Made by a program: the position numbers and the translations under genes | Part shown: positions 1-58,398 of the stretch, piece after piece | Position numbering within the stretch: the stretch's first letter is position 1 | Layout of the letters: the number at the start of each line of letters is the position of its first letter | Notes under the pieces: model-generated | The model's database searches: none | Told to the model about the DNA's origin: nothing | Seen by the model: the letters and a program-made list of their open reading frames with translations, nothing else | From: a virus | DNA length: 58,398 bases | Direction: 5' to 3' (one strand) | IMG/VR virus record: IMGVR_UViG_3300022928_000003 | Coordinates: 1-58,398 of that record

Positions 1-25
1 CTGTTACGTCAATGCCTGTGTTGGT
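1..25. repeat. Terminal direct repeat, left copy; circular closure
   Basis: Bases 1-25 are identical to 58374-58398, and the fibre gene on the minus strand continues in frame across the join. This is the signature of a contig assembled from a circular or circularly permuted genome. A 20-base core of the same words recurs inside the paralogous fibre gene near 5984-6003, so a paralogue-driven misjoin is a small residual risk. Confidence 0.9.
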
Positions 26-796
26 GGTGGCTAGTTTTTCAACCCCACTATAATAAAGTTGTGCTTCACCACCATCTTGACCAAGAAACATTTTTTGACC
101 ACTTGTATTTGTGATACGAACATTTGCTGTTCCTTGTAAATATAGGTCACCATCACCATTGTCTTTTACATAGCTATTACTACCATCGTGATAAATTTGC
201 AAGTCAGACCCTGCACCAAATATGGCTTTCTCATTGTCTGCAAAAGTTAGACTTCCTGATAAGTTTACATCTTGAGAAGCATCAACTGTAAAAGCCGTTG
301 ATCCACCAGTAGCAACTGTGATAACGTCTGAACCAGAAAATGTAATCGATGTGTTTGTATCTGCATCACCAGATATTGAATCTAATTGAATGCTTCCAAC
401 ATTAGTTAAGTTGGCATCACTCATATCTAATGAGCCAGTAACATCTAAGTTACCAGAAACACTTAAATTACCTGCCATTGTGACGTTACCATCAAACACG
501 CCACCATCTGCCTTGCTTACTGTATCAGCTACAGAGAATACATCGTAAACAATAATCTCAACAATATCATTAACGGACAACCCTGGATCAAAAACAATAG
601 ATGTACCACTAGTGGCAGTGTAATCTGCATCACCTAGCTTTACACCATTAACATACACATCAACGTAGTTGCTATCTCTGTAGCTTAAAGAAACGCCCTC
701 GGCCCCCGCTCCACTGAACGTTGTCTGTGAAGCAGTAGCAGTATAGGTATGTTTTTGTCTAACTCCGTTGGAAGGAGATACTCCTATGTATGCCAT
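1..796 (-). CDS. Long tail fibre 3, N-terminal part (continues at the other end of the window)
   Basis: The ATG at 796-794 overlaps the stop codon of the upstream fibre gene by one base (TAATG). The frame is open to base 1 and resumes at 58373 after the 25-bp overlap. The joined gene would be 2583 nt, 860 residues, close to its paralogues of 875 and 910. The N-terminus (MAYIGVSPSNGVRQKHTYTA) followed by a beta-rich domain with a DVYVNGVKLGDADYTAT motif resembles virion-attachment domains of marine phage fibres. Next comes a section with LQIYHDGSNSYVKD, also present in the fibre at 3702-6434. Receptor-binding fibre is the inferred role. The split is an effect of where the circle was opened, not a broken gene. 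Confidence 0.85.
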   Translation of the reverse strand, partial: MAYIGVSPSNGVRQKHTYTATASQTTFSGAGAEGVSLSYRDSNYVDVYVNGVKLGDADYTATSGTSIVFDPGLSVNDIVEIIVYDVFSVADTVSKADGGVFDGNVTMAGNLSVSGNLDVTGSLDMSDANLTNVGSIQLDSISGDADTNTSITFSGSDVITVATGGSTAFTVDASQDVNLSGSLTFADNEKAIFGAGSDLQIYHDGSNSYVKDNGDGDLYLQGTANVRITNTSGQKMFLGQDGGEAQLYYSGVEKLATTNTGIDVT

Positions 797-3423
797 TATA
801 CGTTCTCCAATGCTACTATTCTAGCTTCTAATTCTTGAATAGTTTTTACAAGTAATGGTATCATCTTGCTCATATCCATAGTTTGATAATCTGGGATTGT
901 GTTCCCATCTTCATCTAATTTATTATCACCAACAGAAACACCATCTGGTAATTCTTCACCATCTTTCCATACTTTTACTGCATCTTTAGCTCTATTAACT
1001 GCTTCTGGTACAACTGACTGTACTTCATGTGCTAAAAATCCATCAATAAGTGTATTTGTAGTATCATGTGTCCAACTAAATCTTGCAGGTTTAAGTTGTT
1101 TTAGTCTTGTTGTTGCATCAAAAGTATAAGTAACATTATTCTTTAAACGATAATCTGAAGTTGCAGCATAACTAATAGACGTTGCGCCAGTATGTGATAT
1201 CTCACCTGCATTACTTCCATTGTCAGAAGTAAATAAAACAAAATTACCACTGTTATTAGAAGCATTGCTTCTCAAACTTATACAGGCTCTTGCACCAAGA
1301 TTTTCTGTTATATTAAATGTGCCATCAGAATTATTTCCATAAGCCTGTGATGTTTGTATTCTTGCAGAGCTATCAATTCTTAATCTCGGATTACCATCAC
1401 CATCTGATAACACAATTTGATTGTCTGATGTTCTTATGTCTAAGCCACCTGCATTGCCGTTGTAGCCACCTAAAATAACGTTTTTAGCTCCACTTGTTAC
1501 ATAATAGCCAGATTGATGACCCACAAATGTATTTTGATAGCCAGTATTACTGTATCCTGACTGCAATCCAATCATTGTATTAAAGCCATTACCTGCTCCA
1601 GAAGCATAACTATAACCTGCTTGATATCCTACACTAGTGTTCCATCCTGCTACTGTCTGTGAATAACTTGCTTGATACCCCACTGCCGTATTGTTAACTG
1701 CTGTGGTGTTTGCTTCTAAAGTTTCATATCCAATGGCTACATTTTTAGAACCTGTTGTGTTTTCTCTTAAAGACTGATGCCCAAGTGCTGTATTTTCTGT
1801 GCTAGTTGTCGTGGAAAAAGCAGACTGATAACCAATGCCAGTGTTTCCAGTGCCAGTGGTATTTGCATAAAGCGACTGATACCCAACTGCTGTGTTGTTG
1901 GATGCTGTGCTATTAAAAGCCAATGCGTGAGAACCAATAGCAACATTATTGCTACCTGTAGTATTAGAACCAAAAGAGTTCCAACCAAAGGCAGAATTAA
2001 GTGTACCTGTTGTGTTTGAAGCTGTTGATTGATATCCCACTGCTGTATTGTTAGATGCTGTGGTGTTGTTTTCTAGTGCAGATTTACCAATCGCAGTGTT
2101 AAACTCACCTGTAGTATTAAGACGTAAAGCATTAGTACCAACAGAAACTAACTGACTTCCTGTTGTGTTAGTATAACCAGACAATCTACCAATAAAAGTA
2201 TTAAAAGATGCTGTAGTATTACTATAACCTGCCTGATAACCAACTGCGGTGTTGTTGTCTGCTGTGGTGTTGTTTAAAAGTGCTTCAGAACCTACAGAAG
2301 TATTAGATGAACCAGTATTATATCTTAATGCTTGTTTACCTATTCCAGTATTATCAGTTCCAGTTGTATTTGCCCTTAAAGCGAAATAACCTAAAGCTGT
2401 ACTATTAGTTCCAGTAGTATTATCAGCAAGTGCATTATATCCAACAGCAGTCAAGGTAGAACCAGTAGTGTTATCTTGTAATGATTGATATCCAACAGCA
2501 ACGTTTCCAGTTGCTGTGGTGTTGTTGTACAATGAAAATGCACCCAATGCCGTATTTCCAGCACCTGTTGTATTTGAAAATAGAGCTACTGTGCCTACAC
2601 TAGTATTATCATTGGAAGTTGTAGTATTGTATCCAGCACCCTTTCCAAGCGATACATTTCGGATACCTGTAGTATTACTATATGCAGACTGATAGCCAAC
2701 GGCTGTGTTTTCATTTGCTGTGGTGTTGGAGTGCAAAGCCTCACGACCAACGGCAGTGTTGTATGAACCTGTTGTTGTAAGTTGCATGACATGACTACCA
2801 ACCGCAGTGTTCTGTTGACCTGTCGTTGCTGTTAGAAGTGCCTCTGTACCAAAAGCAGTATTGTGTACGCCAGTTGTGTTGTTTGCCAATGCAAGATAGC
2901 CAACGGCTGTAAGTGGTGAACCTGTGGTGTTGTCAAATAAAGCCAGATACCCCACTGCTACGTTGTTAGATGCTGTGGTGTTTTTTTCTAATGCACTATC
3001 ACCAATAGCCACATTATTAACACCAGTTGTGTTGTTATACATAACATCATCACCAATGCCTACGTTTGAGCCGCCAGTCTCGGTAAGTGCTAAAGCACCT
3101 TCGCCTATGCCTATGTTGCGAGAAGCTGTTGTGTTGCTGGAAAGAGAACCTGCACCAATTCCTATATTTGTAACCCCAGACGTATTAGATGAAAGTGCAT
3201 TATTTCCAATAGCTACATTAAACCCACCAGAAAGTGAACCACTTGATAATGCACCATTACCCAACGCAGTGTTCTGTGTACCAGTAGGATAGTTGCCATC
3301 TAGTTTAATAGTACCACCATCTACTGACAGGTTATTTGATAACGTTGTTGCACCCGTTACATCAAGAGTACCACTGAAGTTTGCATCAGTGGTTATCTTA
3401 GATACATCTTTTGCTCTTGTCAT
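796..3423 (-). CDS. Long tail fibre 2, repeat shaft with C-terminal S74 chaperone domain
   Basis: This 875-residue protein has a short N-terminus (1-45) and then a shaft of roughly 30 imperfect repeats of about 22 residues, with the pattern NTTGxxNTAVGYQAL (about 50-690). Such repeats are typical of trimeric beta-structured fibres and YadA-like heads. The C-terminus begins with SDYRLK at about 756, the Ser/Lys autoprocessing dyad of the peptidase S74 intramolecular chaperone of endosialidase-type fibres. It also has GFLAHEVQ and ends in a coiled coil. Known family behaviour is chaperone-assisted trimerisation followed by self-cleavage; receptor binding is inferred. It lies between a small gene and fibre 3, and its stop overlaps the fibre 3 start. 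The N-terminal attachment domain of the paralogues is missing, so it may sit on another fibre or on a tail protein. Confidence 0.88.
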   Translation of the reverse strand: MTRAKDVSKITTDANFSGTLDVTGATTLSNNLSVDGGTIKLDGNYPTGTQNTALGNGALSSGSLSGGFNVAIGNNALSSNTSGVTNIGIGAGSLSSNTTASRNIGIGEGALALTETGGSNVGIGDDVMYNNTTGVNNVAIGDSALEKNTTASNNVAVGYLALFDNTTGSPLTAVGYLALANNTTGVHNTAFGTEALLTATTGQQNTAVGSHVMQLTTTGSYNTAVGREALHSNTTANENTAVGYQSAYSNTTGIRNVSLGKGAGYNTTTSNDNTSVGTVALFSNTTGAGNTALGAFSLYNNTTATGNVAVGYQSLQDNTTGSTLTAVGYNALADNTTGTNSTALGYFALRANTTGTDNTGIGKQALRYNTGSSNTSVGSEALLNNTTADNNTAVGYQAGYSNTTASFNTFIGRLSGYTNTTGSQLVSVGTNALRLNTTGEFNTAIGKSALENNTTASNNTAVGYQSTASNTTGTLNSAFGWNSFGSNTTGSNNVAIGSHALAFNSTASNNTAVGYQSLYANTTGTGNTGIGYQSAFSTTTSTENTALGHQSLRENTTGSKNVAIGYETLEANTTAVNNTAVGYQASYSQTVAGWNTSVGYQAGYSYASGAGNGFNTMIGLQSGYSNTGYQNTFVGHQSGYYVTSGAKNVILGGYNGNAGGLDIRTSDNQIVLSDGDGNPRLRIDSSARIQTSQAYGNNSDGTFNITENLGARACISLRSNASNNSGNFVLFTSDNGSNAGEISHTGATSISYAATSDYRLKNNVTYTFDATTRLKQLKPARFSWTHDTTNTLIDGFLAHEVQSVVPEAVNRAKDAVKVWKDGEELPDGVSVGDNKLDEDGNTIPDYQTMDMSKMIPLLVKTIQELEARIVALENV

Positions 3424-3432
3424 GTATTGCTC

Positions 3433-3681
3433 CTAAGCAGTATACCCTTGACCTGCTGTGATTGCAGCATTAACCGCTGTCATATCTTCATCTGTCCAAT
3501 AGTCCTTAGCCACCATAATTTCTAAGTGTGCTACGTTCCTATCAACACAGTCTTGCTTTTCTTCAGCTGTATCATCTGCCATTTCTGTACCTGCAATGAT
3601 TGCATTGATAAGGTCTACTGAGTGACCCATAGCTGTGTAGTCTTGTGCTATTTCTTCTGCTGTTTTTTCTATGTCTGGCAT
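3433..3681 (-). CDS. Small acidic tail-region protein (82 aa)
   Basis: A short acidic protein starting MPDIEKTAEEIAQDYTAMGH. It is rich in Ala, Asp and Glu and predicted helical. It lies between fibre 1 and fibre 2, with gaps of 9 and 20 bases, and has an AAGGAGA ribosome site just before the ATG. Proteins of this type occur beside fibre genes in marine phages, possibly as fibre assembly or attachment factors, but I recognise no domain and assign no function. Confidence 0.75.
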   Translation of the reverse strand: MPDIEKTAEEIAQDYTAMGHSVDLINAIIAGTEMADDTAEEKQDCVDRNVAHLEIMVAKDYWTDEDMTAVNAAITAGQGYTA

Positions 3682-3701
3682 TTTATTCTCCTTTTAAGTT
3701 A

Positions 3702-6434
3702 TTAGCCATTTTCTAATGCACTTAGTCGTGCTTCAAGTGCGTCATTCTTTGCTGACAGTTCTTGTATTGCTTTTGTTAACATAGGTATAAGTTCTGATGG
3801 TGCTAATCTTTGTCTTCCATCTGACTCATCTTCTGACCACATTTCAAAACCATTTTGTATTTCAGAATGGTTATCTATTACAGATTTAACTTCTTGTGCA
3901 ATAAAGCCGTGTTGTACTTTATCACCTCTACCCATAACTCTTTCATCAGAATTAGCAACATATGCTCTATGGTTAGATGGAACATCTTTTTCTTTTTTCC
4001 ATTTAAATGTAACTGGTCTTAAATCATTTATAAAAGATAAACCTGCTGTTGATGTAGTTATTTCTTCTTTATATCTTTCATCTGATGGTGCTGTAATAGA
4101 AGTGCCACCAAATGCTATATTAGAATCTGTTCCATCTTTACCAAATGTAAAGTTGGAATCTCCAGTTCCAATAACATTATAACCCATAACTATTTGGTCA
4201 CTACTAGTTGTAGATGATGTATCAGCAAAAGAACCAATAACAGTATTTCTATTACCATTAGTATTTCTGTCATGTGTCATAGTTTGAAAACCAAGACAAG
4301 TATTATAAGAGCCATCTGTTATATCTTGACCTGCTCCGTGACCCACTAATGTATTAGAAATTCCAGTTGTTATGGTTAATCCTGCATTGTAACCAAGTGC
4401 TGTACAATCAGTAGCTGTAGTTAAGGCATTTAAAGATTGATGCCCAATACCAGTATTGTCAGAACCAGTAGTACAATTTGTTAGAGCAGTTTGCCCGATG
4501 GCTACGTTATTAGCTCCAGTGGTATTGTCATATAGTGCCTGAAGACCTATTGCTATGTTGCTAGATGCTGTGGTGTTGTTTGCTAATGCTTGATGACCTA
4601 ATGCTACATTACTAGCACCAGTTGTGTTTCCATATAAAGACTGATACCCAATAGCAGTGTTGTTTGATGCTGTGGTGTTTGAAAACAAAGACTGCGAACC
4701 TACTGATATATTAAACCCACCAGTTGTATTTGCACCTAATGAATGTAAACCAACTGCTGTGTTGTTCGTACCACTTGTATTTGCATCTAAAGACACAGAC
4801 CCAACGGCTGTATTATTATTACCTGTATTTGATAATAAAGCATTTTTACCAACTGCTGTATTGTTTGATGCTGTGGAGGTACTGTTTAATGTATTTTGCC
4901 CAATAGCTACATTACTTGCTCCAGTCGTAATTCCATTTCCTGCTTGATAGCCCAAAGCAGTATTGCTTGTACCTGTAGTAAGATTATACATAGACTCAAA
5001 ACCAACTGCTGTATTGTAGGTTGTTTGTCCACCAGTAAAGTTTTGTGTGTATAATGCAGAATATCCTATAGCTACAGTTCTGTTGCCTGTAGTGTTTGAA
5101 CGTAATGAGTTCATACCCAATGCAGTATTGTTTGCACCTGTAGTATTACTGTAAAGTGAAGCCGTTCCCATAGCTGTATTATTTGATGCTGTGGTATTTG
5201 AGATTAAAGCATCACCACCGAAAGCCACATTGTATTGACCAGTAGTGTTGTTTTTTATTGCTTGATATCCAACTGCTGTGTTGTAAGTTGCTGTGGTATT
5301 TTGGTCTAAGGCATCAAAGCCGACAGCAGTGTTATAACTTCCTGTAGTGTTAGCGTCTAAAGCATCTCTACCAACGGCAGTATTATGAGTACCTGTAGTA
5401 TTCACAAGAAGTGCAGTATGACCAACAGCAGTGTTATAATTACCTGTAGTATTTGCTGATAAAGCATTATAGCCTACAGCAACTAGTTCTATACCAGTGG
5501 TATTGCTTTCTAATGATGTTGTTCCTACAGCAGTATTTTCAGCAGCTGTATTAGCAGTCAGTGAACCCCAACCAACTGCTACACTGTCATTAGATGTAGT
5601 GTTAGCATCAAGAGCATTCATTCCTACAGCTACGTTTCTAATTCCTGTAGTATTTGCAAATAGTGAATTATAACCCACTGCCGTGTTGTTTGATGCTGTG
5701 TTATTATATAAAGCACCTTGCCCTAATGCACTATTGTTAGAACCCGTGCTGTTTAACCCAAGAGTGTCTCTTCCAAACCCTGTATTAAAATTGCCCGAAG
5801 TATTAGTGGTTAAAGATGCGTGTCCTACAGCCGTGTTGTAGTTACCCGATGTAAGTGCATCAAGTGCTGCATCACCCAATGCCACATTATTCGTACCAAC
5901 TGGATAATTGCCATCCAACTTAATAGTACCGCCGTCTATGCTGACATTACCAGCTACTGTAAGTCCGTCTGTAACTGCCGTGCCTGTTACGTCAATGCCT
6001 GTTGAGGTAGTAGCTAGTTTAGGACTAGCATCGTGGTAAAGTGTTACTGCACCATCAATATCAAAAGTAGCCATCAACTCTGATGTTCCTTTATCAATAC
6101 TTACACCAGTGCCATCACTTGTTATATGTAGCTTCCCTGTACCAACGTCTCGTACATAGCTATTTGTAGCATTGTGATAAATCTGTAAGTCAGCACTGTC
6201 ACCTAACTTAATGATATCATTGTCACCCATGTTAAGGTGAGTTTGTAATGTTGTCTCACCTTGTACGTTGAGTGTGCCGTCTATATCAGTGTTATCAAGA
6301 TTGGTTGTTCCATCTATGTCAGCGTTTCCACTAACATCAAGAGAACCAGCATCAACCTCACCACTAAACGTACCTGTAGTTGTGTCAATAACAGTTGCAA
6401 TTATATCAGCAGGTTTCTTACCTATATATGGCAT
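3702..6434 (-). CDS. Long tail fibre 1, attachment domain, repeat shaft and S74-type C-terminus
   Basis: A 910-residue fibre. Residues 1-175 form the N-terminal part, starting MPYIGKKPADIIATVIDTTT, with a chain of GTLNVQGETTL-type strands and a LQIYHNATNSYVRD segment. Residues about 180-740 are the shaft of about 22-residue repeats (NTTGxxNTAVGY). The C-terminus begins SDERYKEEI at about 784, a divergent S74 chaperone start with Ser and Lys kept, contains HGFIAQEVKSV, and ends in a coiled coil. It shares the segment GGTIKLDGNYPVG with fibres 2 and 3, so the three are duplicates. First of the fibre array in transcription order, one base after the gene at 6436. Confidence 0.88.
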   Translation of the reverse strand: MPYIGKKPADIIATVIDTTTGTFSGEVDAGSLDVSGNADIDGTTNLDNTDIDGTLNVQGETTLQTHLNMGDNDIIKLGDSADLQIYHNATNSYVRDVGTGKLHITSDGTGVSIDKGTSELMATFDIDGAVTLYHDASPKLATTSTGIDVTGTAVTDGLTVAGNVSIDGGTIKLDGNYPVGTNNVALGDAALDALTSGNYNTAVGHASLTTNTSGNFNTGFGRDTLGLNSTGSNNSALGQGALYNNTASNNTAVGYNSLFANTTGIRNVAVGMNALDANTTSNDSVAVGWGSLTANTAAENTAVGTTSLESNTTGIELVAVGYNALSANTTGNYNTAVGHTALLVNTTGTHNTAVGRDALDANTTGSYNTAVGFDALDQNTTATYNTAVGYQAIKNNTTGQYNVAFGGDALISNTTASNNTAMGTASLYSNTTGANNTALGMNSLRSNTTGNRTVAIGYSALYTQNFTGGQTTYNTAVGFESMYNLTTGTSNTALGYQAGNGITTGASNVAIGQNTLNSTSTASNNTAVGKNALLSNTGNNNTAVGSVSLDANTSGTNNTAVGLHSLGANTTGGFNISVGSQSLFSNTTASNNTAIGYQSLYGNTTGASNVALGHQALANNTTASSNIAIGLQALYDNTTGANNVAIGQTALTNCTTGSDNTGIGHQSLNALTTATDCTALGYNAGLTITTGISNTLVGHGAGQDITDGSYNTCLGFQTMTHDRNTNGNRNTVIGSFADTSSTTSSDQIVMGYNVIGTGDSNFTFGKDGTDSNIAFGGTSITAPSDERYKEEITTSTAGLSFINDLRPVTFKWKKEKDVPSNHRAYVANSDERVMGRGDKVQHGFIAQEVKSVIDNHSEIQNGFEMWSEDESDGRQRLAPSELIPMLTKAIQELSAKNDALEARLSALENG

Positions 6435-6435
6435 A

Positions 6436-6774
6436 TTATGTTATCTCCATTATACTCATAGTAGCACTAATCTTATCAGCTATAGAAGAAGAAACTTTTA
6501 CTACGTCTGTTGTCTCTACAACTATTTTATTACCAGACATAATCTCTAAACTACCACCAACTGGAATAGGAGCATCTTTAATCACAGTTGATGTAACACT
6601 TGCACTTGTATCTTCAATTTCAACGGTAGCCGATACTTGAGCCGTATGAACATTACAAAGAGTCAATCCTAATATTATAGTGGTTGTCGAACTAGGAACT
6701 GTATACAAAGCATCTGTCTGATTAGCAGTTGTAGACATCACTGCATTGTTTACTAATTTAAATGTATTTGCCAT
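6436..6774 (-). CDS. Small beta-rich virion protein (112 aa)
   Basis: Starts MANTFKLVNNAVMSTTANQ and is rich in Thr, Val and Ser. It has the arrangement DALYTVPSSTT, a strand-rich middle and KIVVETTDVVKVSSS near the end. The same plan (LYTAPSG, then PGDVVKVQAG) appears in the 129-residue protein at 51196-51585, so the two look like distant paralogues. It resembles small tail or fibre-attachment proteins of marine phages. Role inferred from position beside fibre genes. Confidence 0.7.
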   Translation of the reverse strand: MANTFKLVNNAVMSTTANQTDALYTVPSSTTTIILGLTLCNVHTAQVSATVEIEDTSASVTSTVIKDAPIPVGGSLEIMSGNKIVVETTDVVKVSSSIADKISATMSIMEIT

Positions 6775-6784
6775 TCTTTATCTC

Positions 6785-7795
6785 CTATCCGAGAGCAATC
6801 GCAAGGGCAGTTGCTTCATCAGATGCTTCTGTTAATGTTGTTGCACCTATATCATTCAATACCTCACTAGCACTGCGACCCTCTACACTTGTGCCATTTA
6901 TTCTTAAAAAATCATCATCTGCTACAGTAGAATCTGCTACCAAAGTATTACCACTTGATATACCAGTATTTGTTAAGGCGGCTGTACCAAGACCAAGTGA
7001 TGTTCTGGCAGTAGCTCCAGATTCTGCTACAAAATTATTTCCGTCACCTACAATAAAGTTTCCATCAGTTACGGCAAGTCCTGCAACATCTTGTAGTTGT
7101 GCATCTAATCTTGCATTAGCAACTGTTCCTGTAAGTTGACTTGCATCAATGCTTTTATTTGTTAAAGTTTGTGTGCCAGATAAAGTTGCTACAGTGCTAT
7201 CAATAGCTACAGTAAGTGTATTAGAAGAACCACTTGTATCAATACCCGTGCCACCTGCAATATCTAAAGTTTCACTATCTAAATCTATACTTAATGCACC
7301 ACCTGTATCACCTTGAAAGTCTAGGTCTTGTGCAGTTACTTGAGCATCTACATACGCTTTAATAGATTGTTGTGTTGCTAAAGATGTTGCACTGTCAGAA
7401 GATAATCCATCTTCATCAAGAATAGCTGTAACTGTTGCACCACTAGCTAGTTTTAAATTACTGATATTTGTTACGTTACTTGCATCTAAAAACACTGCCT
7501 TCGCAGCTGGTAATGTGCAGAAAACTGTTCTTGTACCTGCCGCCCAATTCACAGCACTACCAGAATTAGAACTGGCTAGTATTGTTGTTCTTGCTAATGT
7601 GGTACCAGAAGCAGTAAAAGTACCAAGACCAACCTCAAAATCTGTGTTGTCGGTACAAGCATAATATGTTGTATCTCCATCACTAAGATTGGCAGTAAAA
7701 GTCTCAAAACCAGTAACGGCTCCACCTAGGGTATAGGTACCCGTTCCACTGGTAGTGGTTGTTTCTTTTACTCTATCTGATATTACTAGTGCCAT
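6785..7795 (-). CDS. Tail fibre/appendage protein (336 aa)
   Basis: Starts MALVISDRVKETTTTSGTGTYTLGG, a common N-terminus of phage tail fibre proteins. The N-terminal region (about 1-110) has GFETFTANLSDGDTTYYACTD and ARTTILASSNSGSAVNWAAG, as in ocean phage tail proteins. The rest is low-complexity beta repeats with SLGLGTAALTNTG near 260-275. Its start overlaps the stop of the gene at 7795-8226. Structural, distal tail role inferred; no chaperone domain is visible. Confidence 0.78.
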   Translation of the reverse strand: MALVISDRVKETTTTSGTGTYTLGGAVTGFETFTANLSDGDTTYYACTDNTDFEVGLGTFTASGTTLARTTILASSNSGSAVNWAAGTRTVFCTLPAAKAVFLDASNVTNISNLKLASGATVTAILDEDGLSSDSATSLATQQSIKAYVDAQVTAQDLDFQGDTGGALSIDLDSETLDIAGGTGIDTSGSSNTLTVAIDSTVATLSGTQTLTNKSIDASQLTGTVANARLDAQLQDVAGLAVTDGNFIVGDGNNFVAESGATARTSLGLGTAALTNTGISSGNTLVADSTVADDDFLRINGTSVEGRSASEVLNDIGATTLTEASDEATALAIALG

Positions 7796-8226
7796 TACTT
7801 CAACTCTATTGTCAGATTCCCTGCATTAATTCTAAATATATCACCATCAGCTATTACTTTATTAACATCTAATGCACCTACAAATAAAATATTACCACTT
7901 GTTAAAGCATCTGCTACAAATACATGTGTTATTGTTTCTGTTGTGCCACCAGATGCTGGGTATTCAATACTAGCAGAGTTAGTGGCAGTTTGGGTGTCTG
8001 TTGAATCATCACCTATTGTAGTCCAGTTTGCAGCTGTTACTTGTTGTCTTGCATAGTTTGTAAATGTCGCTTCTGTTAAAGAACCTGTTTCTGCGGCAGA
8101 TACGGCTGTTGCTAGTCCTACATAAATACTGTCTCCTGGACTAGAAAAGCTAAGAGAGTTATTTTTGAATATATAATGTAATATCCTTCTCTCTAAATAA
8201 TTGGTTGCTGCATTTGATGTTGCCAT
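7795..8226 (-). CDS. Tail/virion structural protein (143 aa)
   Basis: Residues include LERRILHYIFKNNSLSFSSP, VYVGLATA-like IYVGLATAVS, and YARQQVTAANW. This set is typical of a small conserved tail protein in many marine phages (phage tail fibre protein/baseplate-associated family). It is translationally coupled to the downstream fibre-type gene (overlap at 7795). Exact position in the virion is unknown. Confidence 0.72.
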   Translation of the reverse strand: MATSNAATNYLERRILHYIFKNNSLSFSSPGDSIYVGLATAVSAAETGSLTEATFTNYARQQVTAANWTTIGDDSTDTQTATNSASIEYPASGGTTETITHVFVADALTSGNILFVGALDVNKVIADGDIFRINAGNLTIELK

Positions 8227-8235
8227 TTTTAACTC

Positions 8236-8883
8236 CTATGTTCTTGGTCTAGAAGGTAGACCCATTCTATAGCCATCTGTGTTTTCTCTTGCTTCTCCAA
8301 AGTCTTTTAATCTTTCTATATAAAAAATGTAATTTTTTTCATATTGAGCTTGAACATCTGGCTCACCTTTCATAAAGTTGTATGCCTCTATTAAAGAACC
8401 ATAAAGCAATGCAAAAGGTGCATTTGTACTAATCCAAGTTGTGCCACCATCAGCTCCTGCGGTCAAACTATCTGGTCTGTAATAATAATGTAACTCAACA
8501 GTGTAGTTTGCATCAGGAGTTGGTGCTACAATAAAATTAGAAATATCAAACTGTGCATAATACCTTGGCTTTCCTGTAGAAGAAGAACCATTGTAAGCCT
8601 CTTGTAAAAAATTAACATCTTTATGAAGCAAAAATTCTTCACTACCTGCTGTAGTTATTTGAAGAGAAAATGAAGAAAGATAATCTGATGGTAGACTTAA
8701 AAATTTATCATTTAAAGAAACAGCAGATGTTACGTTTTTTCTAAAGTAATCTAAATCTACAGATTTAAATATTTTTTCTTCTGCTGCTTTAATAAAATTA
8801 TTTAAATTGTTTACAAAAACAGTTTCATCATTATCTGTATAATCTTGTATAGCTGTTTTTAATGTTGCTAATGTAAAACTCAT
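8236..8883 (-). CDS. Head-tail adaptor/tail tubular-like protein (215 aa)
   Basis: Starts MSFTLATLKTAIQDYTDNDE. The helical N-terminus (FIKAAEEKIFKSVDLDYFRK), a PSDYL segment, a central RYYAQFD/FIVAPTPD beta part and the C-terminal ALLYGSLIEAYNFMKGEPD helix match the layout of connector or adaptor proteins of podoviruses (SU10 adaptor/T7 gp11-like). It sits in a run of connector genes. The stop of the preceding gene overlaps its ATG. Function is inferred from fold-level resemblance and position. Confidence 0.68.
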   Translation of the reverse strand: MSFTLATLKTAIQDYTDNDETVFVNNLNNFIKAAEEKIFKSVDLDYFRKNVTSAVSLNDKFLSLPSDYLSSFSLQITTAGSEEFLLHKDVNFLQEAYNGSSSTGKPRYYAQFDISNFIVAPTPDANYTVELHYYYRPDSLTAGADGGTTWISTNAPFALLYGSLIEAYNFMKGEPDVQAQYEKNYIFYIERLKDFGEARENTDGYRMGLPSRPRT

Positions 8884-9377
8884 TAATTTGTTATAGTGAC
8901 AGGGCCTGCTGAAGCAATGCCACCACCTCCCTTTTGTGTTATGGTTGAAGTAGAACCACTATCAAATGTATAATTATTATCATCTGTTTTTGTTATCGTA
9001 AAGCCACTTTCAGAATTTAGAGTTGTGCTAGAAATGTTACCTATAGAGGACACATTTCTAAACCTAACAGTGTCACTTGATGACCTTCCATGATTAGGTT
9101 CGTTAACGCTTATTGTTGTTGAAGATATTGTAATAGTAAAAGCATTTAAAGGTAATATGTTAGGAACAGCAGTTTCTGTTCTGTCTGGTCTTGCGTTTCT
9201 TAGAGCTTCTGGATCAGTTGGTATTCTTGGAGGTGTAAGTTGAGGATGTTTTTCTTCATATTCATCTTTGCCAACAAATGAACCATTCCATTCTTTGCGC
9301 ATATCTTTAATTCTATATCTAAATCCAGAACGATCTGATACTCCAAAAGCATGTTTACCAGACGCAAAAGCTCCCAT
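8883..9377 (-). CDS. Conserved virion-region protein (164 aa)
   Basis: The N-terminal half is basic and begins MGAFASGKHAFGVSDRSGFRYR, a widespread phage structural motif with KDMRKEWNGSFVGKDEYEEKHPQ. The C-terminal half is beta-rich (ITISSTTISVNEPNHG) and resembles a small Ig-like or tail-tip domain. It lies between two adaptor-like genes and overlaps both by one base. Probably a neck or tail component; the family has no assigned biochemical role that I know. Confidence 0.7.
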   Translation of the reverse strand: MGAFASGKHAFGVSDRSGFRYRIKDMRKEWNGSFVGKDEYEEKHPQLTPPRIPTDPEALRNARPDRTETAVPNILPLNAFTITISSTTISVNEPNHGRSSSDTVRFRNVSSIGNISSTTLNSESGFTITKTDDNNYTFDSGSTSTITQKGGGGIASAGPVTITN

Positions 9378-10045
9378 TATCCCACCTTATAATAATTAAG
9401 TTGCGGTGTTACTGTAAAACTTGATCTATCTCTATCTTCACCCATAGCTCTTTCAAATTCTTCTTCATAAACTGTTTTTAATAATTGTATTCTGTCAGGA
9501 GCTTTTTTCATTGATATATAATATGCTAATCCAGCAGTTAAGCATGGGTAAAATCTAAATGGTATTTCCATTGTGTTCACTTGACTATCAGCATCTTGCA
9601 TTCTAGTCAAAGCATCATAAACTATAACATCTGTACTGTTTTCAGGACTGGGCCAAATTTTTAAATTAGGAGTTATTTGTCTATCAAGAAAAAATTGAGT
9701 TGGTCTACCAGTGGTTGTTTTTGTTGGTATAGCTAAATAAGTATCTCTACTAACTCTGCTCATGCTAAAATCTGTGCCACTTCTTCTAACAACAGCAGAC
9801 AATATATCAATTACGTCAGATCCTAATGAATAATCTGCATCACTTGCTGTTAGCGCTTGTGTTCTTTGTTCTATTGTCCATTGATTTAAACCTCTATTAG
9901 CCCATTCCGCTAACATTAAATTCAAAGATCTTTTTGCTGTTTGAAGATCATATCCAGTGCGAACTTCTAAACCACATCTTTCAAATGCTTCTTCTATGTA
10001 TTCAACTACGTCAAGTTCAAAGTCTGTTGAATTAGATGTTGTCAT
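9377..10045 (-). CDS. P22 gp4-like tail accessory/head-closure protein (222 aa)
   Basis: FELDVVEYIEEAFERCGLEV, LNLMLAEWANRGLNQWTIE, LTRMQDADSQVNTMEIP and a C-terminal helix (RAMGEDRDRSS) are the landmarks of the P22 gp4-like packaged-DNA stabilisation or adaptor family common in podoviruses. The family binds under the portal and closes the head after packaging. The start overlaps the stop of the basic protein at 10042-10320 by four bases. Family call is from motif pattern only. Confidence 0.72.
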   Translation of the reverse strand: MTTSNSTDFELDVVEYIEEAFERCGLEVRTGYDLQTAKRSLNLMLAEWANRGLNQWTIEQRTQALTASDADYSLGSDVIDILSAVVRRSGTDFSMSRVSRDTYLAIPTKTTTGRPTQFFLDRQITPNLKIWPSPENSTDVIVYDALTRMQDADSQVNTMEIPFRFYPCLTAGLAYYISMKKAPDRIQLLKTVYEEEFERAMGEDRDRSSFTVTPQLNYYKVG

Positions 10046-10320
10046 TTCTTTTTTCTCCTAAGAGATTTAACTCTTCTTGGTTTACCTGCGGGTTGCCCTA
10101 ATTTATTCTTTTGATTTATTCTACTTCTTTTTTCTGCTGCTGTCATCTCTGATCTAGTTTTAGGAGTTTTTGAAGATATTCGTTTACTTGGTCTACAATA
10201 AGGAGTGCCTCGTTTTTCTCCTTTTTTACGACCACATGCCTTGCCCGTTTTAACGTCTTTCCAATCTTCTTTAAACCATCTTTTAAGAGCTAATCCAGAT
10301 TTTGTTTTTCTAACAGCCAT
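10042..10320 (-). CDS. Small highly basic protein (92 aa)
   Basis: Contains LALKRWFKEDWKDVKTGKACGR and PYCRPSKRISSKTPKTRSEM. About a third of residues are Lys or Arg. This is a recognisable marine-phage and algal-virus family, often with conserved Cys, and may bind DNA or act inside the virion. It is the first of a chain of compact basic genes (10042-11121) that overlap or abut. No catalytic motif. Confidence 0.72.
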   Translation of the reverse strand: MAVRKTKSGLALKRWFKEDWKDVKTGKACGRKKGEKRGTPYCRPSKRISSKTPKTRSEMTAAEKRSRINQKNKLGQPAGKPRRVKSLRRKKK

Positions 10321-10589
10321 TATCTATACTTTGTAATTTTTCTTCTATTTTCCATAACGATACCACAACCACGAGCTATATTTTTATTTTTAGCAGGTCT
10401 TTTACGTTTTTGCTTGGTAACATTACCACCATTTTTTAATTCTACGACACCACCTTCTGCTTTTTTCTTAGCGTTACCATAATTAGACGCACCAACCTTT
10501 CTGCATTTTGCAATAGCTCCTGAAGCATAAGCTGATGGAAAAACTCTGTAGCGAGCTTTAACTTTTCTGTAACAAGCGTCTTTTGGCAT
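10320..10589 (-). CDS. Small basic protein, DUF5872-like (89 aa)
   Basis: The N-terminus MPKDACYRKVKARYRVFPSA followed by YASGAIAKCRKVGASNYGN matches the pattern of the DUF5872-type proteins of phages and giant viruses. The remainder is Lys/Arg-rich and ends RGCGIVMENRRKITKYR. Its 5' end overlaps the short gene 10558-10677 in another frame. Likely a virion or DNA-associated protein; function unknown. Confidence 0.72.
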   Translation of the reverse strand: MPKDACYRKVKARYRVFPSAYASGAIAKCRKVGASNYGNAKKKAEGGVVELKNGGNVTKQKRKRPAKNKNIARGCGIVMENRRKITKYR

Positions 10590-10677
10590 TATTTTTTACC
10601 TTTACATTTTTTTTCTTTTTCTTTTTGTTCGGTGGCTTTGATATTTGTTGACTCATTTGCGATCTACCCATAACCAT
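10558..10677 (-). CDS. Lysine-rich miniprotein (39 aa)
   Basis: The ORF starts immediately after the stop of the membrane miniprotein (TAG-ATG at 10680-10675) and reads MVMGRSQMSQQISKPPNKKK, then a run of six lysines, and ends overlapping the next gene by 32 bases. The abutting start, the overlap and the shared basic character of its neighbours support a real gene. An internal ATG at 10671 is an alternative start. Function unknown. Confidence 0.6.
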   Translation of the reverse strand: MVMGRSQMSQQISKPPNKKKKKKNVKVKNNAKRRLLQKS

Positions 10678-10836
10678 CTAAAATACCTTTTCAAGTACTG
10701 CAACAACTATAATGACACCATAAATACCCCATATCCTACTATCTAAAGATTTAAGTTTATCTTGTATTTCTGCATATCGCCTATTACATTCACTTTCGTG
10801 TTTTTCTAATAATTTTAAAACATCATCAGCTTTCAT
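10678..10836 (-). CDS. Small coiled-coil membrane protein (52 aa)
   Basis: The ATG follows directly on the stop of the gene above (TAA-ATG at 10839-10834). It reads MKADDVLKLLEKHESECNRR, then a charged helix and a single hydrophobic segment (IWGIYGVIIVVAVLEKVF) at the C-terminus. The layout, a cytoplasmic coiled coil plus one tail anchor, recalls XhlA-type haemolysin/holin accessory proteins of phages. It is unusually placed among basic virion proteins rather than in the lysis block. Confidence 0.68.
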   Translation of the reverse strand: MKADDVLKLLEKHESECNRRYAEIQDKLKSLDSRIWGIYGVIIVVAVLEKVF

Positions 10837-11121
10837 TTAACATTTCCACCTTCTTCTTGCTTGCCTTAAACGGCTATTAGGGTTTTTTGCTGCTTTAGGA
10901 AACTTTTTCATCTGTCCTGCACTTCTAGCACAATAAGACTTTCTTCTTTTTGCCGCCTTACTTCCTGCTTTTACTTTACCTGTTACGGCAGTTTTTAATT
11001 TACTTCCAGGGTTTTCTCTTCTATATCGAGAAACACCAGCCTTAGTCATTCCCGCACCACTTTTAGTGGAGCGGAAATACTTTTTAGTCTTTGGAGGTTG
11101 TTTGTCTTTTGCCCTAGCCAT
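10837..11121 (-). CDS. Small basic protein, DUF6321-like (94 aa)
   Basis: KYFRSTKSGAGMTKAGVSRY, NPGSKLKTAVTGKV and AAKRRKSYCARSAGQM are landmarks of the DUF6321-type family found in ocean phages and nucleocytoplasmic viruses. It is nearly all Lys, Arg, Gly and Ser, with two Cys. A histone-like DNA or capsid-interior role is plausible but unproven. It abuts genes on both sides (overlap at 11121, stop-start at 10837). Confidence 0.75.
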   Translation of the reverse strand: MARAKDKQPPKTKKYFRSTKSGAGMTKAGVSRYRRENPGSKLKTAVTGKVKAGSKAAKRRKSYCARSAGQMKKFPKAAKNPNSRLRQARRRWKC

Positions 11122-11405
11122 TATGATAAAAACAAAGTAAGTTTATTACCACTGCCAGTGAAGCCATGTATATACGCTCCATTTTCAGCTAGCACACCTG
11201 CATCTGGAATGTTTAAGGTATGAAGTCCAGTAGGAAAACTTTGAAGCAATATAGTTGCTCCACCTGATCCATCTTTAATAGTCAACACACCAGCGGCATT
11301 ACCAAATATAACAACTTGTCTTATTCTTGACCTTGCAGGACCTACAACCGCAGCGGCATCACCTTGGTCGTGGTTAAAGGCTTTTACGTCAGACCTAACT
11401 GCCAT
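11121..11405 (-). CDS. Small beta-rich virion protein (94 aa)
   Basis: MAVRSDVKAFNHDQGDAAAV is followed by strands (RQVVIFGNAAGVLTIKDGSG, TLNIPDAGVLAENGAYIHGF) and an NKLTLFLS end. The compact beta fold with glycine turns suggests a capsid decoration or tail protein. It lies between the basic-protein cluster and the protein at 11418. No assigned family. Confidence 0.65.
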   Translation of the reverse strand: MAVRSDVKAFNHDQGDAAAVVGPARSRIRQVVIFGNAAGVLTIKDGSGGATILLQSFPTGLHTLNIPDAGVLAENGAYIHGFTGSGNKLTLFLS

Positions 11406-11417
11406 GATAACCCCCTA

Positions 11418-11924
11418 TTATTGATCAGCAAAAGCAGGTGCTGTCGCAGATACTACGTTACCCCAAATATACCAATTTGTTGAATCCTTAGCCATGATAT
11501 TAATTTCCATAATACCAAAATCAGTAAGTGTTAATTTTGAGTTTGAATTACCATCTGCATACACTGATACGTTATCTGCATTAGTGTCTAAGTGCTGCAC
11601 ACCACCAATAAAGAAGTTGGTGTCTGAACCAGAATCAATTATTAAATTTTCTGTTTCTTCAGCTGCGCCACCATATATAAGTTTAAAGGTGGCTCCTGCT
11701 GTTGGGGATGGAAGTGTGATTGTTCTATTAGCTGCTACAGCTGGTACAACCATTGTTCTTCCACTGTGTGTTGCATTATCGAGTGTTTTGTCCTCGTCTG
11801 CTAATGCTACTGGTGCATCACCCATAGTCATAACTTCTGTAATAGTTCCAGTTGTTGTGTTTTTACTAATAGTTTTGATTGTGCTTTCAGATCTAATAGG
11901 ACCTGAGAATGTTGTATTAGCCAT
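11418..11924 (-). CDS. Capsid-decoration/structural protein (168 aa)
   Basis: MANTTFSGPIRSESTIKTIS, then TNRTITLPSPTAGATFKLIYGG-like text (NRTITLPSPTAGATFKLIYG) and ETENLIIDSGSDTNFFIGG. This is a common marine phage head protein family downstream of the major capsid gene. Beta-rich, no enzyme motif. It is the first gene after the terminator at 11992-12019 and has a strong ribosome site (AAGGAGATT). Function as decoration protein is inferred from position. Confidence 0.7.
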   Translation of the reverse strand: MANTTFSGPIRSESTIKTISKNTTTGTITEVMTMGDAPVALADEDKTLDNATHSGRTMVVPAVAANRTITLPSPTAGATFKLIYGGAAEETENLIIDSGSDTNFFIGGVQHLDTNADNVSVYADGNSNSKLTLTDFGIMEINIMAKDSTNWYIWGNVVSATAPAFADQ

Positions 11925-11950
11925 GTTAATCTCCTTGTCGTGGCTATTGT

Positions 11951-11966
11951 CGAACTTAATTGTTCG
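11951..11966. repeat. Imperfect copy of the CGAACAATTGTTCG palindrome
   Basis: The sequence CGAAC-TTAATT-GTTCG lies between the terminator and the gene at 11418-11924, opposite the perfect copy at 12026-12039. The pair flanks the terminator. On the minus strand the word TTGACGAAC overlaps it, a possible weak -35 box. Confidence 0.6.
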
Positions 11967-11991
11967 TCAAGGTGATTTTAGTATACATAAA

Positions 11992-12019
11992 AAAAGGGTG
12001 ACTCGCAAGCCACCCTTTT
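11992..12019 (-). terminator. Intrinsic terminator after the major capsid gene
   Basis: AAAAGGGTG (11992-12000) pairs with CACCCTTTT (12011-12019) around a 10-nt loop. On the minus strand it is followed by a run of U. It separates the capsid transcript from the decoration-protein gene. The A and T runs on both sides make it potentially bidirectional. Confidence 0.8.
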
Positions 12020-12025
12020 AATAAT

Positions 12026-12039
12026 CGAACAATTGTTCG
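12026..12039. repeat. Perfect palindrome CGAACAATTGTTCG directly after the capsid stop codon
   Basis: The 14-bp palindrome touches the TAA of the capsid gene (12042-12040). It is one of the full-length copies of the iterated motif found through the genome. Confidence 0.85.
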
Positions 12040-12951
12040 TTAAGCTGCGCCTGGTGATCCAAACACACAACGAGGATCAGAGAACCCAAAAGCATATCTT
12101 TCTCTTGCTTTATATCTCATATTTCCTGTGTCGAAGTCTGCTTCCATGCTTGTGCTTAATGGTGTTCTTTCAAAATATTTGAAACCATTTGGAGCATCTG
12201 TTTTGATGAAAAACGCATCTGTATCTGTTAAGAAATGATTGATAACGTAACCTTCTGGTAACATTCCCATATTCTTAATTGCATTTACATCGTTGTCAGC
12301 AGTTCCAGATCTTAGAGTTGACTCTAATAAACGATCAGCAACAAACTGTAGTGCTGGTGGAATGATTAATTTCATACCACGAAGAGCTACAATCATGTTT
12401 CTCTCGTCAACAAAATTAGAAATGTCAATTAATGCACTTTCTAATGATGTTTCATTTAAGTCAGCGGCACTTGATGGCTCATTTGAAAATGTTCCACCAC
12501 CACCTAGAGGATGGTCTGTAGCACAAAGCTCTTTTCCATCACCGCCAGTAAAGCTAGAGCTAAACGCATTGTTTAGCACTGAAGCAGCTTTTACTTGCTT
12601 AGTGTGTGCCATTGATCTTGCTAGTGCCTTTGTGTATCTAGCACCAAGACGATCATAGAGATTGTCTTCCATTGCTTCCTCAGTTAATGCGAAAGCTAAT
12701 GCAACAGTCTCCATTGTATATCTTGATGTATATACTTCGTTTGCACTATCGAATGCAACTCCAGCACCCTCTGATTTAGTTGCAGCATTGCCGAAACCAC
12801 TGATCATCACTTCTTCTTCAAACGCTCTGTCTGAAGATTCTGTGTCATAGATTTCTGCATGCTCGTTGTCGTAACGGTCATATTCCATGCCAAAAAGGGC
12901 ATTTAGACCAGGTTCTAGTTCTTTAACTAGTTGCGCTCTTGATATAGCCAT
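12040..12951 (-). CDS. Major capsid protein (303 aa)
   Basis: MAISRAQLVKELEPGLNALF, GMEYDRYDNEHAEIYDTESS, RYTMETVALAFALTEEAMED, GKELCATDHPLGGGGTFSNE and PPALQFVADRLLESTLRSGT are the hallmark pattern of the HK97-fold capsid family related to Mu gpT. It lacks a long delta domain, and a separate scaffold gene lies upstream (14026). Length is normal for the family. Followed by a terminator, as expected for the most abundant virion protein. It lies next to the 194-aa head protein. Confidence 0.92.
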   Translation of the reverse strand: MAISRAQLVKELEPGLNALFGMEYDRYDNEHAEIYDTESSDRAFEEEVMISGFGNAATKSEGAGVAFDSANEVYTSRYTMETVALAFALTEEAMEDNLYDRLGARYTKALARSMAHTKQVKAASVLNNAFSSSFTGGDGKELCATDHPLGGGGTFSNEPSSAADLNETSLESALIDISNFVDERNMIVALRGMKLIIPPALQFVADRLLESTLRSGTADNDVNAIKNMGMLPEGYVINHFLTDTDAFFIKTDAPNGFKYFERTPLSTSMEADFDTGNMRYKARERYAFGFSDPRCVFGSPGAA

Positions 12952-12964
12952 AATCTAATCTCCC

Positions 12965-13549
12965 TTACGCTAATCCAGCAGACTTCTGTCCAAATATGTG
13001 ATTTTGAATCACAACATAGACATTAGTTGCATCTGATGAAACATCGCTATTCTCTGGGTCTTGCGAAATATCAATCGCTTTCAGAGGTAAACCAGCAGTA
13101 GTTGCACCTGTTGCTACATCTAACTCTGCACCAGAAATACCAGTTACAGTTGAACCTGCTGTGGTATAAACAATGTCAAAGTTACCTAATAAATCTGCAA
13201 CTGGAAATGCAGCATTACCTTGAATTTCAAAGATAACACTTGGGTCATCTATAATGAAGGCTTCAATGTCAGCAGCATTTGTACTTGCAGGGTAGTAGTT
13301 GGAAAAAGTTTCTTTTCCAGTTGTAGGATCTGTATATCTACAACCATTAAACACTCCAACTATTGGAACAGTACCGCCATCAGCATGTACTTCTACACCA
13401 CCACCAGTGACTTGCATAACCATGTCACCTTGGAATATAGAAGTTCCATAATTGGCAGCGATTCTATATCGGCTTTGTCCTCCAGTATAGGGTGTTCCAC
13501 CTATTCTTTTAACAGGACGCATTCCGAAAGCAGCATCTTGATTTGCCAT
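12965..13549 (-). CDS. Head protein, probable decoration or head-vertex protein (194 aa)
   Basis: Starts MANQDAAFGMRPVKRIGGTP and continues YTGGQSRYRIAANYGTSIFQ and GDMVMQVTGGGVEVHADGG. The AFGMRPV/FQGDMV plan is common in marine podovirus and siphovirus head genes immediately upstream of the major capsid gene. Beta-rich, no catalytic motif. Probable capsid decoration. The spacing to the capsid ATG is 13 bases and contains a GGGAGAT ribosome site. Confidence 0.75.
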   Translation of the reverse strand: MANQDAAFGMRPVKRIGGTPYTGGQSRYRIAANYGTSIFQGDMVMQVTGGGVEVHADGGTVPIVGVFNGCRYTDPTTGKETFSNYYPASTNAADIEAFIIDDPSVIFEIQGNAAFPVADLLGNFDIVYTTAGSTVTGISGAELDVATGATTAGLPLKAIDISQDPENSDVSSDATNVYVVIQNHIFGQKSAGLA

Positions 13550-13571
13550 TTCTATCTCCTAAAAATTAAAA

Positions 13572-14033
13572 TTATGAGTCAACGGACTTTTTGCCACCAA
13601 AGGCGACTTGAGAACGTCTCTCAGGTTTAAGTATAGGCATTGCAGCATTTGAATCTTTCATCATATCTCTGTCAATAGCCTCCATTTGATTATTTGTTTT
13701 GCTTTGAAAATATTGATTTCTTTGCTCAACAAGTTCATCAGGTATCCGTGCTAACAAAAGACCACCCTGACCGATTACTCCAGCATTTTTGCCTTCATCA
13801 ATTACAGGTGCATCAAAGTCGGGATATTCTTCAGCACGAACTAATTCATATCCTTCTCTAAGCCGTTTATGAATATTTGATCTGTCATCATATTCCATAA
13901 CTCGTTCTCTTATCCATCTGTGTTTATAGCCCACAGGAGCTTCTGGAGCATCAAGCGTTGATGGTGGCTTCCATTGTTGTACTCTCGCAGTTTTTTCACG
14001 AGTTTGCGACTCTCGATTAGTACGATCAGCCAT
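13572..14033 (-). CDS. Conserved head-region protein (153 aa)
   Basis: A basic, helical protein with VQQWKPPSTLDAPEAPVGYK, HRWIRERVMEYDDRSNIHKR and GQGGLLLARIPDELVEQRNQ. The family is regularly found between scaffold and capsid genes in ocean phages. It may be a minor capsid or assembly factor. The start overlaps the scaffold stop by 8 bases. No known function. Confidence 0.72.
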   Translation of the reverse strand: MADRTNRESQTREKTARVQQWKPPSTLDAPEAPVGYKHRWIRERVMEYDDRSNIHKRLREGYELVRAEEYPDFDAPVIDEGKNAGVIGQGGLLLARIPDELVEQRNQYFQSKTNNQMEAIDRDMMKDSNAAMPILKPERRSQVAFGGKKSVDS

Positions 14034-14991
14034 TAACTACTCCTTTTGATTTTTCTATTTTAGCTACTTCCTGTGCATACTTTTCTAATGGTATCCTCAT
14101 TTTTTTAGCAAAGGCTACCTGACCAGGTGTTAGCTCAATAGTTTTTTTACCACCCTTTTTTAGAGACCGTCCACTGGACGCAGGAGCTACAGATTGGGTG
14201 TTTTTCTGTCCTCCCTTAAACTTGTGTGGAAATTCAATAGCCATACGTTTACTAACTTCTGAATAATAATCATCAGTTGATGGATCAAATCCTTCTTGAC
14301 CAACTAATTGTTCGTGTATAGCTCTTGCTCCACTTGTCATAATCATATCAGTTCCAAACCAAGAATTGTTATCTAACCATTTTTGTAATTTAGGATCTAA
14401 TTCTTGTTTTTGAGGGGTCTGCCTGACTTGCGAGGTGTTCTGTTCAACATCGCTCTTTTGCGCATTATTTCCAGTTGCTCCCGCTTGCTCAGAACGAGCT
14501 TTTTGGATTCTAAGTCTTTCGTTTTCAATAGCGAGTTTAGCCATGAGGTCACTCGCTTCAGACATTTTTTCAGCATCTCCAGCATCAAAAGCCTCCTTGT
14601 AAAGTTTTTTAGCTTGAGCAGTTTGTGACTCAATTCTATTACCAAATTCTGAAGTATAACCTTGATTTAACTGATTAAGCTGTTGTTTTAACTTTTCATT
14701 TTCATTTTTTTGTTGTTGAGCAAAATTAAAAGCTGCTTCTGCTTCCTCTAATGCTTGCTTACGTTTTGCTGTTAATTGATTAATTCTTTTTTGAACATTA
14801 TCGCTATATGCTTCTATTTCTTCAGAATCTTCAGATTTTTCACGAACAATTGTTCGGTCTTCTTCAACTTTTTTTTCTGTTGAAATTTCATTTTTTTCTT
14901 CAACAACAGGTGTTTCGTCTTCTAATTCATAGACAAACTTTTCTTCCTGTTCTTCTTGTTTTTCTGTTTCGTTATTCATTATGCTCTCCAT
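14026..14991 (-). CDS. Scaffolding protein (321 aa)
   Basis: A Glu/Gln/Lys-rich protein with an acidic N-terminus (residues 1-70), a long coiled-coil centre (about 75-190) and a basic C-terminus with TPGQVAFAKKMRIPLEKYAQ. This layout and the position just before the capsid genes are typical of capsid scaffold proteins. The ATG at 14991 overlaps the stop of the GroES-like gene. A second ATG at 14979 has a better GGAGAGC ribosome site and is the likelier start, giving 317 residues. A perfect CGAACAATTGTTCG (14843-14856) lies inside the coding sequence. Confidence 0.8.
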   Translation of the reverse strand: MESIMNNETEKQEEQEEKFVYELEDETPVVEEKNEISTEKKVEEDRTIVREKSEDSEEIEAYSDNVQKRINQLTAKRKQALEEAEAAFNFAQQQKNENEKLKQQLNQLNQGYTSEFGNRIESQTAQAKKLYKEAFDAGDAEKMSEASDLMAKLAIENERLRIQKARSEQAGATGNNAQKSDVEQNTSQVRQTPQKQELDPKLQKWLDNNSWFGTDMIMTSGARAIHEQLVGQEGFDPSTDDYYSEVSKRMAIEFPHKFKGGQKNTQSVAPASSGRSLKKGGKKTIELTPGQVAFAKKMRIPLEKYAQEVAKIEKSKGVVNG

Positions 14992-15464
14992 TATATATAA
15001 GAAATATCTTTAGGGTCAAGTATAGATGCTATAATATTATCGTCATTTATGATTCTTAGCTCTAAACCGTCTACTTTAAACTTATTTCCAGCATATCTAC
15101 CCATAAGTACCCAATCTTTCTCAGAACACCACGCTCCACTTGGGAATTTATCTTTATCTTTGTAAGCGTCAGGCCCTACTTTTACAACGTATGCTACAAC
15201 ACTTGCAAAGCTCTCACGATCTCTAGTTTTATCAGGTATTATAATCCCATTAACCTTTTCTGGAACATAATATGGAATAACAAGCATTCTATATCCAGTA
15301 GGCTGTGGCAATCTATCTAACGCTGATTTACCTAATTTAGATGGATCTTTTGAGTTTGGATTAGCATCTTCATTATCATCAAATGCTTTACTTATAGAGG
15401 GAGGAGTCGGATTGATTTTTTTTTGTGCCACAAACCGTTCTGGCACGATCAGTTTCTTAGTCAT
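14991..15464 (-). CDS. Phage GroES-like co-chaperonin (157 aa)
   Basis: After a 50-residue low-complexity N-terminal extension it has PTGYRMLVIPYYVPEKVNGI, IIPDKTRDRESFASVVAYVV, KVGPDAYKDKDKFPSGAWC and an ending with KFKVDGLELRIINDDNIIAS. This is the cpn10 beta-barrel with a mobile-loop equivalent around IPDKTRDRESF. Phage GroES proteins pair with host GroEL to fold capsid proteins, as T4 gp31 does. It is directly upstream of the scaffold gene and coupled to it. The extension is longer than in bacterial GroES (about 97 residues). Confidence 0.85.
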   Translation of the reverse strand: MTKKLIVPERFVAQKKINPTPPSISKAFDDNEDANPNSKDPSKLGKSALDRLPQPTGYRMLVIPYYVPEKVNGIIIPDKTRDRESFASVVAYVVKVGPDAYKDKDKFPSGAWCSEKDWVLMGRYAGNKFKVDGLELRIINDDNIIASILDPKDISYI

Positions 15465-15651
15465 CTAAGTCTGTACCTTTCATCGAGGATTTTAATTCTT
15501 CTTCAACCCAAGTCATTCCTCGTATTTGACCTGTTATGAACCGATAGTCTTCCATTGAGTCTATCGAACCATCAGCCAAAGATTGAGTTAATTGCTCTTT
15601 TCTTTGACGTATGTTCTTATATAAATACTCTGCTAATTTAATTCCGTCCAC
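15457..15651 (-). CDS. Small helical protein (64 aa), GTG start
   Basis: Reads MDGIKLAEYLYKNIRQRKEQ, then a charged helix with ITGQIRGMTWVEEELKSSMK. The first codon is GTG at 15651-15649, with GAGG about ten bases upstream. This helical family is frequently found next to portal or scaffold genes in ocean phages. It overlaps the GroES-like start by 8 bases. Function unknown. Confidence 0.7.
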   Translation of the reverse strand: MDGIKLAEYLYKNIRQRKEQLTQSLADGSIDSMEDYRFITGQIRGMTWVEEELKSSMKGTDLDD

Positions 15652-15653
15652 AC

Positions 15654-15761
15654 TTATTTTCCTCTACCTTGTGATGCCTTTAAACATTTTACATGTTTAT
15701 AATAAAAATAATTACCAATTTTACTAAAACATTTTGCTAAAGTTAGCCAATGCCACATCAT
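15654..15761 (-). CDS. Aromatic, cysteine-containing miniprotein (35 aa)
   Basis: The ATG overlaps the stop of the holin-like gene (ATGA at 15761-15758) and the ORF ends three bases before the next start. It reads MMWHWLTLAKCFSKIGNYFY and ends YKHVKCLKASQGRGK. It is amphipathic and aromatic, probably membrane-associated, and follows a holin, so a lysis accessory role is possible. Coupling on both sides supports that it is translated. Confidence 0.6.
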   Translation of the reverse strand: MMWHWLTLAKCFSKIGNYFYYKHVKCLKASQGRGK

Positions 15762-16153
15762 TTTGTTAAACCTTTTTGTTTTTCATATGTTCTCAAACCA
15801 CCTAAACCGAGCATACCCATCAAAACTGTCATCAATGACCCCATGTCAAATGTAGGTAATTCTGGTATAGTAACTCCAATATATGCACATAAGAATATAG
15901 TTATAGGTGCTAATACAAAATGCCAACACAATGCTACACCACAAGTCCAACCTATGAATGGTCTCCAACCTGCAACAAAGATAGACTTGTGCTGTGCCTC
16001 TGCCTTGTTGATCTCAATCTGACCCTTAGCTAGTTCTTGTGCATGATTCTCAGCCATAGTTGCCACCTCATGTGCCAACTTATTCTTCATGTCTTTGTCT
16101 TCTATGAACTTACCGAGTAAATTACTTACTGGCCCTATCAATGCTGTTAACAT
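15758..16153 (-). CDS. Holin, 3TM (GTA-type) family (131 aa)
   Basis: The start chosen is the ATG at 16153, preceded by AAAGGAGAT; a longer frame to 16198 has no ribosome site. It begins MLTALIGPVSNLLGKFIEDK, then an amphipathic helix, then FVAGWRPFIGWTCGVALCWH, followed by hydrophobic segments and LMTVLMGMLGLGGLRTYEKQ. The W-RP-x-W motif and the membrane segments match the GTA_holin_3TM family, which permeabilises the inner membrane for lysis. It heads a group of small membrane genes. The lysozyme gene is far away at 43978-44439. Confidence 0.82.
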   Translation of the reverse strand: MLTALIGPVSNLLGKFIEDKDMKNKLAHEVATMAENHAQELAKGQIEINKAEAQHKSIFVAGWRPFIGWTCGVALCWHFVLAPITIFLCAYIGVTIPELPTFDMGSLMTVLMGMLGLGGLRTYEKQKGLTK

Positions 16154-16358
16154 TATTATCTCCTTTATGTTCGTGACCCATCCATATACCAAAAACACCT
16201 GTCATTACACCCATGACCACAGATACAAATGCTGACTGTGCTGCTGTAGGTGCATCTAAATCCATGAACCATTCGGCACATCTCCATGACATGACTGTAC
16301 TAGCAAGCATCATACATCTTGGTAGTATTTTCCATTTTAAAAAAGTTTCTACACTCAT
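16122..16358 (-). CDS. Small membrane protein (78 aa)
   Basis: MSVETFLKWKILPRCMMLAS is followed by TVMSWRCAEWFMDLDAPTAA and a second hydrophobic stretch SAFVSVVMGVMTGVFGIWMG. Two membrane helices and a charged tail containing HEHKGDNN. The family is frequent in ocean phages beside holins. A holin/antiholin or envelope function is possible. It overlaps the holin start region by 32 bases and the gene above by four. Confidence 0.75.
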   Translation of the reverse strand: MSVETFLKWKILPRCMMLASTVMSWRCAEWFMDLDAPTAAQSAFVSVVMGVMTGVFGIWMGHEHKGDNNVNSIDRASK

Positions 16359-16561
16359 TGTTTTAAAACCTCATTTAAACCAAAACCCTCTAATAAAACT
16401 AAGGTAAAGAATAACAATAAAATTCCACCTGCTATTAGTTTACCAGAAAAGTTTGTTGAACCTATCTTTATGGCAACAAACTCGTTGCCCAATATTCTTA
16501 AAGATAATTCAAAACTATTTTGACCTATATCTAGGTTGACTATTTTTTTATCTTTGTCCAT
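16355..16561 (-). CDS. Small single-pass membrane protein (68 aa)
   Basis: An N-terminal soluble part (MDKDKKIVNLDIGQNSFELS) is followed by one hydrophobic helix (LIAGGILLLFFTLVLLEGFG) near the C-terminus. It is coupled by overlap with both neighbours (16358 and 16561). Probably part of the lysis or envelope group; no family recognised. Confidence 0.7.
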   Translation of the reverse strand: MDKDKKIVNLDIGQNSFELSLRILGNEFVAIKIGSTNFSGKLIAGGILLLFFTLVLLEGFGLNEVLKQ

Positions 16562-16758
16562 TAGTACACCTTTACTTTGTCTGTATCTACAAAAGGTACG
16601 AGCTTACATATACACTCATATGTTTGTGGCTCATCACCTTTCATAAATGTTTGGTTATCTAATACATCTTTGTAATGTATACACACATTAACATTCTTAA
16701 AATATATACCACCATTAACAATACCATTTAATGTGCAAGCAAGTAAAAAGGCTGTCAT
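16561..16758 (-). CDS. Small Cys-rich secreted or lipoprotein-like protein (65 aa)
   Basis: A short hydrophobic start (MTAFLLACTLNGIVNGGIYF) contains a lipobox-like LLACT. It is followed by a Cys-containing domain (CIHYKDV, TYECICKLVPFVDTD). It may be exported and tethered in the envelope, as o-spanins are, but no proline-rich stretch is visible. It overlaps its neighbours at 16561 and 16755. Confidence 0.65.
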   Translation of the reverse strand: MTAFLLACTLNGIVNGGIYFKNVNVCIHYKDVLDNQTFMKGDEPQTYECICKLVPFVDTDKVKVY

Positions 16759-17486
16759 TTAGCTATACTCCTAAGACTTTCCATTACTTTATCTATAGAT
16801 GGCTCTTGACCATTAGGATTAAAAACACATTGATAGTTGCGTGGGCATCCTACATGAATATCAGTGAACTCTAACTCATATGTCTTTTGAGCGCCAACAT
16901 AAATGCAAGCCATTTTATCTTTAAATACTTTTTGTTTTTTCAAGCGACATGTTGTCATTTTGGGAGGGTTTATAATGCCTTGTCGGACTTTTTGGTCATA
17001 TGTGTAATCTTTAGCGAATACCTTTACCCCAACAACTACAAAGGCAATTACTAAACCAATAATGATAAACCCATATGCTACCCATTTAATAACCTCTAAT
17101 ATTTCTTCTTGTTCTTTTTTAGCTTTTAATCTGGCTTGTCTTTGAGCTTCTTTAGCTTTTGCTATTCTGTCAGCTCTTTCAGCAATAATCTGATCCCATG
17201 CTTGAGGCCCAAACCTTAAATTAATAAGTTGTTTAAGTTCTTGTCGTTTTTCTTCTAAAAGTTTTCTATCTATGTAATCTGTAGCACTAGATTCAACTGA
17301 ACCAAATTGCTCCATGATAGACATGCCTTTTCCTTGACCTTTATTCATCTGCTCTTCGCCTAGAAAAAAGCCATCTATTTGTTTAGCTATACCTTGTATG
17401 TCTTGAACTGTGGATATATTTTCTTTTATGAAATCAACGCTTTTTTTTACTAAAGCAATTCCCGTTAATATCTCTGCGACAACCAT
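16755..17486 (-). CDS. Coiled-coil membrane protein (243 aa)
   Basis: The N-terminal amphipathic part (MVVAEILTGIALVKKSVDFI) is followed by a long charged coiled coil (about 85-125, KAKEAQRQARLKAKKEQEE). Then come one membrane helix (VIKWVAYGFIIIGLVIAFVV) and a Cys-containing outside domain with CPRNYQCVFNPNG. The family is widespread in ocean phages near portal genes. An envelope-spanning or lysis role is possible; no direct evidence. Confidence 0.7.
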   Translation of the reverse strand: MVVAEILTGIALVKKSVDFIKENISTVQDIQGIAKQIDGFFLGEEQMNKGQGKGMSIMEQFGSVESSATDYIDRKLLEEKRQELKQLINLRFGPQAWDQIIAERADRIAKAKEAQRQARLKAKKEQEEILEVIKWVAYGFIIIGLVIAFVVVGVKVFAKDYTYDQKVRQGIINPPKMTTCRLKKQKVFKDKMACIYVGAQKTYELEFTDIHVGCPRNYQCVFNPNGQEPSIDKVMESLRSIAK

Positions 17487-17514
17487 TTAAAAAACGCCCT
17501 CAAACCTTTGCGGT

Positions 17515-17775
17515 CTAGCTATTTTTGAGAACTTTGTTATTATTTTTGGTTTGTTTTTTGGCTTTATTTGTTTTCTTTGGTTTATTTTTTTTTGTACTTT
17601 GTTCCGTTTTTGGCTCGACATCTGCTATAACCTCTAATACTTTCAAAGGATTTTGTTTTATTACTGCTTTTAAAACAACTTCTGGTGAAGTTACTACACC
17701 TTGTTCAGCAAGTCTTGTGCGTCTCTTTTTTTCTTTTTCTTGTGCAATCATTCCTGCACGAACTGAACTAACCAC
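17515..17775 (-). CDS. Lysine-rich small protein (86 aa)
   Basis: MVSSVRAGMIAQEKEKKRRT, a short middle helix, and then a low-complexity Lys/Asn/Thr tail (KKNKPKKTNKAKKQTKNNNK). Overlaps the 3' end of the portal gene by 8 bases. Likely disordered and possibly DNA-binding. No family recognised. Confidence 0.65.
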   Translation of the reverse strand: MVSSVRAGMIAQEKEKKRRTRLAEQGVVTSPEVVLKAVIKQNPLKVLEVIADVEPKTEQSTKKNKPKKTNKAKKQTKNNNKVLKNS

Positions 17776-20185
17776 TTCTTCCTCCTTTCATAGCATTCAT
17801 AGCTGCTATATCTCGTTGAGTTTGTATTCTATCTTGAGCAATTTCTTCTTGTTGCTGAAGACGTTTATTGTCAATCATTGTATCATTTGACTCTTTTTGC
17901 ATTTCCATCTCTGTTTTTTTCTGAAATTGTTCGGCTTTTTGTTGTATTTCAGAACCACGAAGAGCTAATTCTTGTTTTCTTAACGTAACAAGAGGGTCTT
18001 CTTGTGGCGGAGGTGTAAGTGCTTGTGCATATTGCTCTTGTACTTCAGCTGCAATTTCAGCTGCTCTTGAAGCAATTTGATCTGTTATTTGTTTTTGCAT
18101 ATTTGGATCTTGTTGCATCATCATCTGTTGTTCTGGTGGTATTGATGCCATAACTTCCTGTTGTGCAGTCATTTCAGACATCATTGCTATATGCTCGGAT
18201 ATATGACCTTGCAACGTCATAAGTATTGAAGCATTTGATTGTGCCACAGGAGTAGAAAGCATTGCTAAATGAGCAGATATATGTGCTTGATGATTTTGTT
18301 CTGGGAATGCAGTTAATACACCTAATCTCAATGCTTCTTGATTTTCTTTTGCTGGGTTCATGGGCATCGGTTGTGGAGGAGGCTGCAACACTTGGTCTAT
18401 ATTTGTAACACCTAACGCTTCGTACATCTTGCGATAGGCTTGATACATACCATTTTGCCCATGAATTTCTGGATTGCTTTGTGCTAATTGCAATTGTGTT
18501 TGAGCCAAAGCGATACGTTGTGACATTGAAAATATATTAGGGTCTGAAACAGGTAATATATCTATTCGATCATCAAAATCAGCTTGTTTTATTTCTGGTG
18601 GCGCTCCTGGTACTTGATATGGATACATTGGAACACCCATAGAAAACACACGAGCTAACAATTTAAATTCTATCTTTTGTGAGTAATGAAGACGTTTATG
18701 AATAGCTGACATAACCTTCGTGCCACGCTCCATAATAGCCATAGTTGTGCCAACAGGAGCGTTGCCTTGCATCTCACCAACTTTCATGTCAGCCATAGAT
18801 GCAAAACGTCTGCCAGAATCTATTAATGTTCCCATAAGAGAATATAATGTTTGTGATGGTTCTTTGAATGGCAATGGCATAATAGCTTGCCTTAAATCCA
18901 TACCTACCATATCTACATCTCTAAACTCACCAGGATTAAGAGGTGTCTCGTCATCCCTTATTCTAGCTCCTCTAGCTTTAAAACCTGCTGGAAGGTTAGA
19001 TAGTGTGCCAGCATCTATTAGCTGCCTTAGAATGGACGTAGAAGCTCTGGAAAGACCGCCTATAGTATGTGTGAGACCAAAACCATAAAACCCAAGACCA
19101 GGTAGAAACTTATAATGCACAAAATAAGGCACTTTCCTACGGAGCGGATCACTTTCATTGAAATTCCGTTTGATTGATAAGACATCCCCAGTGTCCTCCA
19201 TAATTGTTACGATATAGGGCATCTTCAATCCTGTCGGTTCACCATCAGCTCCAATATCTTCAAATCCTTCAATATCTAAATCTGTGTGAACTTCATAAAC
19301 CATTATCTCTTCATTCTGTGAAGAGCTACTTGCAATACCCTCTATCTCGTTAATTGTATCCTTCACTTCGTTCATAGTGTCTGAGTCAGCGCCAGAACTA
19401 GGAAGGTCTATATTTTTATAAAATCCTGATAATTGTAGTTTTTTAATTTCGTTTTTATCCATGCGAATGCAGTGAGTTATTCTCGTTGCTGTTGCCAAGT
19501 CTGTTGCACTGTAAGGAACAATTAAGTCCTCAGAATGCACAAACTTACTGACAGCTCTTTGCATTGAAGGATCAAAGTAAACTTTTTTAAATGCTGAACC
19601 TACAATCGGAAGATAAAACAACATTTGATCTAATTCAGGATCATATTCTTCCATCTCGTAAGTTATTTGGTAATTCATATAATTTTTAACACGCTCTGCT
19701 TGAGCTGTTACTTCTGGAGTTTCTGCTCCAATAATTGATGTCTTGACAGGTCCTCCAGCAGGTAGCATTTCACGATACGCCTGTGCTTGAAACTGCGTAA
19801 CAGATTCAGCTAATAACGGATGTACTATACCAGACGCTCCCTCGAAAGGCTCTGATCTGTCTTCGTAACTCATACCAAGAAGTTCTAATCCACTTTTGTA
19901 CTGTTCTTCCCAATCACTTCTTGAATTGATATCTTCTTCTATATTTCTTATAATTTCATTAGATATTTCTGATAATACATCTTCATCAATGTGTTCTGCT
20001 AGGTTTGCATCAAACGGAATAGCTATGGGAGCTTCTGTTTCCATCTCCATATCACCAACAATCGCTGATCCATCCTCTAATTCTGTCACACCTTCTACCA
20101 AAGCCTCTGGAGGCAGTTTGACTAAATTAGCTTCCAGTTCTGGAGCGACAGCATCTGCTATGCCATTTATATTTTCAATCGCCAT
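17768..20185 (-). CDS. Portal protein (805 aa)
   Basis: A long portal of the podovirus type. After an acidic N-terminus it has IEEDINSRSDWEEQYKSGLE and EGASGIVHPLLAESVTQFQA, then QAYREMLPAGGPVKTSIIGA, followed by PYFVHYKFLPGLGFYGFGLT, the conserved LSRASTSILRQLIDAGTLSN and a Gln/Met-rich helical C-terminus (620-805). The portal dodecamer sits at the capsid vertex and is the channel for DNA packaging and ejection. The long helical C-terminus could form a barrel. It lies between the terminase-side genes and the lysis genes. Confidence 0.9.
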   Translation of the reverse strand: MAIENINGIADAVAPELEANLVKLPPEALVEGVTELEDGSAIVGDMEMETEAPIAIPFDANLAEHIDEDVLSEISNEIIRNIEEDINSRSDWEEQYKSGLELLGMSYEDRSEPFEGASGIVHPLLAESVTQFQAQAYREMLPAGGPVKTSIIGAETPEVTAQAERVKNYMNYQITYEMEEYDPELDQMLFYLPIVGSAFKKVYFDPSMQRAVSKFVHSEDLIVPYSATDLATATRITHCIRMDKNEIKKLQLSGFYKNIDLPSSGADSDTMNEVKDTINEIEGIASSSSQNEEIMVYEVHTDLDIEGFEDIGADGEPTGLKMPYIVTIMEDTGDVLSIKRNFNESDPLRRKVPYFVHYKFLPGLGFYGFGLTHTIGGLSRASTSILRQLIDAGTLSNLPAGFKARGARIRDDETPLNPGEFRDVDMVGMDLRQAIMPLPFKEPSQTLYSLMGTLIDSGRRFASMADMKVGEMQGNAPVGTTMAIMERGTKVMSAIHKRLHYSQKIEFKLLARVFSMGVPMYPYQVPGAPPEIKQADFDDRIDILPVSDPNIFSMSQRIALAQTQLQLAQSNPEIHGQNGMYQAYRKMYEALGVTNIDQVLQPPPQPMPMNPAKENQEALRLGVLTAFPEQNHQAHISAHLAMLSTPVAQSNASILMTLQGHISEHIAMMSEMTAQQEVMASIPPEQQMMMQQDPNMQKQITDQIASRAAEIAAEVQEQYAQALTPPPQEDPLVTLRKQELALRGSEIQQKAEQFQKKTEMEMQKESNDTMIDNKRLQQQEEIAQDRIQTQRDIAAMNAMKGGRSG

Positions 20186-20193
20186 TTCAAATC

Positions 20194-20982
20194 CTATCTA
20201 ATAGAGAATCCGCCACCTTTAATTGCAGCACCCATACCACGGCATCCCATTTTACCACCTTTTGCAACACCACCATATTTCATCTTTTGAACTTTACCAC
20301 CATATTCCATCATTTTAAAATCTGCGCCAGATATTGTACCATCTTTGTTTTTATCTAATTTTTTTTGTTTACCTGTAAGTTTTTTATTTTTTTGATTTGT
20401 TTTAGCAACATTTTTACTAAAATCTTCATTCAAAATTTCTGTTTTATCTGCTTTTAAACTCTTAGGTCTTGGTTTAGGCATTGGAACATCTCCACCTTCT
20501 TTCATGCCTTTTGCTTGAACTTTTTTTATCGCTTCCATTAAACCGCCCTTTCTCATTTTTCTTATTGCTCCACCGTATTTTTTACCAAACATTTTGGCAA
20601 AATCAGATTCAAATTTATCAGCTATTTTTTTGGTTTGTGACGGGGATAACGATTCACCTTTACCAAAAACATTACCCTGCTCTTCTATTGCTCTTATAGC
20701 TGCTTCTAATTCAGCTTGACTTAATTTTTCGCCACCACTTTGCATTTTTTGTACTACTTTACCACCGAATCTAGCTTTCATAATATCATTCCTTTGTATT
20801 CCAAATGCACCAGGCTTCTGAATTGAGTTACTTTTAGCGCTTAGTTTAACAGGTTTAGTTCTTATCTTACGAGGCTTTTTAGATCTCTTCATCAATTGAG
20901 CTAAATCTTTTTCAGATTGAGAATCTAAAGCCATAGCCATATTGACTCCAGCTAAAGAATCTCTTTTCTTTTTATTAGACAT
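20194..20982 (-). CDS. Basic glycine-rich protein with an EF-hand-like loop (262 aa)
   Basis: It has a Lys-rich N-terminus, a central KFGGKV/GGEK region and a perfect EF-hand-like calcium loop LDKNKDGTISGADF near residue 215, with Asp, Asn, Asp, Gly, Ile and Asp in canonical places. The C-terminus is Gly/Lys/Met-rich (YGGKVQKMKYGGVAKGGKMG) and resembles that of the next protein. Found between TerL and portal; a head or internal virion role is inferred. Confidence 0.7.
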   Translation of the reverse strand: MSNKKKRDSLAGVNMAMALDSQSEKDLAQLMKRSKKPRKIRTKPVKLSAKSNSIQKPGAFGIQRNDIMKARFGGKVVQKMQSGGEKLSQAELEAAIRAIEEQGNVFGKGESLSPSQTKKIADKFESDFAKMFGKKYGGAIRKMRKGGLMEAIKKVQAKGMKEGGDVPMPKPRPKSLKADKTEILNEDFSKNVAKTNQKNKKLTGKQKKLDKNKDGTISGADFKMMEYGGKVQKMKYGGVAKGGKMGCRGMGAAIKGGGFSIR

Positions 20983-21269
20983 TATCTAATCCCTTTAAAC
21001 ATTCCGCCTCTGCCTTTGGCAACACCGCCCATGTTCATCTTCTTAACTTTACCACCGTCCATCATACCAACGGGCATGGACTTGGTTGTGTTTACTACGC
21101 CACCATCTGCTTTTTTTGCTATTTTGCCTAAAACAATTTCTTTTATTCCTGCGGGAAGGTTTTTCATTGGATTAGCTCCTCGATTTGCTTTAACCAAAGT
21201 ACCTTCAGATTTTAAAATATTTTCTGCAAGTTTTTGCATTTTTGAACTCATTTTATTTTTACCAGCCAT
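20982..21269 (-). CDS. Small basic glycine-rich protein (95 aa)
   Basis: MAGKNKMSSKMQKLAENILK, then PMKNLPAGIKEIVLGKIAKK, then a tail with GGKVKKMNMGGVAKGRGG. The tail matches the C-terminus of its upstream-coordinate neighbour (GGKVQKMKYGGVAKGG), suggesting a duplicated motif. It is coupled to TerL and the 262-aa gene by single-base overlaps. Function unknown, virion-associated likely. Confidence 0.7.
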   Translation of the reverse strand: MAGKNKMSSKMQKLAENILKSEGTLVKANRGANPMKNLPAGIKEIVLGKIAKKADGGVVNTTKSMPVGMMDGGKVKKMNMGGVAKGRGGMFKGIR

Positions 21270-22753
21270 TAGTAATACTCCATTTTTCTTCTATATCCTG
21301 GTTCAAACTCTTCATCGTCAGGTGTGGATATAAAACCACCTTGTCTGAATCTTAGTATAGCCTGTGTCATTGAATCTGCCAAGTCATCATGATCTCCATG
21401 TGGAAAACTCGCACATTCCTCAACAACTTCCTCTGCAAAATTAGCATCTGGTCTCCATACCATACCACTTTCAAACACAGGTGCGCAAGCATTCATCCTT
21501 GCAAACTTATCAGCACCTTTGCTCGGTGTAAAGGGTGTAACAGGAATACCCATACGTCTTAATTCTTGTGTTAAAGGTGTACCACTTGCTTTTTGCTCTA
21601 TCAATATCATGTCTGGATCATAAGCATCGCTTAATTCATAAGCCTTTTGCTTCAGTTCTGGGAAATCCCATCTGCCCTTCTCTGCATCAAGTAAAATAAT
21701 TGCATCACCCTCACCTTCTACTGGTGTAAATATCCCCCAAGTAGTAATAGCACTAAAGTCAGCACGATCATTTTTACTGAAAGCGGTATCGTATGATTGT
21801 ATGATATATGAGCAGGGAGGTGGTTCAGCATGATCCCAAACATTCCACCATTCCCTTTTTATTATAGCTCCTTCTTCTGCCGTTGGGTTTTGCATATACT
21901 GTGCATTCCACTTGGCTACTGGAATTGACGCTTTTACTCCGTCTAATTCCTCTCGACTCCAATATTCGGGCCATAGTACATTGTTTGTATCTGGAAATAT
22001 TGCAGGAAACTCCACGACTTCCCATCTATCTGCTCCTCCTTCAGCTTGCTTAGATATAACCCTAGCTGTTAAATCTTTAATACCCCATCTAGTCATAACA
22101 ATAATAATTGAACCACCTGGCTGCAATCTTTGTCGAGGACCTGACGTATACCACTCATAAATACCATCAAGTGCAGTAGGGCTTAGTGCATCTTGTTCTG
22201 ATACTGGATCATCAATGATACATAAATCTGCACCACGACCAGCTAACGCACCACCCACACCAACAGCGTAATATTCACCACCACCATTTGTTGACCATCT
22301 ACCAGATGCCTTCGCATCACTTGCTAATTTTATATCAGGAAATATATCCCTGAAGTCATCGCTATCAATTAAGTTCTTGACTTTACGTCCAAAACCTACT
22401 GCAAGTTCTGCCGTGTGTGTCGCTTGTATTATCTTCAGATCAGGTCGTCTGCCCATAAGCCACGCTGGAAACAAGTAACTAGCAAACTCTGATTTAGTAT
22501 GTCTTGGCGGCATATTGACAATCAAACGCTTAATTTTGCCGTCAGCTACTTTTTGCAACTTGTCCGCATATATTTTGTGATGTTTACCCTCAATGAAAGT
22601 GGGCCAAATCTTCTTTACAAACTTTAAATAATTTTCTTGACTTGTTTTCTGCTCTTCTAAAACTTTAAGACGATCAAGAAGAGGAGCCATCTTAGAGATT
22701 TCATCATCACTAAGATATTCTGCAAAATCTGAGGCTTGTAAAACCTGATCCAT
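21269..22753 (-). CDS. terL: Terminase large subunit (494 aa)
   Basis: The ATPase domain has a Walker A-type loop NMPPRHTKSEF (80-90), a Walker B LCIIDDPVS (about 177-185) and RWGIKDLTARV. The nuclease domain has IIQSYDTAFSKND, MILIEQKASGTPL and FPHGDHDDLADSMTQA, supplying the acidic metal ligands. This is the TerL motor that pumps DNA through the portal and cuts genome ends. Length is normal. The start overlaps the stop of the 843-aa gene. The small subunit lies 7.5 kb away at 30275. Confidence 0.94.
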   Translation of the reverse strand: MDQVLQASDFAEYLSDDEISKMAPLLDRLKVLEEQKTSQENYLKFVKKIWPTFIEGKHHKIYADKLQKVADGKIKRLIVNMPPRHTKSEFASYLFPAWLMGRRPDLKIIQATHTAELAVGFGRKVKNLIDSDDFRDIFPDIKLASDAKASGRWSTNGGGEYYAVGVGGALAGRGADLCIIDDPVSEQDALSPTALDGIYEWYTSGPRQRLQPGGSIIIVMTRWGIKDLTARVISKQAEGGADRWEVVEFPAIFPDTNNVLWPEYWSREELDGVKASIPVAKWNAQYMQNPTAEEGAIIKREWWNVWDHAEPPPCSYIIQSYDTAFSKNDRADFSAITTWGIFTPVEGEGDAIILLDAEKGRWDFPELKQKAYELSDAYDPDMILIEQKASGTPLTQELRRMGIPVTPFTPSKGADKFARMNACAPVFESGMVWRPDANFAEEVVEECASFPHGDHDDLADSMTQAILRFRQGGFISTPDDEEFEPGYRRKMEYY

Positions 22754-25284
22754 TATGCTGTCGCTAAGAGATTATCCAATGCTTGCATAACCTTACCACC
22801 TTCTGCATAACCAGCAACCCCGCCTTTTTTCATAGACTTAGGGGCAGCAACACCTGTTAACATCTCGATTAACTTATTTATATCGCCTGTGTTAAAAGTA
22901 GATGGAACGAAATCACTAACATTACTGGTAAAAGGTGAATCAACAACTGTTGGAACTGTCTCTGGAACAGGTAAAGGATCACCACCACCTATTACGTTTG
23001 GTGGCTTATCCTCTTCCTCTTTTTCTTCTTCTGGCTTTGGCTTTATTACAAATGGATTTTCATTATTATCATCACTACCCATAGGAGCATTCGGATCCAT
23101 ACCTTCCATTAAATTACCAAATTTATCCTTAGAACCTACGATAACATCTCCATCATAAACTGGAGTATAACCTTTTTGAGCTATTGAATCCAAAACCCTA
23201 CCTCTTGAATAATTACTAAATTTATTTGCAAGAGATGTTAATGTTGGAATAGCCCCTATACCCGCATTTTTAAAAGGCTCTATAAATTCCTTTGGTGCTT
23301 CTATACCTGGCGCAACTATCGGGGGTGGCTCAAATGGCTTTATACCTCTACCCATAGCTGAAGAAGTTAAATTTTGTAAATTAGGTGCAGTGCCAACGCC
23401 CATAGCCTGTTCAGCAGCTAACCTATCTGCCTCATTTCTATCTGCTAGTGTTAAGGCAGTATCAAAATCATCGCCAACCCTGCTTTCTTCACGAGTTGTT
23501 GTATCAATATCAAATACTGTATCAACGGGTCCTATTCGACCTGCCATAGTTTCTAATGCAGTGTCAGGAACAATCCCACGATTAGGCTCTGGATCATATG
23601 GTGTAAAAGTTGTACCCATATCAGCATCTCTAATATCATTCAATATTTGTTGTTGAGCCTCATCAGATAATGATCTAAATGTATTTTCATCCATGCCAGC
23701 TATTTGACCTGTACCTGTCTTTACTGCACTTTCGGTCATAACATTCGGATCAACTCTTGAAGGATCTCCAAAAGAATCCACTTGAGGCATAGATTGTATT
23801 ACATCACCCCTTGATCCAGCTCCTTGCGTACCAACTGGAGCTATACCTTTTTGAGCTTGATTGCCTCTCTGACTTAAAAAATTTGAAATCTGAAATGCGT
23901 CTGGCACATAATCAAAAATAGTATTCTTTAACGCACCATCTGGCTGACTCTCTACAAAACTTTTATTTTGTCCAAATGCTGTATTTAAATCAAGACCGTC
24001 CAAAACATCGTTGCTAAATGTAGAATTTAACGAACTAGGTCTAAAAGACGCTTGAACAATATCTGCTGGATTCACGTTTTTAGCAGAAGCTGTCAATGTG
24101 TCTTTATTGTCAAATATGCTAGCTAATTGTGTGCCAGTATCAGCAGGTCTTTCATCTTGAAGAACATCCAAGTTAGCCATAATAGAACTGTCATATTCCT
24201 TCTGACCAGCATCTGTTAAACTACCATCTTTGTTTATAAATCCCAAAGCATCAGCTTCTGTGCCACCAAAAACCTCATTTTCAGCTCTTGCAATCGCCTC
24301 TTGTAAAATCTCTGGTCTTGGTGTTGGAAAAGCAATGTCTTGATTGCTGTCGTCTCCACCAGTGTAAACACCAGAATCATCTGTGCTGTAATCAGAAACA
24401 TCGTTGTCTTCGCTAAATCCATCATCACTTGTCGCATCTACACTGCCATAATCACTGAACCCACCAAAGTCGCTGTCATCAACCTCACCACCATCAAAAA
24501 ATGCCCTTGGTGAACCACCCATCAACTGTGTGCTACCTGGCGTAAAGCCCTCATTGAATATTCGCTGGTCTATCATATTAAACATGTTAGGCCCGCCTCG
24601 CAAACCCATTGGCTCTCTTAATATGCCATTTTTGTCTTTTAACGGATCAACGGGTCTTGCCATCGTATCTTGTATTTGTGGAGGATTAAATGGGCGAAAT
24701 CCATTAATTCCAGAATCAAAAATAGATAAAAGCGGCTCTCCCGCCGTTTCCAAAGGTCTTGATAAATCTCCAGGTCTTGATAAATCTTCAGGGGGTTGTT
24801 GAGGTACACGCTGAAACATAGAAGGGCTAATTAATGGCTCCGCAATCTCCATTAAAGGTTGAGATGGGTCAAAAGTTTTTAAAGGTCCAAAAACACTTTG
24901 ACCACCACTACCACCACCACCATTTAAATTAAAACGCTGACTAGCCATCTGCTGAACTTCTTGAATAAATGGCTCAACTTGCGTGTTATCTATCTGCTGA
25001 GATAAATAATCACCATAACTATCCAAAGGATTGCTCGCCACACCACCTAACCGCATGTTTACAGGCTGATTAAATATGTCAATATTCGCCATCGGATCTG
25101 GAGCTGGCATCATAGGAGCTGAACCCATCGAAATTGGGGGAGTCATAGCCGTTGCGTTTGATATAGATTTTAGAAAATTGTTAAAATTACCCCTACTTTG
25201 GGCTGTTGTCTCAAAATTTACCTGTGGCGGTTGTGGTGGTACTGGTGGTGTACCCATATTCCCGCCTAAAGGTCCATTCGCCAT
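22753..25284 (-). CDS. Large low-complexity protein beside TerL (843 aa)
   Basis: The start used is the ATG at 25284 (MANGPLGGNMGTPPVPPQPP) with GGAGAT upstream; an upstream frame adds five residues without a ribosome site. The protein is rich in Pro, Asp, Gly and Ser, appears mostly disordered, and ends with KSMKKGGVAGYAEGGKVMQA. That ending is like the Gly/Lys tails of the genes at 20194 and 20982. Such proteins next to TerL occur in ocean phages. It could be an internal virion or scaffold-like protein; no enzyme motif. Confidence 0.7.
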   Translation of the reverse strand: MANGPLGGNMGTPPVPPQPPQVNFETTAQSRGNFNNFLKSISNATAMTPPISMGSAPMMPAPDPMANIDIFNQPVNMRLGGVASNPLDSYGDYLSQQIDNTQVEPFIQEVQQMASQRFNLNGGGGSGGQSVFGPLKTFDPSQPLMEIAEPLISPSMFQRVPQQPPEDLSRPGDLSRPLETAGEPLLSIFDSGINGFRPFNPPQIQDTMARPVDPLKDKNGILREPMGLRGGPNMFNMIDQRIFNEGFTPGSTQLMGGSPRAFFDGGEVDDSDFGGFSDYGSVDATSDDGFSEDNDVSDYSTDDSGVYTGGDDSNQDIAFPTPRPEILQEAIARAENEVFGGTEADALGFINKDGSLTDAGQKEYDSSIMANLDVLQDERPADTGTQLASIFDNKDTLTASAKNVNPADIVQASFRPSSLNSTFSNDVLDGLDLNTAFGQNKSFVESQPDGALKNTIFDYVPDAFQISNFLSQRGNQAQKGIAPVGTQGAGSRGDVIQSMPQVDSFGDPSRVDPNVMTESAVKTGTGQIAGMDENTFRSLSDEAQQQILNDIRDADMGTTFTPYDPEPNRGIVPDTALETMAGRIGPVDTVFDIDTTTREESRVGDDFDTALTLADRNEADRLAAEQAMGVGTAPNLQNLTSSAMGRGIKPFEPPPIVAPGIEAPKEFIEPFKNAGIGAIPTLTSLANKFSNYSRGRVLDSIAQKGYTPVYDGDVIVGSKDKFGNLMEGMDPNAPMGSDDNNENPFVIKPKPEEEKEEEDKPPNVIGGGDPLPVPETVPTVVDSPFTSNVSDFVPSTFNTGDINKLIEMLTGVAAPKSMKKGGVAGYAEGGKVMQALDNLLATA

Positions 25285-25329
25285 GAAATATCTCCACAAA
25301 AAACTATTTTATGCGAAGATACTATACGA

Positions 25330-25716
25330 TTAATTTATTTTTGACAATAGAAAGCCCATTTCTTTATGGCTTTGAGCTAAAATTTTAGAAACCATGTCAG
25401 AATTTGCAGAAATATCGTCCTTCATTTTCTTCATAAGAGCCTCAATCCTGTCAACATCCCATTTCGTCAATGGCTCTTCATACTTTTTAACCTCATCATG
25501 CAATTTATCCATCTTATCCATGTTTTTACACAAATATTTCGCTGATAAAACTACAGATATCGGAACTGGTTTCGTTCCATGCTCATAATGGTTCCACATC
25601 CTATGGCTCAAACCTAATTTCTTCGCCATGTTTACCTGACTTATTCCTAATTGATTGCGATAATTCAACATTTCATTGTTTTTTACTTTCGCATAGCTGT
25701 TTTCGTTACGTTTCAT
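25330..25716 (-). CDS. HTH (Xre-type) transcriptional regulator (128 aa)
   Basis: The segment MLNYRNQLGISQVNMAKKLG followed by LSHRMWNHYEHGTKPVPISV is an Xre/Cro helix-turn-helix, with the recognition helix near residues 37-46. The C-terminal part is helical (EALMKKMKDDISANSDMVSK). It precedes the late block, so it may control it. Start has AAGGAGA. It is one of two candidate regulators (with 43790-43981) that could bind the palindrome CGAACAATTGTTCG; this is a guess. Confidence 0.8.
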   Translation of the reverse strand: MKRNENSYAKVKNNEMLNYRNQLGISQVNMAKKLGLSHRMWNHYEHGTKPVPISVVLSAKYLCKNMDKMDKLHDEVKKYEEPLTKWDVDRIEALMKKMKDDISANSDMVSKILAQSHKEMGFLLSKIN

Positions 25717-25952
25717 TGGCTTGTCTCCTTCAATATTTTATATTTTAATAAATCTTCCGTAAATTCAGCAACAGTTCCAAACCTTACAGGCTTGTAAACC
25801 TTGTCACAAACGTTGGAAGCACATGTCGATAGCAGATCATCTACGTTATCTTTGTCATATCCCATTATTTTACGAAAAACATCAATAACATCATTCGGAT
25901 CGTCAGACTCAAAATCTCTGAAACCTGCGTATTCTAGTACATATCTAGGCAT
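25713..25952 (-). CDS. Small conserved protein (79 aa)
   Basis: The start chosen is the ATG at 25952 (MPRYVLEYAGFRDFESDDPN), preceded by AGGAGGG; the longer frame to 25982 lacks a ribosome site. An acidic helix (VIDVFRKIMGYDKDNVDDLL) and two Cys follow. It overlaps the regulator by four bases, and so probably shares its message. Function unknown. Confidence 0.7.
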   Translation of the reverse strand: MPRYVLEYAGFRDFESDDPNDVIDVFRKIMGYDKDNVDDLLSTCASNVCDKVYKPVRFGTVAEFTEDLLKYKILKETSQ

Positions 25953-26144
25953 ATTGCCCTCCTTTGACACAAGATGTAGCAATGAATGCTAAAAAGCGCA
26001 AGATTTTTTTTATAAAATTTTTTTTGGAGGTCGTATTTGAAATTGATGGGGGTCGTTTGAGGGGAACACGGTTTAGAAGATTTTTGCCAAAATTTATATA
26101 AATTTGGTGGTATGGTGGGGCTATACCGCCCCGTTTTATTCAGT

Positions 26145-26165
26145 AAAATCAATAACTTAGAACAA
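26145..26165. repeat. Copy of the AATCAATRACTTAG intergenic repeat
   Basis: This 21-base segment matches 30928-30948 at 19 of 21 positions by eye (differences A/G), and a related inverted copy occurs at 27582-27599. All three are intergenic, and two lie beside GC-rich inverted repeats. Confidence 0.6.
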
Positions 26166-26188
26166 TTGTTAGATATTGTATATTAACT

Positions 26189-26200
26189 AACAATTGTTCG
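26189..26200. repeat. Iterated palindrome AACAATTGTTCG
   Basis: One of two closely spaced copies (the other, GAACAATTGTT, at 26160-26170) separated by 18 bases in the leader of the late block. The spacing is compatible with two operators on one DNA face, but this is untested. Confidence 0.6.
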
Positions 26201-26228
26201 ATGTCATAATAAATTTTAGACAAAAAAA

Positions 26229-26258
26229 TAGACCGTATAAAATTAATTATACGGTCTA
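26229..26258 (-). terminator. Intrinsic terminator of the amidoligase gene
   Basis: TAGACCGTATAA (26229-26240) pairs perfectly with TTATACGGTCTA (26247-26258) around a 6-base loop. On the minus strand a run of seven U follows. It lies ten bases past the stop codon of the amidoligase. Confidence 0.88.
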
Positions 26259-26268
26259 GATTTAAACC

Positions 26269-27474
26269 TTAATTTCTAAAAGGTTTTAAGTTTGATTTAT
26301 ATTGGTTGTCTAATCCAAGTAATAAATTTGTACCGCCATTGTTAGCGAATACAGCACCGCCAGAGCCACTATTTACTTGTAATGGTACTTCATAGCCGTT
26401 TAGATCATAACGTCCTTGAGAAGAGCTGTAAGCGTGATTATAGTGTTGTTGATTATGAGTGATTAAAATATCACGTCCAAACTGATTAATTAAGTTTGGT
26501 CTTATTTGCTCACTTATCATAGACCTAACACGCTGAGCGGTTTGAATACCGCTAGCATCCATGATCTCTTGGACTGTAGCACCGCCAACACGTCTCATTA
26601 ATGAGTATGCTATTGATTGTCTAGTACGACTAGAGCGCCCAATATAAGACGGTGTATCAATAACGGCTTGCACTTGGTTATGTCTATTAACAATTGAGTG
26701 TCTTTGCATGTTAGATAAAAACATCATCCAAGACCATATTTTATCAATTTCTAAAGTACCGCCATGCGATCTAAATTCTACAGTTTCATAATCATCCCAA
26801 TGATTAAGATTAATAGCTGAGAATTTACCGCCAACTGAGATAACACGTTTTAATTTGTGCCAAGTACACTCAGTATTTTTTATAGTACTTGGCGCTAATG
26901 GTTTTTTGCAAAAATAACCGTTTTTTTGTCTTGCTCTTCTCATAGGCTCAACTGCATAACCACCATCATCAATTCTTGACGGCGCAAGCAAAGAATTAAA
27001 CTGTATAATATTTTTGCTTACTCTGTATCCCATATCTTTAACAATCTCTAAAGGTATAGCATCACCAAAATAATCAGTACCATTGCGACTAGGTAAAGCT
27101 CGTCCATGAATAGCAGTATATTCAACTGATTTATCATGAAAATCATTTGGATCAATTGTTATTGGTCGTCTAGATAAATGAACATGAATGGATGCAGTCC
27201 AATTGACGGTTGCGCCATGATCGTTCAATTGTTCGAGTACTGATTTTAAATAATTATATGATTTTTGAGAATTACTTAAAATTGGTAATCTTGCCTCGCC
27301 GTCAACTCTTGAACCATCATATACATACTCTAGACCTTTTATTTTATTTGAGCCTAGTGAATTGTTATAACGGTTCATTTCAGTATAAGACCTTGTATTA
27401 AATTCAGGTTCTACACCAAAAACAAAATTTTGGTTATCGAATATGTTTTTATTTGTGTTAATTGTATCAAACAT
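26269..27474 (-). CDS. Amidoligase (Amidoligase_2, carboxylate-amine ligase) (401 aa)
   Basis: The pattern matches the phage/bacterial amidoligase family with a glutamine-synthetase-like fold: FGVEPEF (19-25), EYVYDGSRVDGEARLPILS (49-67), SIHVHLS (95-101) and TVEFRSHGGTLE (about 230-241). These carry the Glu, Asp, His and Arg expected for metal-ATP and carboxylate binding. Family members are predicted to join a carboxylate to an amine, for example to put amino acids or peptides on cell-wall or protein targets. A gamma-glutamylcyclotransferase-like gene is next upstream, a pairing reported for this family. It has its own promoter-like region and terminator. The substrate cannot be told from sequence. 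Confidence 0.8.
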   Translation of the reverse strand: MFDTINTNKNIFDNQNFVFGVEPEFNTRSYTEMNRYNNSLGSNKIKGLEYVYDGSRVDGEARLPILSNSQKSYNYLKSVLEQLNDHGATVNWTASIHVHLSRRPITIDPNDFHDKSVEYTAIHGRALPSRNGTDYFGDAIPLEIVKDMGYRVSKNIIQFNSLLAPSRIDDGGYAVEPMRRARQKNGYFCKKPLAPSTIKNTECTWHKLKRVISVGGKFSAINLNHWDDYETVEFRSHGGTLEIDKIWSWMMFLSNMQRHSIVNRHNQVQAVIDTPSYIGRSSRTRQSIAYSLMRRVGGATVQEIMDASGIQTAQRVRSMISEQIRPNLINQFGRDILITHNQQHYNHAYSSSQGRYDLNGYEVPLQVNSGSGGAVFANNGGTNLLLGLDNQYKSNLKPFRN

Positions 27475-27541
27475 TTTGTTTATCCTTTTTTAGTTATTGT
27501 TTGGTTTTTAGGCGCATTTTGCCGCCTAAGTTTTAATTAGG

Positions 27542-27570
27542 TATATAAGGTAATGATTACAAGTATACCA
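27542..27570 (-). promoter_or_regulatory. Promoter-like site upstream of the amidoligase
   Basis: On the minus strand it has a -10 TATATA (27542-27547), the spacer word AATCATTAC seen in the other accessory promoters, and a poor -35 (TGGTAT). The shared spacer suggests the same control, perhaps with an activator making up for the weak -35. Confidence 0.5.
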
Positions 27571-27627
27571 CCAAAATTAATTTGCTAAGTCATTGTTTTT
27601 ATTGAGAAACTTTTTTTGCTTTACCTC

Positions 27628-27803
27628 TTGACAATATTATTTAACAAGTTAATTAAATTTTCATTAGGAGGATATAGGGGGGAGGATCTAGAAAATGATT
27701 TGGGCAGGGGGCGAAATCCCCGATCCCCGATCAGTGTCCTGCCCGATCCGAACAATTGTCCGATTGCCTTCCAGAAAAAACCCAGATCCTGCTGGGCTTT
27801 TTC
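27628..27803 (+). ncRNA. Possible plus-strand structured transcript (low confidence)
   Basis: TTGACA (27628-27633), 17 bases, then AATTAA form a weak promoter on the plus strand. Downstream is a strong hairpin in which GGGCAGG (27702-27708) pairs with CCTGCCC (27738-27744), then the bidirectional terminator at 27775-27802. A 55-codon ORF from ATG 27695 with GGAGGA upstream overlaps the terminator and looks fortuitous. It parallels the better candidate at 29744-29854. Confidence 0.3.
27775..27802 (-). terminator. Intrinsic terminator of the cyclotransferase-like gene
   Basis: CCCAG (27781-27785) pairs with CTGGG (27792-27796). On the minus strand the stem is followed by UUUUUU, and on the plus strand by CUUUUU, so it can work both ways. 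It lies 23 bases past the stop codon. Confidence 0.82.
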
Positions 27804-27816
27804 AGGGGCTGGTTAT

Positions 27817-27825
27817 CGAACAATT
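27817..27825. repeat. Iterated motif abutting a stop codon
   Basis: CGAACAATT overlaps the TAA of the gene at 27825-28292. The stops at 28574 and 29281 are joined to the motif in the same way. Confidence 0.7.
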
Positions 27826-28292
27826 TACCTCCATGACCTGCCTCCACGCCTTGTTTGAATAACCCTACCTGCTTCCTTCTCGTAATCGAAGGCTTCAACA
27901 ACTGCGTCAAGAAGTTGTTCGGTATCTAGCTGGAAGTCTTCATACCCCTGCTTGATTGCGTCAAAGTATCTTTTGTTCGGAACAGCCTGACCTGCGTAGT
28001 TCATTATATAAATCATACCTTGAGTCATGCCCATGTACGACAGATCAACATATTCCTTTCTGTAAAGATTTGGGTAACCCTCAAAGATGTCTAAGTTTCT
28101 CTCATCTTGTTCAGATATTTTCCACAACCCCACAGGAACGCTATGCTTCTCTGACGGAACGATACTCGCCACGTTGTTGAATATCAGTTTGTACCCCAGT
28201 AGATTTGTCTTACCTACTGGAACTGCATCAGGCGATCTAGTCGCCATATTCTTTTTGTTAAGGTTTGCACCATAAGCTATGTATATTGCCAT
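27825..28292 (-). CDS. Gamma-glutamylcyclotransferase (GGCT/AIG2)-like protein (155 aa)
   Basis: The start is set at ATG 28292 (MAIYIAYGANLNKKNMATRS) because AAAGGAGAG lies just upstream and the longer frame would begin inside the promoter. YGANLN (7-12), the beta segment KTNLLGYKLIFNN and DIFEGYPNLYRKEYVDL with the presumed catalytic Glu fit the GGCT/AIG2-like fold. Family enzymes release 5-oxoproline from gamma-glutamyl compounds. Together with the amidoligase it could make and unmake a gamma-glutamyl-type bond; that is inference. It has its own sigma70 promoter and terminator. Confidence 0.83.
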   Translation of the reverse strand: MAIYIAYGANLNKKNMATRSPDAVPVGKTNLLGYKLIFNNVASIVPSEKHSVPVGLWKISEQDERNLDIFEGYPNLYRKEYVDLSYMGMTQGMIYIMNYAGQAVPNKRYFDAIKQGYEDFQLDTEQLLDAVVEAFDYEKEAGRVIQTRRGGRSWR

Positions 28293-28322
28293 TTGTCTCT
28301 CCTTTGGCTGATTAATATATAT

Positions 28323-28351
28323 AATATATAGTAATGATTGCATGTTGTCAA
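28323..28351 (-). promoter_or_regulatory. Sigma70-type promoter of the cyclotransferase-like gene
   Basis: Minus strand: TTGACA (28346-28351), 17-base spacer containing GCAATCATTAC, TATATT (28323-28328). Near consensus. The start codon is about 30 bases downstream of the -10. Confidence 0.85.
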
Positions 28352-28424
28352 GTAGTAAAAGTATAAAAACCTACAGCAACATTATTATAACCAGTTGTTA
28401 TCTAATTTCATGCTTTGCTGCCAA

Positions 28425-28573
28425 TGCGTACTGTTCCTGGCTGCGCACAGGAAGGAAACCGAACAATTGTTCACCTGCAGCCAGGAGGAAGGGGGGGGGT
28501 GGACAATTGTTCGAGCTGGACGCAAAAAAAACAGGAGCCGAAGCTCCCGTTTCCCGATCCGATCCCGAACAAT
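28425..28573. repeat. GC-rich island B with two iterated palindromes
   Basis: A block of about 150 bp that is much richer in G and C than its surroundings. It carries CGAACAATTGTTC (28460-28472), ACAATTGTTCG (28503-28513) and CGAACAATT (28566-28574), the last touching the stop codon of the next gene. It also holds a run of nine G, CCTGCAG/CCAGG words and a UUCG-loop terminator. No ORF on either strand looks real. Confidence 0.75.
28524..28548 (-). terminator. Intrinsic terminator with UUCG loop
   Basis: On the minus strand GGAGC-UUCG-GCUCC, with GG/CU flanks, is followed by eight U (28531-28524). It ends the message of the gene at 28574-28927. Confidence 0.88.
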
Positions 28574-28927
28574 TTATGCTGCAGTAATCTTCCTTCTGTC
28601 GATCATATCCCATTTAGCAACGATTTCTTCGCCTAAGATATAAACATACATATTAACAACCTTTTCAGGGTCTGAAATGTCTGTTGTTAGTTTACCAAAG
28701 TTAAATTCTTCATAGTCTTTGATAATGCCAATAACATTAAATGCCTCTTCTCCCAGCCATTTCTTAGCTTTGTATGTGCCAATTATGTAATAGTCTGTAT
28801 TAAAAGCGTTGTGGTGTACGTCTGTCCAGTCGTCATTGTCTGGTGTGTTTTCTTTTAACCAGTCTTGAAAGTATTCTTCTACTTCCTGATATTTGAATGT
28901 GTTCTTGTCTATGTCTGTAAATTGCAT
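28574..28927 (-). CDS. Acidic early protein of unknown function (117 aa)
   Basis: MQFTDIDKNTFKYQEVEEYF, DWLKENTPDNDDWTDVHHNA, FNTDYYIIGTYKAKKWLGEE. It is acidic (many Asp and Glu) with mixed helix and strand. Small acidic, single-promoter phage genes of this type are often anti-host or anti-restriction factors, but no family is recognised. It has its own promoter (28961-28989) and terminator. The stop codon is fused to a CGAACAATT motif. Confidence 0.78.
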   Translation of the reverse strand: MQFTDIDKNTFKYQEVEEYFQDWLKENTPDNDDWTDVHHNAFNTDYYIIGTYKAKKWLGEEAFNVIGIIKDYEEFNFGKLTTDISDPEKVVNMYVYILGEEIVAKWDMIDRRKITAA

Positions 28928-28960
28928 TTGTTTCTCCTTTGGTTTTGTTTAATTAATATT

Positions 28961-28989
28961 AATATAGTGTAATGATTGCAACATGTCAA
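28961..28989 (-). promoter_or_regulatory. Sigma70-type promoter of the acidic early gene
   Basis: Minus strand: TTGACA (28984-28989), 17-base spacer with GCAATCATTAC, TATATT (28961-28966). The -35 box overlaps the stop codon of the small gene at 28986-29144. Confidence 0.87.
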
Positions 28990-29144
28990 CCCTTAAATAA
29001 AACTTTTTCAATGATTACGTCATCATATCCTTTAGCTATCCATTCATCTGCGTGTTGCTTTGCTCGTGAATAGTCTTTGTAGTAATCATCTGTACCACCA
29101 ACCCAAACTATCCATCTCCAGCTCTGTTTGTATTCCTCTGTCAT
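28986..29144 (-). CDS. Small acidic protein (52 aa)
   Basis: The ATG at 29144 has a perfect GGAGG ribosome site six to seven bases upstream. It reads MTEEYKQSWRWIVWVGGTDD and ends with ADEWIAKGYDDVIIEKVLF. The sequence is well formed (amphipathic helix plus strand) and the stop overlaps the next promoter, a compact arrangement that supports a real gene. Function unknown. It has no visible promoter of its own, so it depends on read-through from the gene above or on an unseen start in island C. Confidence 0.72.
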   Translation of the reverse strand: MTEEYKQSWRWIVWVGGTDDYYKDYSRAKQHADEWIAKGYDDVIIEKVLFKG

Positions 29145-29281
29145 TTTGACCTCCTGCTGTTAACCCCGAACAATTGTTCACCTGTGCGTGACCTGCTGGG
29201 GGGGGGCTGCTTCTCGAACAATTGTTCGCCCTGCTGCCAGAAAAAACAGGATCAGGTTTCCCCGATCCCGTTCCGAACAAT
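29145..29281. repeat. GC-rich island C with two full palindromes
   Basis: It contains CGAACAATTGTTC (29167-29179), a run of G (29199-29206), CGAACAATTGTTCG (29215-29228), a terminator and CGAACAATT (29274-29282) overlapping the stop codon of the gene at 29281-29646. It has the same order of parts as island B. Confidence 0.75.
29241..29269 (-). terminator. Intrinsic terminator in island C
   Basis: Minus strand: GGGATC (29269-29264) pairs with GATCC (29253-29249) across an unpaired centre, followed by UGUUUUUU. Weaker than the others but in the same place relative to its gene. Confidence 0.68.
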
Positions 29282-29646
29282 TAGGCTGTTACTAAATTGT
29301 TCGTTGATTTGCCAGTTTCGTGAAGTCTGTGCTGCCATTCAATAACTTCGTCATTGACCAATGTTACAGCTCTTTCGCTGTGTCCACCAACATTCCACAT
29401 CATTATCTGACTAACTCTCTTACCCTCTGCTCCTAAGTAATTAAGTCCGTTCTTATAATTATATATGGTTGCTATTGTGCCATCTTCAAACTTGATAGCC
29501 CATTGAGCATCTACTTTGTTATCAGACTCCTCAGACCATTCAAATCTTGTTGGCTCTCCGAAAACTTCTACCAGCTCCTGATAAGTTGCCCCAACATTAC
29601 CCTGAAGATGTGTTCCATAAGTTGTATTTGTTTTTTTAAATTTCAT
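29281..29646 (-). CDS. Conserved phage/mobile-element protein (121 aa)
   Basis: The start is set at ATG 29646 (MKFKKTNTTYGTHLQGNVGA), with AAGGAA upstream; the longer frame begins in the promoter. GTHLQGNVGATYQELVEVFG, then a KVDAQWAIKFEDGTIATIYN region, is a conserved family I associate with phages and integrative elements (usual form GTSLQGY...FEDGTVATIYDWK). Small alpha/beta fold; no known activity. It has its own promoter and terminator. Confidence 0.78.
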   Translation of the reverse strand: MKFKKTNTTYGTHLQGNVGATYQELVEVFGEPTRFEWSEESDNKVDAQWAIKFEDGTIATIYNYKNGLNYLGAEGKRVSQIMMWNVGGHSERAVTLVNDEVIEWQHRLHETGKSTNNLVTA

Positions 29647-29681
29647 TGGCTTAGTTCCTTGTGTTTGTTTAACTTGATATA

Positions 29682-29710
29682 TATATAGCAATGATTGCCA
29701 CATGTGTCAA
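29682..29710 (-). promoter_or_regulatory. Sigma70-type promoter of the 121-aa gene
   Basis: Minus strand: TTGACA (29705-29710), 17-base spacer with GCAATCATTGC, TATATA (29682-29687). Confidence 0.86.
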
Positions 29711-29743
29711 CAGATAAAATAATTTTTTTTTATTTTTATTTAC

Positions 29744-29772
29744 TTGACAGGATTAGCAACAGTTACTATATA
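29744..29772 (+). promoter_or_regulatory. Strong plus-strand sigma70-type promoter
   Basis: TTGACA (29744-29749), exactly 17 bases, TATATA (29767-29772). It points away from the minus-strand gene at 29281-29646, and no plus-strand protein ORF follows before a terminator. Confidence 0.78.
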
Positions 29773-29778
29773 TAATAC

Positions 29779-29854
29779 ATCAAGCATTTAAATATCCTTT
29801 GTTTAATTGTAAAAGTAAAAAGAGCAGGTTTTGGTTTTCCTGCTCTTTTTTTTT
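29779..29854 (+). ncRNA. Candidate phage small RNA (about 75 nt)
   Basis: A near-consensus promoter (29744-29772) is followed about 50 bases later by a terminator hairpin, AGAGCAGG (29821-29828) pairing with CCTGCTCT (29839-29846), then nine U. The predicted transcript has an A/U-rich 40-base single-stranded 5' part and no start codon in a useful frame. That is the architecture of a trans-acting small RNA with a possible Hfq-type U tail. No target is known, and no known RNA family is recognised. Confidence 0.6.
29821..29854 (+). terminator. Bidirectional intrinsic terminator
   Basis: An 8-bp perfect stem, extended by A-U pairs to about 12, with a 10-base loop and a run of U on the plus side. 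The minus-strand side also has five U and could end the small-terminase message. Confidence 0.88.
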
Positions 29855-30260
29855 GCGCAGCCTCCAGGGAACCTGCCCGAACAATTGTTCATGCGCAGCA
29901 GGAACGCCTGGAGCTGCAGGTGAAGGTTTCCGAACAATTGTTCCAGCAAGCAGGTCAGGCAGCCAGGCGAAACTCCGATCCTTCCAGGCTGCAGGGCTTC
30001 TTTTTCCGAACAATTGTTCACGCAGGAGGCTGTCCAGCCAGGTAGATCCCGATAACGCTGCTGGATCCAGGGATAACCTGCTGCCGTTCCGAACAATTGT
30101 ACGATCCCCGCTGCTGGAGAAGCCCGATCCCGTTCCGATTCAGGGGGGGGTGACCTTCCTGAAGCCGAACAATTCTCCCGATTACGCCCAAATCCAGCCC
30201 CGATCACCCCGATCCCGCTGCGAGTCCGAACAATTCTTCGGTCTCCGTGCCTACACCCTG
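29855..30260. repeat. GC-rich island D with six iterated motifs
   Basis: About 400 bp without a convincing gene. Motif copies are at 29878-29890, 29931-29943, 30007-30019, 30090-30100, 30166-30174 and 30227-30235, every 53-83 bases. Between them are GC-rich words (CCTGC, CCAGG, GATCCCG, CTGCAG) and a run of eight G. ORFs on both strands here lack ribosome sites and have odd composition. Confidence 0.75.
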
Positions 30261-30274
30261 TCTAAGTAAATATG

Positions 30275-30802
30275 CTAGTTTTTGGGTTTTACGCTACTTT
30301 GTTCTATCAAGTCTGGGTCTTTATGGGATTTGTTCGCTATTTTCATGCGTTTCTGCGCAATGTCTTGAAATTCCTGTAGTTTTGACAATATTTCCTCCCT
30401 TGTCATGCTATCTGTTCGTTCATGTAGCACATGAGCCTTGTTTACAAGCAGTCCAGTAGCTTTTAAACGCAGTTCCTCAGCTCTGATAGCCTCACCAAAC
30501 TTCCCGCTCTCCCACGCCTCGTTACGAATCTTCAACAAATCCCGCACCGACTTATCAATTGTGACCCCGAAGCGACTACGGGCTTCCTCACGCATTTCCT
30601 GATATCTTTCCTGCACGACTGGGTTACGCAACAACCTCACAGCATCGACTCCAGGGTTTGCGTATCCCGCTGCTCTAGCAGCCGATGTCTGCGTCATATC
30701 CTTGTGCATAAAGTTATTCAGAAAATCTTGCTGTTTGTCAGTCAATCTTTTCCATCCAGCTAATCGCTGTTCCTTCGTTAAATTCTCAGCTACTTTTGGC
30801 AT
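30275..30802 (-). CDS. terS: Terminase small subunit (175 aa)
   Basis: LTDKQQDFLNNFMHKDMTQT followed by SAARAAGYANPGVDAVRLLR is the N-terminal helix-turn-helix of the Terminase_2-type small subunit. Then come NPVVQERYQEMREEARSRFG and coiled-coil helices (EAIRAEELRLKATGLLVNKA). TerS binds the packaging site and regulates TerL. It has an AGGAGA ribosome site. It is 7.5 kb from terL, separated by the accessory block, and it is preceded by the GTAAGT repeat array, a natural candidate for its DNA site. Confidence 0.88.
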   Translation of the reverse strand: MPKVAENLTKEQRLAGWKRLTDKQQDFLNNFMHKDMTQTSAARAAGYANPGVDAVRLLRNPVVQERYQEMREEARSRFGVTIDKSVRDLLKIRNEAWESGKFGEAIRAEELRLKATGLLVNKAHVLHERTDSMTREEILSKLQEFQDIAQKRMKIANKSHKDPDLIEQSSVKPKN

Positions 30803-30883
30803 TACTTTTTCTCCTGTCTAATTTCATCCAAATCTTTGTTAATTTAATAGGGTTGGTGGGCGGGTTACTTACCGCCCCCTAAA

Positions 30884-30899
30884 CCCCCCTTTAGGGGGG
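30884..30899. other. G/C hairpin beside the hexamer array
   Basis: CCCCCC-TTTA-GGGGGG is a perfect 6-bp GC stem. It lacks a U run in either direction, so a DNA-structure or protein-site role is more likely than termination. Confidence 0.6.
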
Positions 30900-30927
30900 A
30901 AGTTCGGTAAGTTGGTAAGTAGCCATA

Positions 30928-30948
30928 AAAATCAATGACTTAGAGCAA
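30928..30948. repeat. Second copy of the AATCAATRACTTAG repeat
   Basis: It matches 26145-26165 with two A/G differences and lies inside the hexamer array. Confidence 0.6.
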
Positions 30949-31071
30949 AAAACTAACTTACCATGATAAGAAGTAACCTCCGTAAGTTGCTTCAAAAAAC
31001 CGAACAATTTCAATGACTTACTACTTACCGTCATTTTTACTTACCGAGTAAGTTGGTAAGTGGTAAGTAAA

Positions 31072-31371
31072 TCACTCATAAAGCACCACAATTTTGGGGT
31101 CATCTGTCTGTTTATAGAACGTACCATTTAAGGTACAAGAGTAGCCCAAATACTCCATCATTTCGGCATAGTTCCGATAACATTCAGGGCATGAAGTTAA
31201 TTCATAAGAGCAATTCATATGATGCAAAACCGATGCGTTTAATTTTTGGGATATACCTTTTTCTGTAGCGCAGCCTAGACAAATTGTTCGGTTATTCATC
31301 ACCAGCTCCATTCCGATAATAATTTTTTCTTTACACTGCGAACAATTCTTCTGTTTTTTATTAGCCATCAT
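31072..31371 (-). CDS. Cys-rich zinc-binding-type protein (99 aa)
   Basis: The ATG at 31371 overlaps the stop of the gene above (ATGA) with GGAGG just upstream; 31368 is an equally good start. It has CSQCKEKIIIGMELVMNNRT followed by ICLGC, and later MNCSYELTSCPECYRN, giving two CxxC pairs and more Cys. That suggests two small zinc sites. Nucleic-acid or protein binding is inferred. The upstream-region repeat array begins just after its stop. Confidence 0.7.
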   Translation of the reverse strand: MMANKKQKNCSQCKEKIIIGMELVMNNRTICLGCATEKGISQKLNASVLHHMNCSYELTSCPECYRNYAEMMEYLGYSCTLNGTFYKQTDDPKIVVLYE

Positions 31372-31598
31372 ACGCCTCCTATGCAACTAGCCATAATTTT
31401 GTGATCTATTGGCTCTTCGCCAAAATTATCAAATATAGCGCCTTCAATGAGCAATTCGCTTTTAACTATATCGGCACGACATTGATTCATAGTCGCATAT
31501 TGCACTTGGCTTTGGTGAATGATACACTTCTGTTCACCGTCATCATGGTGACTAACATCTGCCCATACGACACATATTAATACGAACATTTTAACCAT
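31368..31598 (-). CDS. Small exported Cys-containing protein (76 aa)
   Basis: The start at 31598 (MVKMFVLICVVWADVSHHDD) gives a short N-terminal hydrophobic segment like a signal peptide, followed by a domain with three or four Cys and EGAIFDNFGEEPIDHKI. It overlaps the mini zinc ribbon by 8 bases. It may act in the periplasm. No family recognised. Confidence 0.6.
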   Translation of the reverse strand: MVKMFVLICVVWADVSHHDDGEQKCIIHQSQVQYATMNQCRADIVKSELLIEGAIFDNFGEEPIDHKIMASCIGGV

Positions 31599-31701
31599 CG
31601 CTCTTATCTTCTTCTTTACAACGATCACATTGATCTTTTGGATAAGGTGGTTCTTCTGCCCAAAATATTTCGTTACAATCTATACATTCATACTCGCCCA
31701 T
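31591..31701 (-). CDS. Mini zinc-ribbon protein (36 aa)
   Basis: The ATG at 31701 directly follows the stop of the gene above (TAA-ATG) and has an AGGAGG ribosome site. MGEYECIDCNEIFWAEEPPY leads to CDRC, giving a CxxC-x16-CxxC zinc ribbon in 36 residues. Overlaps the next gene. Probably real; function unknown. Confidence 0.7.
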   Translation of the reverse strand: MGEYECIDCNEIFWAEEPPYPKDQCDRCKEEDKSDG

Positions 31702-31827
31702 TTATTCCTCCTTAATTTCCCGAACAATTCTTCGTTTTGTTCGCTGGCGCTCTTTAGCCTTAGCAGATTTTTTGAGAGATTTTTCCCATGATCTGCTAGT
31801 GCTATGAATTTTTGCTCGCTTTACCAT
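31702..31827 (-). CDS. Basic miniprotein (41 aa)
   Basis: Reads MVKRAKIHSTSRSWEKSLKK, then SAKAKERQRTKRRIVREIKE. Nearly half of the residues are Lys or Arg. It abuts the mini zinc ribbon. A CGAACAATT motif (31721-31729) lies in the coding sequence as R-I-V-R. Nucleic-acid binding is plausible. Confidence 0.6.
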   Translation of the reverse strand: MVKRAKIHSTSRSWEKSLKKSAKAKERQRTKRRIVREIKEE

Positions 31828-31928
31828 TTTTTTATTTTGTACAAAGCCCGAACAATTTTATCTATAAAGGTAATTTTGTACGGAGTGGCTTGTTGAATAT
31901 GTATTTTTATAAATTTTTCATTAAGCAA
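31821..31928 (-). CDS. Possible basic miniprotein with TTG start (35 aa)
   Basis: A TTG at 31928-31926 has GAGGAG seven bases upstream. The frame runs 35 codons (LNEKFIKIHIQQATPYKITF and a Lys-rich end) to a stop that overlaps the next ATG. The tight overlaps and ribosome site favour it, but the non-ATG start keeps this uncertain. Confidence 0.4.
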   Translation of the reverse strand: MLNEKFIKIHIQQATPYKITFIDKIVRALYKIKKW

Positions 31929-32331
31929 TTTGTCGCTCCTCATCTCTTGTTGTTGGGTTCCACTTGTGTTGAATTTCATCGATTTCAGATTGACTAACAC
32001 CATATGAACGTAGCGCTTTAGCCATGACCCGATCCGCAGTATCTGTCCATACAATCGCATGTAACATTGCCCAAATCCATGCACCAATTTCTTTCTCCTT
32101 TGTTGTGTTATTACGAGATTGATTACCGCCAAGTATATGCCCGATTTCATGTAAGGCAGACACATAATACCCCGTATTCTTAGTCGGTCTAATGGTTATA
32201 TGTCGCCTAGATGGAATAGCAGAATACCTAGGATTAGTTTCTGTTAGCGATTGATAACTTACAGTTATGTTCTCTAATGCGGCTAACTCTTGGATATGTA
32301 ATGCCATATCTATTCTTTTAACTAATATCAT
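31921..32331 (-). CDS. Zincin-like metallopeptidase (136 aa)
   Basis: ALHEIGHILGG (about 59-69) contains HExxH, and an EKEIGAWIWAMLHA helix about 15 residues later offers a third ligand Glu. The protein is small, like the minimal ImmA/IrrE-type or matrixin-like phage peptidases. It could cleave a host protein early in infection. The start codon overlaps the stop of the gene above (ATGA) with AGAGG upstream. Neighbours are small zinc-binding proteins. Confidence 0.72.
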   Translation of the reverse strand: MILVKRIDMALHIQELAALENITVSYQSLTETNPRYSAIPSRRHITIRPTKNTGYYVSALHEIGHILGGNQSRNNTTKEKEIGAWIWAMLHAIVWTDTADRVMAKALRSYGVSQSEIDEIQHKWNPTTRDEERQIA

Positions 32332-32516
32332 GGTTGTAACCTCTGAAAATTAAGTTCTTGTTGAAATTCATTCAACAAATCTTTTGCATGTTCTACATAC
32401 ATATCAACACCAAACTTGATCTTGACTTGCTTTAATACTTGCTCGTTTGTGTAGTCCTGCAACTGCTCACCTACGAACAATTCTACTTCAAGTAGTTTGT
32501 CAGATAGTCTACTCAT
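32328..32516 (-). CDS. Small helical protein (62 aa)
   Basis: The start at 32516 (MSRLSDKLLEVELFVGEQLQ) overlaps the previous stop; 32528 is an alternative start. Two acidic helices (DYTNEQVLKQVKIKFGVDMY, HAKDLLNEFQQELNFQ). A CGAACAATT motif is read as E-L-F-V. Function unknown. Confidence 0.65.
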   Translation of the reverse strand: MSRLSDKLLEVELFVGEQLQDYTNEQVLKQVKIKFGVDMYVEHAKDLLNEFQQELNFQRLQP

Positions 32517-32754
32517 AATAATCACCATTACTTATGTCAAACTCATGTCTTATTTTCCACATAGCAGTATTCATGTCTCGTATGTCAGATAAATAAATAT
32601 CTTCCATGTCTTGAATGTTTCCTAAGACAGTTACTAAAGATTGATGAGCTAATTTAATAGCTTCTTTTTGTTCAGAAGACAAAGCCTTCAATCCATTCTT
32701 TCTGTTGATTTTAATTTTTTCTTGTTCTAATTCCCATTCTGTTTTTTTAGTCAT
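32509..32754 (-). CDS. Small coiled-coil protein (81 aa)
   Basis: MTKKTEWELEQEKIKINRKN and SSEQKEAIKLAHQSLVTVLG are charged helices; the end is acidic. It is the first gene after a 64-bp gap with a promoter-like TTGACA. Function unknown. Confidence 0.65.
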   Translation of the reverse strand: MTKKTEWELEQEKIKINRKNGLKALSSEQKEAIKLAHQSLVTVLGNIQDMEDIYLSDIRDMNTAMWKIRHEFDISNGDYYE

Positions 32755-32793
32755 CTTACTTTCCTTCCTTTGCTAGTTAAGATAGTTCTCTAT

Positions 32794-32822
32794 AGTTACT
32801 ATAGTATTCAATACCATGTCAA
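32794..32822 (-). promoter_or_regulatory. Possible promoter upstream of the 81-aa gene
   Basis: Minus strand: TTGACA (32817-32822) overlaps the stop codon of the gene above. The -10 at a 17-base spacing (GTAACT) is poor, and nearby TATAGT/TATAGA are at non-ideal spacing. Weak call. Confidence 0.35.
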
Positions 32823-33934
32823 GCATCTTTTTTATTTAATACATAATCATGGACTATTTTGCCTAATTCAGCATTACCAACCTTTTGTTGCTCAATCCAA
32901 ATACGTTTAAGAACATCGCCTTTTTTATTTTTTAACACTCTCCAATGCCCTCGTCTCCAATGTTCCCGCTTTGGTGATCCTTGCCCCGTGAACATGCGAG
33001 AATAAACCCGTTTGCCCCTAGGCTTTGGTAAATTAATTGTAACGACTTTATATTCGTTTTTAGGCACTTTACGACCAAAGGCTATATGATCTATCTTTTT
33101 AGGCGGAACAACCGTCTCTGTGGCGATTAAATCGTAGTTTAACAACCCAAGTAATGCGATCATAAACCTCGCATCGCCTTCCATAACATTATAAGACACT
33201 TCCATAAATTGTCTCATTTCTGATTTATTCCAACCATAATCAAATTTTTCTTGGCTTATCATCCAGTGCATAGATGCAGTTTGTGTTGTAGTCACTCGTT
33301 GTCTAATTTGATCTAAATAGTATTTATCTTTTTTAGTTCCATTGTTCATATATTCTCCAACGTACCAACTGCCAAGATATGCAGATGTAGATTGCCATGA
33401 TGCCATGTTCCAATCTTTATCGCTCATAGGCTCTTCATTGTGTGCTGAGGCAGAAAATCTATCAAACGGTTTTTCGTTATCAATAGTAAATCCGATCTGC
33501 GGAGAGACCACATAACTTTTATTATCGGGTTCGTATTTAGTATATAAGGCATATATAAAATCATTATTATGTTTCATAATATGATAGCCAACGGGCATAA
33601 TTTGTTCATTTATTTCATAAGTTTTGCCATTTGATTCATGGATTTTCTTTAATAGTTCTTGACGATAAACTTCATCCCACTCAATCCATAAAGAATTAAA
33701 TGGCGGTATACCTCGCTCCAACATATTAAAAAGTATTTCGGGTTTTGACATGCTTGCTTGTACTGCATGCTCAATAAGACCTTTGCTTAATACAAATTTT
33801 TGAGCAGTAACAATTTCAGTTTGTATATTGCGTCTCATGCCCTCTGCATATTTACCGCCTTGCCATCCAAGTATATTTCTTTTGGCATCCCCAAGAGCGG
33901 TAATTAGTTCGTTTGCTAAAATTGGTTTGTCCAT
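32819..33934 (-). CDS. Conserved phage protein of unknown function (371 aa)
   Basis: MDKPILANELITALGDAKRN, IPPFNSLWIEWDEVYRQELL, MHWMISQEKFDYGWNKSEMR, DARFMIALLGLLNYDLIATE and a basic C-terminus with RGKRVYSRMFTGQGSPKREH and WRRGHWRVLKNKKGDVLKRI. The basic region resembles a family seen in many ocean phages without known activity. No catalytic motif. It has its own near-consensus promoter (33966-33994). Confidence 0.78.
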   Translation of the reverse strand: MDKPILANELITALGDAKRNILGWQGGKYAEGMRRNIQTEIVTAQKFVLSKGLIEHAVQASMSKPEILFNMLERGIPPFNSLWIEWDEVYRQELLKKIHESNGKTYEINEQIMPVGYHIMKHNNDFIYALYTKYEPDNKSYVVSPQIGFTIDNEKPFDRFSASAHNEEPMSDKDWNMASWQSTSAYLGSWYVGEYMNNGTKKDKYYLDQIRQRVTTTQTASMHWMISQEKFDYGWNKSEMRQFMEVSYNVMEGDARFMIALLGLLNYDLIATETVVPPKKIDHIAFGRKVPKNEYKVVTINLPKPRGKRVYSRMFTGQGSPKREHWRRGHWRVLKNKKGDVLKRIWIEQQKVGNAELGKIVHDYVLNKKDA

Positions 33935-33965
33935 AATTATCTCCTTACGATAGACCTATATAATC

Positions 33966-33994
33966 TATATATGTAATGATAACTACATTGTCAA
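33966..33994 (-). promoter_or_regulatory. Sigma70-type promoter of the 371-aa gene
   Basis: Minus strand: TTGACA (33989-33994), 17-base spacer containing TATCATTAC, TATATA (33966-33971). It shares the spacer word ATCATTAC with the accessory-block promoters. Confidence 0.83.
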
Positions 33995-34001
33995 TGGTAA
34001 A

Positions 34002-34643
34002 TTATTCTTTTTTAGTTTTCCAAAAATATTCGTCAGTATCGCCTAGCCTTGTGTTGTTACCGTTTTCAACTTGGTACTCAACTGTGCTAACTTTAAAATC
34101 GGGAATTTTAGGCTTTTCAGGAGTTAGGCTATTATCATAGATTCTCATTCTATTGTTCGGATATAAACAATATTGTCCATTATTCAACTGCAACAAATTA
34201 AATGATTTATGTTCTTCAGGTATTTCACTGGTGCTGTAGTCGATTATGTCAGGTTGGTTATGATAATTGTCGAGTGTGCATATATATGTGCCTTTTACGA
34301 TACCAAAACTTCTTGTCAGGACTTCAAAATCCATACTTCCGATGAATTGTTTATGTATAGCGGTAACATTATAATCCATACAATTCCAAAACTGTAAATT
34401 AGGTAAATCCATATCAAGTTTAGGCGTAACTGGTTTTGATACAAATGCAGATATTGGTAGCTTATCAAACATAGCTCCATATTCAGGTAAGTATGTTTCA
34501 AAGTAAAAAGCTCGACCCGCTATAGACTTAGCTGTAATCCATATGCCTTTAACAAACTCTCCATGTCCATCTTGTAAATCTCTGAGGTATTCTTTTCTAA
34601 CCCAAATTTGTTCTGCTGGTAAATTGCATATCAGCTCTGGCAT
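34002..34643 (-). CDS. Conserved phage protein (213 aa)
   Basis: MPELICNLPAEQIWVRKEYL, then RDLQDGHGEFVKGIWITAKS and GRAFYFETYLPEYGAMFDKL. LQFWNCMDYNVTAIHKQFIG and LNNGQYCLYPNNRMRIYDNS follow. The mixed fold with conserved Trp, Tyr and Cys matches a protein common in marine myo- and podoviruses, sometimes linked to early gene regions. No known activity. Confidence 0.72.
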   Translation of the reverse strand: MPELICNLPAEQIWVRKEYLRDLQDGHGEFVKGIWITAKSIAGRAFYFETYLPEYGAMFDKLPISAFVSKPVTPKLDMDLPNLQFWNCMDYNVTAIHKQFIGSMDFEVLTRSFGIVKGTYICTLDNYHNQPDIIDYSTSEIPEEHKSFNLLQLNNGQYCLYPNNRMRIYDNSLTPEKPKIPDFKVSTVEYQVENGNNTRLGDTDEYFWKTKKE

Positions 34644-34936
34644 TACATGCTCTCATCATCAATGCTGCTAACAGGAGAATAATATGATCTGTCAGGAACT
34701 TTTGATACTTTACCGTATAATTGTTCGGTTTTTGCCCTGGGATCATCTTCAAATTTTTCATTCATTTCTAGTTCTTCAGGTGTCATTTTACTGTTTCTTT
34801 TTTGCAAATCTTTAAAAACTTTTTTAATTTCAGCATTACCAGCTTGTCTTTCATAATTGCAATTTACGCAAAACTTAGCTTTTTCATAACGCCCTATTTT
34901 CATTTTAACACCGCAGTTAATACATTTTTGCATCAT
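34643..34936 (-). CDS. Zinc-ribbon protein (97 aa)
   Basis: The start is set at 34936 (MMQKCINCGVKMKIGRYEKA); a longer frame to 35107 only reads the antisense-like frame of the neighbour. CINCG...KFCVNC is a compact zinc ribbon, followed by a helix with MTPEELEMNEKF and an acidic end. The N-terminus recalls the Com zinc ribbon that controls Mu mom translation, and a Mom-like gene is two genes upstream. Relation to Com is inference. Confidence 0.72.
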   Translation of the reverse strand: MMQKCINCGVKMKIGRYEKAKFCVNCNYERQAGNAEIKKVFKDLQKRNSKMTPEELEMNEKFEDDPRAKTEQLYGKVSKVPDRSYYSPVSSIDDESM

Positions 34937-35111
34937 CTTCCCCACCTGCTTTAAAGTAACTTTCATCTGGAACGCATACCCAGCAATGCCAATTCCATCC
35001 TCCATCAATAGAATACGAAGCTCCAGACTTGCCACAAATCGAACAATTATTCGGTTTTTGTTTTGTTTGCACAACTGGTTGCCAAGTTCTTCTTCGACTT
35101 TGTTCACTCAT
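34917..35111 (-). CDS. Second small zinc-binding protein (64 aa)
   Basis: The start is set at 35111 (MSEQSRRRTWQPVVQTKQKP), overlapping the Mom-like stop by 8 bases. NNCSICGKSGASYSIDGGWN is followed by WHCWVC, giving two CxxC pairs with an aromatic middle. The next gene's ATG lies inside its 3' end. Such linked zinc proteins beside mom suggest a control or partner role; unproven. Confidence 0.72.
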   Translation of the reverse strand: MSEQSRRRTWQPVVQTKQKPNNCSICGKSGASYSIDGGWNWHCWVCVPDESYFKAGGEDDAKMY

Positions 35112-35946
35112 TATCTTTCCTCCATTTTTCGTACAAAGCATTCATTGGCACATCTCTTTTAAGATACGGGTAAACCCGAACATTTTGACATTTCAATAAA
35201 TCCTTCAGCTTTTTTTTATCTCCAAATGTTAGAAAATATTTTAACTTTCTGCTACCTTTTTCAAATAAATATCCTTTATTAATAAAACTTTGTTTTTGTT
35301 CTTGGCTTGTAACGCCCAGTTTATTGGCGTATTTGTGTATTAACTTTGGATCAACACGCTTGCCATCTGGTCTAATTAGATAATTAACTGGAGATGTAAA
35401 TCCATAAAAATGCCAGTTCGTAGCCTGATATAATGTTCCGATCTCTCCCGCTTCAGGATCAGAATAAGCAATAACAAAGTTATACCCTTTCTTAATTAAA
35501 TGTTTCTTAGCTTGACCAATCATCCAACTACCTGAATGGGGGTGAGCATGACTGGCGCAAGCTCCTCTGACTAATACAATACCTAAATGTTTGTTATGAT
35601 CTCCGAACAATTCTGACAAAGCTCCTGTTCCAGCAGTCAAACCAAAACACATAACACCAACTAAATCATCATCACAGAACATACCTAGACTAAACTTTGT
35701 GGTTCCCATAGTACCCAGCCACTCATATTTTAGTATAAAATTTTGAGCCATTTTAAATGGTATTTCGTGCATTACAGCGTTTTTTATGCTTGATCTTGGT
35801 CTATTGTCATCTAAACTTTTTCGCAACTGGTATTGAAAACAAACTTCATCAAACTTCTTACCCCTGTATCCAACTGACCTGTTAGCCATTTTGTAACCTG
35901 TACGACTTTTCCACAAGTTTACATGATTAAACAAATCAAACTGCAT
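35104..35946 (-). CDS. Mom-like DNA (adenine) modification protein (280 aa)
   Basis: KYEWLGTMGTTKFSLGMFCD (about 73-92), DLVGVMCFGLTAGTGALSEL, LVRGACASHAHPHSGSWMIG (about 125), then FVIAYSDPEAGEIGTLYQAT followed by NWHFYG (about 158-183), and a C-terminal RKLKYFLTFGDKKKLK. This is the layout of the GNAT-related Mom family, including the SYxD...G..YQA.NW.Y.G core. Mu Mom adds an acetamido-type group to adenine N6, shielding phage DNA from restriction. Length (280) is a little above Mu Mom (about 240). It lies between the primase-helicase and two zinc ribbons. Confidence 0.8.
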   Translation of the reverse strand: MQFDLFNHVNLWKSRTGYKMANRSVGYRGKKFDEVCFQYQLRKSLDDNRPRSSIKNAVMHEIPFKMAQNFILKYEWLGTMGTTKFSLGMFCDDDLVGVMCFGLTAGTGALSELFGDHNKHLGIVLVRGACASHAHPHSGSWMIGQAKKHLIKKGYNFVIAYSDPEAGEIGTLYQATNWHFYGFTSPVNYLIRPDGKRVDPKLIHKYANKLGVTSQEQKQSFINKGYLFEKGSRKLKYFLTFGDKKKLKDLLKCQNVRVYPYLKRDVPMNALYEKWRKDNE

Positions 35947-38126
35947 TATAAGTTCTCTGTTGCTGTACTAGCCTCATATTCGCCTCTGCTCATGTCTCCA
36001 TCTGTAGTTCCGAGCCATTTACGACCACCTGACCTACTAAAAGAGTACTTACCAATTCGTCCTTCTGCAATTAATTCCCGAACAATTCCATCAACCATTC
36101 TTTGTGTGCAGTTATCTAGAGTTCTTGGTGCATCAGTATCAGCAGACATACGTTGTAATATAGCATCTGCTCCCGATTGCTGTGTTAACGCTCTACCTTC
36201 CCGCTCACATGTAGCAATCCAAGCAAACAAGGCATCTTTCTTTATCTCCCGATTACTTCCAGAATGCAGTCTTGATATATCTTCCGATCTATCTTCCAAC
36301 AATCCAGAAAACATATCCCGAACAAAATGCCTTATATCACGCCTTGCAGGGCCATTTGACTTAACAACTGCGCCATCAAAGCATCTGTTTCTTTGATATT
36401 CGATACCTAAATCTTGGCAACGTCTACGACCAGTAGCCTCATCTACTTGCCATATAGCAAACGCACAACGTACACCATCAACTAATGCTGAAGTACCTCG
36501 AATCATATTCCTTGCTTGCTCTGGAGATGAAACTGCCACATCATCTTTAATCTTTGTCATGTGGTGACACATCATTACTGAAGCTCCAGTTTCTGTAGCC
36601 ACTTGTGCCAGTAATCCCGTTAGTGCTGCTCCTGCTGCTGGATCAGAATTTACATCTGCATGAACAAATGATGCTAATGGATCAAACACGATTAACTTTA
36701 AATTATTCATTTGTATAATTTGCTCGTATATCTTCTCAAACTCAACGCTAGTCTTGTATCCATCACTAGTCTCTTGCAGTATTGGAAACACACCACCAAC
36801 ATTAGGAAGGGATACAATTCTAATTTCATGTTCATAATCAAAACGAGAATTGTTCGGATCTAAACGCTCAATTCTCCTGTGCATTTCACCCTCATCATCC
36901 TCTGCCGTAAAGATAATTGTATTGCCAAACTCTGTAATATTATCCCCGAAGGCACTTGTCATGGGCTGACCACTTGATACCTTCATTGCCAAATCTAGTG
37001 TCATCATACCTTTACCCGCATCTCCCGCTGCTGAAAATATAATAGGCACACCTAATGGTAATGTGTCTCCGATTAAAAACTTTTGTTCAGGAGCTTCGCC
37101 CTGAAACCTTTTAATCAATAGGCTTTCATCCAGTAAGTTAATTGTTTTCTTTACATGCTTTATTGTTGTGTTGAGAAAGTTACCAATGTCAAAGTTTTCT
37201 GCAATGGCATCTGCTGCATCCCATCTTTCTGGTTTACCCGCTGGAGGAGTTAACATTGTTACTGATCTAGCACCCGCATTCATAGCTAAATCTTGTACTA
37301 ATTCAGCAACTTTCTTACCCGCTGTATCGTTGTCGGGCCATATTGTTAATTCTTTGCCATGCAACGGTGAGAAATCAAATTGACTAGCTGACTTACGAGA
37401 TAACATACCCGCTCCGCCCATAGTACATGTAGCTGTAAATCCCAGTTCATTAAGAGCATCAGCACACTTCTCGCCTTCTACCCATATAACTTTATCTGAA
37501 GCAGAAATGTTCGGTATGTTATACAATGGTCTAACATCAGGCATCTTAGGATATGGATTGTTTCCAGTAAACTGACGAAACTCTTTCTTAGGTTTACCGT
37601 GATCGTCCATAACGGGATTACCCGCACCATCTCTCATATTATATCGTCTGACTATACAAAGTATTTCCCCATCTGCATTTAAATACAAATGTTCGGTATC
37701 AAATGGCGTGTTCATTGTTATCTGTTGACGCAAAGATGGATTAATAATTGGTGGAGGAGCTTCCTGATCCCTGACAAAACTTGGAGAATCGTCCAAATAG
37801 TTTCCGAACAATTCTTTGATTTCAGGTAATCTCATGCCACGACCCTCCATCAATATCTTTACGATACCACCAATACCTGACGCACCGTTAAAGTCCTGTC
37901 CTTTCATAAAGTATGGTGATCTGGGATTTATATCTATTTTTAATGATTGCCCAGGCTCTCCAGATAATGATCCGATTGAGAATTGATCACCACGAATTAC
38001 ACCGTTTGGATATGTGTTTCTAAGCTCACTTATCTGTACTTCTGGTGGCACTTTTTGGCTAATTAATTCTACCAATTCATGTGAGTTCATATCACGATTT
38101 TTATTGCCAAGTCTTATTATAGTCAT
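35946..38126 (-). CDS. Toprim primase-helicase, RepA-like (726 aa)
   Basis: The N-terminus has a primase-like region (1-140). It is followed by a Toprim domain (VIWVEGEKCADALNELGFTA; IWPDNDTAGKKVAELVQDLA) and a RecA-fold helicase domain with a Walker A SAAGDAGKGMM (about 345-360) and a Walker B KLIVFDPLASF (about 455-465). No N-terminal zinc-binding CxxC is visible. Such Toprim-RepA proteins prime and unwind DNA in phages that use a host polymerase. It overlaps the Mom-like gene start by one base. Confidence 0.87.
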   Translation of the reverse strand: MTIIRLGNKNRDMNSHELVELISQKVPPEVQISELRNTYPNGVIRGDQFSIGSLSGEPGQSLKIDINPRSPYFMKGQDFNGASGIGGIVKILMEGRGMRLPEIKELFGNYLDDSPSFVRDQEAPPPIINPSLRQQITMNTPFDTEHLYLNADGEILCIVRRYNMRDGAGNPVMDDHGKPKKEFRQFTGNNPYPKMPDVRPLYNIPNISASDKVIWVEGEKCADALNELGFTATCTMGGAGMLSRKSASQFDFSPLHGKELTIWPDNDTAGKKVAELVQDLAMNAGARSVTMLTPPAGKPERWDAADAIAENFDIGNFLNTTIKHVKKTINLLDESLLIKRFQGEAPEQKFLIGDTLPLGVPIIFSAAGDAGKGMMTLDLAMKVSSGQPMTSAFGDNITEFGNTIIFTAEDDEGEMHRRIERLDPNNSRFDYEHEIRIVSLPNVGGVFPILQETSDGYKTSVEFEKIYEQIIQMNNLKLIVFDPLASFVHADVNSDPAAGAALTGLLAQVATETGASVMMCHHMTKIKDDVAVSSPEQARNMIRGTSALVDGVRCAFAIWQVDEATGRRRCQDLGIEYQRNRCFDGAVVKSNGPARRDIRHFVRDMFSGLLEDRSEDISRLHSGSNREIKKDALFAWIATCEREGRALTQQSGADAILQRMSADTDAPRTLDNCTQRMVDGIVRELIAEGRIGKYSFSRSGGRKWLGTTDGDMSRGEYEASTATENL

Positions 38127-38156
38127 TATTATATCCTTACTTCGTTGGCTGAAGTT

Positions 38157-38199
38157 ATAGGCGACATTTGTTTGTTTCTCTACCTTTCATGTCGCCTAT
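38157..38199. other. Hairpin between the nuclease and primase-helicase genes
   Basis: ATAGGCGACAT (38157-38167) and ATGTCGCCTAT (38189-38199) are a perfect 11-bp inverted repeat with a 21-base loop, in the 74-bp gap just after a stop codon. There is no U run, so a processing, attenuation or protein-binding site is likelier than termination. Confidence 0.6.
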
Positions 38200-38200
38200 T

Positions 38201-38920
38201 TTAACTCCAACATCTATCTTGAAACTCACACCATTTGCAGTCAAAGAAGTCTCTTGAGAATGCTACTCTAGGTAAAATTTCGTTTGCTTTTGTTGCTTCT
38301 AAAATATTTACAGCCTTATCACTAATCTCTTGCGCCAAAACTTTATCAAAAGGAACAAGTTCATAATATATCTGACTTGTGTTCTTATTTAATACTGTAA
38401 ATAAACATGGATGCTCTGTTAAGTTCATGTATGCCTGATACAAAGCTATCTGAGCTGCGTAAACTGGATTGGTCCTAGCTACGCCTTTCATCATAAATTC
38501 TCTAAACTTCTTATCATTGGCTGACTTATTCTCCCACAAACATGGATACCCCATGTCCACAGGACCTCCACATATTACACCATCTATATGACCTTTAATT
38601 TCCCCATCTGCGATAGAAAAACCAAATTGTTCGCCTTTTTTGTCTTCTGTACGCAAATCAAAGTTAGCATTTTTTAACCATTGTGCAACAGAATCTTCAA
38701 TTTCATGTCCAAATTGAAATATTCTTAAAGTATTAGCACTAAATTCACGACCTTCATCAGATTCATATCCCATGTATCTATATTGTATTTTTCTGGAACA
38801 TGATTCACCAAGAGACGAACCGCCTAAGTAAGTTCGTTTAGCTCTTTTGTTGTTCTCATCAATTATGTTTTGATCTATAGCATCTGATATTAATTTTGTT
38901 ATTTCTTTAGAAGGGAGCAT
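38201..38920 (-). CDS. Cas4/RecB-like PD-(D/E)XK nuclease with Fe-S cysteines (239 aa)
   Basis: The start is set at 38920 (MLPSKEITKLISDAIDQNII) with GGGAGGTGG upstream. It has one N-terminal Cys (GESCSRKIQ), the motif HIDGVICGG, then CLWENKSANDKK with the E-x-K pair, and a C-terminal CKWCEFQDRC. That is four Cys in the AddB/Cas4 iron-sulphur pattern. Family members are 5'-3' exonucleases in recombination. No CRISPR array is present, so a recombination role is more likely than spacer capture. It overlaps its neighbour by 14 bases. Confidence 0.83.
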   Translation of the reverse strand: MLPSKEITKLISDAIDQNIIDENNKRAKRTYLGGSSLGESCSRKIQYRYMGYESDEGREFSANTLRIFQFGHEIEDSVAQWLKNANFDLRTEDKKGEQFGFSIADGEIKGHIDGVICGGPVDMGYPCLWENKSANDKKFREFMMKGVARTNPVYAAQIALYQAYMNLTEHPCLFTVLNKNTSQIYYELVPFDKVLAQEISDKAVNILEATKANEILPRVAFSRDFFDCKWCEFQDRCWS

Positions 38921-39128
38921 TGCCACCTCCCGACCATGATTTATCTGAGTATTGAAAGTGGATACGAGCAATATATTCTCCGTTGTAAAACTCGTCTACA
39001 TTAGACGATAATTGTATGTTAGATATTATACCAACAACTTCGTCTTCTGACAAATCGCACAATTTTTTATCCCAGCCTATTTCCGAACAAATCCGAGCAA
39101 ACCTCTTTAATGGATGGTTATCTGACAT
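38907..39128 (-). CDS. Small protein upstream of the nuclease (73 aa)
   Basis: MSDNHPLKRFARICSEIGWD, then KKLCDLSEDEVVGIISNIQL, then a Gly/Ser/Trp end. Two or three Cys. It overlaps both neighbours. Function unknown. Confidence 0.7.
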   Translation of the reverse strand: MSDNHPLKRFARICSEIGWDKKLCDLSEDEVVGIISNIQLSSNVDEFYNGEYIARIHFQYSDKSWSGGGNAPF

Positions 39129-39364
39129 TCGTCATCCTCCTGAATGTAAAAATGTAAATCAAAGGTTGCTCCAAAATAATGAACAATCGCTTTACCGCTA
39201 ACTACGTTATCAAAATCACTGCAAGTATCTAAAATAGCATTGTTAATATACTCCATGAGTTCATCTTTATTGCAGTCAAGATCGACAGGAACAAACATCT
39301 TGCCTTCTTTTTTGCTTACAGGACGCTCAAAAAATAAAGTATAATCAACTCTGATGCTTGCCAT
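39107..39364 (-). CDS. Small protein of unknown function (85 aa)
   Basis: MASIRVDYTLFFERPVSKKE, a helix (CNKDELMEYINNAILDTCSD) and an acidic beta end (HFYIQEDDECQITIH). It overlaps genes on both sides. Unknown function. Confidence 0.68.
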   Translation of the reverse strand: MASIRVDYTLFFERPVSKKEGKMFVPVDLDCNKDELMEYINNAILDTCSDFDNVVSGKAIVHYFGATFDLHFYIQEDDECQITIH

Positions 39365-39632
39365 CTTTTGCCTCTATAGCTAATGCTGCATACCCGATAA
39401 CATCAATCATATTATCCTCTACCTTTGGATTCTGACTGTTTCTAATTTGTTTAATGCCTATCATTGCTCTATAGACATCATGTATATCAAGAGGCTCTTT
39501 TAATTTTTTTCTTAACAATATGTTCCATATTTCAGCTATGTATGTGTGAGTTTCTGTAGCATCGCCATGAGTTTTAGCTCTAGGTCCGTTTATAATTAAA
39601 TCTACTTTTTTTAGTGCTTCACTTCGGTGCAT
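39345..39632 (-). CDS. DUF6378-like protein (95 aa)
   Basis: MHRSEALKKVDLIINGPRAK and THGDATETHTYIAEIWNILL are followed by PLDIHDVYRAMIGIKQIRNS and EDNMIDVIGYAALAIEAKDG. This all-alpha protein matches the plan of the DUF6378 family of phages, related in shape to MazG-type nucleotide pyrophosphohydrolases. An activity is not established. Confidence 0.72.
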   Translation of the reverse strand: MHRSEALKKVDLIINGPRAKTHGDATETHTYIAEIWNILLRKKLKEPLDIHDVYRAMIGIKQIRNSQNPKVEDNMIDVIGYAALAIEAKDGKHQS

Positions 39633-41298
39633 TTTTTTCTCCTATGTTTATAATTCTTGTATCTATTTGATCTTTATTCCAAACATAATTCAACCAACAA
39701 GCCGCTTTATATTTGTTCCAACTGAAATCTATTGGCTTAACATCAACACCATAACGTCTTAACATCTCTGATTGCTTTGGCGTTACAGCTTCATTTAACC
39801 ATCTTTTACCTTTCTTAGCAGCATCACTATCTTCAATCTTCCTTAGAAAGTCATCAGCAGATGCTATGGCTTGTTCCTTAGTTCCAACACTAACTACCCT
39901 TAACTTGCCCCCTGTGCGCTTTACAAGGGCTATAGATATATCATCTAAGTGTGCAACCATGCCAAAACCATTAAAGCCACTAGCACTCATACAAGCACCA
40001 TTGTTAAACAAGTCAATCCATCTAAACGGTGATCTATCCATAAGATCAACTTCAGTCATTACAAAGTCTTCTAGTGATTCTCGCTCTTCTTTGCCAAACT
40101 CATGTCCACATATAGGACACTCACGAGATGACAATGGTACTTCTGATTGACAATCTGGACATATTTTAACAGGAGCTTCACCTGATCTTTGAGATTCAGC
40201 ACCTTCAAGATTAACACCTTCATCTAATGACCCGTGTGTAAGTACACTTGTGCCAAAATCTAAAACCACACAATCTTTTTTAATGACATCTGGATGCTCC
40301 TCTGGATCTATTGTTCGGAGTCCACGACCAATCATCTGTACCATTGTAGATTTGTATGAACATGGTCTTGTAAGCACAATACAACTAACAGGCGGGGCAT
40401 CAAATCCCTCTGTAAGCACAGCTACATTGACAACAACTTGTATATCTCCATGCTCTAAATCATGTAATATTTGTTTTCTTTGGTCTGCTGGCGTGTCACC
40501 AGTAACAATTTCAGCTCTTACGTTTGATCTACGATACTCATCACATACATCTTGTGCATGAACGATTGTAGAGCAAAACACAACTGTCTTTCTGTCTCCC
40601 GCTTTATCTTTCCATTCATCTACAATTTTTTCGTTAATAGCTCGTTTGTTCATAATCCGTTCAACTTCACTCATATCAAAATCTGATACGGTTCTACGAA
40701 CATTTTGCAAATCATCTGTAACACCTACATCAATGACGTATGTCTTAGGCGGCACAAGAAAACCTTCACGGATAAGTGTTCCTATTTCAATTTGATGCGA
40801 ACAATTATTGAATACAGTCTTTAATCCTTTTTTATCTCCACGATTGGGAGTTGCTGTAAAACCAACTATCTGTACAGAATTGTTCGCTTCTTTGACCCTG
40901 TTAATAATTCTTTGATATGTATCTGCTATTGCATGGTGACTTTCATCAATAACAACCATGTCAACAGGCTTCATGTTATCCAAATTGTTCGGTCTCGAAA
41001 GCGTCTGCACCATGCTAAATATGGTTTCTCCAGACCAATCTTTCTCTGATCCGTCAACTATACTCGTGGATATGTTTGGATTAACACGGGAAAATTTCTG
41101 TGCATTCTGTCGTACAAGCTCATCTCTGTGTTGTATGACTAATACTCTATCGCCTTTTTTATATCTCTTACCTACTAATGCAGACAACATAATAGTTTTA
41201 CCCGCTCCCGTTGGAGCAACAACGATAGTGTTTTTGTGTTTATCAAGAGCGATAGACGCATCGTCTACGGCTACTTGTTGGTACGGTCTAAGTATCAT
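39619..41298 (-). CDS. SF2 DEAD/DEAH-box DNA helicase (559 aa)
   Basis: Motif I APTGAGKTIM (about 28-37), motif II VIDESHH (about 117-123), motif III GFTATP (about 150), motif VI QMIGRGLRTID (about 335-345), and a C-terminal zinc ribbon CPDCQSEVPLSSRECPICGH (about 382-401). This is an UvsW/RecG-like or restriction-type helicase used for phage DNA recombination and replication restart. The leader RNA is structured (41310-41391), which may set expression. Confidence 0.88.
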   Translation of the reverse strand: MILRPYQQVAVDDASIALDKHKNTIVVAPTGAGKTIMLSALVGKRYKKGDRVLVIQHRDELVRQNAQKFSRVNPNISTSIVDGSEKDWSGETIFSMVQTLSRPNNLDNMKPVDMVVIDESHHAIADTYQRIINRVKEANNSVQIVGFTATPNRGDKKGLKTVFNNCSHQIEIGTLIREGFLVPPKTYVIDVGVTDDLQNVRRTVSDFDMSEVERIMNKRAINEKIVDEWKDKAGDRKTVVFCSTIVHAQDVCDEYRRSNVRAEIVTGDTPADQRKQILHDLEHGDIQVVVNVAVLTEGFDAPPVSCIVLTRPCSYKSTMVQMIGRGLRTIDPEEHPDVIKKDCVVLDFGTSVLTHGSLDEGVNLEGAESQRSGEAPVKICPDCQSEVPLSSRECPICGHEFGKEERESLEDFVMTEVDLMDRSPFRWIDLFNNGACMSASGFNGFGMVAHLDDISIALVKRTGGKLRVVSVGTKEQAIASADDFLRKIEDSDAAKKGKRWLNEAVTPKQSEMLRRYGVDVKPIDFSWNKYKAACWLNYVWNKDQIDTRIINIGEKNAPK

Positions 41299-41309
41299 AA
41301 TTCCCTCAT

Positions 41310-41391
41310 TGCTAGATGATGAAAGGGTAGCTTTACGGCACTCGTGCTACCCAAACGAGTTCTAGCAGACGAAGGTCAGTCTTGCCGCTAG
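41310..41391 (-). promoter_or_regulatory. Candidate structured leader (pseudoknot) of the helicase gene
   Basis: On the minus strand, TGCTAGA (41367-41361) pairs with TCTAGCA (41316-41310). Inside it, ACTCGT (41360-41355) pairs with ACGAGT (41345-41340), and the loop GGGTAGC (41352-41346) pairs with GCTACCC (41331-41325), an H-type pseudoknot. The GTCTGCTAG strand can instead pair with CTAGC...AGAC just 5' (41391-41379), an alternative fold. The ribosome site GAGGG (41307-41303) follows three bases after the outer stem. This looks like translational control or a riboswitch-like element; no known family recognised. Confidence 0.55.
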
Positions 41392-41405
41392 ATATTCGCA
41401 AAAAC

Positions 41406-42014
41406 CTATTTGTTAGCCCAAGATGGAGTTACACCATTTTGTTGCTGTTGCACTTGCGGTTGAGCTTGCACAGTAGGTTGCACAGGTGCTGGTGCATTAC
41501 CGTCACCTATATAACCATCTTGATTAACAGTTACAGGAGCAAGCATTTTATTCTTGTCATCATAACCGTTAGTGCCTTTCTCAACTGCAATCTTCATGCA
41601 AATTTCCATACCGTTGATTGCCTCAAGGCTTGGTATTTGTCGTAGCACATTAGCTTCAGGTGAAACATCATTTGGATTTAAACCTTTGGCACTATCAATG
41701 ATGCCCCTAAGAGTTCGTAAACCAATTTCCTTTGATACGGAAACACCATTTTGATTTTTCTTATCACCATCAAAGAATATGTTATGCCAAACTTTACGTT
41801 TGTCGAATTGACCACCTACGATGGTAAATTCACATTCAATCCACTTAGCTGAAGAATGAGCTGATTGCCTAAAAATAGCATCTTGTGCTAAATCAGGAAT
41901 CCTTACACCATCCAACTGTGGCTTGATATAAAGTATTGCACGAGCAATAGTTCCATGTGGAATAAGAGAAAAGTCATTACCCTCATCAGGGGCTATATTA
42001 TTTAAGTCAAGCAT
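41406..42014 (-). CDS. Single-stranded DNA-binding protein, DUF669-like (202 aa)
   Basis: A beta-rich first 140 residues (LIPHGTIARAILYIKPQLDG, WIECEFTIVGGQFDKRKVWH) are followed by SKEIGLRTLRGIIDSAKGLN and a low-complexity Gln/Pro tail ending NGVTPSWANK. The domain plus disordered tail is the plan of phage SSB-like DUF669 proteins. It overlaps the Sak4-like gene by 8 bases. It likely coats single strands for recombination by the Sak4-like ATPase. Confidence 0.76.
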   Translation of the reverse strand: MLDLNNIAPDEGNDFSLIPHGTIARAILYIKPQLDGVRIPDLAQDAIFRQSAHSSAKWIECEFTIVGGQFDKRKVWHNIFFDGDKKNQNGVSVSKEIGLRTLRGIIDSAKGLNPNDVSPEANVLRQIPSLEAINGMEICMKIAVEKGTNGYDDKNKMLAPVTVNQDGYIGDGNAPAPVQPTVQAQPQVQQQQNGVTPSWANK

Positions 42015-42888
42015 TATTATTTACTCCTTCGTTGCTAGACGTTGGTTGTTTAGCGGGATCAACAAATGTAAGCTCTCTTTCTGATTGCTTTTGTCCGCCA
42101 CTCATTTTAGTCAGAAGTTTACCTAAATGTGGCTCTTCCAATACATCGAGTTTGCCCGATCTATCTTTTGCTGGATATCCCCATTCATTAAGCGTCTGAC
42201 ATACAAAGGCACGATATGTACCTGTTGTTTCGTCACCTGTCATAACTGCCATTGTGATAACTTCATCAACAATTCCTGGTAGTTCACGACCTGTCTTAGC
42301 GCCCTCTATTTGTAATTCAAATAGTTTGCGACCATAATCATCAACCTTTTCGTCAAGAATGCCAACAAAAATAACATTCTTTTCACGAATATGTTGTAGG
42401 TGCGTCAGCCATGACATCATCTCACGACCTTGCATACCATAAACAGCACGAGTATCTATTGTACCGTTTCTAGTTCTATTTTCGGGTTGACCCATACAAT
42501 GCTGAAAACATAATCTACCAGCCACAGTAATACTGTCGATAAATATAGTATCATACTTCTTCATCATTTCCGATGGATCACCATATTGTTGCACTACATA
42601 ATCATAATGCACTTGGCTATAAGATTGATCGTCAGTCAAAGATGGATTGCCACCACCTAAAAAACATGCAAAGTCACGACATTCAGCCCATGTTTTAGGA
42701 CGGATAACGTCTATGGGCCATCCTTCAATAGCCGCATCACCTGCCTCTAAGTCCATGAACAATGTAGTATCTGCATCTAAAGTTCGAGCAAGAGTGGTTT
42801 TACCCACTCCACTCTGACCACACACAACAATCTTATGACCTTTTTTCTCAGCCATACGTTGTTCGGCTGTAATTATATTCAATGCCAT
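42007..42888 (-). CDS. Sak4-like RecA-fold ATPase (293 aa)
   Basis: The Walker A CGQSGVGKTTLA (about 23-34), the dinucleotide-type TLFMDLEAGDAAIEGWPIDV, the Walker B YDTIFIDSITVAG (about 108-120) and the C-terminal VCQTLNEWGYPAKDRSGKLD put it in the AAA_24/Sak4 family. These phage proteins anneal single strands together with SSB-like partners. It is adjacent to the SSB-like gene. Confidence 0.85.
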   Translation of the reverse strand: MALNIITAEQRMAEKKGHKIVVCGQSGVGKTTLARTLDADTTLFMDLEAGDAAIEGWPIDVIRPKTWAECRDFACFLGGGNPSLTDDQSYSQVHYDYVVQQYGDPSEMMKKYDTIFIDSITVAGRLCFQHCMGQPENRTRNGTIDTRAVYGMQGREMMSWLTHLQHIREKNVIFVGILDEKVDDYGRKLFELQIEGAKTGRELPGIVDEVITMAVMTGDETTGTYRAFVCQTLNEWGYPAKDRSGKLDVLEEPHLGKLLTKMSGGQKQSERELTFVDPAKQPTSSNEGVNNNA

Positions 42889-43325
42889 TATTCTACCTCT
42901 TCCAATTTAAATGTTACACCCGCCAAATCCACAGTTCTATGTGGTTCAAGCAAAGATTTTATAGCTGGAGGAGCAGATGCGTATTTTCTTTCTTCCACGG
43001 TAACACTTACTTTACCATAGTGTCTTGCATCATCTGCGTTCATTTGAGTATCAAGTGTAGTCATAAGACCAACTTGATCCCATTCAACTTTTTTTCTGAA
43101 TGTAGCATTAAGTTTTATATTATTTGCTATCATAAAACTAGTAGAACCAAAGTCCTTACCAGCTTCTCTAAGTTTATCACGAGCAGTATTACCATACTTA
43201 TGCTCAAAAACTTCATTGATAGTCTGTAAGTCTTTCTTTAAAGACTCCATCTCTTTTTCAAGAGACTTTCGAGATTCGATGAGTTTTGACTCAGCCATCT
43301 CAAAATAAGTTGCGAATGATGTCAT
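42888..43325 (-). CDS. Early protein with N-terminal coiled coil (145 aa)
   Basis: MTSFATYFEMAESKLIESRK continues as a charged coiled coil, then NKIL-type strands and an ending with AGVTFKLEEVE. It is the first gene of the replication operon, starting 35 bases after the -10 of the promoter at 43360-43387. It resembles small proteins found with Sak4-type modules. Possible recombination accessory; unknown. Confidence 0.72.
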   Translation of the reverse strand: MTSFATYFEMAESKLIESRKSLEKEMESLKKDLQTINEVFEHKYGNTARDKLREAGKDFGSTSFMIANNIKLNATFRKKVEWDQVGLMTTLDTQMNADDARHYGKVSVTVEERKYASAPPAIKSLLEPHRTVDLAGVTFKLEEVE

Positions 43326-43359
43326 AATTGACCTCCTTTATATTTACGCTAGAACTTCA

Positions 43360-43387
43360 TATATAGCACTAGTTACAATAAAGTCAA
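43360..43387 (-). promoter_or_regulatory. Promoter of the replication operon
   Basis: Minus strand: TTGACT (43382-43387), 16-base spacer, TATATA (43360-43365). Drives 43325 and the following genes. Confidence 0.75.
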
Positions 43388-43398
43388 TACTTGATCTA

Positions 43399-43776
43399 TC
43401 ATTTTTTTTTAAAACTTAACAAAATATCTATATTGTGTATGGCGAGCATAAGTTTTTTCTTTAACTTAAACTCAGGCGTAAGAACACCTTTAGCGTCTTC
43501 AACTATGAATCTAGATGATCCATCTTCTTCTATTAATAAATATGTAAAGTCGGCAATGTAATTACATATTTTTACATCATTAATTTTTAATTCGTACTTA
43601 ACTTGTCTTTCTAATTGTTCAACAACACCAGCTCTTTCCATAGCTTTTAATTGACCCCAACGCTCTGCTTCCCATCTTGAATCAAACTTTAGACCCATTG
43701 CGACTGTTTTTTTTGCGAAATACTTGTTGGGTTTCCCAAATTTTCGGGTTATAATTCGTTTATTATTGTTATACAT
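43399..43776 (-). CDS. DUF1064-type PD-(D/E)XK endonuclease (125 aa)
   Basis: The start is set at 43776 (MYNNNKRIITRKFGKPNKYF); a frame to 43818 has no better site. FDSRWEAERW, YIADFTYL and FIVEDAKG supply the Glu, Asp and E-x-K catalytic set of the PD-(D/E)XK fold. DUF1064 proteins are phage endonucleases, probably resolving or trimming DNA junctions. It lies head to head with the plus-strand gene at 43790. Confidence 0.8.
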   Translation of the reverse strand: MYNNNKRIITRKFGKPNKYFAKKTVAMGLKFDSRWEAERWGQLKAMERAGVVEQLERQVKYELKINDVKICNYIADFTYLLIEEDGSSRFIVEDAKGVLTPEFKLKKKLMLAIHNIDILLSFKKK

Positions 43777-43789
43777 GGGAGTTATTGTA

Positions 43790-43981
43790 ATGGCAGATCC
43801 AAAAAAATTCAAGTCCATTGGTATAGATACTGATACTTATTATAAATTAAAACGTATATGTGAAGATGAAAGACGTAATGTACGTCAACAAATTAGTATA
43901 TGGGTAGATAAAGATTATTCAAATAGATTTAAAGAAGAAGATAATGTTACTCGTTTAGGTTTAGGAACTTTAAATAATTAA
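43790..43981 (+). CDS. Plus-strand small regulator-like protein (63 aa)
   Basis: The start at 43790 (MADPKKFKSIGIDTDTYYKL) has GGGAG nine bases upstream; an ATG at 43775 is an alternative. KSIGIDTDTYYKLKRICEDE is followed by RRNVRQQISIWVDKDYSN. A short strand then two helices is the plan of Arc/MetJ-type ribbon-helix-helix proteins. It is the only convincing plus-strand protein gene. Its stop overlaps the lysozyme stop, and its start region faces the DUF1064 gene. A regulatory role is inferred. Confidence 0.65.
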   Translation: MADPKKFKSIGIDTDTYYKLKRICEDERRNVRQQISIWVDKDYSNRFKEEDNVTRLGLGTLNN

Positions 43982-44439
43982 GCAATTTGTTCTTTAACAC
44001 CTACAGCTTCCATTCTTTTTATTAAACGATTTGCACGATTAGTGACTTGCTTGTGCCATCTTGAATCTTCCATTTGTACAGCACATTCTAACCAATCTTC
44101 ATCAGCTATAGCAGCGCAAAATTTCTTAAATCCAGATAAACGAGGACGACCCATATTAAACATCATGTTCGCACATATTTTTTGAACTTCTTCTGGCAAA
44201 TCATCAAAGTTATTAAATAATTTTTTGCATTCTGATATTGTTACTTCAACATCCATTTTAAAGCAGTTATTAACTCTTTCTTCTGATACTGTTGTACCTA
44301 CTGGCTTTCCATATTCTTCATCCCATTCAGTAACTAAATGTCCTATACCAAATGTAGGTAATCCTAAATGATCAAGGTATATTTCATATTTACAACCTTC
44401 ATCTTCTTTTAATTCTTCTCTTAATTCATTTATGTTCAT
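43978..44439 (-). CDS. T4-type lysozyme, endolysin (GH24) (153 aa)
   Basis: LREELKEDEGCKYEIYLDHL continues GLPTFGIGHLV, with the catalytic Glu (E-G), Asp and Thr in the order of T4 lysozyme E11/D20/T26. The rest is NMMFNMGRPRLSGFKKFCAA. It hydrolyses peptidoglycan. No signal peptide, so it depends on a holin (15758-16153). It overlaps the ejection-protein stop by four bases. Confidence 0.88.
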   Translation of the reverse strand: MNINELREELKEDEGCKYEIYLDHLGLPTFGIGHLVTEWDEEYGKPVGTTVSEERVNNCFKMDVEVTISECKKLFNNFDDLPEEVQKICANMMFNMGRPRLSGFKKFCAAIADEDWLECAVQMEDSRWHKQVTNRANRLIKRMEAVGVKEQIA

Positions 44440-47333
44440 GGTGTTTGCCTTGCTGCTATTGCTTGATTTATAGGACTTAGACCTAATAATTGTCCTGTGC
44501 CTGGTGAACTTACGTTAATTGCTCCCAATCCTGTATTAGCTGCGGGTGGAGTTACGTTTATTCCTGTACCTGCTGGCGTTTGATTCTGAACATTTGTTCG
44601 GACTTGATTAGCCGTATTTTTAATTGCAGAAGTAACCCCGTAGTTATCTGCAAGAGCTTCTATTTGATCCGCTCCTTCATTTACGCCTTCTTGAAACATT
44701 TGACCAGGAGCTTGTGACATAAAGTTTCTTATAACTTGTCCTAGTGTCATAGCCCTTTCTGCGTCTGTCTTTGCAGTTCTTACACCATTTTTATATTGTT
44801 TTACTATTTGACTATAATAAGGAGCTGATGTTAAGAACCTGCCCAACACAGTAAACTTTGCTAATTTGCCTAAATTTTGTAGAGGGCTAGCGGCTATATT
44901 AGCAGCTACAAGATCACCACCTTCAGCAGTTCTTGCGTTAAACTTTAATATCTTAGCGAACTCTGTCATATCTTTGCCCATTCTATCACCATAAAGAACA
45001 TTTAATTTATTTCCTTTTGATGCTTCTAACATACGATCAGCAAACTTACCCAATTTTTTACTATCTGTCATAACAGTTTCACCAAAGTCTTTAATAAGAC
45101 TGTTCATAAAATAACCTTGAATTTTCTTTATTGATTCTTCATCATTTTGTGTTCTGAAATAAGTAAGTATGTCATTTATTTCATTTGCTTTTGTAGAATT
45201 GTTCGCTATTAACTCACCAGCTTGTGTTGAATTTAAAGTGCCTTCAGCTAATTTTTTTCTAACATTACTTGCTTGTAAATTACCTAAATTAACTTGTGCA
45301 TTTTTAACACTATTTAACAATCCTCTTAATGTATCACTACCACCTTGATCTACAATATTTTGAATAACAGTGTCATCGATTTTATCTATAGATGTTAATC
45401 TTATTTGATTAGCTAAAGCCTTAATACCATTATATTTATCTGCTCCACCAAATAAAACATCTCCGCTTGTTCCCAAACTATCAATAGCATCAGCAAATGC
45501 TTTACCGCTAAAATCTTTAGGACTCATAGAATCTATACCTGATTTAGCTAAAGCATCTTTAACAAAATTGTTCGATAATTCTTCTCTAAATCTGAGAACA
45601 TCGTTAGGTTTACCAAATTTTTCTAATACTTTTATAGCCCCTTGTAAAAACTGCGGTCTATTTGGTTTAATTAAATCTCTAAATATTTGAGGGTCAACAG
45701 CTAAACGTCTTGCATCCCTATCACCTGTTTTTACAAAGTCTTCTAAATTTTTTAATACTGTATTACCTTGCAATTGTTCGAGTATATCTTTACCTTCTTT
45801 AAAATCAGCTCTTGCTTTTTTTAATTGTTCTCCAGCTTTAGTAAGCATTGCTGCTTCATCAGTAGTTAATTTTGCACCTTGAGCAGTGATTTCTAAATTT
45901 TCACGGCTCATAATATTATCTATGTCGTCTAGAATTGGTTTTAAAACTCTACCTACAGTTGCATCACCAGACATAATTAAATCATTTGTAGATTTTCTGG
46001 CGTTATACAATTGATTAAAAGATGCTTTGTTACCTCTTTGCTTTATTAATGATCTTAATAAACTTAACTGTCCTTTAGCGTCCTCAAAAGACTTGCCAGT
46101 TGCTCCTTTTAAACTATCTAATGCTGTTAAAACTTTTGGCTGCAAATCTTTTACATTAATAAAGTTTTTTGAACCAAGTTGTTCTCCCATAAGATCATCA
46201 ACAGCTTTAAATGTTCTTGTCATGTTTCTGTTAAATTTTTCTTGTGCATTTGTAAAAAGTTCAAATATTTCATTATCTATGTCAGGATTTCTAGTCATAC
46301 CAGGACTTGCAAACGCATTAGCTGTATCTTCAAATTGTTTTAACACAGCTTTTCTTGCTTCAGCTTCTGCTTTAAGTAAAGCAGCATTATCTTCTTTTAA
46401 ACCTCGTAATAAAGCCTCACCAGCTTCGTCTGCTGTGCTAGACCCGCTTATTTGAGTAAACTCATTTATTTTTTTAGACATAACTTCATTGTTTTGTTTT
46501 AAACGTTCAGATGTCTTAAATATTTTTTCTCCAATGCCTTGCGCTCTTGCAATAACTGATGGCGCTCTGATGGCTGATAGCGTAGGCAATATGCCCATAT
46601 CAATTGACTTAGCTGCTGTTTCAAGTTCCTCAGACGTTAATTCTTTACCAGCTTGCAATGATTTTTTACCAACACCAAATGCCTTACCAAGTAATCCGAA
46701 CAATCCATCTCCAACAAAGCCTATGGCTGCTTCAGTAGCTATGTCTTTAGCTATATCTCCCGCTGATTGTTTTGACACACCAGCTCCAGCTTCAACAATT
46801 TCTTCTACTCCTTGACCTGTTCCAGCTCCTATTCCAGCACCTATAGCTGCTCCAAGAACAGGAATAGGTATAGCGACTTGCCCTGCTATAGCTCCACCAA
46901 CTGCACCTATAAGCTCTGGTGCTATACCTGCAAGATCAGCTAAATCATAACGACTAAATCCATCTTCATCTATGAGTATATTTTTGTCTGTTTCTTGTCC
47001 AAACTTAGCTGCACCTTCAGGTGTAAGAGCCAATCTACCACGCTTGTCACGCACATATTCGTCTTCGCCTATATCAAATTTAGCTAATATAGCTGCTTCT
47101 TCATCTCTATTTTCGGCTGCTGACAAGGCAGATCGTAAAGAAGCACTCTTAATTCCTGTGTCAGTATCAAACAATTGTTCGTTAATTAAGTCTTCTTTTT
47201 TATCAACAGAAACACCTTGTTCTTGTCCTCTAAGATATTCAGTAATTTTTAATTGTTCTGAAAATGTTGGTTTTTCGCCTTTAATCTTAAAGCCGACTTC
47301 TTTACCACCAACCTCCATTTTTAAAACGCCCAT
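44436..47333 (-). CDS. Large internal virion/DNA-ejection protein (965 aa)
   Basis: The helical, Ala/Lys/Glu-rich protein starts MGVLKMEVGGKEVGFKIKGE. It has a glycine-zipper hydrophobic segment (AIAGQVAIPIPVLGAAIGAG, about 140-165), coiled-coil stretches (300-560) and a Pro/Gly/Thr-rich C-terminus. The layout fits ejection proteins that leave the head and enter the host envelope. The gene borders lysozyme, and two similar large genes follow upstream. Function inferred. Confidence 0.72.
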   Translation of the reverse strand: MGVLKMEVGGKEVGFKIKGEKPTFSEQLKITEYLRGQEQGVSVDKKEDLINEQLFDTDTGIKSASLRSALSAAENRDEEAAILAKFDIGEDEYVRDKRGRLALTPEGAAKFGQETDKNILIDEDGFSRYDLADLAGIAPELIGAVGGAIAGQVAIPIPVLGAAIGAGIGAGTGQGVEEIVEAGAGVSKQSAGDIAKDIATEAAIGFVGDGLFGLLGKAFGVGKKSLQAGKELTSEELETAAKSIDMGILPTLSAIRAPSVIARAQGIGEKIFKTSERLKQNNEVMSKKINEFTQISGSSTADEAGEALLRGLKEDNAALLKAEAEARKAVLKQFEDTANAFASPGMTRNPDIDNEIFELFTNAQEKFNRNMTRTFKAVDDLMGEQLGSKNFINVKDLQPKVLTALDSLKGATGKSFEDAKGQLSLLRSLIKQRGNKASFNQLYNARKSTNDLIMSGDATVGRVLKPILDDIDNIMSRENLEITAQGAKLTTDEAAMLTKAGEQLKKARADFKEGKDILEQLQGNTVLKNLEDFVKTGDRDARRLAVDPQIFRDLIKPNRPQFLQGAIKVLEKFGKPNDVLRFREELSNNFVKDALAKSGIDSMSPKDFSGKAFADAIDSLGTSGDVLFGGADKYNGIKALANQIRLTSIDKIDDTVIQNIVDQGGSDTLRGLLNSVKNAQVNLGNLQASNVRKKLAEGTLNSTQAGELIANNSTKANEINDILTYFRTQNDEESIKKIQGYFMNSLIKDFGETVMTDSKKLGKFADRMLEASKGNKLNVLYGDRMGKDMTEFAKILKFNARTAEGGDLVAANIAASPLQNLGKLAKFTVLGRFLTSAPYYSQIVKQYKNGVRTAKTDAERAMTLGQVIRNFMSQAPGQMFQEGVNEGADQIEALADNYGVTSAIKNTANQVRTNVQNQTPAGTGINVTPPAANTGLGAINVSSPGTGQLLGLSPINQAIAARQTP

Positions 47334-47337
47334 TTGA

Positions 47338-49314
47338 TTATCCTGTTACATCTATTATTTCAATTCCACCAGATTCACCTATTGAAATTCTGTTTTGATA
47401 TTGTTTTGGAGTCGATTTTTTTAAAACATCTAACAATATTTCTTGAGTTCTTGTATAATTATCATCATTAGTGTGAAATCTTCTATCGTTTAATTGGTCA
47501 AACAAAGATTTAACTCTATTCATAGGAACAGCAAACATTTTCTTCAATTCGTTTAATCTCATTATTCTTTCATTTGGATTAGTTGCTAAATCAATTCTTC
47601 CAACTTGTTTTTCTAAATTTTTAAAGTCTACATTAGAAATACCATTTCCTGTTTCTTGACTTAAAAATCTTTTAAATTGAGCAAGTAATCTATCTTGAAC
47701 AGCTTTTGCTCCAGCCTCTTTAGAGATACCTTTCATCACAACTTTGTCTCCGTTAGCATCTACATATGTTTGATCTTCAAACAACTCTTCACCTTTTACA
47801 CCTAACGTAGTTAATAGACCTTTTGCTCTTTCTGTTAAAAGATAAGCTGCTGGTGATCCCGCTTGAGCTATTTCTTTATTTACGTTTAATAAATAATCTA
47901 TCGAATCGTTTGCTTGTAATAAATTTCCATATCCATCTGCTAAACCTCTAGCTGACGATGTTGGGTTTAATATTTTTTCATTTCCGTTTTGGTCAAATCC
48001 AAATTGAACTTCTACACCTTTTAATCCTTGAACTTGTTGACTAATGCTTTTCTTTAAATTAAGTTTTCCATCTTTTATAGCTTTTGCTCTAGCATTTATC
48101 ATAGCGACATCAAGATCATTTTTGTCTTTCATTGCTTGTATTATATATTTTCCTTGTTGATCTCTTGTTTCTTTACCTAATGCGTTGAGAGCTGTTCTTT
48201 TTTCTTTCAAAAAAGCTGCTTTTGCAACTGTGTCAGCTTTAATTTCTTGTAAAGCAAACTTACCAGCAGCAACTTGACCAGCTCTAGCCTCTTGTCTAGC
48301 TTTCTCAAACAATGGCAGAGCTTTTTGACCCGCTTCTCCTGCTGCTCCTATGATATTAGATAAGTTAAAACCTTTACCTGCTCTGTTTTGCATCAGAGAC
48401 AAGCCTAAAGACATTAGAGCCAGTTTGTTATCAGGCTCTCCCGATACATCTATACCCGTAGCTTTAGCAAAATCTTCTTTATATTGTTCTATTGTTTTAG
48501 CACCAGAGGGTTTTTTATCATCTCCATATATAGAATTAAAATCTTCCATAGCACTTTTAAATAAACTTTGTTGTGCTTGTGCTAATTTTTCTGCTTCAGA
48601 TAAAACAGGCTCTCTCATTTCAGGTGTAATGACTTCCATCTCAGCACCCTCTTGAGACATGTCTCCTAATTGAGTGTTTTCTATTATCTTTTGTTGCATT
48701 TCTGCAATACGAGCATCCGCCTCTGGATCTGAAAATTGTCCTTTTGGATCTATAGTTTCTTCTTCACCGCTAACAACTTGATCTCCAGATTTATCAGCTC
48801 CAAAAGAATCTACTCCTATGTTTGCTTTGTCTGCTTTATTAGAAAGTTTTGCAAGTCTTTTTGCAACTTCATCTCTTGTCTCTAATGATTGACCTATAAC
48901 TGGTTCAGAAGCTATTTTGCTTTTAGGTAATCCTAATTCCATACCTGAAGTATCTCTAGCAATTCTTTCAGCAATTTTTTTACGACCAGTTTCAGTTAAT
49001 GTTGGATCAAAAGCAGCTTCTGTAATTGTTGAAACTCCTGCATCTATTGGAGATATAATTGATTTATAAACATCAGCAAGAGATGCAGGAATATTTAAAG
49101 CACCTTCAGCTAGACCTAATCCAGCAGCACCAATTGGTGTTTCTCCCTTACCCAAATCAAATCTTCTAAATCCAAGACCGCTAAACATATCAGTTTTGTC
49201 ATCATACGATTTATCAAGATTAGTTAAAAACCTATTTCCAATTGACCTACCAGGCACTAGTCGATCTATAGCTTTTTGTCTATATGCTTGTAATGCGTCT
49301 TCTATACCAGCCAT
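47338..49314 (-). CDS. Internal virion protein (658 aa)
   Basis: MAGIEDALQAYRQKAIDRLV, an Ala/Glu-rich middle and a C-terminal ISKEAGAKAVQDRLLAQFKR. Largely helical and disordered, typical of podovirus ejection proteins. Gap of five bases to the next gene. No catalytic motif found. Confidence 0.68.
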   Translation of the reverse strand: MAGIEDALQAYRQKAIDRLVPGRSIGNRFLTNLDKSYDDKTDMFSGLGFRRFDLGKGETPIGAAGLGLAEGALNIPASLADVYKSIISPIDAGVSTITEAAFDPTLTETGRKKIAERIARDTSGMELGLPKSKIASEPVIGQSLETRDEVAKRLAKLSNKADKANIGVDSFGADKSGDQVVSGEEETIDPKGQFSDPEADARIAEMQQKIIENTQLGDMSQEGAEMEVITPEMREPVLSEAEKLAQAQQSLFKSAMEDFNSIYGDDKKPSGAKTIEQYKEDFAKATGIDVSGEPDNKLALMSLGLSLMQNRAGKGFNLSNIIGAAGEAGQKALPLFEKARQEARAGQVAAGKFALQEIKADTVAKAAFLKEKRTALNALGKETRDQQGKYIIQAMKDKNDLDVAMINARAKAIKDGKLNLKKSISQQVQGLKGVEVQFGFDQNGNEKILNPTSSARGLADGYGNLLQANDSIDYLLNVNKEIAQAGSPAAYLLTERAKGLLTTLGVKGEELFEDQTYVDANGDKVVMKGISKEAGAKAVQDRLLAQFKRFLSQETGNGISNVDFKNLEKQVGRIDLATNPNERIMRLNELKKMFAVPMNRVKSLFDQLNDRRFHTNDDNYTRTQEILLDVLKKSTPKQYQNRISIGESGGIEIIDVTG

Positions 49315-49323
49315 GCCTAACCC

Positions 49324-50328
49324 TTATGAGCTTTTTTGACCACCACCAAAAGGTGCGATCTGTGACAATGTTGTATAAGCACCTATACCTTGTAAAAATG
49401 GATTGGCAGAAGGTGTTGTTGCTTGTGTAAACGTAGATGGAATACTTGCACTTGGCATTCCTTGTAACAAATTCTGACCTATTTGCAATCTTGTAAAAGG
49501 CTCTTGAGCTGCTTGCATTGCATTTTGTCTTTGCGCATCTAATTGAGCTTGTTGTTGCGCTTGTCTCATTGCGCCTAACTGACTTAACTGTGATACATCT
49601 GCTTGACCTAATGCCTGTTGCAAACGCCCTATATCTGATGTTGTACCAGCTAAAGTTCCAAATGCTTGCCCAAGACCGCCAGCTAGTCTTCCTGACTCTA
49701 GTTGAGCTTTTAAACCCGCTCCAGCAGCGTCTTGTGATGCCTTTAATGCTTGACCATAACCAGAAGATAACAATCTTGCTAATGTATCTGCTTTTGTGTT
49801 TTGTAAATTACGTTCTGTTTCTGCTCTTTGAACACCTTGTCTTGATCCACCAAAAGCACCTGCTTGTATAGCTTGAGCATCTGCACCAGCTCTTCTCATA
49901 TCAGCTTGTCTATCAAGCTGTTCCATTGTTCGATCAATGACTTGTTGTTGAAATGGGTCTTGAAACTTTGATATATCTCCAGTTATTTGAGAGACTAAAG
50001 GATCAGTGAATTTAGATGCTTGACCTGGCTGTAACATTCCTAGACCACCTGTCAAAGCCTGTTGAGCAGCTAAACCTTGTTGTGAAGCTCCTTCAATAAA
50101 AGGCTTGTAAGCTCCAGCCATTCCTTCGCCTAAATCTATTGCGTCTTCACGAAGTGGATCCATACCAGCTATTTGATAATCTGGTAAACCTAAAGGAGAA
50201 TCAAGTAATCCTTTAGTTTTTTGTGTGTCACCATCAAACTCACCAAAGCCTGTTTGCAATAATCTTTTTTGCAAACCCTCAAGAAAAGGAGGTAATCGTT
50301 GTATATTTTCATAGGTTTGAGTTGCCAT
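49324..50328 (-). CDS. Internal virion protein (334 aa)
   Basis: MATQTYENIQRLPPFLEGLQ, then KRLLQTGFGEFDGDTQKTKG and a long Gln/Ala coiled coil (QLGAMRQAQQQAQLDAQRQN). Ends PFLQGIGAYTTLSQIAPFGG. The family is common in ocean phages between nozzle and ejection genes. It overlaps the next gene by one base. Confidence 0.7.
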   Translation of the reverse strand: MATQTYENIQRLPPFLEGLQKRLLQTGFGEFDGDTQKTKGLLDSPLGLPDYQIAGMDPLREDAIDLGEGMAGAYKPFIEGASQQGLAAQQALTGGLGMLQPGQASKFTDPLVSQITGDISKFQDPFQQQVIDRTMEQLDRQADMRRAGADAQAIQAGAFGGSRQGVQRAETERNLQNTKADTLARLLSSGYGQALKASQDAAGAGLKAQLESGRLAGGLGQAFGTLAGTTSDIGRLQQALGQADVSQLSQLGAMRQAQQQAQLDAQRQNAMQAAQEPFTRLQIGQNLLQGMPSASIPSTFTQATTPSANPFLQGIGAYTTLSQIAPFGGGQKSS

Positions 50329-51158
50329 TATGCTCTAGCCTCCAATTTATCCATCATATTATAGGCTCTTTGGATACCTTTTCTTTGATTACCATCACCT
50401 AAACCTTTTACTGCATCTTTTGTTAATACAAATTCACCCGCCATAAGCATAGCAGGAACATCATCTTTACGTCCAGAACCTTCGCTTGGATCTATACCAC
50501 CGTTTCTACGAGGAAAACCCATAGGCCCTCCCATATTAGCATATGTTATGCCACCCAATCTTCCGCCAGGTCCTCCATATCCAAAAGGTCTTCTCTCAAA
50601 TTCTGATCTCATATCGTCTTCATCTTCACCGCCAGCTAATAATTGCATAAGCAATCCAGCAGTTAATCCTTGTCCTAAACCTGATCCTAAAAATTTACCT
50701 GTAAGACTATCATCACCTATACCCAACATATTTAAAAAACTACCAGAGTTACCACCACCTGTGGCTACTTTTTTAATGCCTTCAGTTGCTGCGTCAGTTG
50801 CTGTTTTTTCAGACAATCTTTTAACTGCTTCGTTAGCACCTCTATTATCAAGAAAAGCGCCGCTACCTTGACCCATAGTACCAGCTTTTGAAGCTCCAAC
50901 TTGTGTTGCGGTTGATCCAGCTTCTGCGCCACCACCAAACATTGCACCTAAACCACCTGACAACAATCCAGCCATGACAGCATCTTTTGTTTTACCACCA
51001 CCAAGTTTACTTGCTAAAGCTCCTGTCAATGCTCTTGATATAAATGGATTGACAGCAGAAGTACCGAACAATTGTCCTAAACCAGCCCCAACAGAAGGCC
51101 CTGCAAACGCACTTATTGCAATTGGTGCTATTTTTTTAAGTAATTTACCTAAACTCAT
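50328..51158 (-). CDS. Glycine-rich internal virion protein (276 aa)
   Basis: MSLGKLLKKIAPIAISAFAG, Gly-rich hydrophobic repeats (AGLLSGGLGAMFGGGAEAGS) and a C-terminal motif DDVPAMLMAGEFVLTKDAVK seen in phage ejection or tape-measure-like proteins. A membrane-interacting role during DNA ejection is plausible. Confidence 0.7.
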   Translation of the reverse strand: MSLGKLLKKIAPIAISAFAGPSVGAGLGQLFGTSAVNPFISRALTGALASKLGGGKTKDAVMAGLLSGGLGAMFGGGAEAGSTATQVGASKAGTMGQGSGAFLDNRGANEAVKRLSEKTATDAATEGIKKVATGGGNSGSFLNMLGIGDDSLTGKFLGSGLGQGLTAGLLMQLLAGGEDEDDMRSEFERRPFGYGGPGGRLGGITYANMGGPMGFPRRNGGIDPSEGSGRKDDVPAMLMAGEFVLTKDAVKGLGDGNQRKGIQRAYNMMDKLEARA

Positions 51159-51195
51159 ATCAATACATTACCTTATTTTAGATATTTGTTCAATC

Positions 51196-51585
51196 CTATA
51201 TCTGTGTTATCGCACTTGTGGTAATTCTAGTCTTAATTAATTCTTGTATACTAGCTACAACAAGAAGTCTGTTTGCAGTTCCTGCTTGTACTTTTACTAC
51301 ATCTCCTGGTTTCAAAATTAAATCTTTTGTTAACAATTCTTCTGTAGCGTGACCCGCAACGGTTTTTTTAAATATCGTAAATGTATTACTAGAAGAATCT
51401 GTTATAGTAACCGTTATAGTATCACCATTATTGCTATCATCATGCACTAAAATAGAATTTATAACAGAGGCATTAGATTCAGCACCGCTAGGAGCTGTAT
51501 ATAAAACAGTAGCGTCAGTTGTTGTTAAATCAACTTTTGAATTTGTTAAACCTTGTATATATTGAGGAATACTAGTTACTAACAT
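51196..51585 (-). CDS. Small beta-rich tail protein (129 aa)
   Basis: MLVTSIPQYIQGLTNSKVDL, DATVLYTAPSGAESNASVIN and KPGDVVKVQAGTANRLLVVA. This is the same plan as the protein at 6436-6774, so a second copy of a tail-attached protein. It overlaps the nozzle gene by one base. Confidence 0.68.
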   Translation of the reverse strand: MLVTSIPQYIQGLTNSKVDLTTTDATVLYTAPSGAESNASVINSILVHDDSNNGDTITVTITDSSSNTFTIFKKTVAGHATEELLTKDLILKPGDVVKVQAGTANRLLVVASIQELIKTRITTSAITQI

Positions 51586-53720
51586 TAACGTCTACCATCT
51601 TGTCTTATATTAGCCCTTGGTGTACCAAGTTTATATTTAGTGCCTAAAGAAGTTGAATCAATCCGCAAAGCAAAAGATCTACCTCGTAGACGATAATTTA
51701 ATTTTTCTGTGAATTGTTCTACTGGACTAGTTGCAGTTCTTTGTGCATTACCAGATTGTGATTGCAGAAAGTTACCTCCAGAAAAATTCTTAGCCTTAAC
51801 AGTAAAATCTACATCGGGATTAACGCTAGTTGATCCATTAAAAGTAATATCTGGTATAATCTCGCTTAAAAAAACGTACTTTTCTCCCTCACCTATATCT
51901 ACAGGAGCAGATTCAATAAAAGATGTCATTGCAGAGCCATCATCATCGTAACCTACTTCGTGGTTATATAAATATTGACTACCAGTGGCTTGAGGTAAAG
52001 TTCTAATCCCTCTGTCAAGCCATGCTTGACGAGCCATTGTTCCATAGTACCATACTTTTTCTGAATAATTATAAGCAACATATTTATCTATTTCAGTACC
52101 AGCAGATGATGGATAAAACCACAAAATCTCACTAAATTCTGAATTAATACCTGCATGAACTTTATCACGTTCTTCAAAGTTAAAATCTAAAAAAACTTTA
52201 TCTTTTACACTACATGGTAGTTGTATTGTTTGACCACCGCTGTATATATAAAAAGTATCAACACCCATCCAATAGACAGCATCCTCTACCGCAATAGCAG
52301 AAGATGGACTCATAATGGTTATATTCTTTGATAGTTCTTGCAGACCAAAAGTAAATGGAGGTCCTATAAATTTCATAGCGTGTAATGTTTTGTTTGTAAA
52401 AACAAGCAACTGTTGTTTTGTTTCAACAGCTTGAACAAAGGTCGATCCCCCACCAAGTCTTAAATCACCAGCAGTATTCGTTGCAGATGGGAACCAATCC
52501 AGAGGATTTTCTTGAGATGAAAATCTAATTAACAATGGATCTTGCACTCCATCACCTTGAGTTGATGTGTCACTAGCTCCTAGACCATCACACCCAAAAG
52601 CAATAACATGTCTATCTTGGTCGGATACAAGAACTTGTTTAGCCCTTTGTGGAACACTTCTCGGTGTTCCAGGTATAGTGCTTAATTCTACAGCTCTACC
52701 ACTTAAACCATTTGTTTTATCCCAGTAATAAATAGCTCCATCTCTTGGGTTAAGTATTAAATCTTCTCCAAAGTTATCATGTGACCATAACCTAATCTGT
52801 GCGCCAGGAACCGTAATCGATGCTGCACTACCCCATCCTACAAAGTCATCTGTAGAAAGAGTATTACCTGTAGCTAATCTAACCAATGATCCATTGTCAT
52901 GTGTTGCAGCCGTTGTGCCACTATGTCCACGGGTCACTGTCATTGTGTTATCATCCGCAGAAGCCGTAATAAGCATTAACTCGTTATCAATTAAAACAAC
53001 ATCGCCTTCTGTGGTCATGCCTGTCTCATCAACAACATCAACGCCTGTTTCACTTGCATCGAGAGCTTCATTTAATGTTGTGGACAATGCACTACTAGTT
53101 GTTCCACTCCATTGTCCAGCACCCCAACCCGTACCACCAACTGTCACATCAAGACCTGTGTTTAACTGATATGATCCAACAACACTACCACCACCATTTC
53201 CGCTATCAGAGGCATTGGCTGCAATGGCAGAAGTAATTGTGTACGAGTTAGAGCTTACAATGGATGTGATTTGATATTCTTTATTAAGAACGGCAGCTGT
53301 TATATTACCACCTAAACTCACAGCACCAGAAAAAGTTACAAAATCATTTTCGTTAGCACCATGTGCTGGATCTAAAACAGTTATTGTTGTTGAACCATTC
53401 GTGGCTGAAAAAGTTATATCTCCTGCACTGGTTGTGGCTCTAATAGGCGTAATATCATTGAAAGATTGTCCTTCTTCAATGTAATATTTTAATTGCGTTC
53501 CTATACCTAAAAAATCAGAACCATCAAGAGCAACCCAATTATGCAATCGTCTGGCAGAACCTTGAAATGTTTCTGTAGTATGTTTTGCCCAACCACCTAT
53601 CTTTTCTGGAAAACCAAATCTAAATCTTACTTTATCACCATCAACATATCCACCTTCATTACTTTCAGATGTTATGTCTGACACAACTCCTGGTTTAAAT
53701 TTTAGTTTTGTCATAGGCAT
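51585..53720 (-). CDS. Tail nozzle/stabilisation protein, P22 gp10-like (711 aa)
   Basis: MPMTKLKFKPGVVSDITSES with GYVDGDKVRFRFGFPEKIGG, then WVALDGSDFLGIGTQLKYYI and a beta-rich centre. AVEDAVYWMGVDTFYIYSGG and VAYNYSEKVWYYGTMARQAW follow. The repeats of beta strands with Trp/Tyr match the large beta-propeller nozzle proteins of podoviruses. It is probably the tail tube end that meets the host surface. Confidence 0.78.
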   Translation of the reverse strand: MPMTKLKFKPGVVSDITSESNEGGYVDGDKVRFRFGFPEKIGGWAKHTTETFQGSARRLHNWVALDGSDFLGIGTQLKYYIEEGQSFNDITPIRATTSAGDITFSATNGSTTITVLDPAHGANENDFVTFSGAVSLGGNITAAVLNKEYQITSIVSSNSYTITSAIAANASDSGNGGGSVVGSYQLNTGLDVTVGGTGWGAGQWSGTTSSALSTTLNEALDASETGVDVVDETGMTTEGDVVLIDNELMLITASADDNTMTVTRGHSGTTAATHDNGSLVRLATGNTLSTDDFVGWGSAASITVPGAQIRLWSHDNFGEDLILNPRDGAIYYWDKTNGLSGRAVELSTIPGTPRSVPQRAKQVLVSDQDRHVIAFGCDGLGASDTSTQGDGVQDPLLIRFSSQENPLDWFPSATNTAGDLRLGGGSTFVQAVETKQQLLVFTNKTLHAMKFIGPPFTFGLQELSKNITIMSPSSAIAVEDAVYWMGVDTFYIYSGGQTIQLPCSVKDKVFLDFNFEERDKVHAGINSEFSEILWFYPSSAGTEIDKYVAYNYSEKVWYYGTMARQAWLDRGIRTLPQATGSQYLYNHEVGYDDDGSAMTSFIESAPVDIGEGEKYVFLSEIIPDITFNGSTSVNPDVDFTVKAKNFSGGNFLQSQSGNAQRTATSPVEQFTEKLNYRLRGRSFALRIDSTSLGTKYKLGTPRANIRQDGRR

Positions 53721-54913
53721 TATAAAGCACTCGCAGATAAGGTTCCTGTATACTCTGCCACACTAACGCCTCCAGTGCCATCGTTAACTGGTTTTAATGC
53801 GTAAGGTTGACCACTTCCGTTTGACCCAGATATAGTACCCGTTACGCTAAATGAACCATCTGTTGAATCTCTGTCTACAGTATTTGTAGCACCAGCAGAT
53901 ACTGTTGCACTAAATGGATCACTACCAGTTAAAGTACAAGATATTGCTAAATTGTTCGTAAATATAAATCGTCTACCTGCTGTTGGGCCATTTATGTCTA
54001 TGTTTTTAATTGCGTTAAAAGCACCTCTGCCCTCGTTCATCGCAAAAACTAATTTATCATTATTTACATCTACAAAAGCATAAAAATCAAAAGTGCCTGA
54101 GTTACCATTATTAACACCTTGAATTACATTATTCCATTTCATAAATCTATATGTCTTACTATTTATAGTGTGTGTTGTATTCACACTTGGTCGATTTGCA
54201 GTTCCACCATCAAAAGTACCTGTACCTCCAGTTCCACCCGAAGTTGATGGGCCCATAATACGACCACTTATTTTAGTGCCATCTTCCATAAAAGCATGAG
54301 TGAAAGACATACCAAAATCAGATCTATCTAAATTTGTCATAGCCGTTCCACCAGCGATAGTTGTATAACCCGTTGTGTAGTATGTTCCATGAACTAAAAA
54401 ACCTTCATTAGAATTACTTGAAGGATTTTTAACAGTTGTGTTGCCATCACCAAAAGGACTAAAACCAGGAGGAGCACCCAAAGATGTTCCACTTACATCA
54501 ACATCAACATCTAATAATAGAGTATCAAAAGTATGTGTATCTGTCTGTACAACAACTGTAGAGTTATCCGCCTCACTTATCGTGGTTGTACCAGAGTTTC
54601 CAGTAGAACTTTGTGATGATGTAAATGTTTTTAACGTGGACTGCACATTACCACTTCCTTTAAGTTCTAGTGTTGTACTAGAGTTTGTTGTCAGTGGCGA
54701 TCCACTGGAATTAATTATGTTATTACCATTTGTATCAAGTATTATTTTTTTGTGTGCAGAATCATCATCTAATGTCAAATTACCAGAAATGTTAGTTGTT
54801 AACCTAAAAAACTGTATGGGTAATTTACTTTTAGCTGTTCCAGCTTTGTCGTTTAAATTACCTGCCGAACTTACTTCAGTAAATCCTAAACCTGATATTA
54901 ATGGTATACTCAT
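53720..54913 (-). CDS. Beta-structured tail fibre or tail-tip protein (397 aa)
   Basis: MSIPLISGLGFTEVSSAGNL, LTLDDDSAHKKIILDTNGNN, TTLELKGSGNVQSTLKTFTS. Thr/Ser/Gly/Asn-rich beta repeats, then GRRFIFTNNLAISCTLTGSD. No chaperone domain. One-base overlap with the nozzle gene, so probably attached to it. Role inferred. Confidence 0.68.
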   Translation of the reverse strand: MSIPLISGLGFTEVSSAGNLNDKAGTAKSKLPIQFFRLTTNISGNLTLDDDSAHKKIILDTNGNNIINSSGSPLTTNSSTTLELKGSGNVQSTLKTFTSSQSSTGNSGTTTISEADNSTVVVQTDTHTFDTLLLDVDVDVSGTSLGAPPGFSPFGDGNTTVKNPSSNSNEGFLVHGTYYTTGYTTIAGGTAMTNLDRSDFGMSFTHAFMEDGTKISGRIMGPSTSGGTGGTGTFDGGTANRPSVNTTHTINSKTYRFMKWNNVIQGVNNGNSGTFDFYAFVDVNNDKLVFAMNEGRGAFNAIKNIDINGPTAGRRFIFTNNLAISCTLTGSDPFSATVSAGATNTVDRDSTDGSFSVTGTISGSNGSGQPYALKPVNDGTGGVSVAEYTGTLSASAL

Positions 54914-54920
54914 TTAACAC

Positions 54921-55871
54921 CTAAAATTTTACTGTTTCTGTGAACGAGAACCCAGAACCATTAAATATGCCAATTCCTAATTCAGCACTACTTCCTAAAG
55001 ATATGCCAGATGAAGTAACAGCACCATTATTTGTCCAATCTATTGTCATGCTATTTGCAGAAGTTGTTTTATCAATAATTACATATTGTCCTGCAACTAG
55101 ATTTGTTGTAGCCACTCTCACTGTTTGGCTGCCACTAGAAACTGCAAGAGGTTGATAAACGGATGTGGCTCCACTTGGTGTTACAGTTACAGTTCCTGTA
55201 ACAGATAATGCACTTTTTGCCTCTACTAAGTTTTGATTAAAGTAAGTGCTTAAATCAGTAACAGCCGCCTGAACCATTGTGCCATCATCGTTAAGAACAA
55301 CTCTATCCGCATCAGCTACTGTTGTTGATGTAGCACTTGTGTCTCCATCAACAATATTTAGTTCTGTTGCTGTCGATGTAACACCATCTAATATATTTAA
55401 TTCGGCTGCGGTAGATGTAACAGCAGTACCACCTATTCTTGGTGACGCTATGTCCAAAGCGTCTGTTACATCAATAACTGCTGCTCCAGATCCTGCACCA
55501 TTAGCATAAATAATTTTTTTAGAACCAGCAACAACAGATACATTAGCACCAGAACCTTGTGTAAAAGTTGCTGTTTGGTTTGTCGTATTATGAACTATGT
55601 AAACTTTGTCTTGATCGTTTGGAGATATAGTGATCGTGTTTGTGCCAGAAGGAGACCCTCCTAAAATAAGAACTTTATTACCACCTTCTGATAAAGTACC
55701 ATCATTTGTTGTTAATGTATGTGTTGTGCCAATTAATGATATAGAACCTACACCATTAATAGCTCTGTCTATAATTTCTAAGTTATTATTTGTGGTCGTA
55801 CCCCATGTACCAGCTTGTTCACCAGCACCTATTTTTTCTATACCACTATTTGCTGTATATGTACTTGCCAT
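54921..55871 (-). CDS. Tail fibre-type protein (316 aa)
   Basis: MASTYTANSGIEKIGAGEQA followed by GTWGTTTNNNLEIIDRAING is a standard N-terminus of phage tail fibres in ocean viruses (usual form ...GTWGTTTNTNLGT.IE). The rest is beta repeats (AELNILDGVTSTATELNIVD). No S74 domain. It is read after the small protein at 55879. Confidence 0.78.
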   Translation of the reverse strand: MASTYTANSGIEKIGAGEQAGTWGTTTNNNLEIIDRAINGVGSISLIGTTHTLTTNDGTLSEGGNKVLILGGSPSGTNTITISPNDQDKVYIVHNTTNQTATFTQGSGANVSVVAGSKKIIYANGAGSGAAVIDVTDALDIASPRIGGTAVTSTAAELNILDGVTSTATELNIVDGDTSATSTTVADADRVVLNDDGTMVQAAVTDLSTYFNQNLVEAKSALSVTGTVTVTPSGATSVYQPLAVSSGSQTVRVATTNLVAGQYVIIDKTTSANSMTIDWTNNGAVTSSGISLGSSAELGIGIFNGSGFSFTETVKF

Positions 55872-55878
55872 GTTTACC

Positions 55879-56361
55879 TCACTCTATTTCTATCTCTGTC
55901 CAACTTTCTGATCCAGAAGGGGTCACTGTTGTCCATGTCTCTGTGCCACTTGGTGTAATGGCTGTGTAAATCTCTGGCGTTGCACCTGCATTTATCTCTT
56001 CAAACAATAAATCCCCAACTGACGCTTGAGAAAAATTTAAATCTTTGGTCGCAACACCTGATCCTATCATAATAGCATTTGATGTTTTTGTAAATGCAGA
56101 CTCTATTTCAGACACACCTAATCTTGCTCTAAGACCAGCTGATGTCATTATGGTGTCGGTGCTTAACTCTGCATTTGCACCTGCACTTATATAAATAGCA
56201 TTTGATGATTGGGTAAAGTTACTGTCTACAGTAGTTACTCCAGACAGTATACCTACACCAACGCTTACAGCAGAAGAAATAGCTGTTTGCTCGGACACAC
56301 CTGCTAATAGAATACTTTGATCCGATATGGAGTATTCAGATAGAGCAGATGCACCTAACAT
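55879..56361 (-). CDS. Repeat-rich tail protein (160 aa)
   Basis: Ser/Ala/Thr-rich with repeats such as FTQSSNAIYIS and FTKTSNAIMIG, and an end with ITPSGTETWTTVTPSGSESW. The ending resembles the TPSG-xx-W-TxV motif common at the end of ocean phage tail proteins. It overlaps the 74-aa gene start by one base. Confidence 0.68.
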   Translation of the reverse strand: MLGASALSEYSISDQSILLAGVSEQTAISSAVSVGVGILSGVTTVDSNFTQSSNAIYISAGANAELSTDTIMTSAGLRARLGVSEIESAFTKTSNAIMIGSGVATKDLNFSQASVGDLLFEEINAGATPEIYTAITPSGTETWTTVTPSGSESWTEIEIE

Positions 56362-56585
56362 TAGCTAGCCTTTTCTTCTTTAGGCTCTTCTTCACCTTTA
56401 ACAGATTGTATCAATGAGTTTGTAAAAGCATTTTGAGCCACAGTTACTTGGTCTAATTGAAATTTTAGACTGGCGGCTTTGGTTTGTAAGTCTTTTATCT
56501 GATTGATAAAATAGTTCTGGTCTTGAGATAAGTCTTCTTGATTATACTCTTTACCATCAATAGTGATTACGTTTGTTTTTTCCAT
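56361..56585 (-). CDS. DUF6447-like small coiled-coil protein (74 aa)
   Basis: NVITIDGKEYNQEDLSQDQN continues as a coiled coil (LQTKAASLKFQLDQVTVAQN) and ends acidic. ITIDGKEYxxEDLS plus coiled coil is the pattern of DUF6447 proteins, often next to fibre genes. Possible fibre attachment or chaperone. Coupled to fibre 3. Confidence 0.74.
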   Translation of the reverse strand: MEKTNVITIDGKEYNQEDLSQDQNYFINQIKDLQTKAASLKFQLDQVTVAQNAFTNSLIQSVKGEEEPKEEKAS

Positions 56586-56586
56586 T

Positions 56587-58398
56587 TTATTCTCCTTCTA
56601 ATGTTGTTATTCTTGCTTCTAAGTCTTCTATCTTTGCGATAGCTTCTTTCAATGCACCTGTTAATAATGGTACTAATTTTGATTGGTCAATACCTTGTGC
56701 ATCAATGTTTCCATCTTCATCTACGGCATCCTTTACACCACTTACTGCTTCTGGAATTACAGTTTGTGCTTCATGAGCAAGGAAACCATCTACTGTTGTG
56801 TCTGCATCTGCAATAAAGTTAAATCTTTTAGGTGATAATTGCTTTACTCTATCAATAGCACCAGTCATATCAACAATGTTTTCTTTTAGTCTATAATCTG
56901 AAGAAGTAACATAACTTGTAGAAGTACCACTTGTATTTATTCTACCAACTTGATTATTGTCATTATGAAATGATATTTGAACACCATCACTAGTACCAGT
57001 TCTATGACAAAGAATTGGAAAACCACCACCTATTTGACTAGCATTAAGAGTTGCATCTCCACTTGTAGCAACTTTAATATCACCAATCATAACTCTTCCA
57101 GAAGAGTTTATAGAAACTTGAACATTACCATCACCATCTGATAATACAATATTATTGCTTGCTGTTCTTATATCTAAGCCATCTTGATTGCCGTTAAAGC
57201 GACCTAAGATGGTGTTATTTGCACCAGTTGTTACTGATGAACCACTATTTTGTCCTAAAAAGGTATTATAACTACCTGTAGTTTGTTGCCCTGCTTGTTG
57301 TCCAATAAAGGTACTTTGATTTCCTGTAGTATTATCTCTACCTGCTTCCCTACCAATCGCAGAGTTATATGAACCTGTAGTCGTATTTTTTAATGCTTCT
57401 TCTCCTATACCAGTATTAGAAGTTCCTGTAGTATTGCCAGACAATGAAGCAGAACCATAAGCACTGTTAAAAGTACCACTTGTATTTGCATCTAAGGAAA
57501 CATGACCAAAAGCACTATTACCAGTTGCTGTGTTTAGGATAAGTGCGTTATAACCAAAAGCATTATTATCAGACCCTGTAACATTTGAATATAAAGCTTG
57601 ATAACCAAAAGCTGCATTTGGACCTCCTGTTGTATTAGCCTGTAAAGCACCATACCCAACTGCTGTGTTGTTGGATGCTGTGGTGTTTTGTCTTAAAGAC
57701 CTATCACCTAATGCTGTGTTGTAATCACCTGTTGTGTTATATTGTAAAGCTCTTTCTCCTAAAGCTACATTATCACGACCTGTAGTATTAGTGGTTAAAG
57801 CACTATCACCTACAGCTACATTTGATGCACCTGTTGTGTTAGCATATAAAGCTAGATTTCCTACAGCAACCAACCCTCCAGCTGTAGTATTACTGTAAAG
57901 CGACTGATACCCCACTGCTGTGTTGCTAGATGCTGTGGTATTACTGCGTAATGACTGCGTACCAATCGCAACGTTAGTTGCACCAGTAGTAGTAAGATAA
58001 CCTGCTTCATATCCCATTGCCACATTGTTATCTGCTGTAGTACTTTGCAGTGACCTTCTGCCAACAGCAGTATTAAAGCTACCTGTTGATGCGTTTAAGG
58101 AAGATACCCCAACAGCAGTATTTTGAGAACCAGTTACATTTGTTTGTAAAGCAGTGTAACCTATTGCTGTGTTGTTTGTTCCACTAGTATTATTTGGTAA
58201 TACAGCAGAACCTATTGCAGTATTATTATCGCCACTTAAACTTCCACTAGATAAAGTGCTATTGCCCAAAGCTACGTTCTGACTACCAACTGGATAATTA
58301 CCATCTAGCTTGATTGTGCCACCATCTACTGACACGTTACCTGCTACAGTTAATCCATCTGTGACTGCTGTACCTGTTACGTCAATGCCTGTGTTGGT
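56587..58398 (-). CDS. Long tail fibre 3, shaft and S74 chaperone (C-terminal part)
   Basis: Continuation of the gene beginning at 796. The frame is open through the right edge of the window, so an internal ATG at 58335 is not the start. It contains a shaft of about 22-residue repeats (NTTGxxNTAVGY). SDYRLKENIV at about residue 757 of the joined protein starts the S74 autoprocessing chaperone, then GFLAHEAQTVIPEAVS and a coiled coil. Its S74 domain is closest to that of fibre 2. Five C-terminal heptads (LEARITTLEGE) suggest a trimer. Confidence 0.86.
   Translation of the reverse strand, partial: TNTGIDVTGTAVTDGLTVAGNVSVDGGTIKLDGNYPVGSQNVALGNSTLSSGSLSGDNNTAIGSAVLPNNTSGTNNTAIGYTALQTNVTGSQNTAVGVSSLNASTGSFNTAVGRRSLQSTTADNNVAMGYEAGYLTTTGATNVAIGTQSLRSNTTASSNTAVGYQSLYSNTTAGGLVAVGNLALYANTTGASNVAVGDSALTTNTTGRDNVALGERALQYNTTGDYNTALGDRSLRQNTTASNNTAVGYGALQANTTGGPNAAFGYQALYSNVTGSDNNAFGYNALILNTATGNSAFGHVSLDANTSGTFNSAYGSASLSGNTTGTSNTGIGEEALKNTTTGSYNSAIGREAGRDNTTGNQSTFIGQQAGQQTTGSYNTFLGQNSGSSVTTGANNTILGRFNGNQDGLDIRTASNNIVLSDGDGNVQVSINSSGRVMIGDIKVATSGDATLNASQIGGGFPILCHRTGTSDGVQISFHNDNNQVGRINTSGTSTSYVTSSDYRLKENIVDMTGAIDRVKQLSPKRFNFIADADTTVDGFLAHEAQTVIPEAVSGVKDAVDEDGNIDAQGIDQSKLVPLLTGALKEAIAKIEDLEARITTLEGE
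58374..58398. repeat. Terminal direct repeat, right copy
   Basis: Identical to bases 1-25 and inside the fibre 3 gene, whose frame is continuous through it. It defines the circular junction. Confidence 0.9.

Follow-up and report, generated by a model that had tools for sequence, protein, structure and literature searches.

A co-regulated, separately transcribed pair of putative amidoligase and cyclotransferase genes in marine phages, with a ligase possibly tethered to phage DNA

Pairs of amidoligase and cyclotransferase (GGCT) genes have been annotated in phages since 2009, and in the literature on these pairs we found no identified substrate. We examined one such pair in a 58,398-base virus record (the window, meaning the whole stretch of DNA analyzed), in which every recognized gene lies on the minus strand. 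Identity to the proteins of Pelagibacter phages HTVC027P and HTVC023P and their relatives, a marine lineage, is about 60% for the window TerL and about 49% for the portal. The amidoligase gene, AMID, and GGCT lie in a variable region flanked by TerS (30275-30802) and TerL (21269-22753). In close relatives the gene order is TerS, variable cassettes, GGCT, AMID, f02, f03, f10, TerL. Locus L024 keeps much of this TerS-to-TerL order although its AMID is only 31% identical. Both genes were present in all five other long records examined. Elsewhere in the window, a gene for a Mom-like DNA modification protein lies at 35104-35946 (phrog_1384, 4e-30), and PADLOC gave no relevant defense match.

That amidoligase-cyclotransferase pairs had already been described in phages was part of the original prediction, and the pairing is indeed known outside the window lineage. 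In Arthrobacter phage Kovu, GGCT, amidoligase, and glutamine amidotransferase genes are consecutive. The pairing is also present in Bacillus phage 031MP004 and in the Heliusvirales gut phages NatCom_24097 and NatCom_34063. It is likewise on record for Clostridium clostridioforme prophages (PMC11318856) and for Phage-ZRK32 (PMC10945688), and in the LUZ24-like phage UFV-P2 the two lie a few genes apart (PMC3890496).

Both open reading frames were found where the original prediction had drawn them, with their motifs intact, and profile searches upheld the proposed families. AMID matched PF12224 (4.3e-8; 33.8 bits against a curated cutoff of 22), as did 40 of 40 aligned members, the relatives being 24 to 79% identical to the window protein. 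Residues E22, E24, E60, H97, H99, D147, R167, E233, R235, K245, R264, and Y361 are invariant across the 40 sequences. Seven of them (E22, E24, E60, H97, H99, E233, and R235) supply the FGxExE, Glu, HxH, ExR pattern, which is what a glutamine-synthetase-like active site should show. A structure model made from this alignment reached a pLDDT of 87.8 and a pTM of 0.75, and it was used instead of an earlier, poor model from 10 sequences (pLDDT 63). The top nine Foldseek matches in the PDB were carboxylate-amine ligases or Pup enzymes throughout: YbdK, its Salmonella homologue, GshF, gamma-glutamylmethylamide synthetase (GmaS), PafA (two chains), and Dop (three entries). The best E value was 5.4e-4 at a TM score of about 0.3; since this score is low, support for the fold comes from the ranking and the conserved residues, not from an active-site superposition. 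A profile search of bacterial genome contigs found no relative of AMID. AMID is thus predicted, from family and fold, to be a carboxylate-amine ligase that uses ATP and has the glutamine-synthetase fold; it would form an amide bond, most likely gamma-glutamyl or isopeptide, on some amine.

GGCT matched PF06094 (GGACT/AIG2; 3.1e-10, 41.1 bits against a curated cutoff of 22.8) and phrog_2520 (1.6e-29), and its profile matched human GGCT at 7e-16. The YGxNL motif and the predicted catalytic Glu of the GGCT/AIG2 family are both present. Across 31 aligned sequences, Y7, G8, and N10 of YG.N, the LD..E71 motif, and Y77 are invariant. Glu71 aligns with a human GGCT residue that is Glu in the wild type; the aligned 3cry chain has Gln there. 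The mechanical open reading frame begins 17 codons earlier than the gene given in Table 1, on whose 155-aa start the relatives agree. The protein would take off gamma-glutamyl groups as 5-oxoproline.

Three features were absent from the original prediction: a winged helix-turn-helix (HTH) domain at the C terminus of AMID, the gene f02 after AMID, and a 9-mer, CGAACAATT, that tracks the AMID lineage and dominates the local intergenic DNA. Judging from profile matches and the model, the last 120 or so residues of AMID make up a winged-HTH-type domain (DUF3489/HTH_24 type), which probably binds nucleic acid. DUF3489 was matched by 18 of the 40 members (best, 5.5e-9) and HTH_24 by 3 of the 40. The window's own AMID scored only 0.17 for DUF3489, so the assignment rests on the relatives. 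In the model, the domain consists of helices at 285-293, 301-308, and 313-332 plus strands. A tblastn search with two family members against 50,697 phage records did not find the winged-HTH tail, with the limit that distant versions may escape it. The other phage amidoligases aligned to AMID over the catalytic part only, give or take a few residues.

The tail bears on what the pair may do. The substrates of AMID and GGCT could be free amino acids or gamma-glutamyl peptides, handled in a shortened gamma-glutamyl cycle that moves nitrogen or glutathione precursors during infection. The nearest solved fold of AMID is that of YbdK, a gamma-glutamylcysteine ligase, with GshF close behind, and the window GGCT resembles human GGCT. 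Phage-ZRK32, which has the same kinds of genes, is reported to promote growth on ammonium (PMC10945688). However, a winged-HTH tail is needless on a purely metabolic enzyme, and neither a glutathione synthetase nor a glutamine amidotransferase was recognized among the neighboring proteins scanned. We therefore consider auxiliary metabolism unlikely, though the likeliest of the rival accounts. Another suggestion comes from Iyer et al. (2009), who predicted, as cited in PMC10580990 and PMC11318856, that phiEco32-type amidoligases modify cell-surface or peptidoglycan peptides and so block superinfection. For AMID this is improbable, because a domain of winged-HTH type suggests a place in the cytoplasm and at nucleic acid.

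We then considered how the two genes are expressed (Table 1). The safest statement is that AMID and GGCT occupy separate cistrons, end at terminators of their own, and are co-regulated through GYAATSATTRC promoters. Both the individual terminators (a hairpin and T-run after each gene) and the shared promoter type had been part of the original prediction. The palindrome GYAATSATTRC occurs five times in the window against 0.17 expected, and four copies are at the promoters of GGCT, AMID, a 117-aa gene, and f05. For GGCT, f05, and the 117-aa gene, its place is the spacer from TTGACA to the -10 element. The fifth copy is at 3593, outside the cassette region. There is also a hairpin, TTTAGGCGCATTTTGCCGCCTAAG, at 27507-27530 in the AMID 5' leader. 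The predicted independence of the genes holds in a stronger sense as well: some members of the lineage have GGCT on the far side of TerS and on the opposite strand, with AMID still downstream. Because GGCT is sometimes apart from AMID, a shared substrate is something that we infer. The gene content between TerS and GGCT differs among relatives, which suggests cassette shuffling in this interval.

Table 1. Positions of genes, regulatory elements, and repeat clusters at the AMID/GGCT locus, numbered along the window
Feature	Position	Strand	Remarks
XRE-type HTH protein f03	25330..25716	-	Weak Pfam/PHROG HTH matches; candidate regulator of GYAATSATTRC promoters
f02, 79 aa	25713..25952	-	Regular follower of AMID in relatives, distant ones too
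AMID intrinsic terminator	26229..26258	-	12-bp stem, then T7
C-terminal winged-HTH part of AMID	26269..26637	-	Residues ~280-401, core 285-345; DUF3489/HTH_24/HTH_23 matches among members
AMID, Amidoligase_2 gene, 401 aa	26269..27474	-	GS-like catalytic domain (residues ~15-280) plus C-terminal winged-HTH domain
Palindrome GTAATCATTAC of putative AMID promoter	27550..27560	-	Degenerate -35, TTATAT-like -10
9-mer copies downstream of GGCT	27749..27825	.	One overlaps GGCT stop codon (TAAATTGTTCG)
GGCT intrinsic terminator	27781..27796	-	CCCAGCAGGATCTGGG (CCCAG-CAGGAT-CTGGG), then T6
GGCT (GGCT/AIG2), 155 aa	27825..28292	-	Predicted catalytic Glu71 in LDIFEGYP; protein start MAIYIAYGANLN
GGCT promoter TTGACA-N17-TATATT	28323..28351	-	11/12 sigma70-type match; spacer palindrome GCAATCATTAC (28331-28341), kept in relatives
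9-mer/palindrome copies between GGCT and the gene before it	28460..28574	.	One overlaps stop codon (TAAATTGTTCGG)
Intrinsic terminator of gene upstream of GGCT	28534..28547	-	GGAGCTTCGGCTCC, then T-run
Promoter of neighboring 117-aa gene	28961..28989	-	Same GYAATSATTRC spacer palindrome at 28969-28979
Promoter of neighboring gene f05	29680..29710	-	Same GYAATSATTRC spacer palindrome at 29688-29698
GC-rich noncoding array	29878..30239	.	Downstream of TerS; six AATTGTTCGG copies, three being full GAACAATTGTTC palindromes

What reads these promoters? Of 40 loci that have the f03 HTH gene, 33 carry at least two GYAATSATTRC sites in the TerS-AMID interval, as against 0 of 7 that lack it; several of the 40 loci are the same contig fetched again, and by contig the count is 22 of 28. 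Because the operators are found almost only where f03 is present, f03, encoded two genes downstream of AMID, is probably the protein that reads them and is a candidate regulator. In the equivalent TerS-TerL region of HTVC027P, expression of gp33 and gp34 peaks early to middle, and that of gp30 peaks early and late (PMC12753301). By analogy with that region, AMID and GGCT may be expressed early.

The DNA around the two genes carries a second, far more abundant word. We found that CGAACAATT is the most overrepresented 9-mer of the window, with 47 copies against 0.45 expected, or about 100-fold. Both strands and all reading frames hold copies of CGAACAATT/AATTGTTCG, in coding and noncoding DNA alike, and the copies are densest at 26 to 32 kb, around AMID and GGCT. 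In the intergenic DNA there, they often form the full palindrome GAACAATTGTTC. The real unit is the 9-mer, and an exact search for the 14-base palindrome undercounts it. CGAACAATT is also the top 9-mer or among the top few in G001, G004, G007, G008, and G018 (10 to 34 copies against 0.2 to 0.6 expected). L128 and L147 are enriched in a variant of the word, AAATGTTCG/ATGTTCGGG, beside or in place of AATTGTTCG.

The 9-mer and AMID occur together. When viral contigs were scanned for the 14-base palindrome only, leaving proteins out of the query, 119 stretches came back, 62 of them with at least two sites, and proteins of the AMID lineage are encoded in 55 of these 62. Among 80 TerL-related contigs picked without regard to CGAACAATT, 49 copies were counted in the 54 kb of the 4 contigs with AMID (0.53 expected) and 2 in the 678 kb of the 76 without detected AMID (5.2 expected). 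This association is confounded by shared ancestry and by incomplete contigs; the AMID-free contigs are mostly another TerL clade, and many do not span the AMID region. In bacterial genome contigs, the 9-mer-pair pattern gave scattered matches, mostly single pairs, among the matches listed. Sites are mostly common to orthologues above about 70% identity and mostly shifted below it; the primase gene of G007 (60% identity) has five sites, at positions that differ from those of the window's three. As sites turn over between orthologues, it seems that the density of CGAACAATT is kept and not its position.

Within the cassettes, copies at 28566-28574, 29274-29282, and 27817-27825 overlap or abut stop codons (TAAATTGTTCGG, TAATTGTTCGG), directly before the terminator. 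Motif copies at 27748, 28459, 29166, and 29877 are spaced by 711, 707, and 711 bases, perhaps by chance.

Several explanations of the 9-mer were considered and set aside. It is not a positional promoter element, as orthologues less than about 70% identical mostly have their sites in different places. RNA structure in the GC-rich arrays was rejected, the fold energies being near those of shuffles (z of -1.4 and -1.0; single units mostly about 0), and the arrays had no Rfam match near the gathering score. We do not favor f03 as the reader of CGAACAATT: f03 is absent downstream of f02 in L090 (G001), L038, L110, and L116, and the 9-mer stays. The GYAATSATTRC operator suits f03 better. The core of the dnaE2 SOS box of Mycobacterium tuberculosis (PMC8607333) has exactly the letters of the full palindrome CGAACAATTGTTCG, which recalls the SOS (LexA) boxes of actinobacteria. 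However, such boxes have the form GAAC-N4-GTTC with a variable center and stand at promoters, whereas records of the window lineage hold 10 to 47 copies each, the center is almost always AATT (8 of 9 window sites), and most 9-mer copies are half-palindromic, with many copies lying within genes. In addition, the nearest cultured relatives of the window phage infect Pelagibacter, and the SOS-box match is actinobacterial. A LexA box is therefore not favored. A literature search on the motif letters returned no phage paper among the matches listed, and CGAACAATT seems to be undescribed as a phage genome word.

On balance, we think that AMID and GGCT are a ligase/cyclotransferase pair, co-regulated and separately transcribed, in which the ligase is possibly tethered to phage DNA. 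From the computed family membership, conserved residues, architecture, promoters and terminators, and motif enrichment with its AMID association, we infer the enzymatic activities, the opposing roles, and the tethering. The two enzymes would make and undo, or limit, one modification. Tethering is suggested by the DNA-binding-type tail together with the CGAACAATT association: the winged-HTH domain would bind nucleic acid, and its best candidate site is the phage-specific 9-mer. A bolder version would make AMID a sequence-guided enzyme, whose tail binds scattered CGAACAATT sites and so restricts the chemistry to phage DNA; GGCT would be the eraser. The chemistry might then fall on DNA, on DNA-bound protein, or serve as a self-mark. 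We consider this version unlikely.

The same tail, and the tracking of AMID by CGAACAATT, would also suit DNA hypermodification, in which AMID, guided by its winged-HTH domain, couples a base or base precursor to an amino acid or another acid, GGCT trims it, and the 9-mer serves as target or landing site. The Mom-like gene of the window fits this account, as do the base hypermodification genes of the related HTVC023P-type pelagiphages (PMC9599517). However, among the proteins scanned we recognized neither a thymidylate synthase nor a precursor pathway for base modification. Phage base-modifying pathways are also not known to target a single 9-mer, and we give hypermodification little credence. 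Pup-like tagging, in which AMID would join the small protein f02 to its targets, is highly improbable: f02 (79 to 94 aa) regularly follows AMID, the nearest folds of AMID include PafA and Dop, and f02 has a weak UBA-like match below the cutoff, but the f02 C termini are variable (ETSQ, ANET, DEAR, EIID) and have no Gly-Gly-Glu end.

A ligase fused to a DNA-binding-type domain, together with a 9-mer dense only in AMID-bearing phages, is a concrete and cheaply testable hint about what such enzyme pairs act on. A 9-bp word whose density appears to be kept in a marine phage group is unexplained, is comparable to Chi or uptake sequences, and is of interest even if it is unrelated to AMID.

Finally, we compared the locus with known systems. 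YbdK and other carboxylate-amine ligases, GmaS, PafA, and Dop are the nearest solved folds to AMID and have the FGxExE, HxH, ExR pattern in common with it; AMID differs from them in a TM score of only about 0.3, about 10% identity, and an additional C-terminal domain. The cassettes resemble the PeSLs of T4-like phages (PMC4503421): in both, junction elements separate the single genes of a variable region, each gene having a promoter and terminator. However, the window belongs to another phage group, and its junctions bear CGAACAATT copies. The closest likeness in gene content is to the known phage amidoligase-GGCT modules, including those of Iyer et al. (2009), in which Amidoligase_2 and GGCT genes are adjacent or a few genes apart, as in the window lineage. 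Several of these modules have ATP-grasp or GATase partners, whereas none was recognized beside AMID and GGCT in the window. Two Heliusvirales loci that we examined had no enrichment of the CGAACAATT palindrome, unlike the window. The phage amidoligases that matched AMID did so over its catalytic part only. The winged-HTH tail of the window AMID appears to be an addition beyond the known pairs, and it looks like a DNA-binding domain.

Follow-up and report, generated by a model that had tools for sequence, protein, structure and literature searches.

The window analysed here is the whole of the virus record IMGVR_UViG_3300022928_000003 (58,398 bases), whose large terminase is ~60% identical to those of the Pelagibacter phage HTVC027P, 023Pt_psg01 and DSL-LC04. 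A variable cassette block, situated between the small terminase gene (30275-30802) and the large one (21269-22753), encodes proteins of 121, 52 and 117 aa, a gamma-glutamyl cyclotransferase and an amidoligase-like protein, several of these genes having their own promoter. This block is the setting of a short plus-strand transcription unit that is read opposite to the neighbouring genes, as the first-pass annotation had stated; its placement of the site in an early region was imprecise. The gene of the 121-aa protein (29281-29646, minus strand, no assigned family) diverges from the unit within the same cassette, and its promoter (29683-29710, minus strand) stands back to back with that of the unit. 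The 121-aa protein has no match in Pfam or PHROG; numerous viral contigs encode relatives of it, with identities as low as 36%. A further feature of the region is the palindrome CGAACAATTGTTCG with its variants, of which 33 lie within three mismatches, against 2.3 expected, from 12026 to 52043. These palindromes are densest at 28460-30240, in GC-rich stretches between cassette genes, and are kept in relatives.

A promoter of the phage's own class

The unit begins with a sigma-70-type promoter (29744-29772, plus strand), in which TTGACA (29744-29749) and TATATA (29767-29772; five of six positions agree with TATAAT, the sixth base being A) are separated by a 17-nt spacer. About 45 nt of A/T-rich sequence then lead to a terminator hairpin with its T-tract (29817-29854), and no plausible ORF was found within 29744-29854. 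The promoter and terminator without an ORF that had been proposed from the first reading are thus confirmed. A generic scan missed both elements only because it required T at position 6 of the -10 box and a terminator loop of no more than 8 nt.

The pattern TTGACA-N16-18-TATAW occurs five times in the window, against 0.62 expected, and a count of five was reached in none of 100 shuffles. The other four promoters of this pattern lie upstream of minus-strand genes, and the promoter region of the unit matches the minus-strand promoter near 28317-28369 at 77% over ~50 bases. The set of five and this match indicate that the phage's own promoter class is used here in the reversed direction. Given that the class precedes early minus-strand genes and that the whole unit recurs in related contigs, the site is not a product of chance, in agreement with the earlier claim.

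Within the promoter lies an operator-like palindrome, GCAACAGTTAC (29756-29766, plus strand), which is a symmetric variant of the early-gene promoter palindrome GYAATSATTRC. The latter stands between -35 and -10 in most of the 52 distinct early-promoter contexts collected from relatives, and a similar palindrome is also found near the amidoligase promoter. The broader form GYAAYNRTTRC, which lies in the -35/-10 gap of cassette promoters, occurs seven times in the window, against 1.5 expected, with sites of this type at 28331-28341, 28969-28979, 29688-29698, 27550-27560 and 29756-29766. An Xre-like protein is encoded at 25330-25716.

Structure and conservation of the RNA

The predicted product is a non-coding antisense RNA of ~76 nt (29779-29854, plus strand; 106 bits with the covariance model of the family), its 5' end being placed from the -10 box and its 3' end from the T-tract. 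Hairpin 1 (29784-29810, plus strand) carries an apical loop UCCUU (29795-29799) that is complementary to the Shine-Dalgarno sequence, and the terminator hairpin has the near-invariant loop UYUUGGUUUU. The folding z-score is -5.6 for the 76-nt RNA and -5.1 for hairpin 1 alone. The terminator ends in nine T (29846-29854), as first described; its stem, given there as 8 bp, is a GC-cored stem of 12 bp (AAAAAGAGCAGG at 29817-29828 with CCTGCTCTTTTT at 29839-29850) around a 10-nt loop.

Relatives were gathered through homologues of the 121-aa gene and a scan with the terminator pattern. The whole promoter-RNA unit is present in about 30 related viral contigs (26 by terminator pattern, besides the window), which fall into 15 distinct versions. 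When the 13 distinct transcripts are folded one by one, both hairpins form in every case and the first loop holds UCCU(U). Among the versions, there is little or no change in TCCTTTGTT and the loop TYTTGGTTTTCC, the hairpin 1 loop UCCUUUGUU is invariant, and the plus-strand promoter and a tract of eight or nine T persist while the flanks diverge. A check for relatives with a broken promoter and hairpin, suggested by the first-pass annotation, found the hairpins retained in every relative; in one subgroup (L012, L014, L017-L020) the -35 box is weakened to TTGTAA and the -10 box remains. L015 forms hairpin 1 from a different stem (AACAUGAUAA/UUGUUAUGUU) of 10 fully paired bp, and both L015 and L021 are recovered, at 71 and 56 bits, by a covariance model from which they had been left out. 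In L071 (5900-6060), ~60 nt of extra sequence with a GGGAG...CTCCC hairpin stand between the RNA promoter and hairpin 1.

The changes in the terminator stem are informative about the strand. Pair 56-71 is AU in eight versions, GU in two and GC in one, and another pair is either C-G or U-G; these are wobbles in the plus-strand RNA that would be A.C mismatches in a minus-strand RNA. Covariation of the stem had been suggested as a check by the first-pass annotation; its total in a MAFFT alignment does not rise above shuffles (153/500), since few positions vary, and the pair counts understate hairpin 1, as that of L015 and L021 is not alignable by MAFFT. The recurrence of the unit, the retention of both hairpins on independent folding and the stem pairing that holds in the plus RNA only make it very likely that the ~76-nt RNA is real, which gives good support to the candidate phage small RNA of the first reading. 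With its own promoter, an intrinsic terminator and no conserved ORF, it has the organisation of a trans-encoded base-pairing small RNA.

The RNA family is new to Rfam. None of 4227 Rfam families matched at gathering level, the best sub-threshold score being 27.7 bits against a cut-off of 60, and the weak matches, all below gathering, are attributed to chance. When relatives that lack the cassette, HTVC027P, DSL-LC04 and 023Pt_psg01 were searched with the covariance model, no convincing copy emerged (best sub-threshold E 0.09), a DNA search of cultured phages found no copy, and the terminator pattern had no match in 84,980 bacterial and archaeal genomes. The extra matches of a loose pattern in viral contigs, AATCCTTTGTT..GGTYTTGG, lie mostly in coding sequence and were rejected as largely due to chance. 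Two papers on pelagiphages, in full text, make no mention of small RNAs or promoters. A searchable covariance model of the family now exists. Elsewhere in the window, the Rfam Mu-gpT-DE RNA (RF03012, 50.9 bits) is found at 11922-11972 on the minus strand, just 3' of a Mu gpT-like major capsid gene.

The amidoligase-like mRNA as pairing partner

The amidoligase-like gene (PF12224, 33.8 bits, cut-off 22; 26269-27474, minus strand) encodes a protein of 401 aa, lies 2.3 kb from the RNA gene and is the proposed main target. In the window, the start codon of this mRNA can be covered by 11 bp with the RNA, one of them G.U, and its Shine-Dalgarno sequence by 8 bp, with further pairs beyond. The target region (27466-27508, minus strand) comprises AAATGTTTGAT at the start codon (27476-27466), AAAGGATA at the Shine-Dalgarno (27488-27481) and, upstream in the leader, the terminator-loop match AAAACCAAA (27508-27500), and the order of the blocks permits simultaneous pairing. 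At -29.3 kcal/mol, the amidoligase leader ranks first among the leaders of the 61 genes in the window, for which the mean is -17.3 and the sd 3.7. Pairing between cognate RNA and amidoligase leader ranges from -25.8 to -33.7 in 10 genomes, and when RNAs were swapped, the targets of L015 and L021 paired best with their own RNA.

Pairing by the 5' half was compared with shuffles that preserved the core UCCUUU, and was equalled by 0-1 of 400 in five of seven genomes, by 6 in L021 and by 28 in L015; as the sequences are related, these counts overstate independence. Pairing by the terminator loop alone was not significant in six of seven genomes, the exception being L017. Complementarity to the start codon is strong only in the lineage of the window, and is lost or shortened in L015, L017, L020 and L021, while the Shine-Dalgarno block is longer in L017 and L021 (12 and 13 nt). 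By computation, the RNA is thus imperfectly complementary to the mRNA of another locus, and this complementarity is conserved, as in trans-encoded small RNAs.

Leaders in this phage group are of the style AAACAAA..AAGGA, to which hairpin 1 is complementary, and hairpin 1 used by itself in RNAduplex did not point to a clear target (two gene starts were misassigned in that run). The amidoligase was singled out when a match of the leader to the terminator loop was required as well, and is a target chosen after looking. In contigs that bear the RNA, AAAACCAA..AAAGGA..ATG occurs only before one amidoligase allele, besides the minus strand of the element itself; it is absent from all 55 related contigs that lack the RNA, and the random expectation is 0.025 per 58 kb. 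The fragment L026, which has the same amidoligase allele and from which the interval of the RNA is absent, also has this leader.

Two amidoligase alleles (77-100% against 26-36% identity) occupy one position, with different leaders, in contigs whose small terminases are at least 83% identical. The RNA is present at all 33 loci (16 contigs) that have the close allele and a complete interval, at one of 32 loci with the distant allele (L024), and is absent from one intermediate locus (L162). On contigs of sufficient length, it is always accompanied by the 121-aa gene. Given that the block may move together, the allele association is supporting evidence and not proof.

Several other explanations have to be weighed against a specific action on the amidoligase mRNA. 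A real small RNA could instead be an anti-Shine-Dalgarno regulator of many mRNAs with no single main target, the UCCUUUGUU loop acting on the AAACAAA..AAGGA leaders that several early cassettes share (121-aa, 117-aa, cyclotransferase and amidoligase genes) or on host mRNAs. Perfect complements of at least 9 nt to the RNA's own hairpin 1 occur in 23 of 178 distinct leaders, whereas UCCUUU-keeping shuffles give a mean of 4 and a maximum of 14 (n=300); the invariance of the loop and the RNA of L024, which has no matching amidoligase allele, point the same way. Such a regulator is nevertheless unlikely in our view, as the amidoligase leader outranks every other in the window and leaders of this type are also common in relatives without the RNA. 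The back-to-back promoters, the restriction of the RNA to contigs with the 121-aa gene and a 9-nt match (UUUGUUUAA/UUAAACAAA) would fit a divergent regulator of that gene, pairing with its leader GUUAAACAAACACAAGGAAC as IstR-1 does with tisB. However, this pairing is weaker than that with the amidoligase and falls outside the best 14 of 61, the gene does not encode a small hydrophobic toxin, and L025 has the gene (67% identical) and the other, distant amidoligase allele but no RNA, so that we find this reading improbable.

It is more improbable still that there is no RNA gene at all, and that the site combines a bidirectional terminator, remnants of an early-gene leader in inverted orientation (minus strand TTAAACAAAGGATATTTAAATG) and a chance promoter. 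The minus strand does resemble an early leader with a start codon, and has a hairpin with five T. Against this, the wobble changes favour the plus RNA, the plus-strand promoter and T-tract outlast their flanks, and relatives do not conserve the short frame of the minus strand (MLDVLYIVTVANPVK in the window, MLDTILYSNCY in L012, MLLYI in L015). On the unconserved frame and the wobble changes, a minus-strand peptide or leader gene was likewise rejected.

Proposed regulation and known systems

The RNA is probably a trans-encoded antisense RNA that represses the phage's amidoligase-like mRNA, and this specific target is a well-supported prediction from the sequences. The first reading had offered control of host or phage mRNA; its direction is supported, and the evidence points more specifically to one phage mRNA, that of the amidoligase-like gene starting at 27474. 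Transcription from the early-class promoter would start at about 29779, most likely early or constitutively, and stop at the intrinsic terminator at 29854, and the RNA would fold into its two hairpins. Its 5' half would then pair with the amidoligase mRNA in the region where translation is initiated, AUCAAGCAUUU binding AAAUGUUUGAU at the start codon and UAUCCUUU binding AAAGGAUA at the Shine-Dalgarno, and the terminator loop UUUGGUUUU might also touch AAAACCAAA upstream. Ribosome binding would be blocked, so that the amidoligase would be held down or timed, the RNA setting a threshold or delay; other AAACAAA..AAGGA leaders may be affected more weakly. Since the palindrome in the RNA promoter is a variant and a similar one lies near the amidoligase promoter, a shared regulator acting differently on both can be speculated upon.

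It is possible, albeit doubtful, that the RNA gene arose as an inverted copy of the leader and start codons of the amidoligase gene, placed after a duplicate of an early promoter, the palindrome of which was symmetrically changed (GYAATSATTRC to GYAACAGTTRC); antisense repressor and target would thus form a mobile regulatory pair with two related, distinct control sites. If the antisense reading holds, it points to post-transcriptional regulation of accessory metabolic genes in phages of this marine group, here through a conserved RNA whose mRNA partner is specific and testable. To our knowledge, a target has been named for only a few of the antisense RNAs that phages encode, and enterobacterial phages are the source of most known cases.

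IstR-1 of Escherichia coli, about 75 nt long, offers a close parallel in layout. Transcribed from a promoter of its own and divergent from its neighbour, tisB, this short antisense RNA stops translation through pairing with the leader (PMC4147584). The 76-nt RNA resembles it in its length class, own promoter, divergence from the neighbouring gene and proposed leader pairing; in contrast, its best target is 2.3 kb away and not the divergent neighbour, its pairing covers the Shine-Dalgarno and start codon and not a standby site, and the target is a 401-aa enzyme and not a small membrane toxin. A type I toxin-antitoxin system would have a small hydrophobic toxic target divergent from the RNA, whereas here the candidate proteins have 401 and 121 aa and the divergent neighbour does not have the best-pairing leader.

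Among phage RNAs, OOP and sar are encoded opposite their targets. Both OOP (lambda) and sar (P22) are short antisense RNAs that repress phage mRNA (reviewed in PMC12197685), and the 76-nt RNA shares with them its phage origin, its orientation against the neighbouring genes and its proposed phage mRNA target. Unlike the perfectly complementary, opposite-strand arrangement of OOP-type cis antisense RNAs, it does not overlap its proposed target, 2.3 kb away, and pairs imperfectly in several blocks. Trans-encoded base-pairing small RNAs usually use Hfq or ProQ. PreS of lambda acts on a host mRNA and VpdS of VP882 on host and phage RNAs, both binding Hfq (PMC12197685). The proposed trans action on another mRNA by a phage-encoded small RNA is a feature in common, whereas for the 76-nt RNA no host target or use of Hfq is known. 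The alphaproteobacterial small RNAs CcsR and ar14 have anti-Shine-Dalgarno loops, and a pyrimidine-rich apical loop able to pair with the Shine-Dalgarno is also found here; the 76-nt RNA differs from them in having no sequence or Rfam relation to either, and in combining a single UCCUU loop with extended flanking complementarity.
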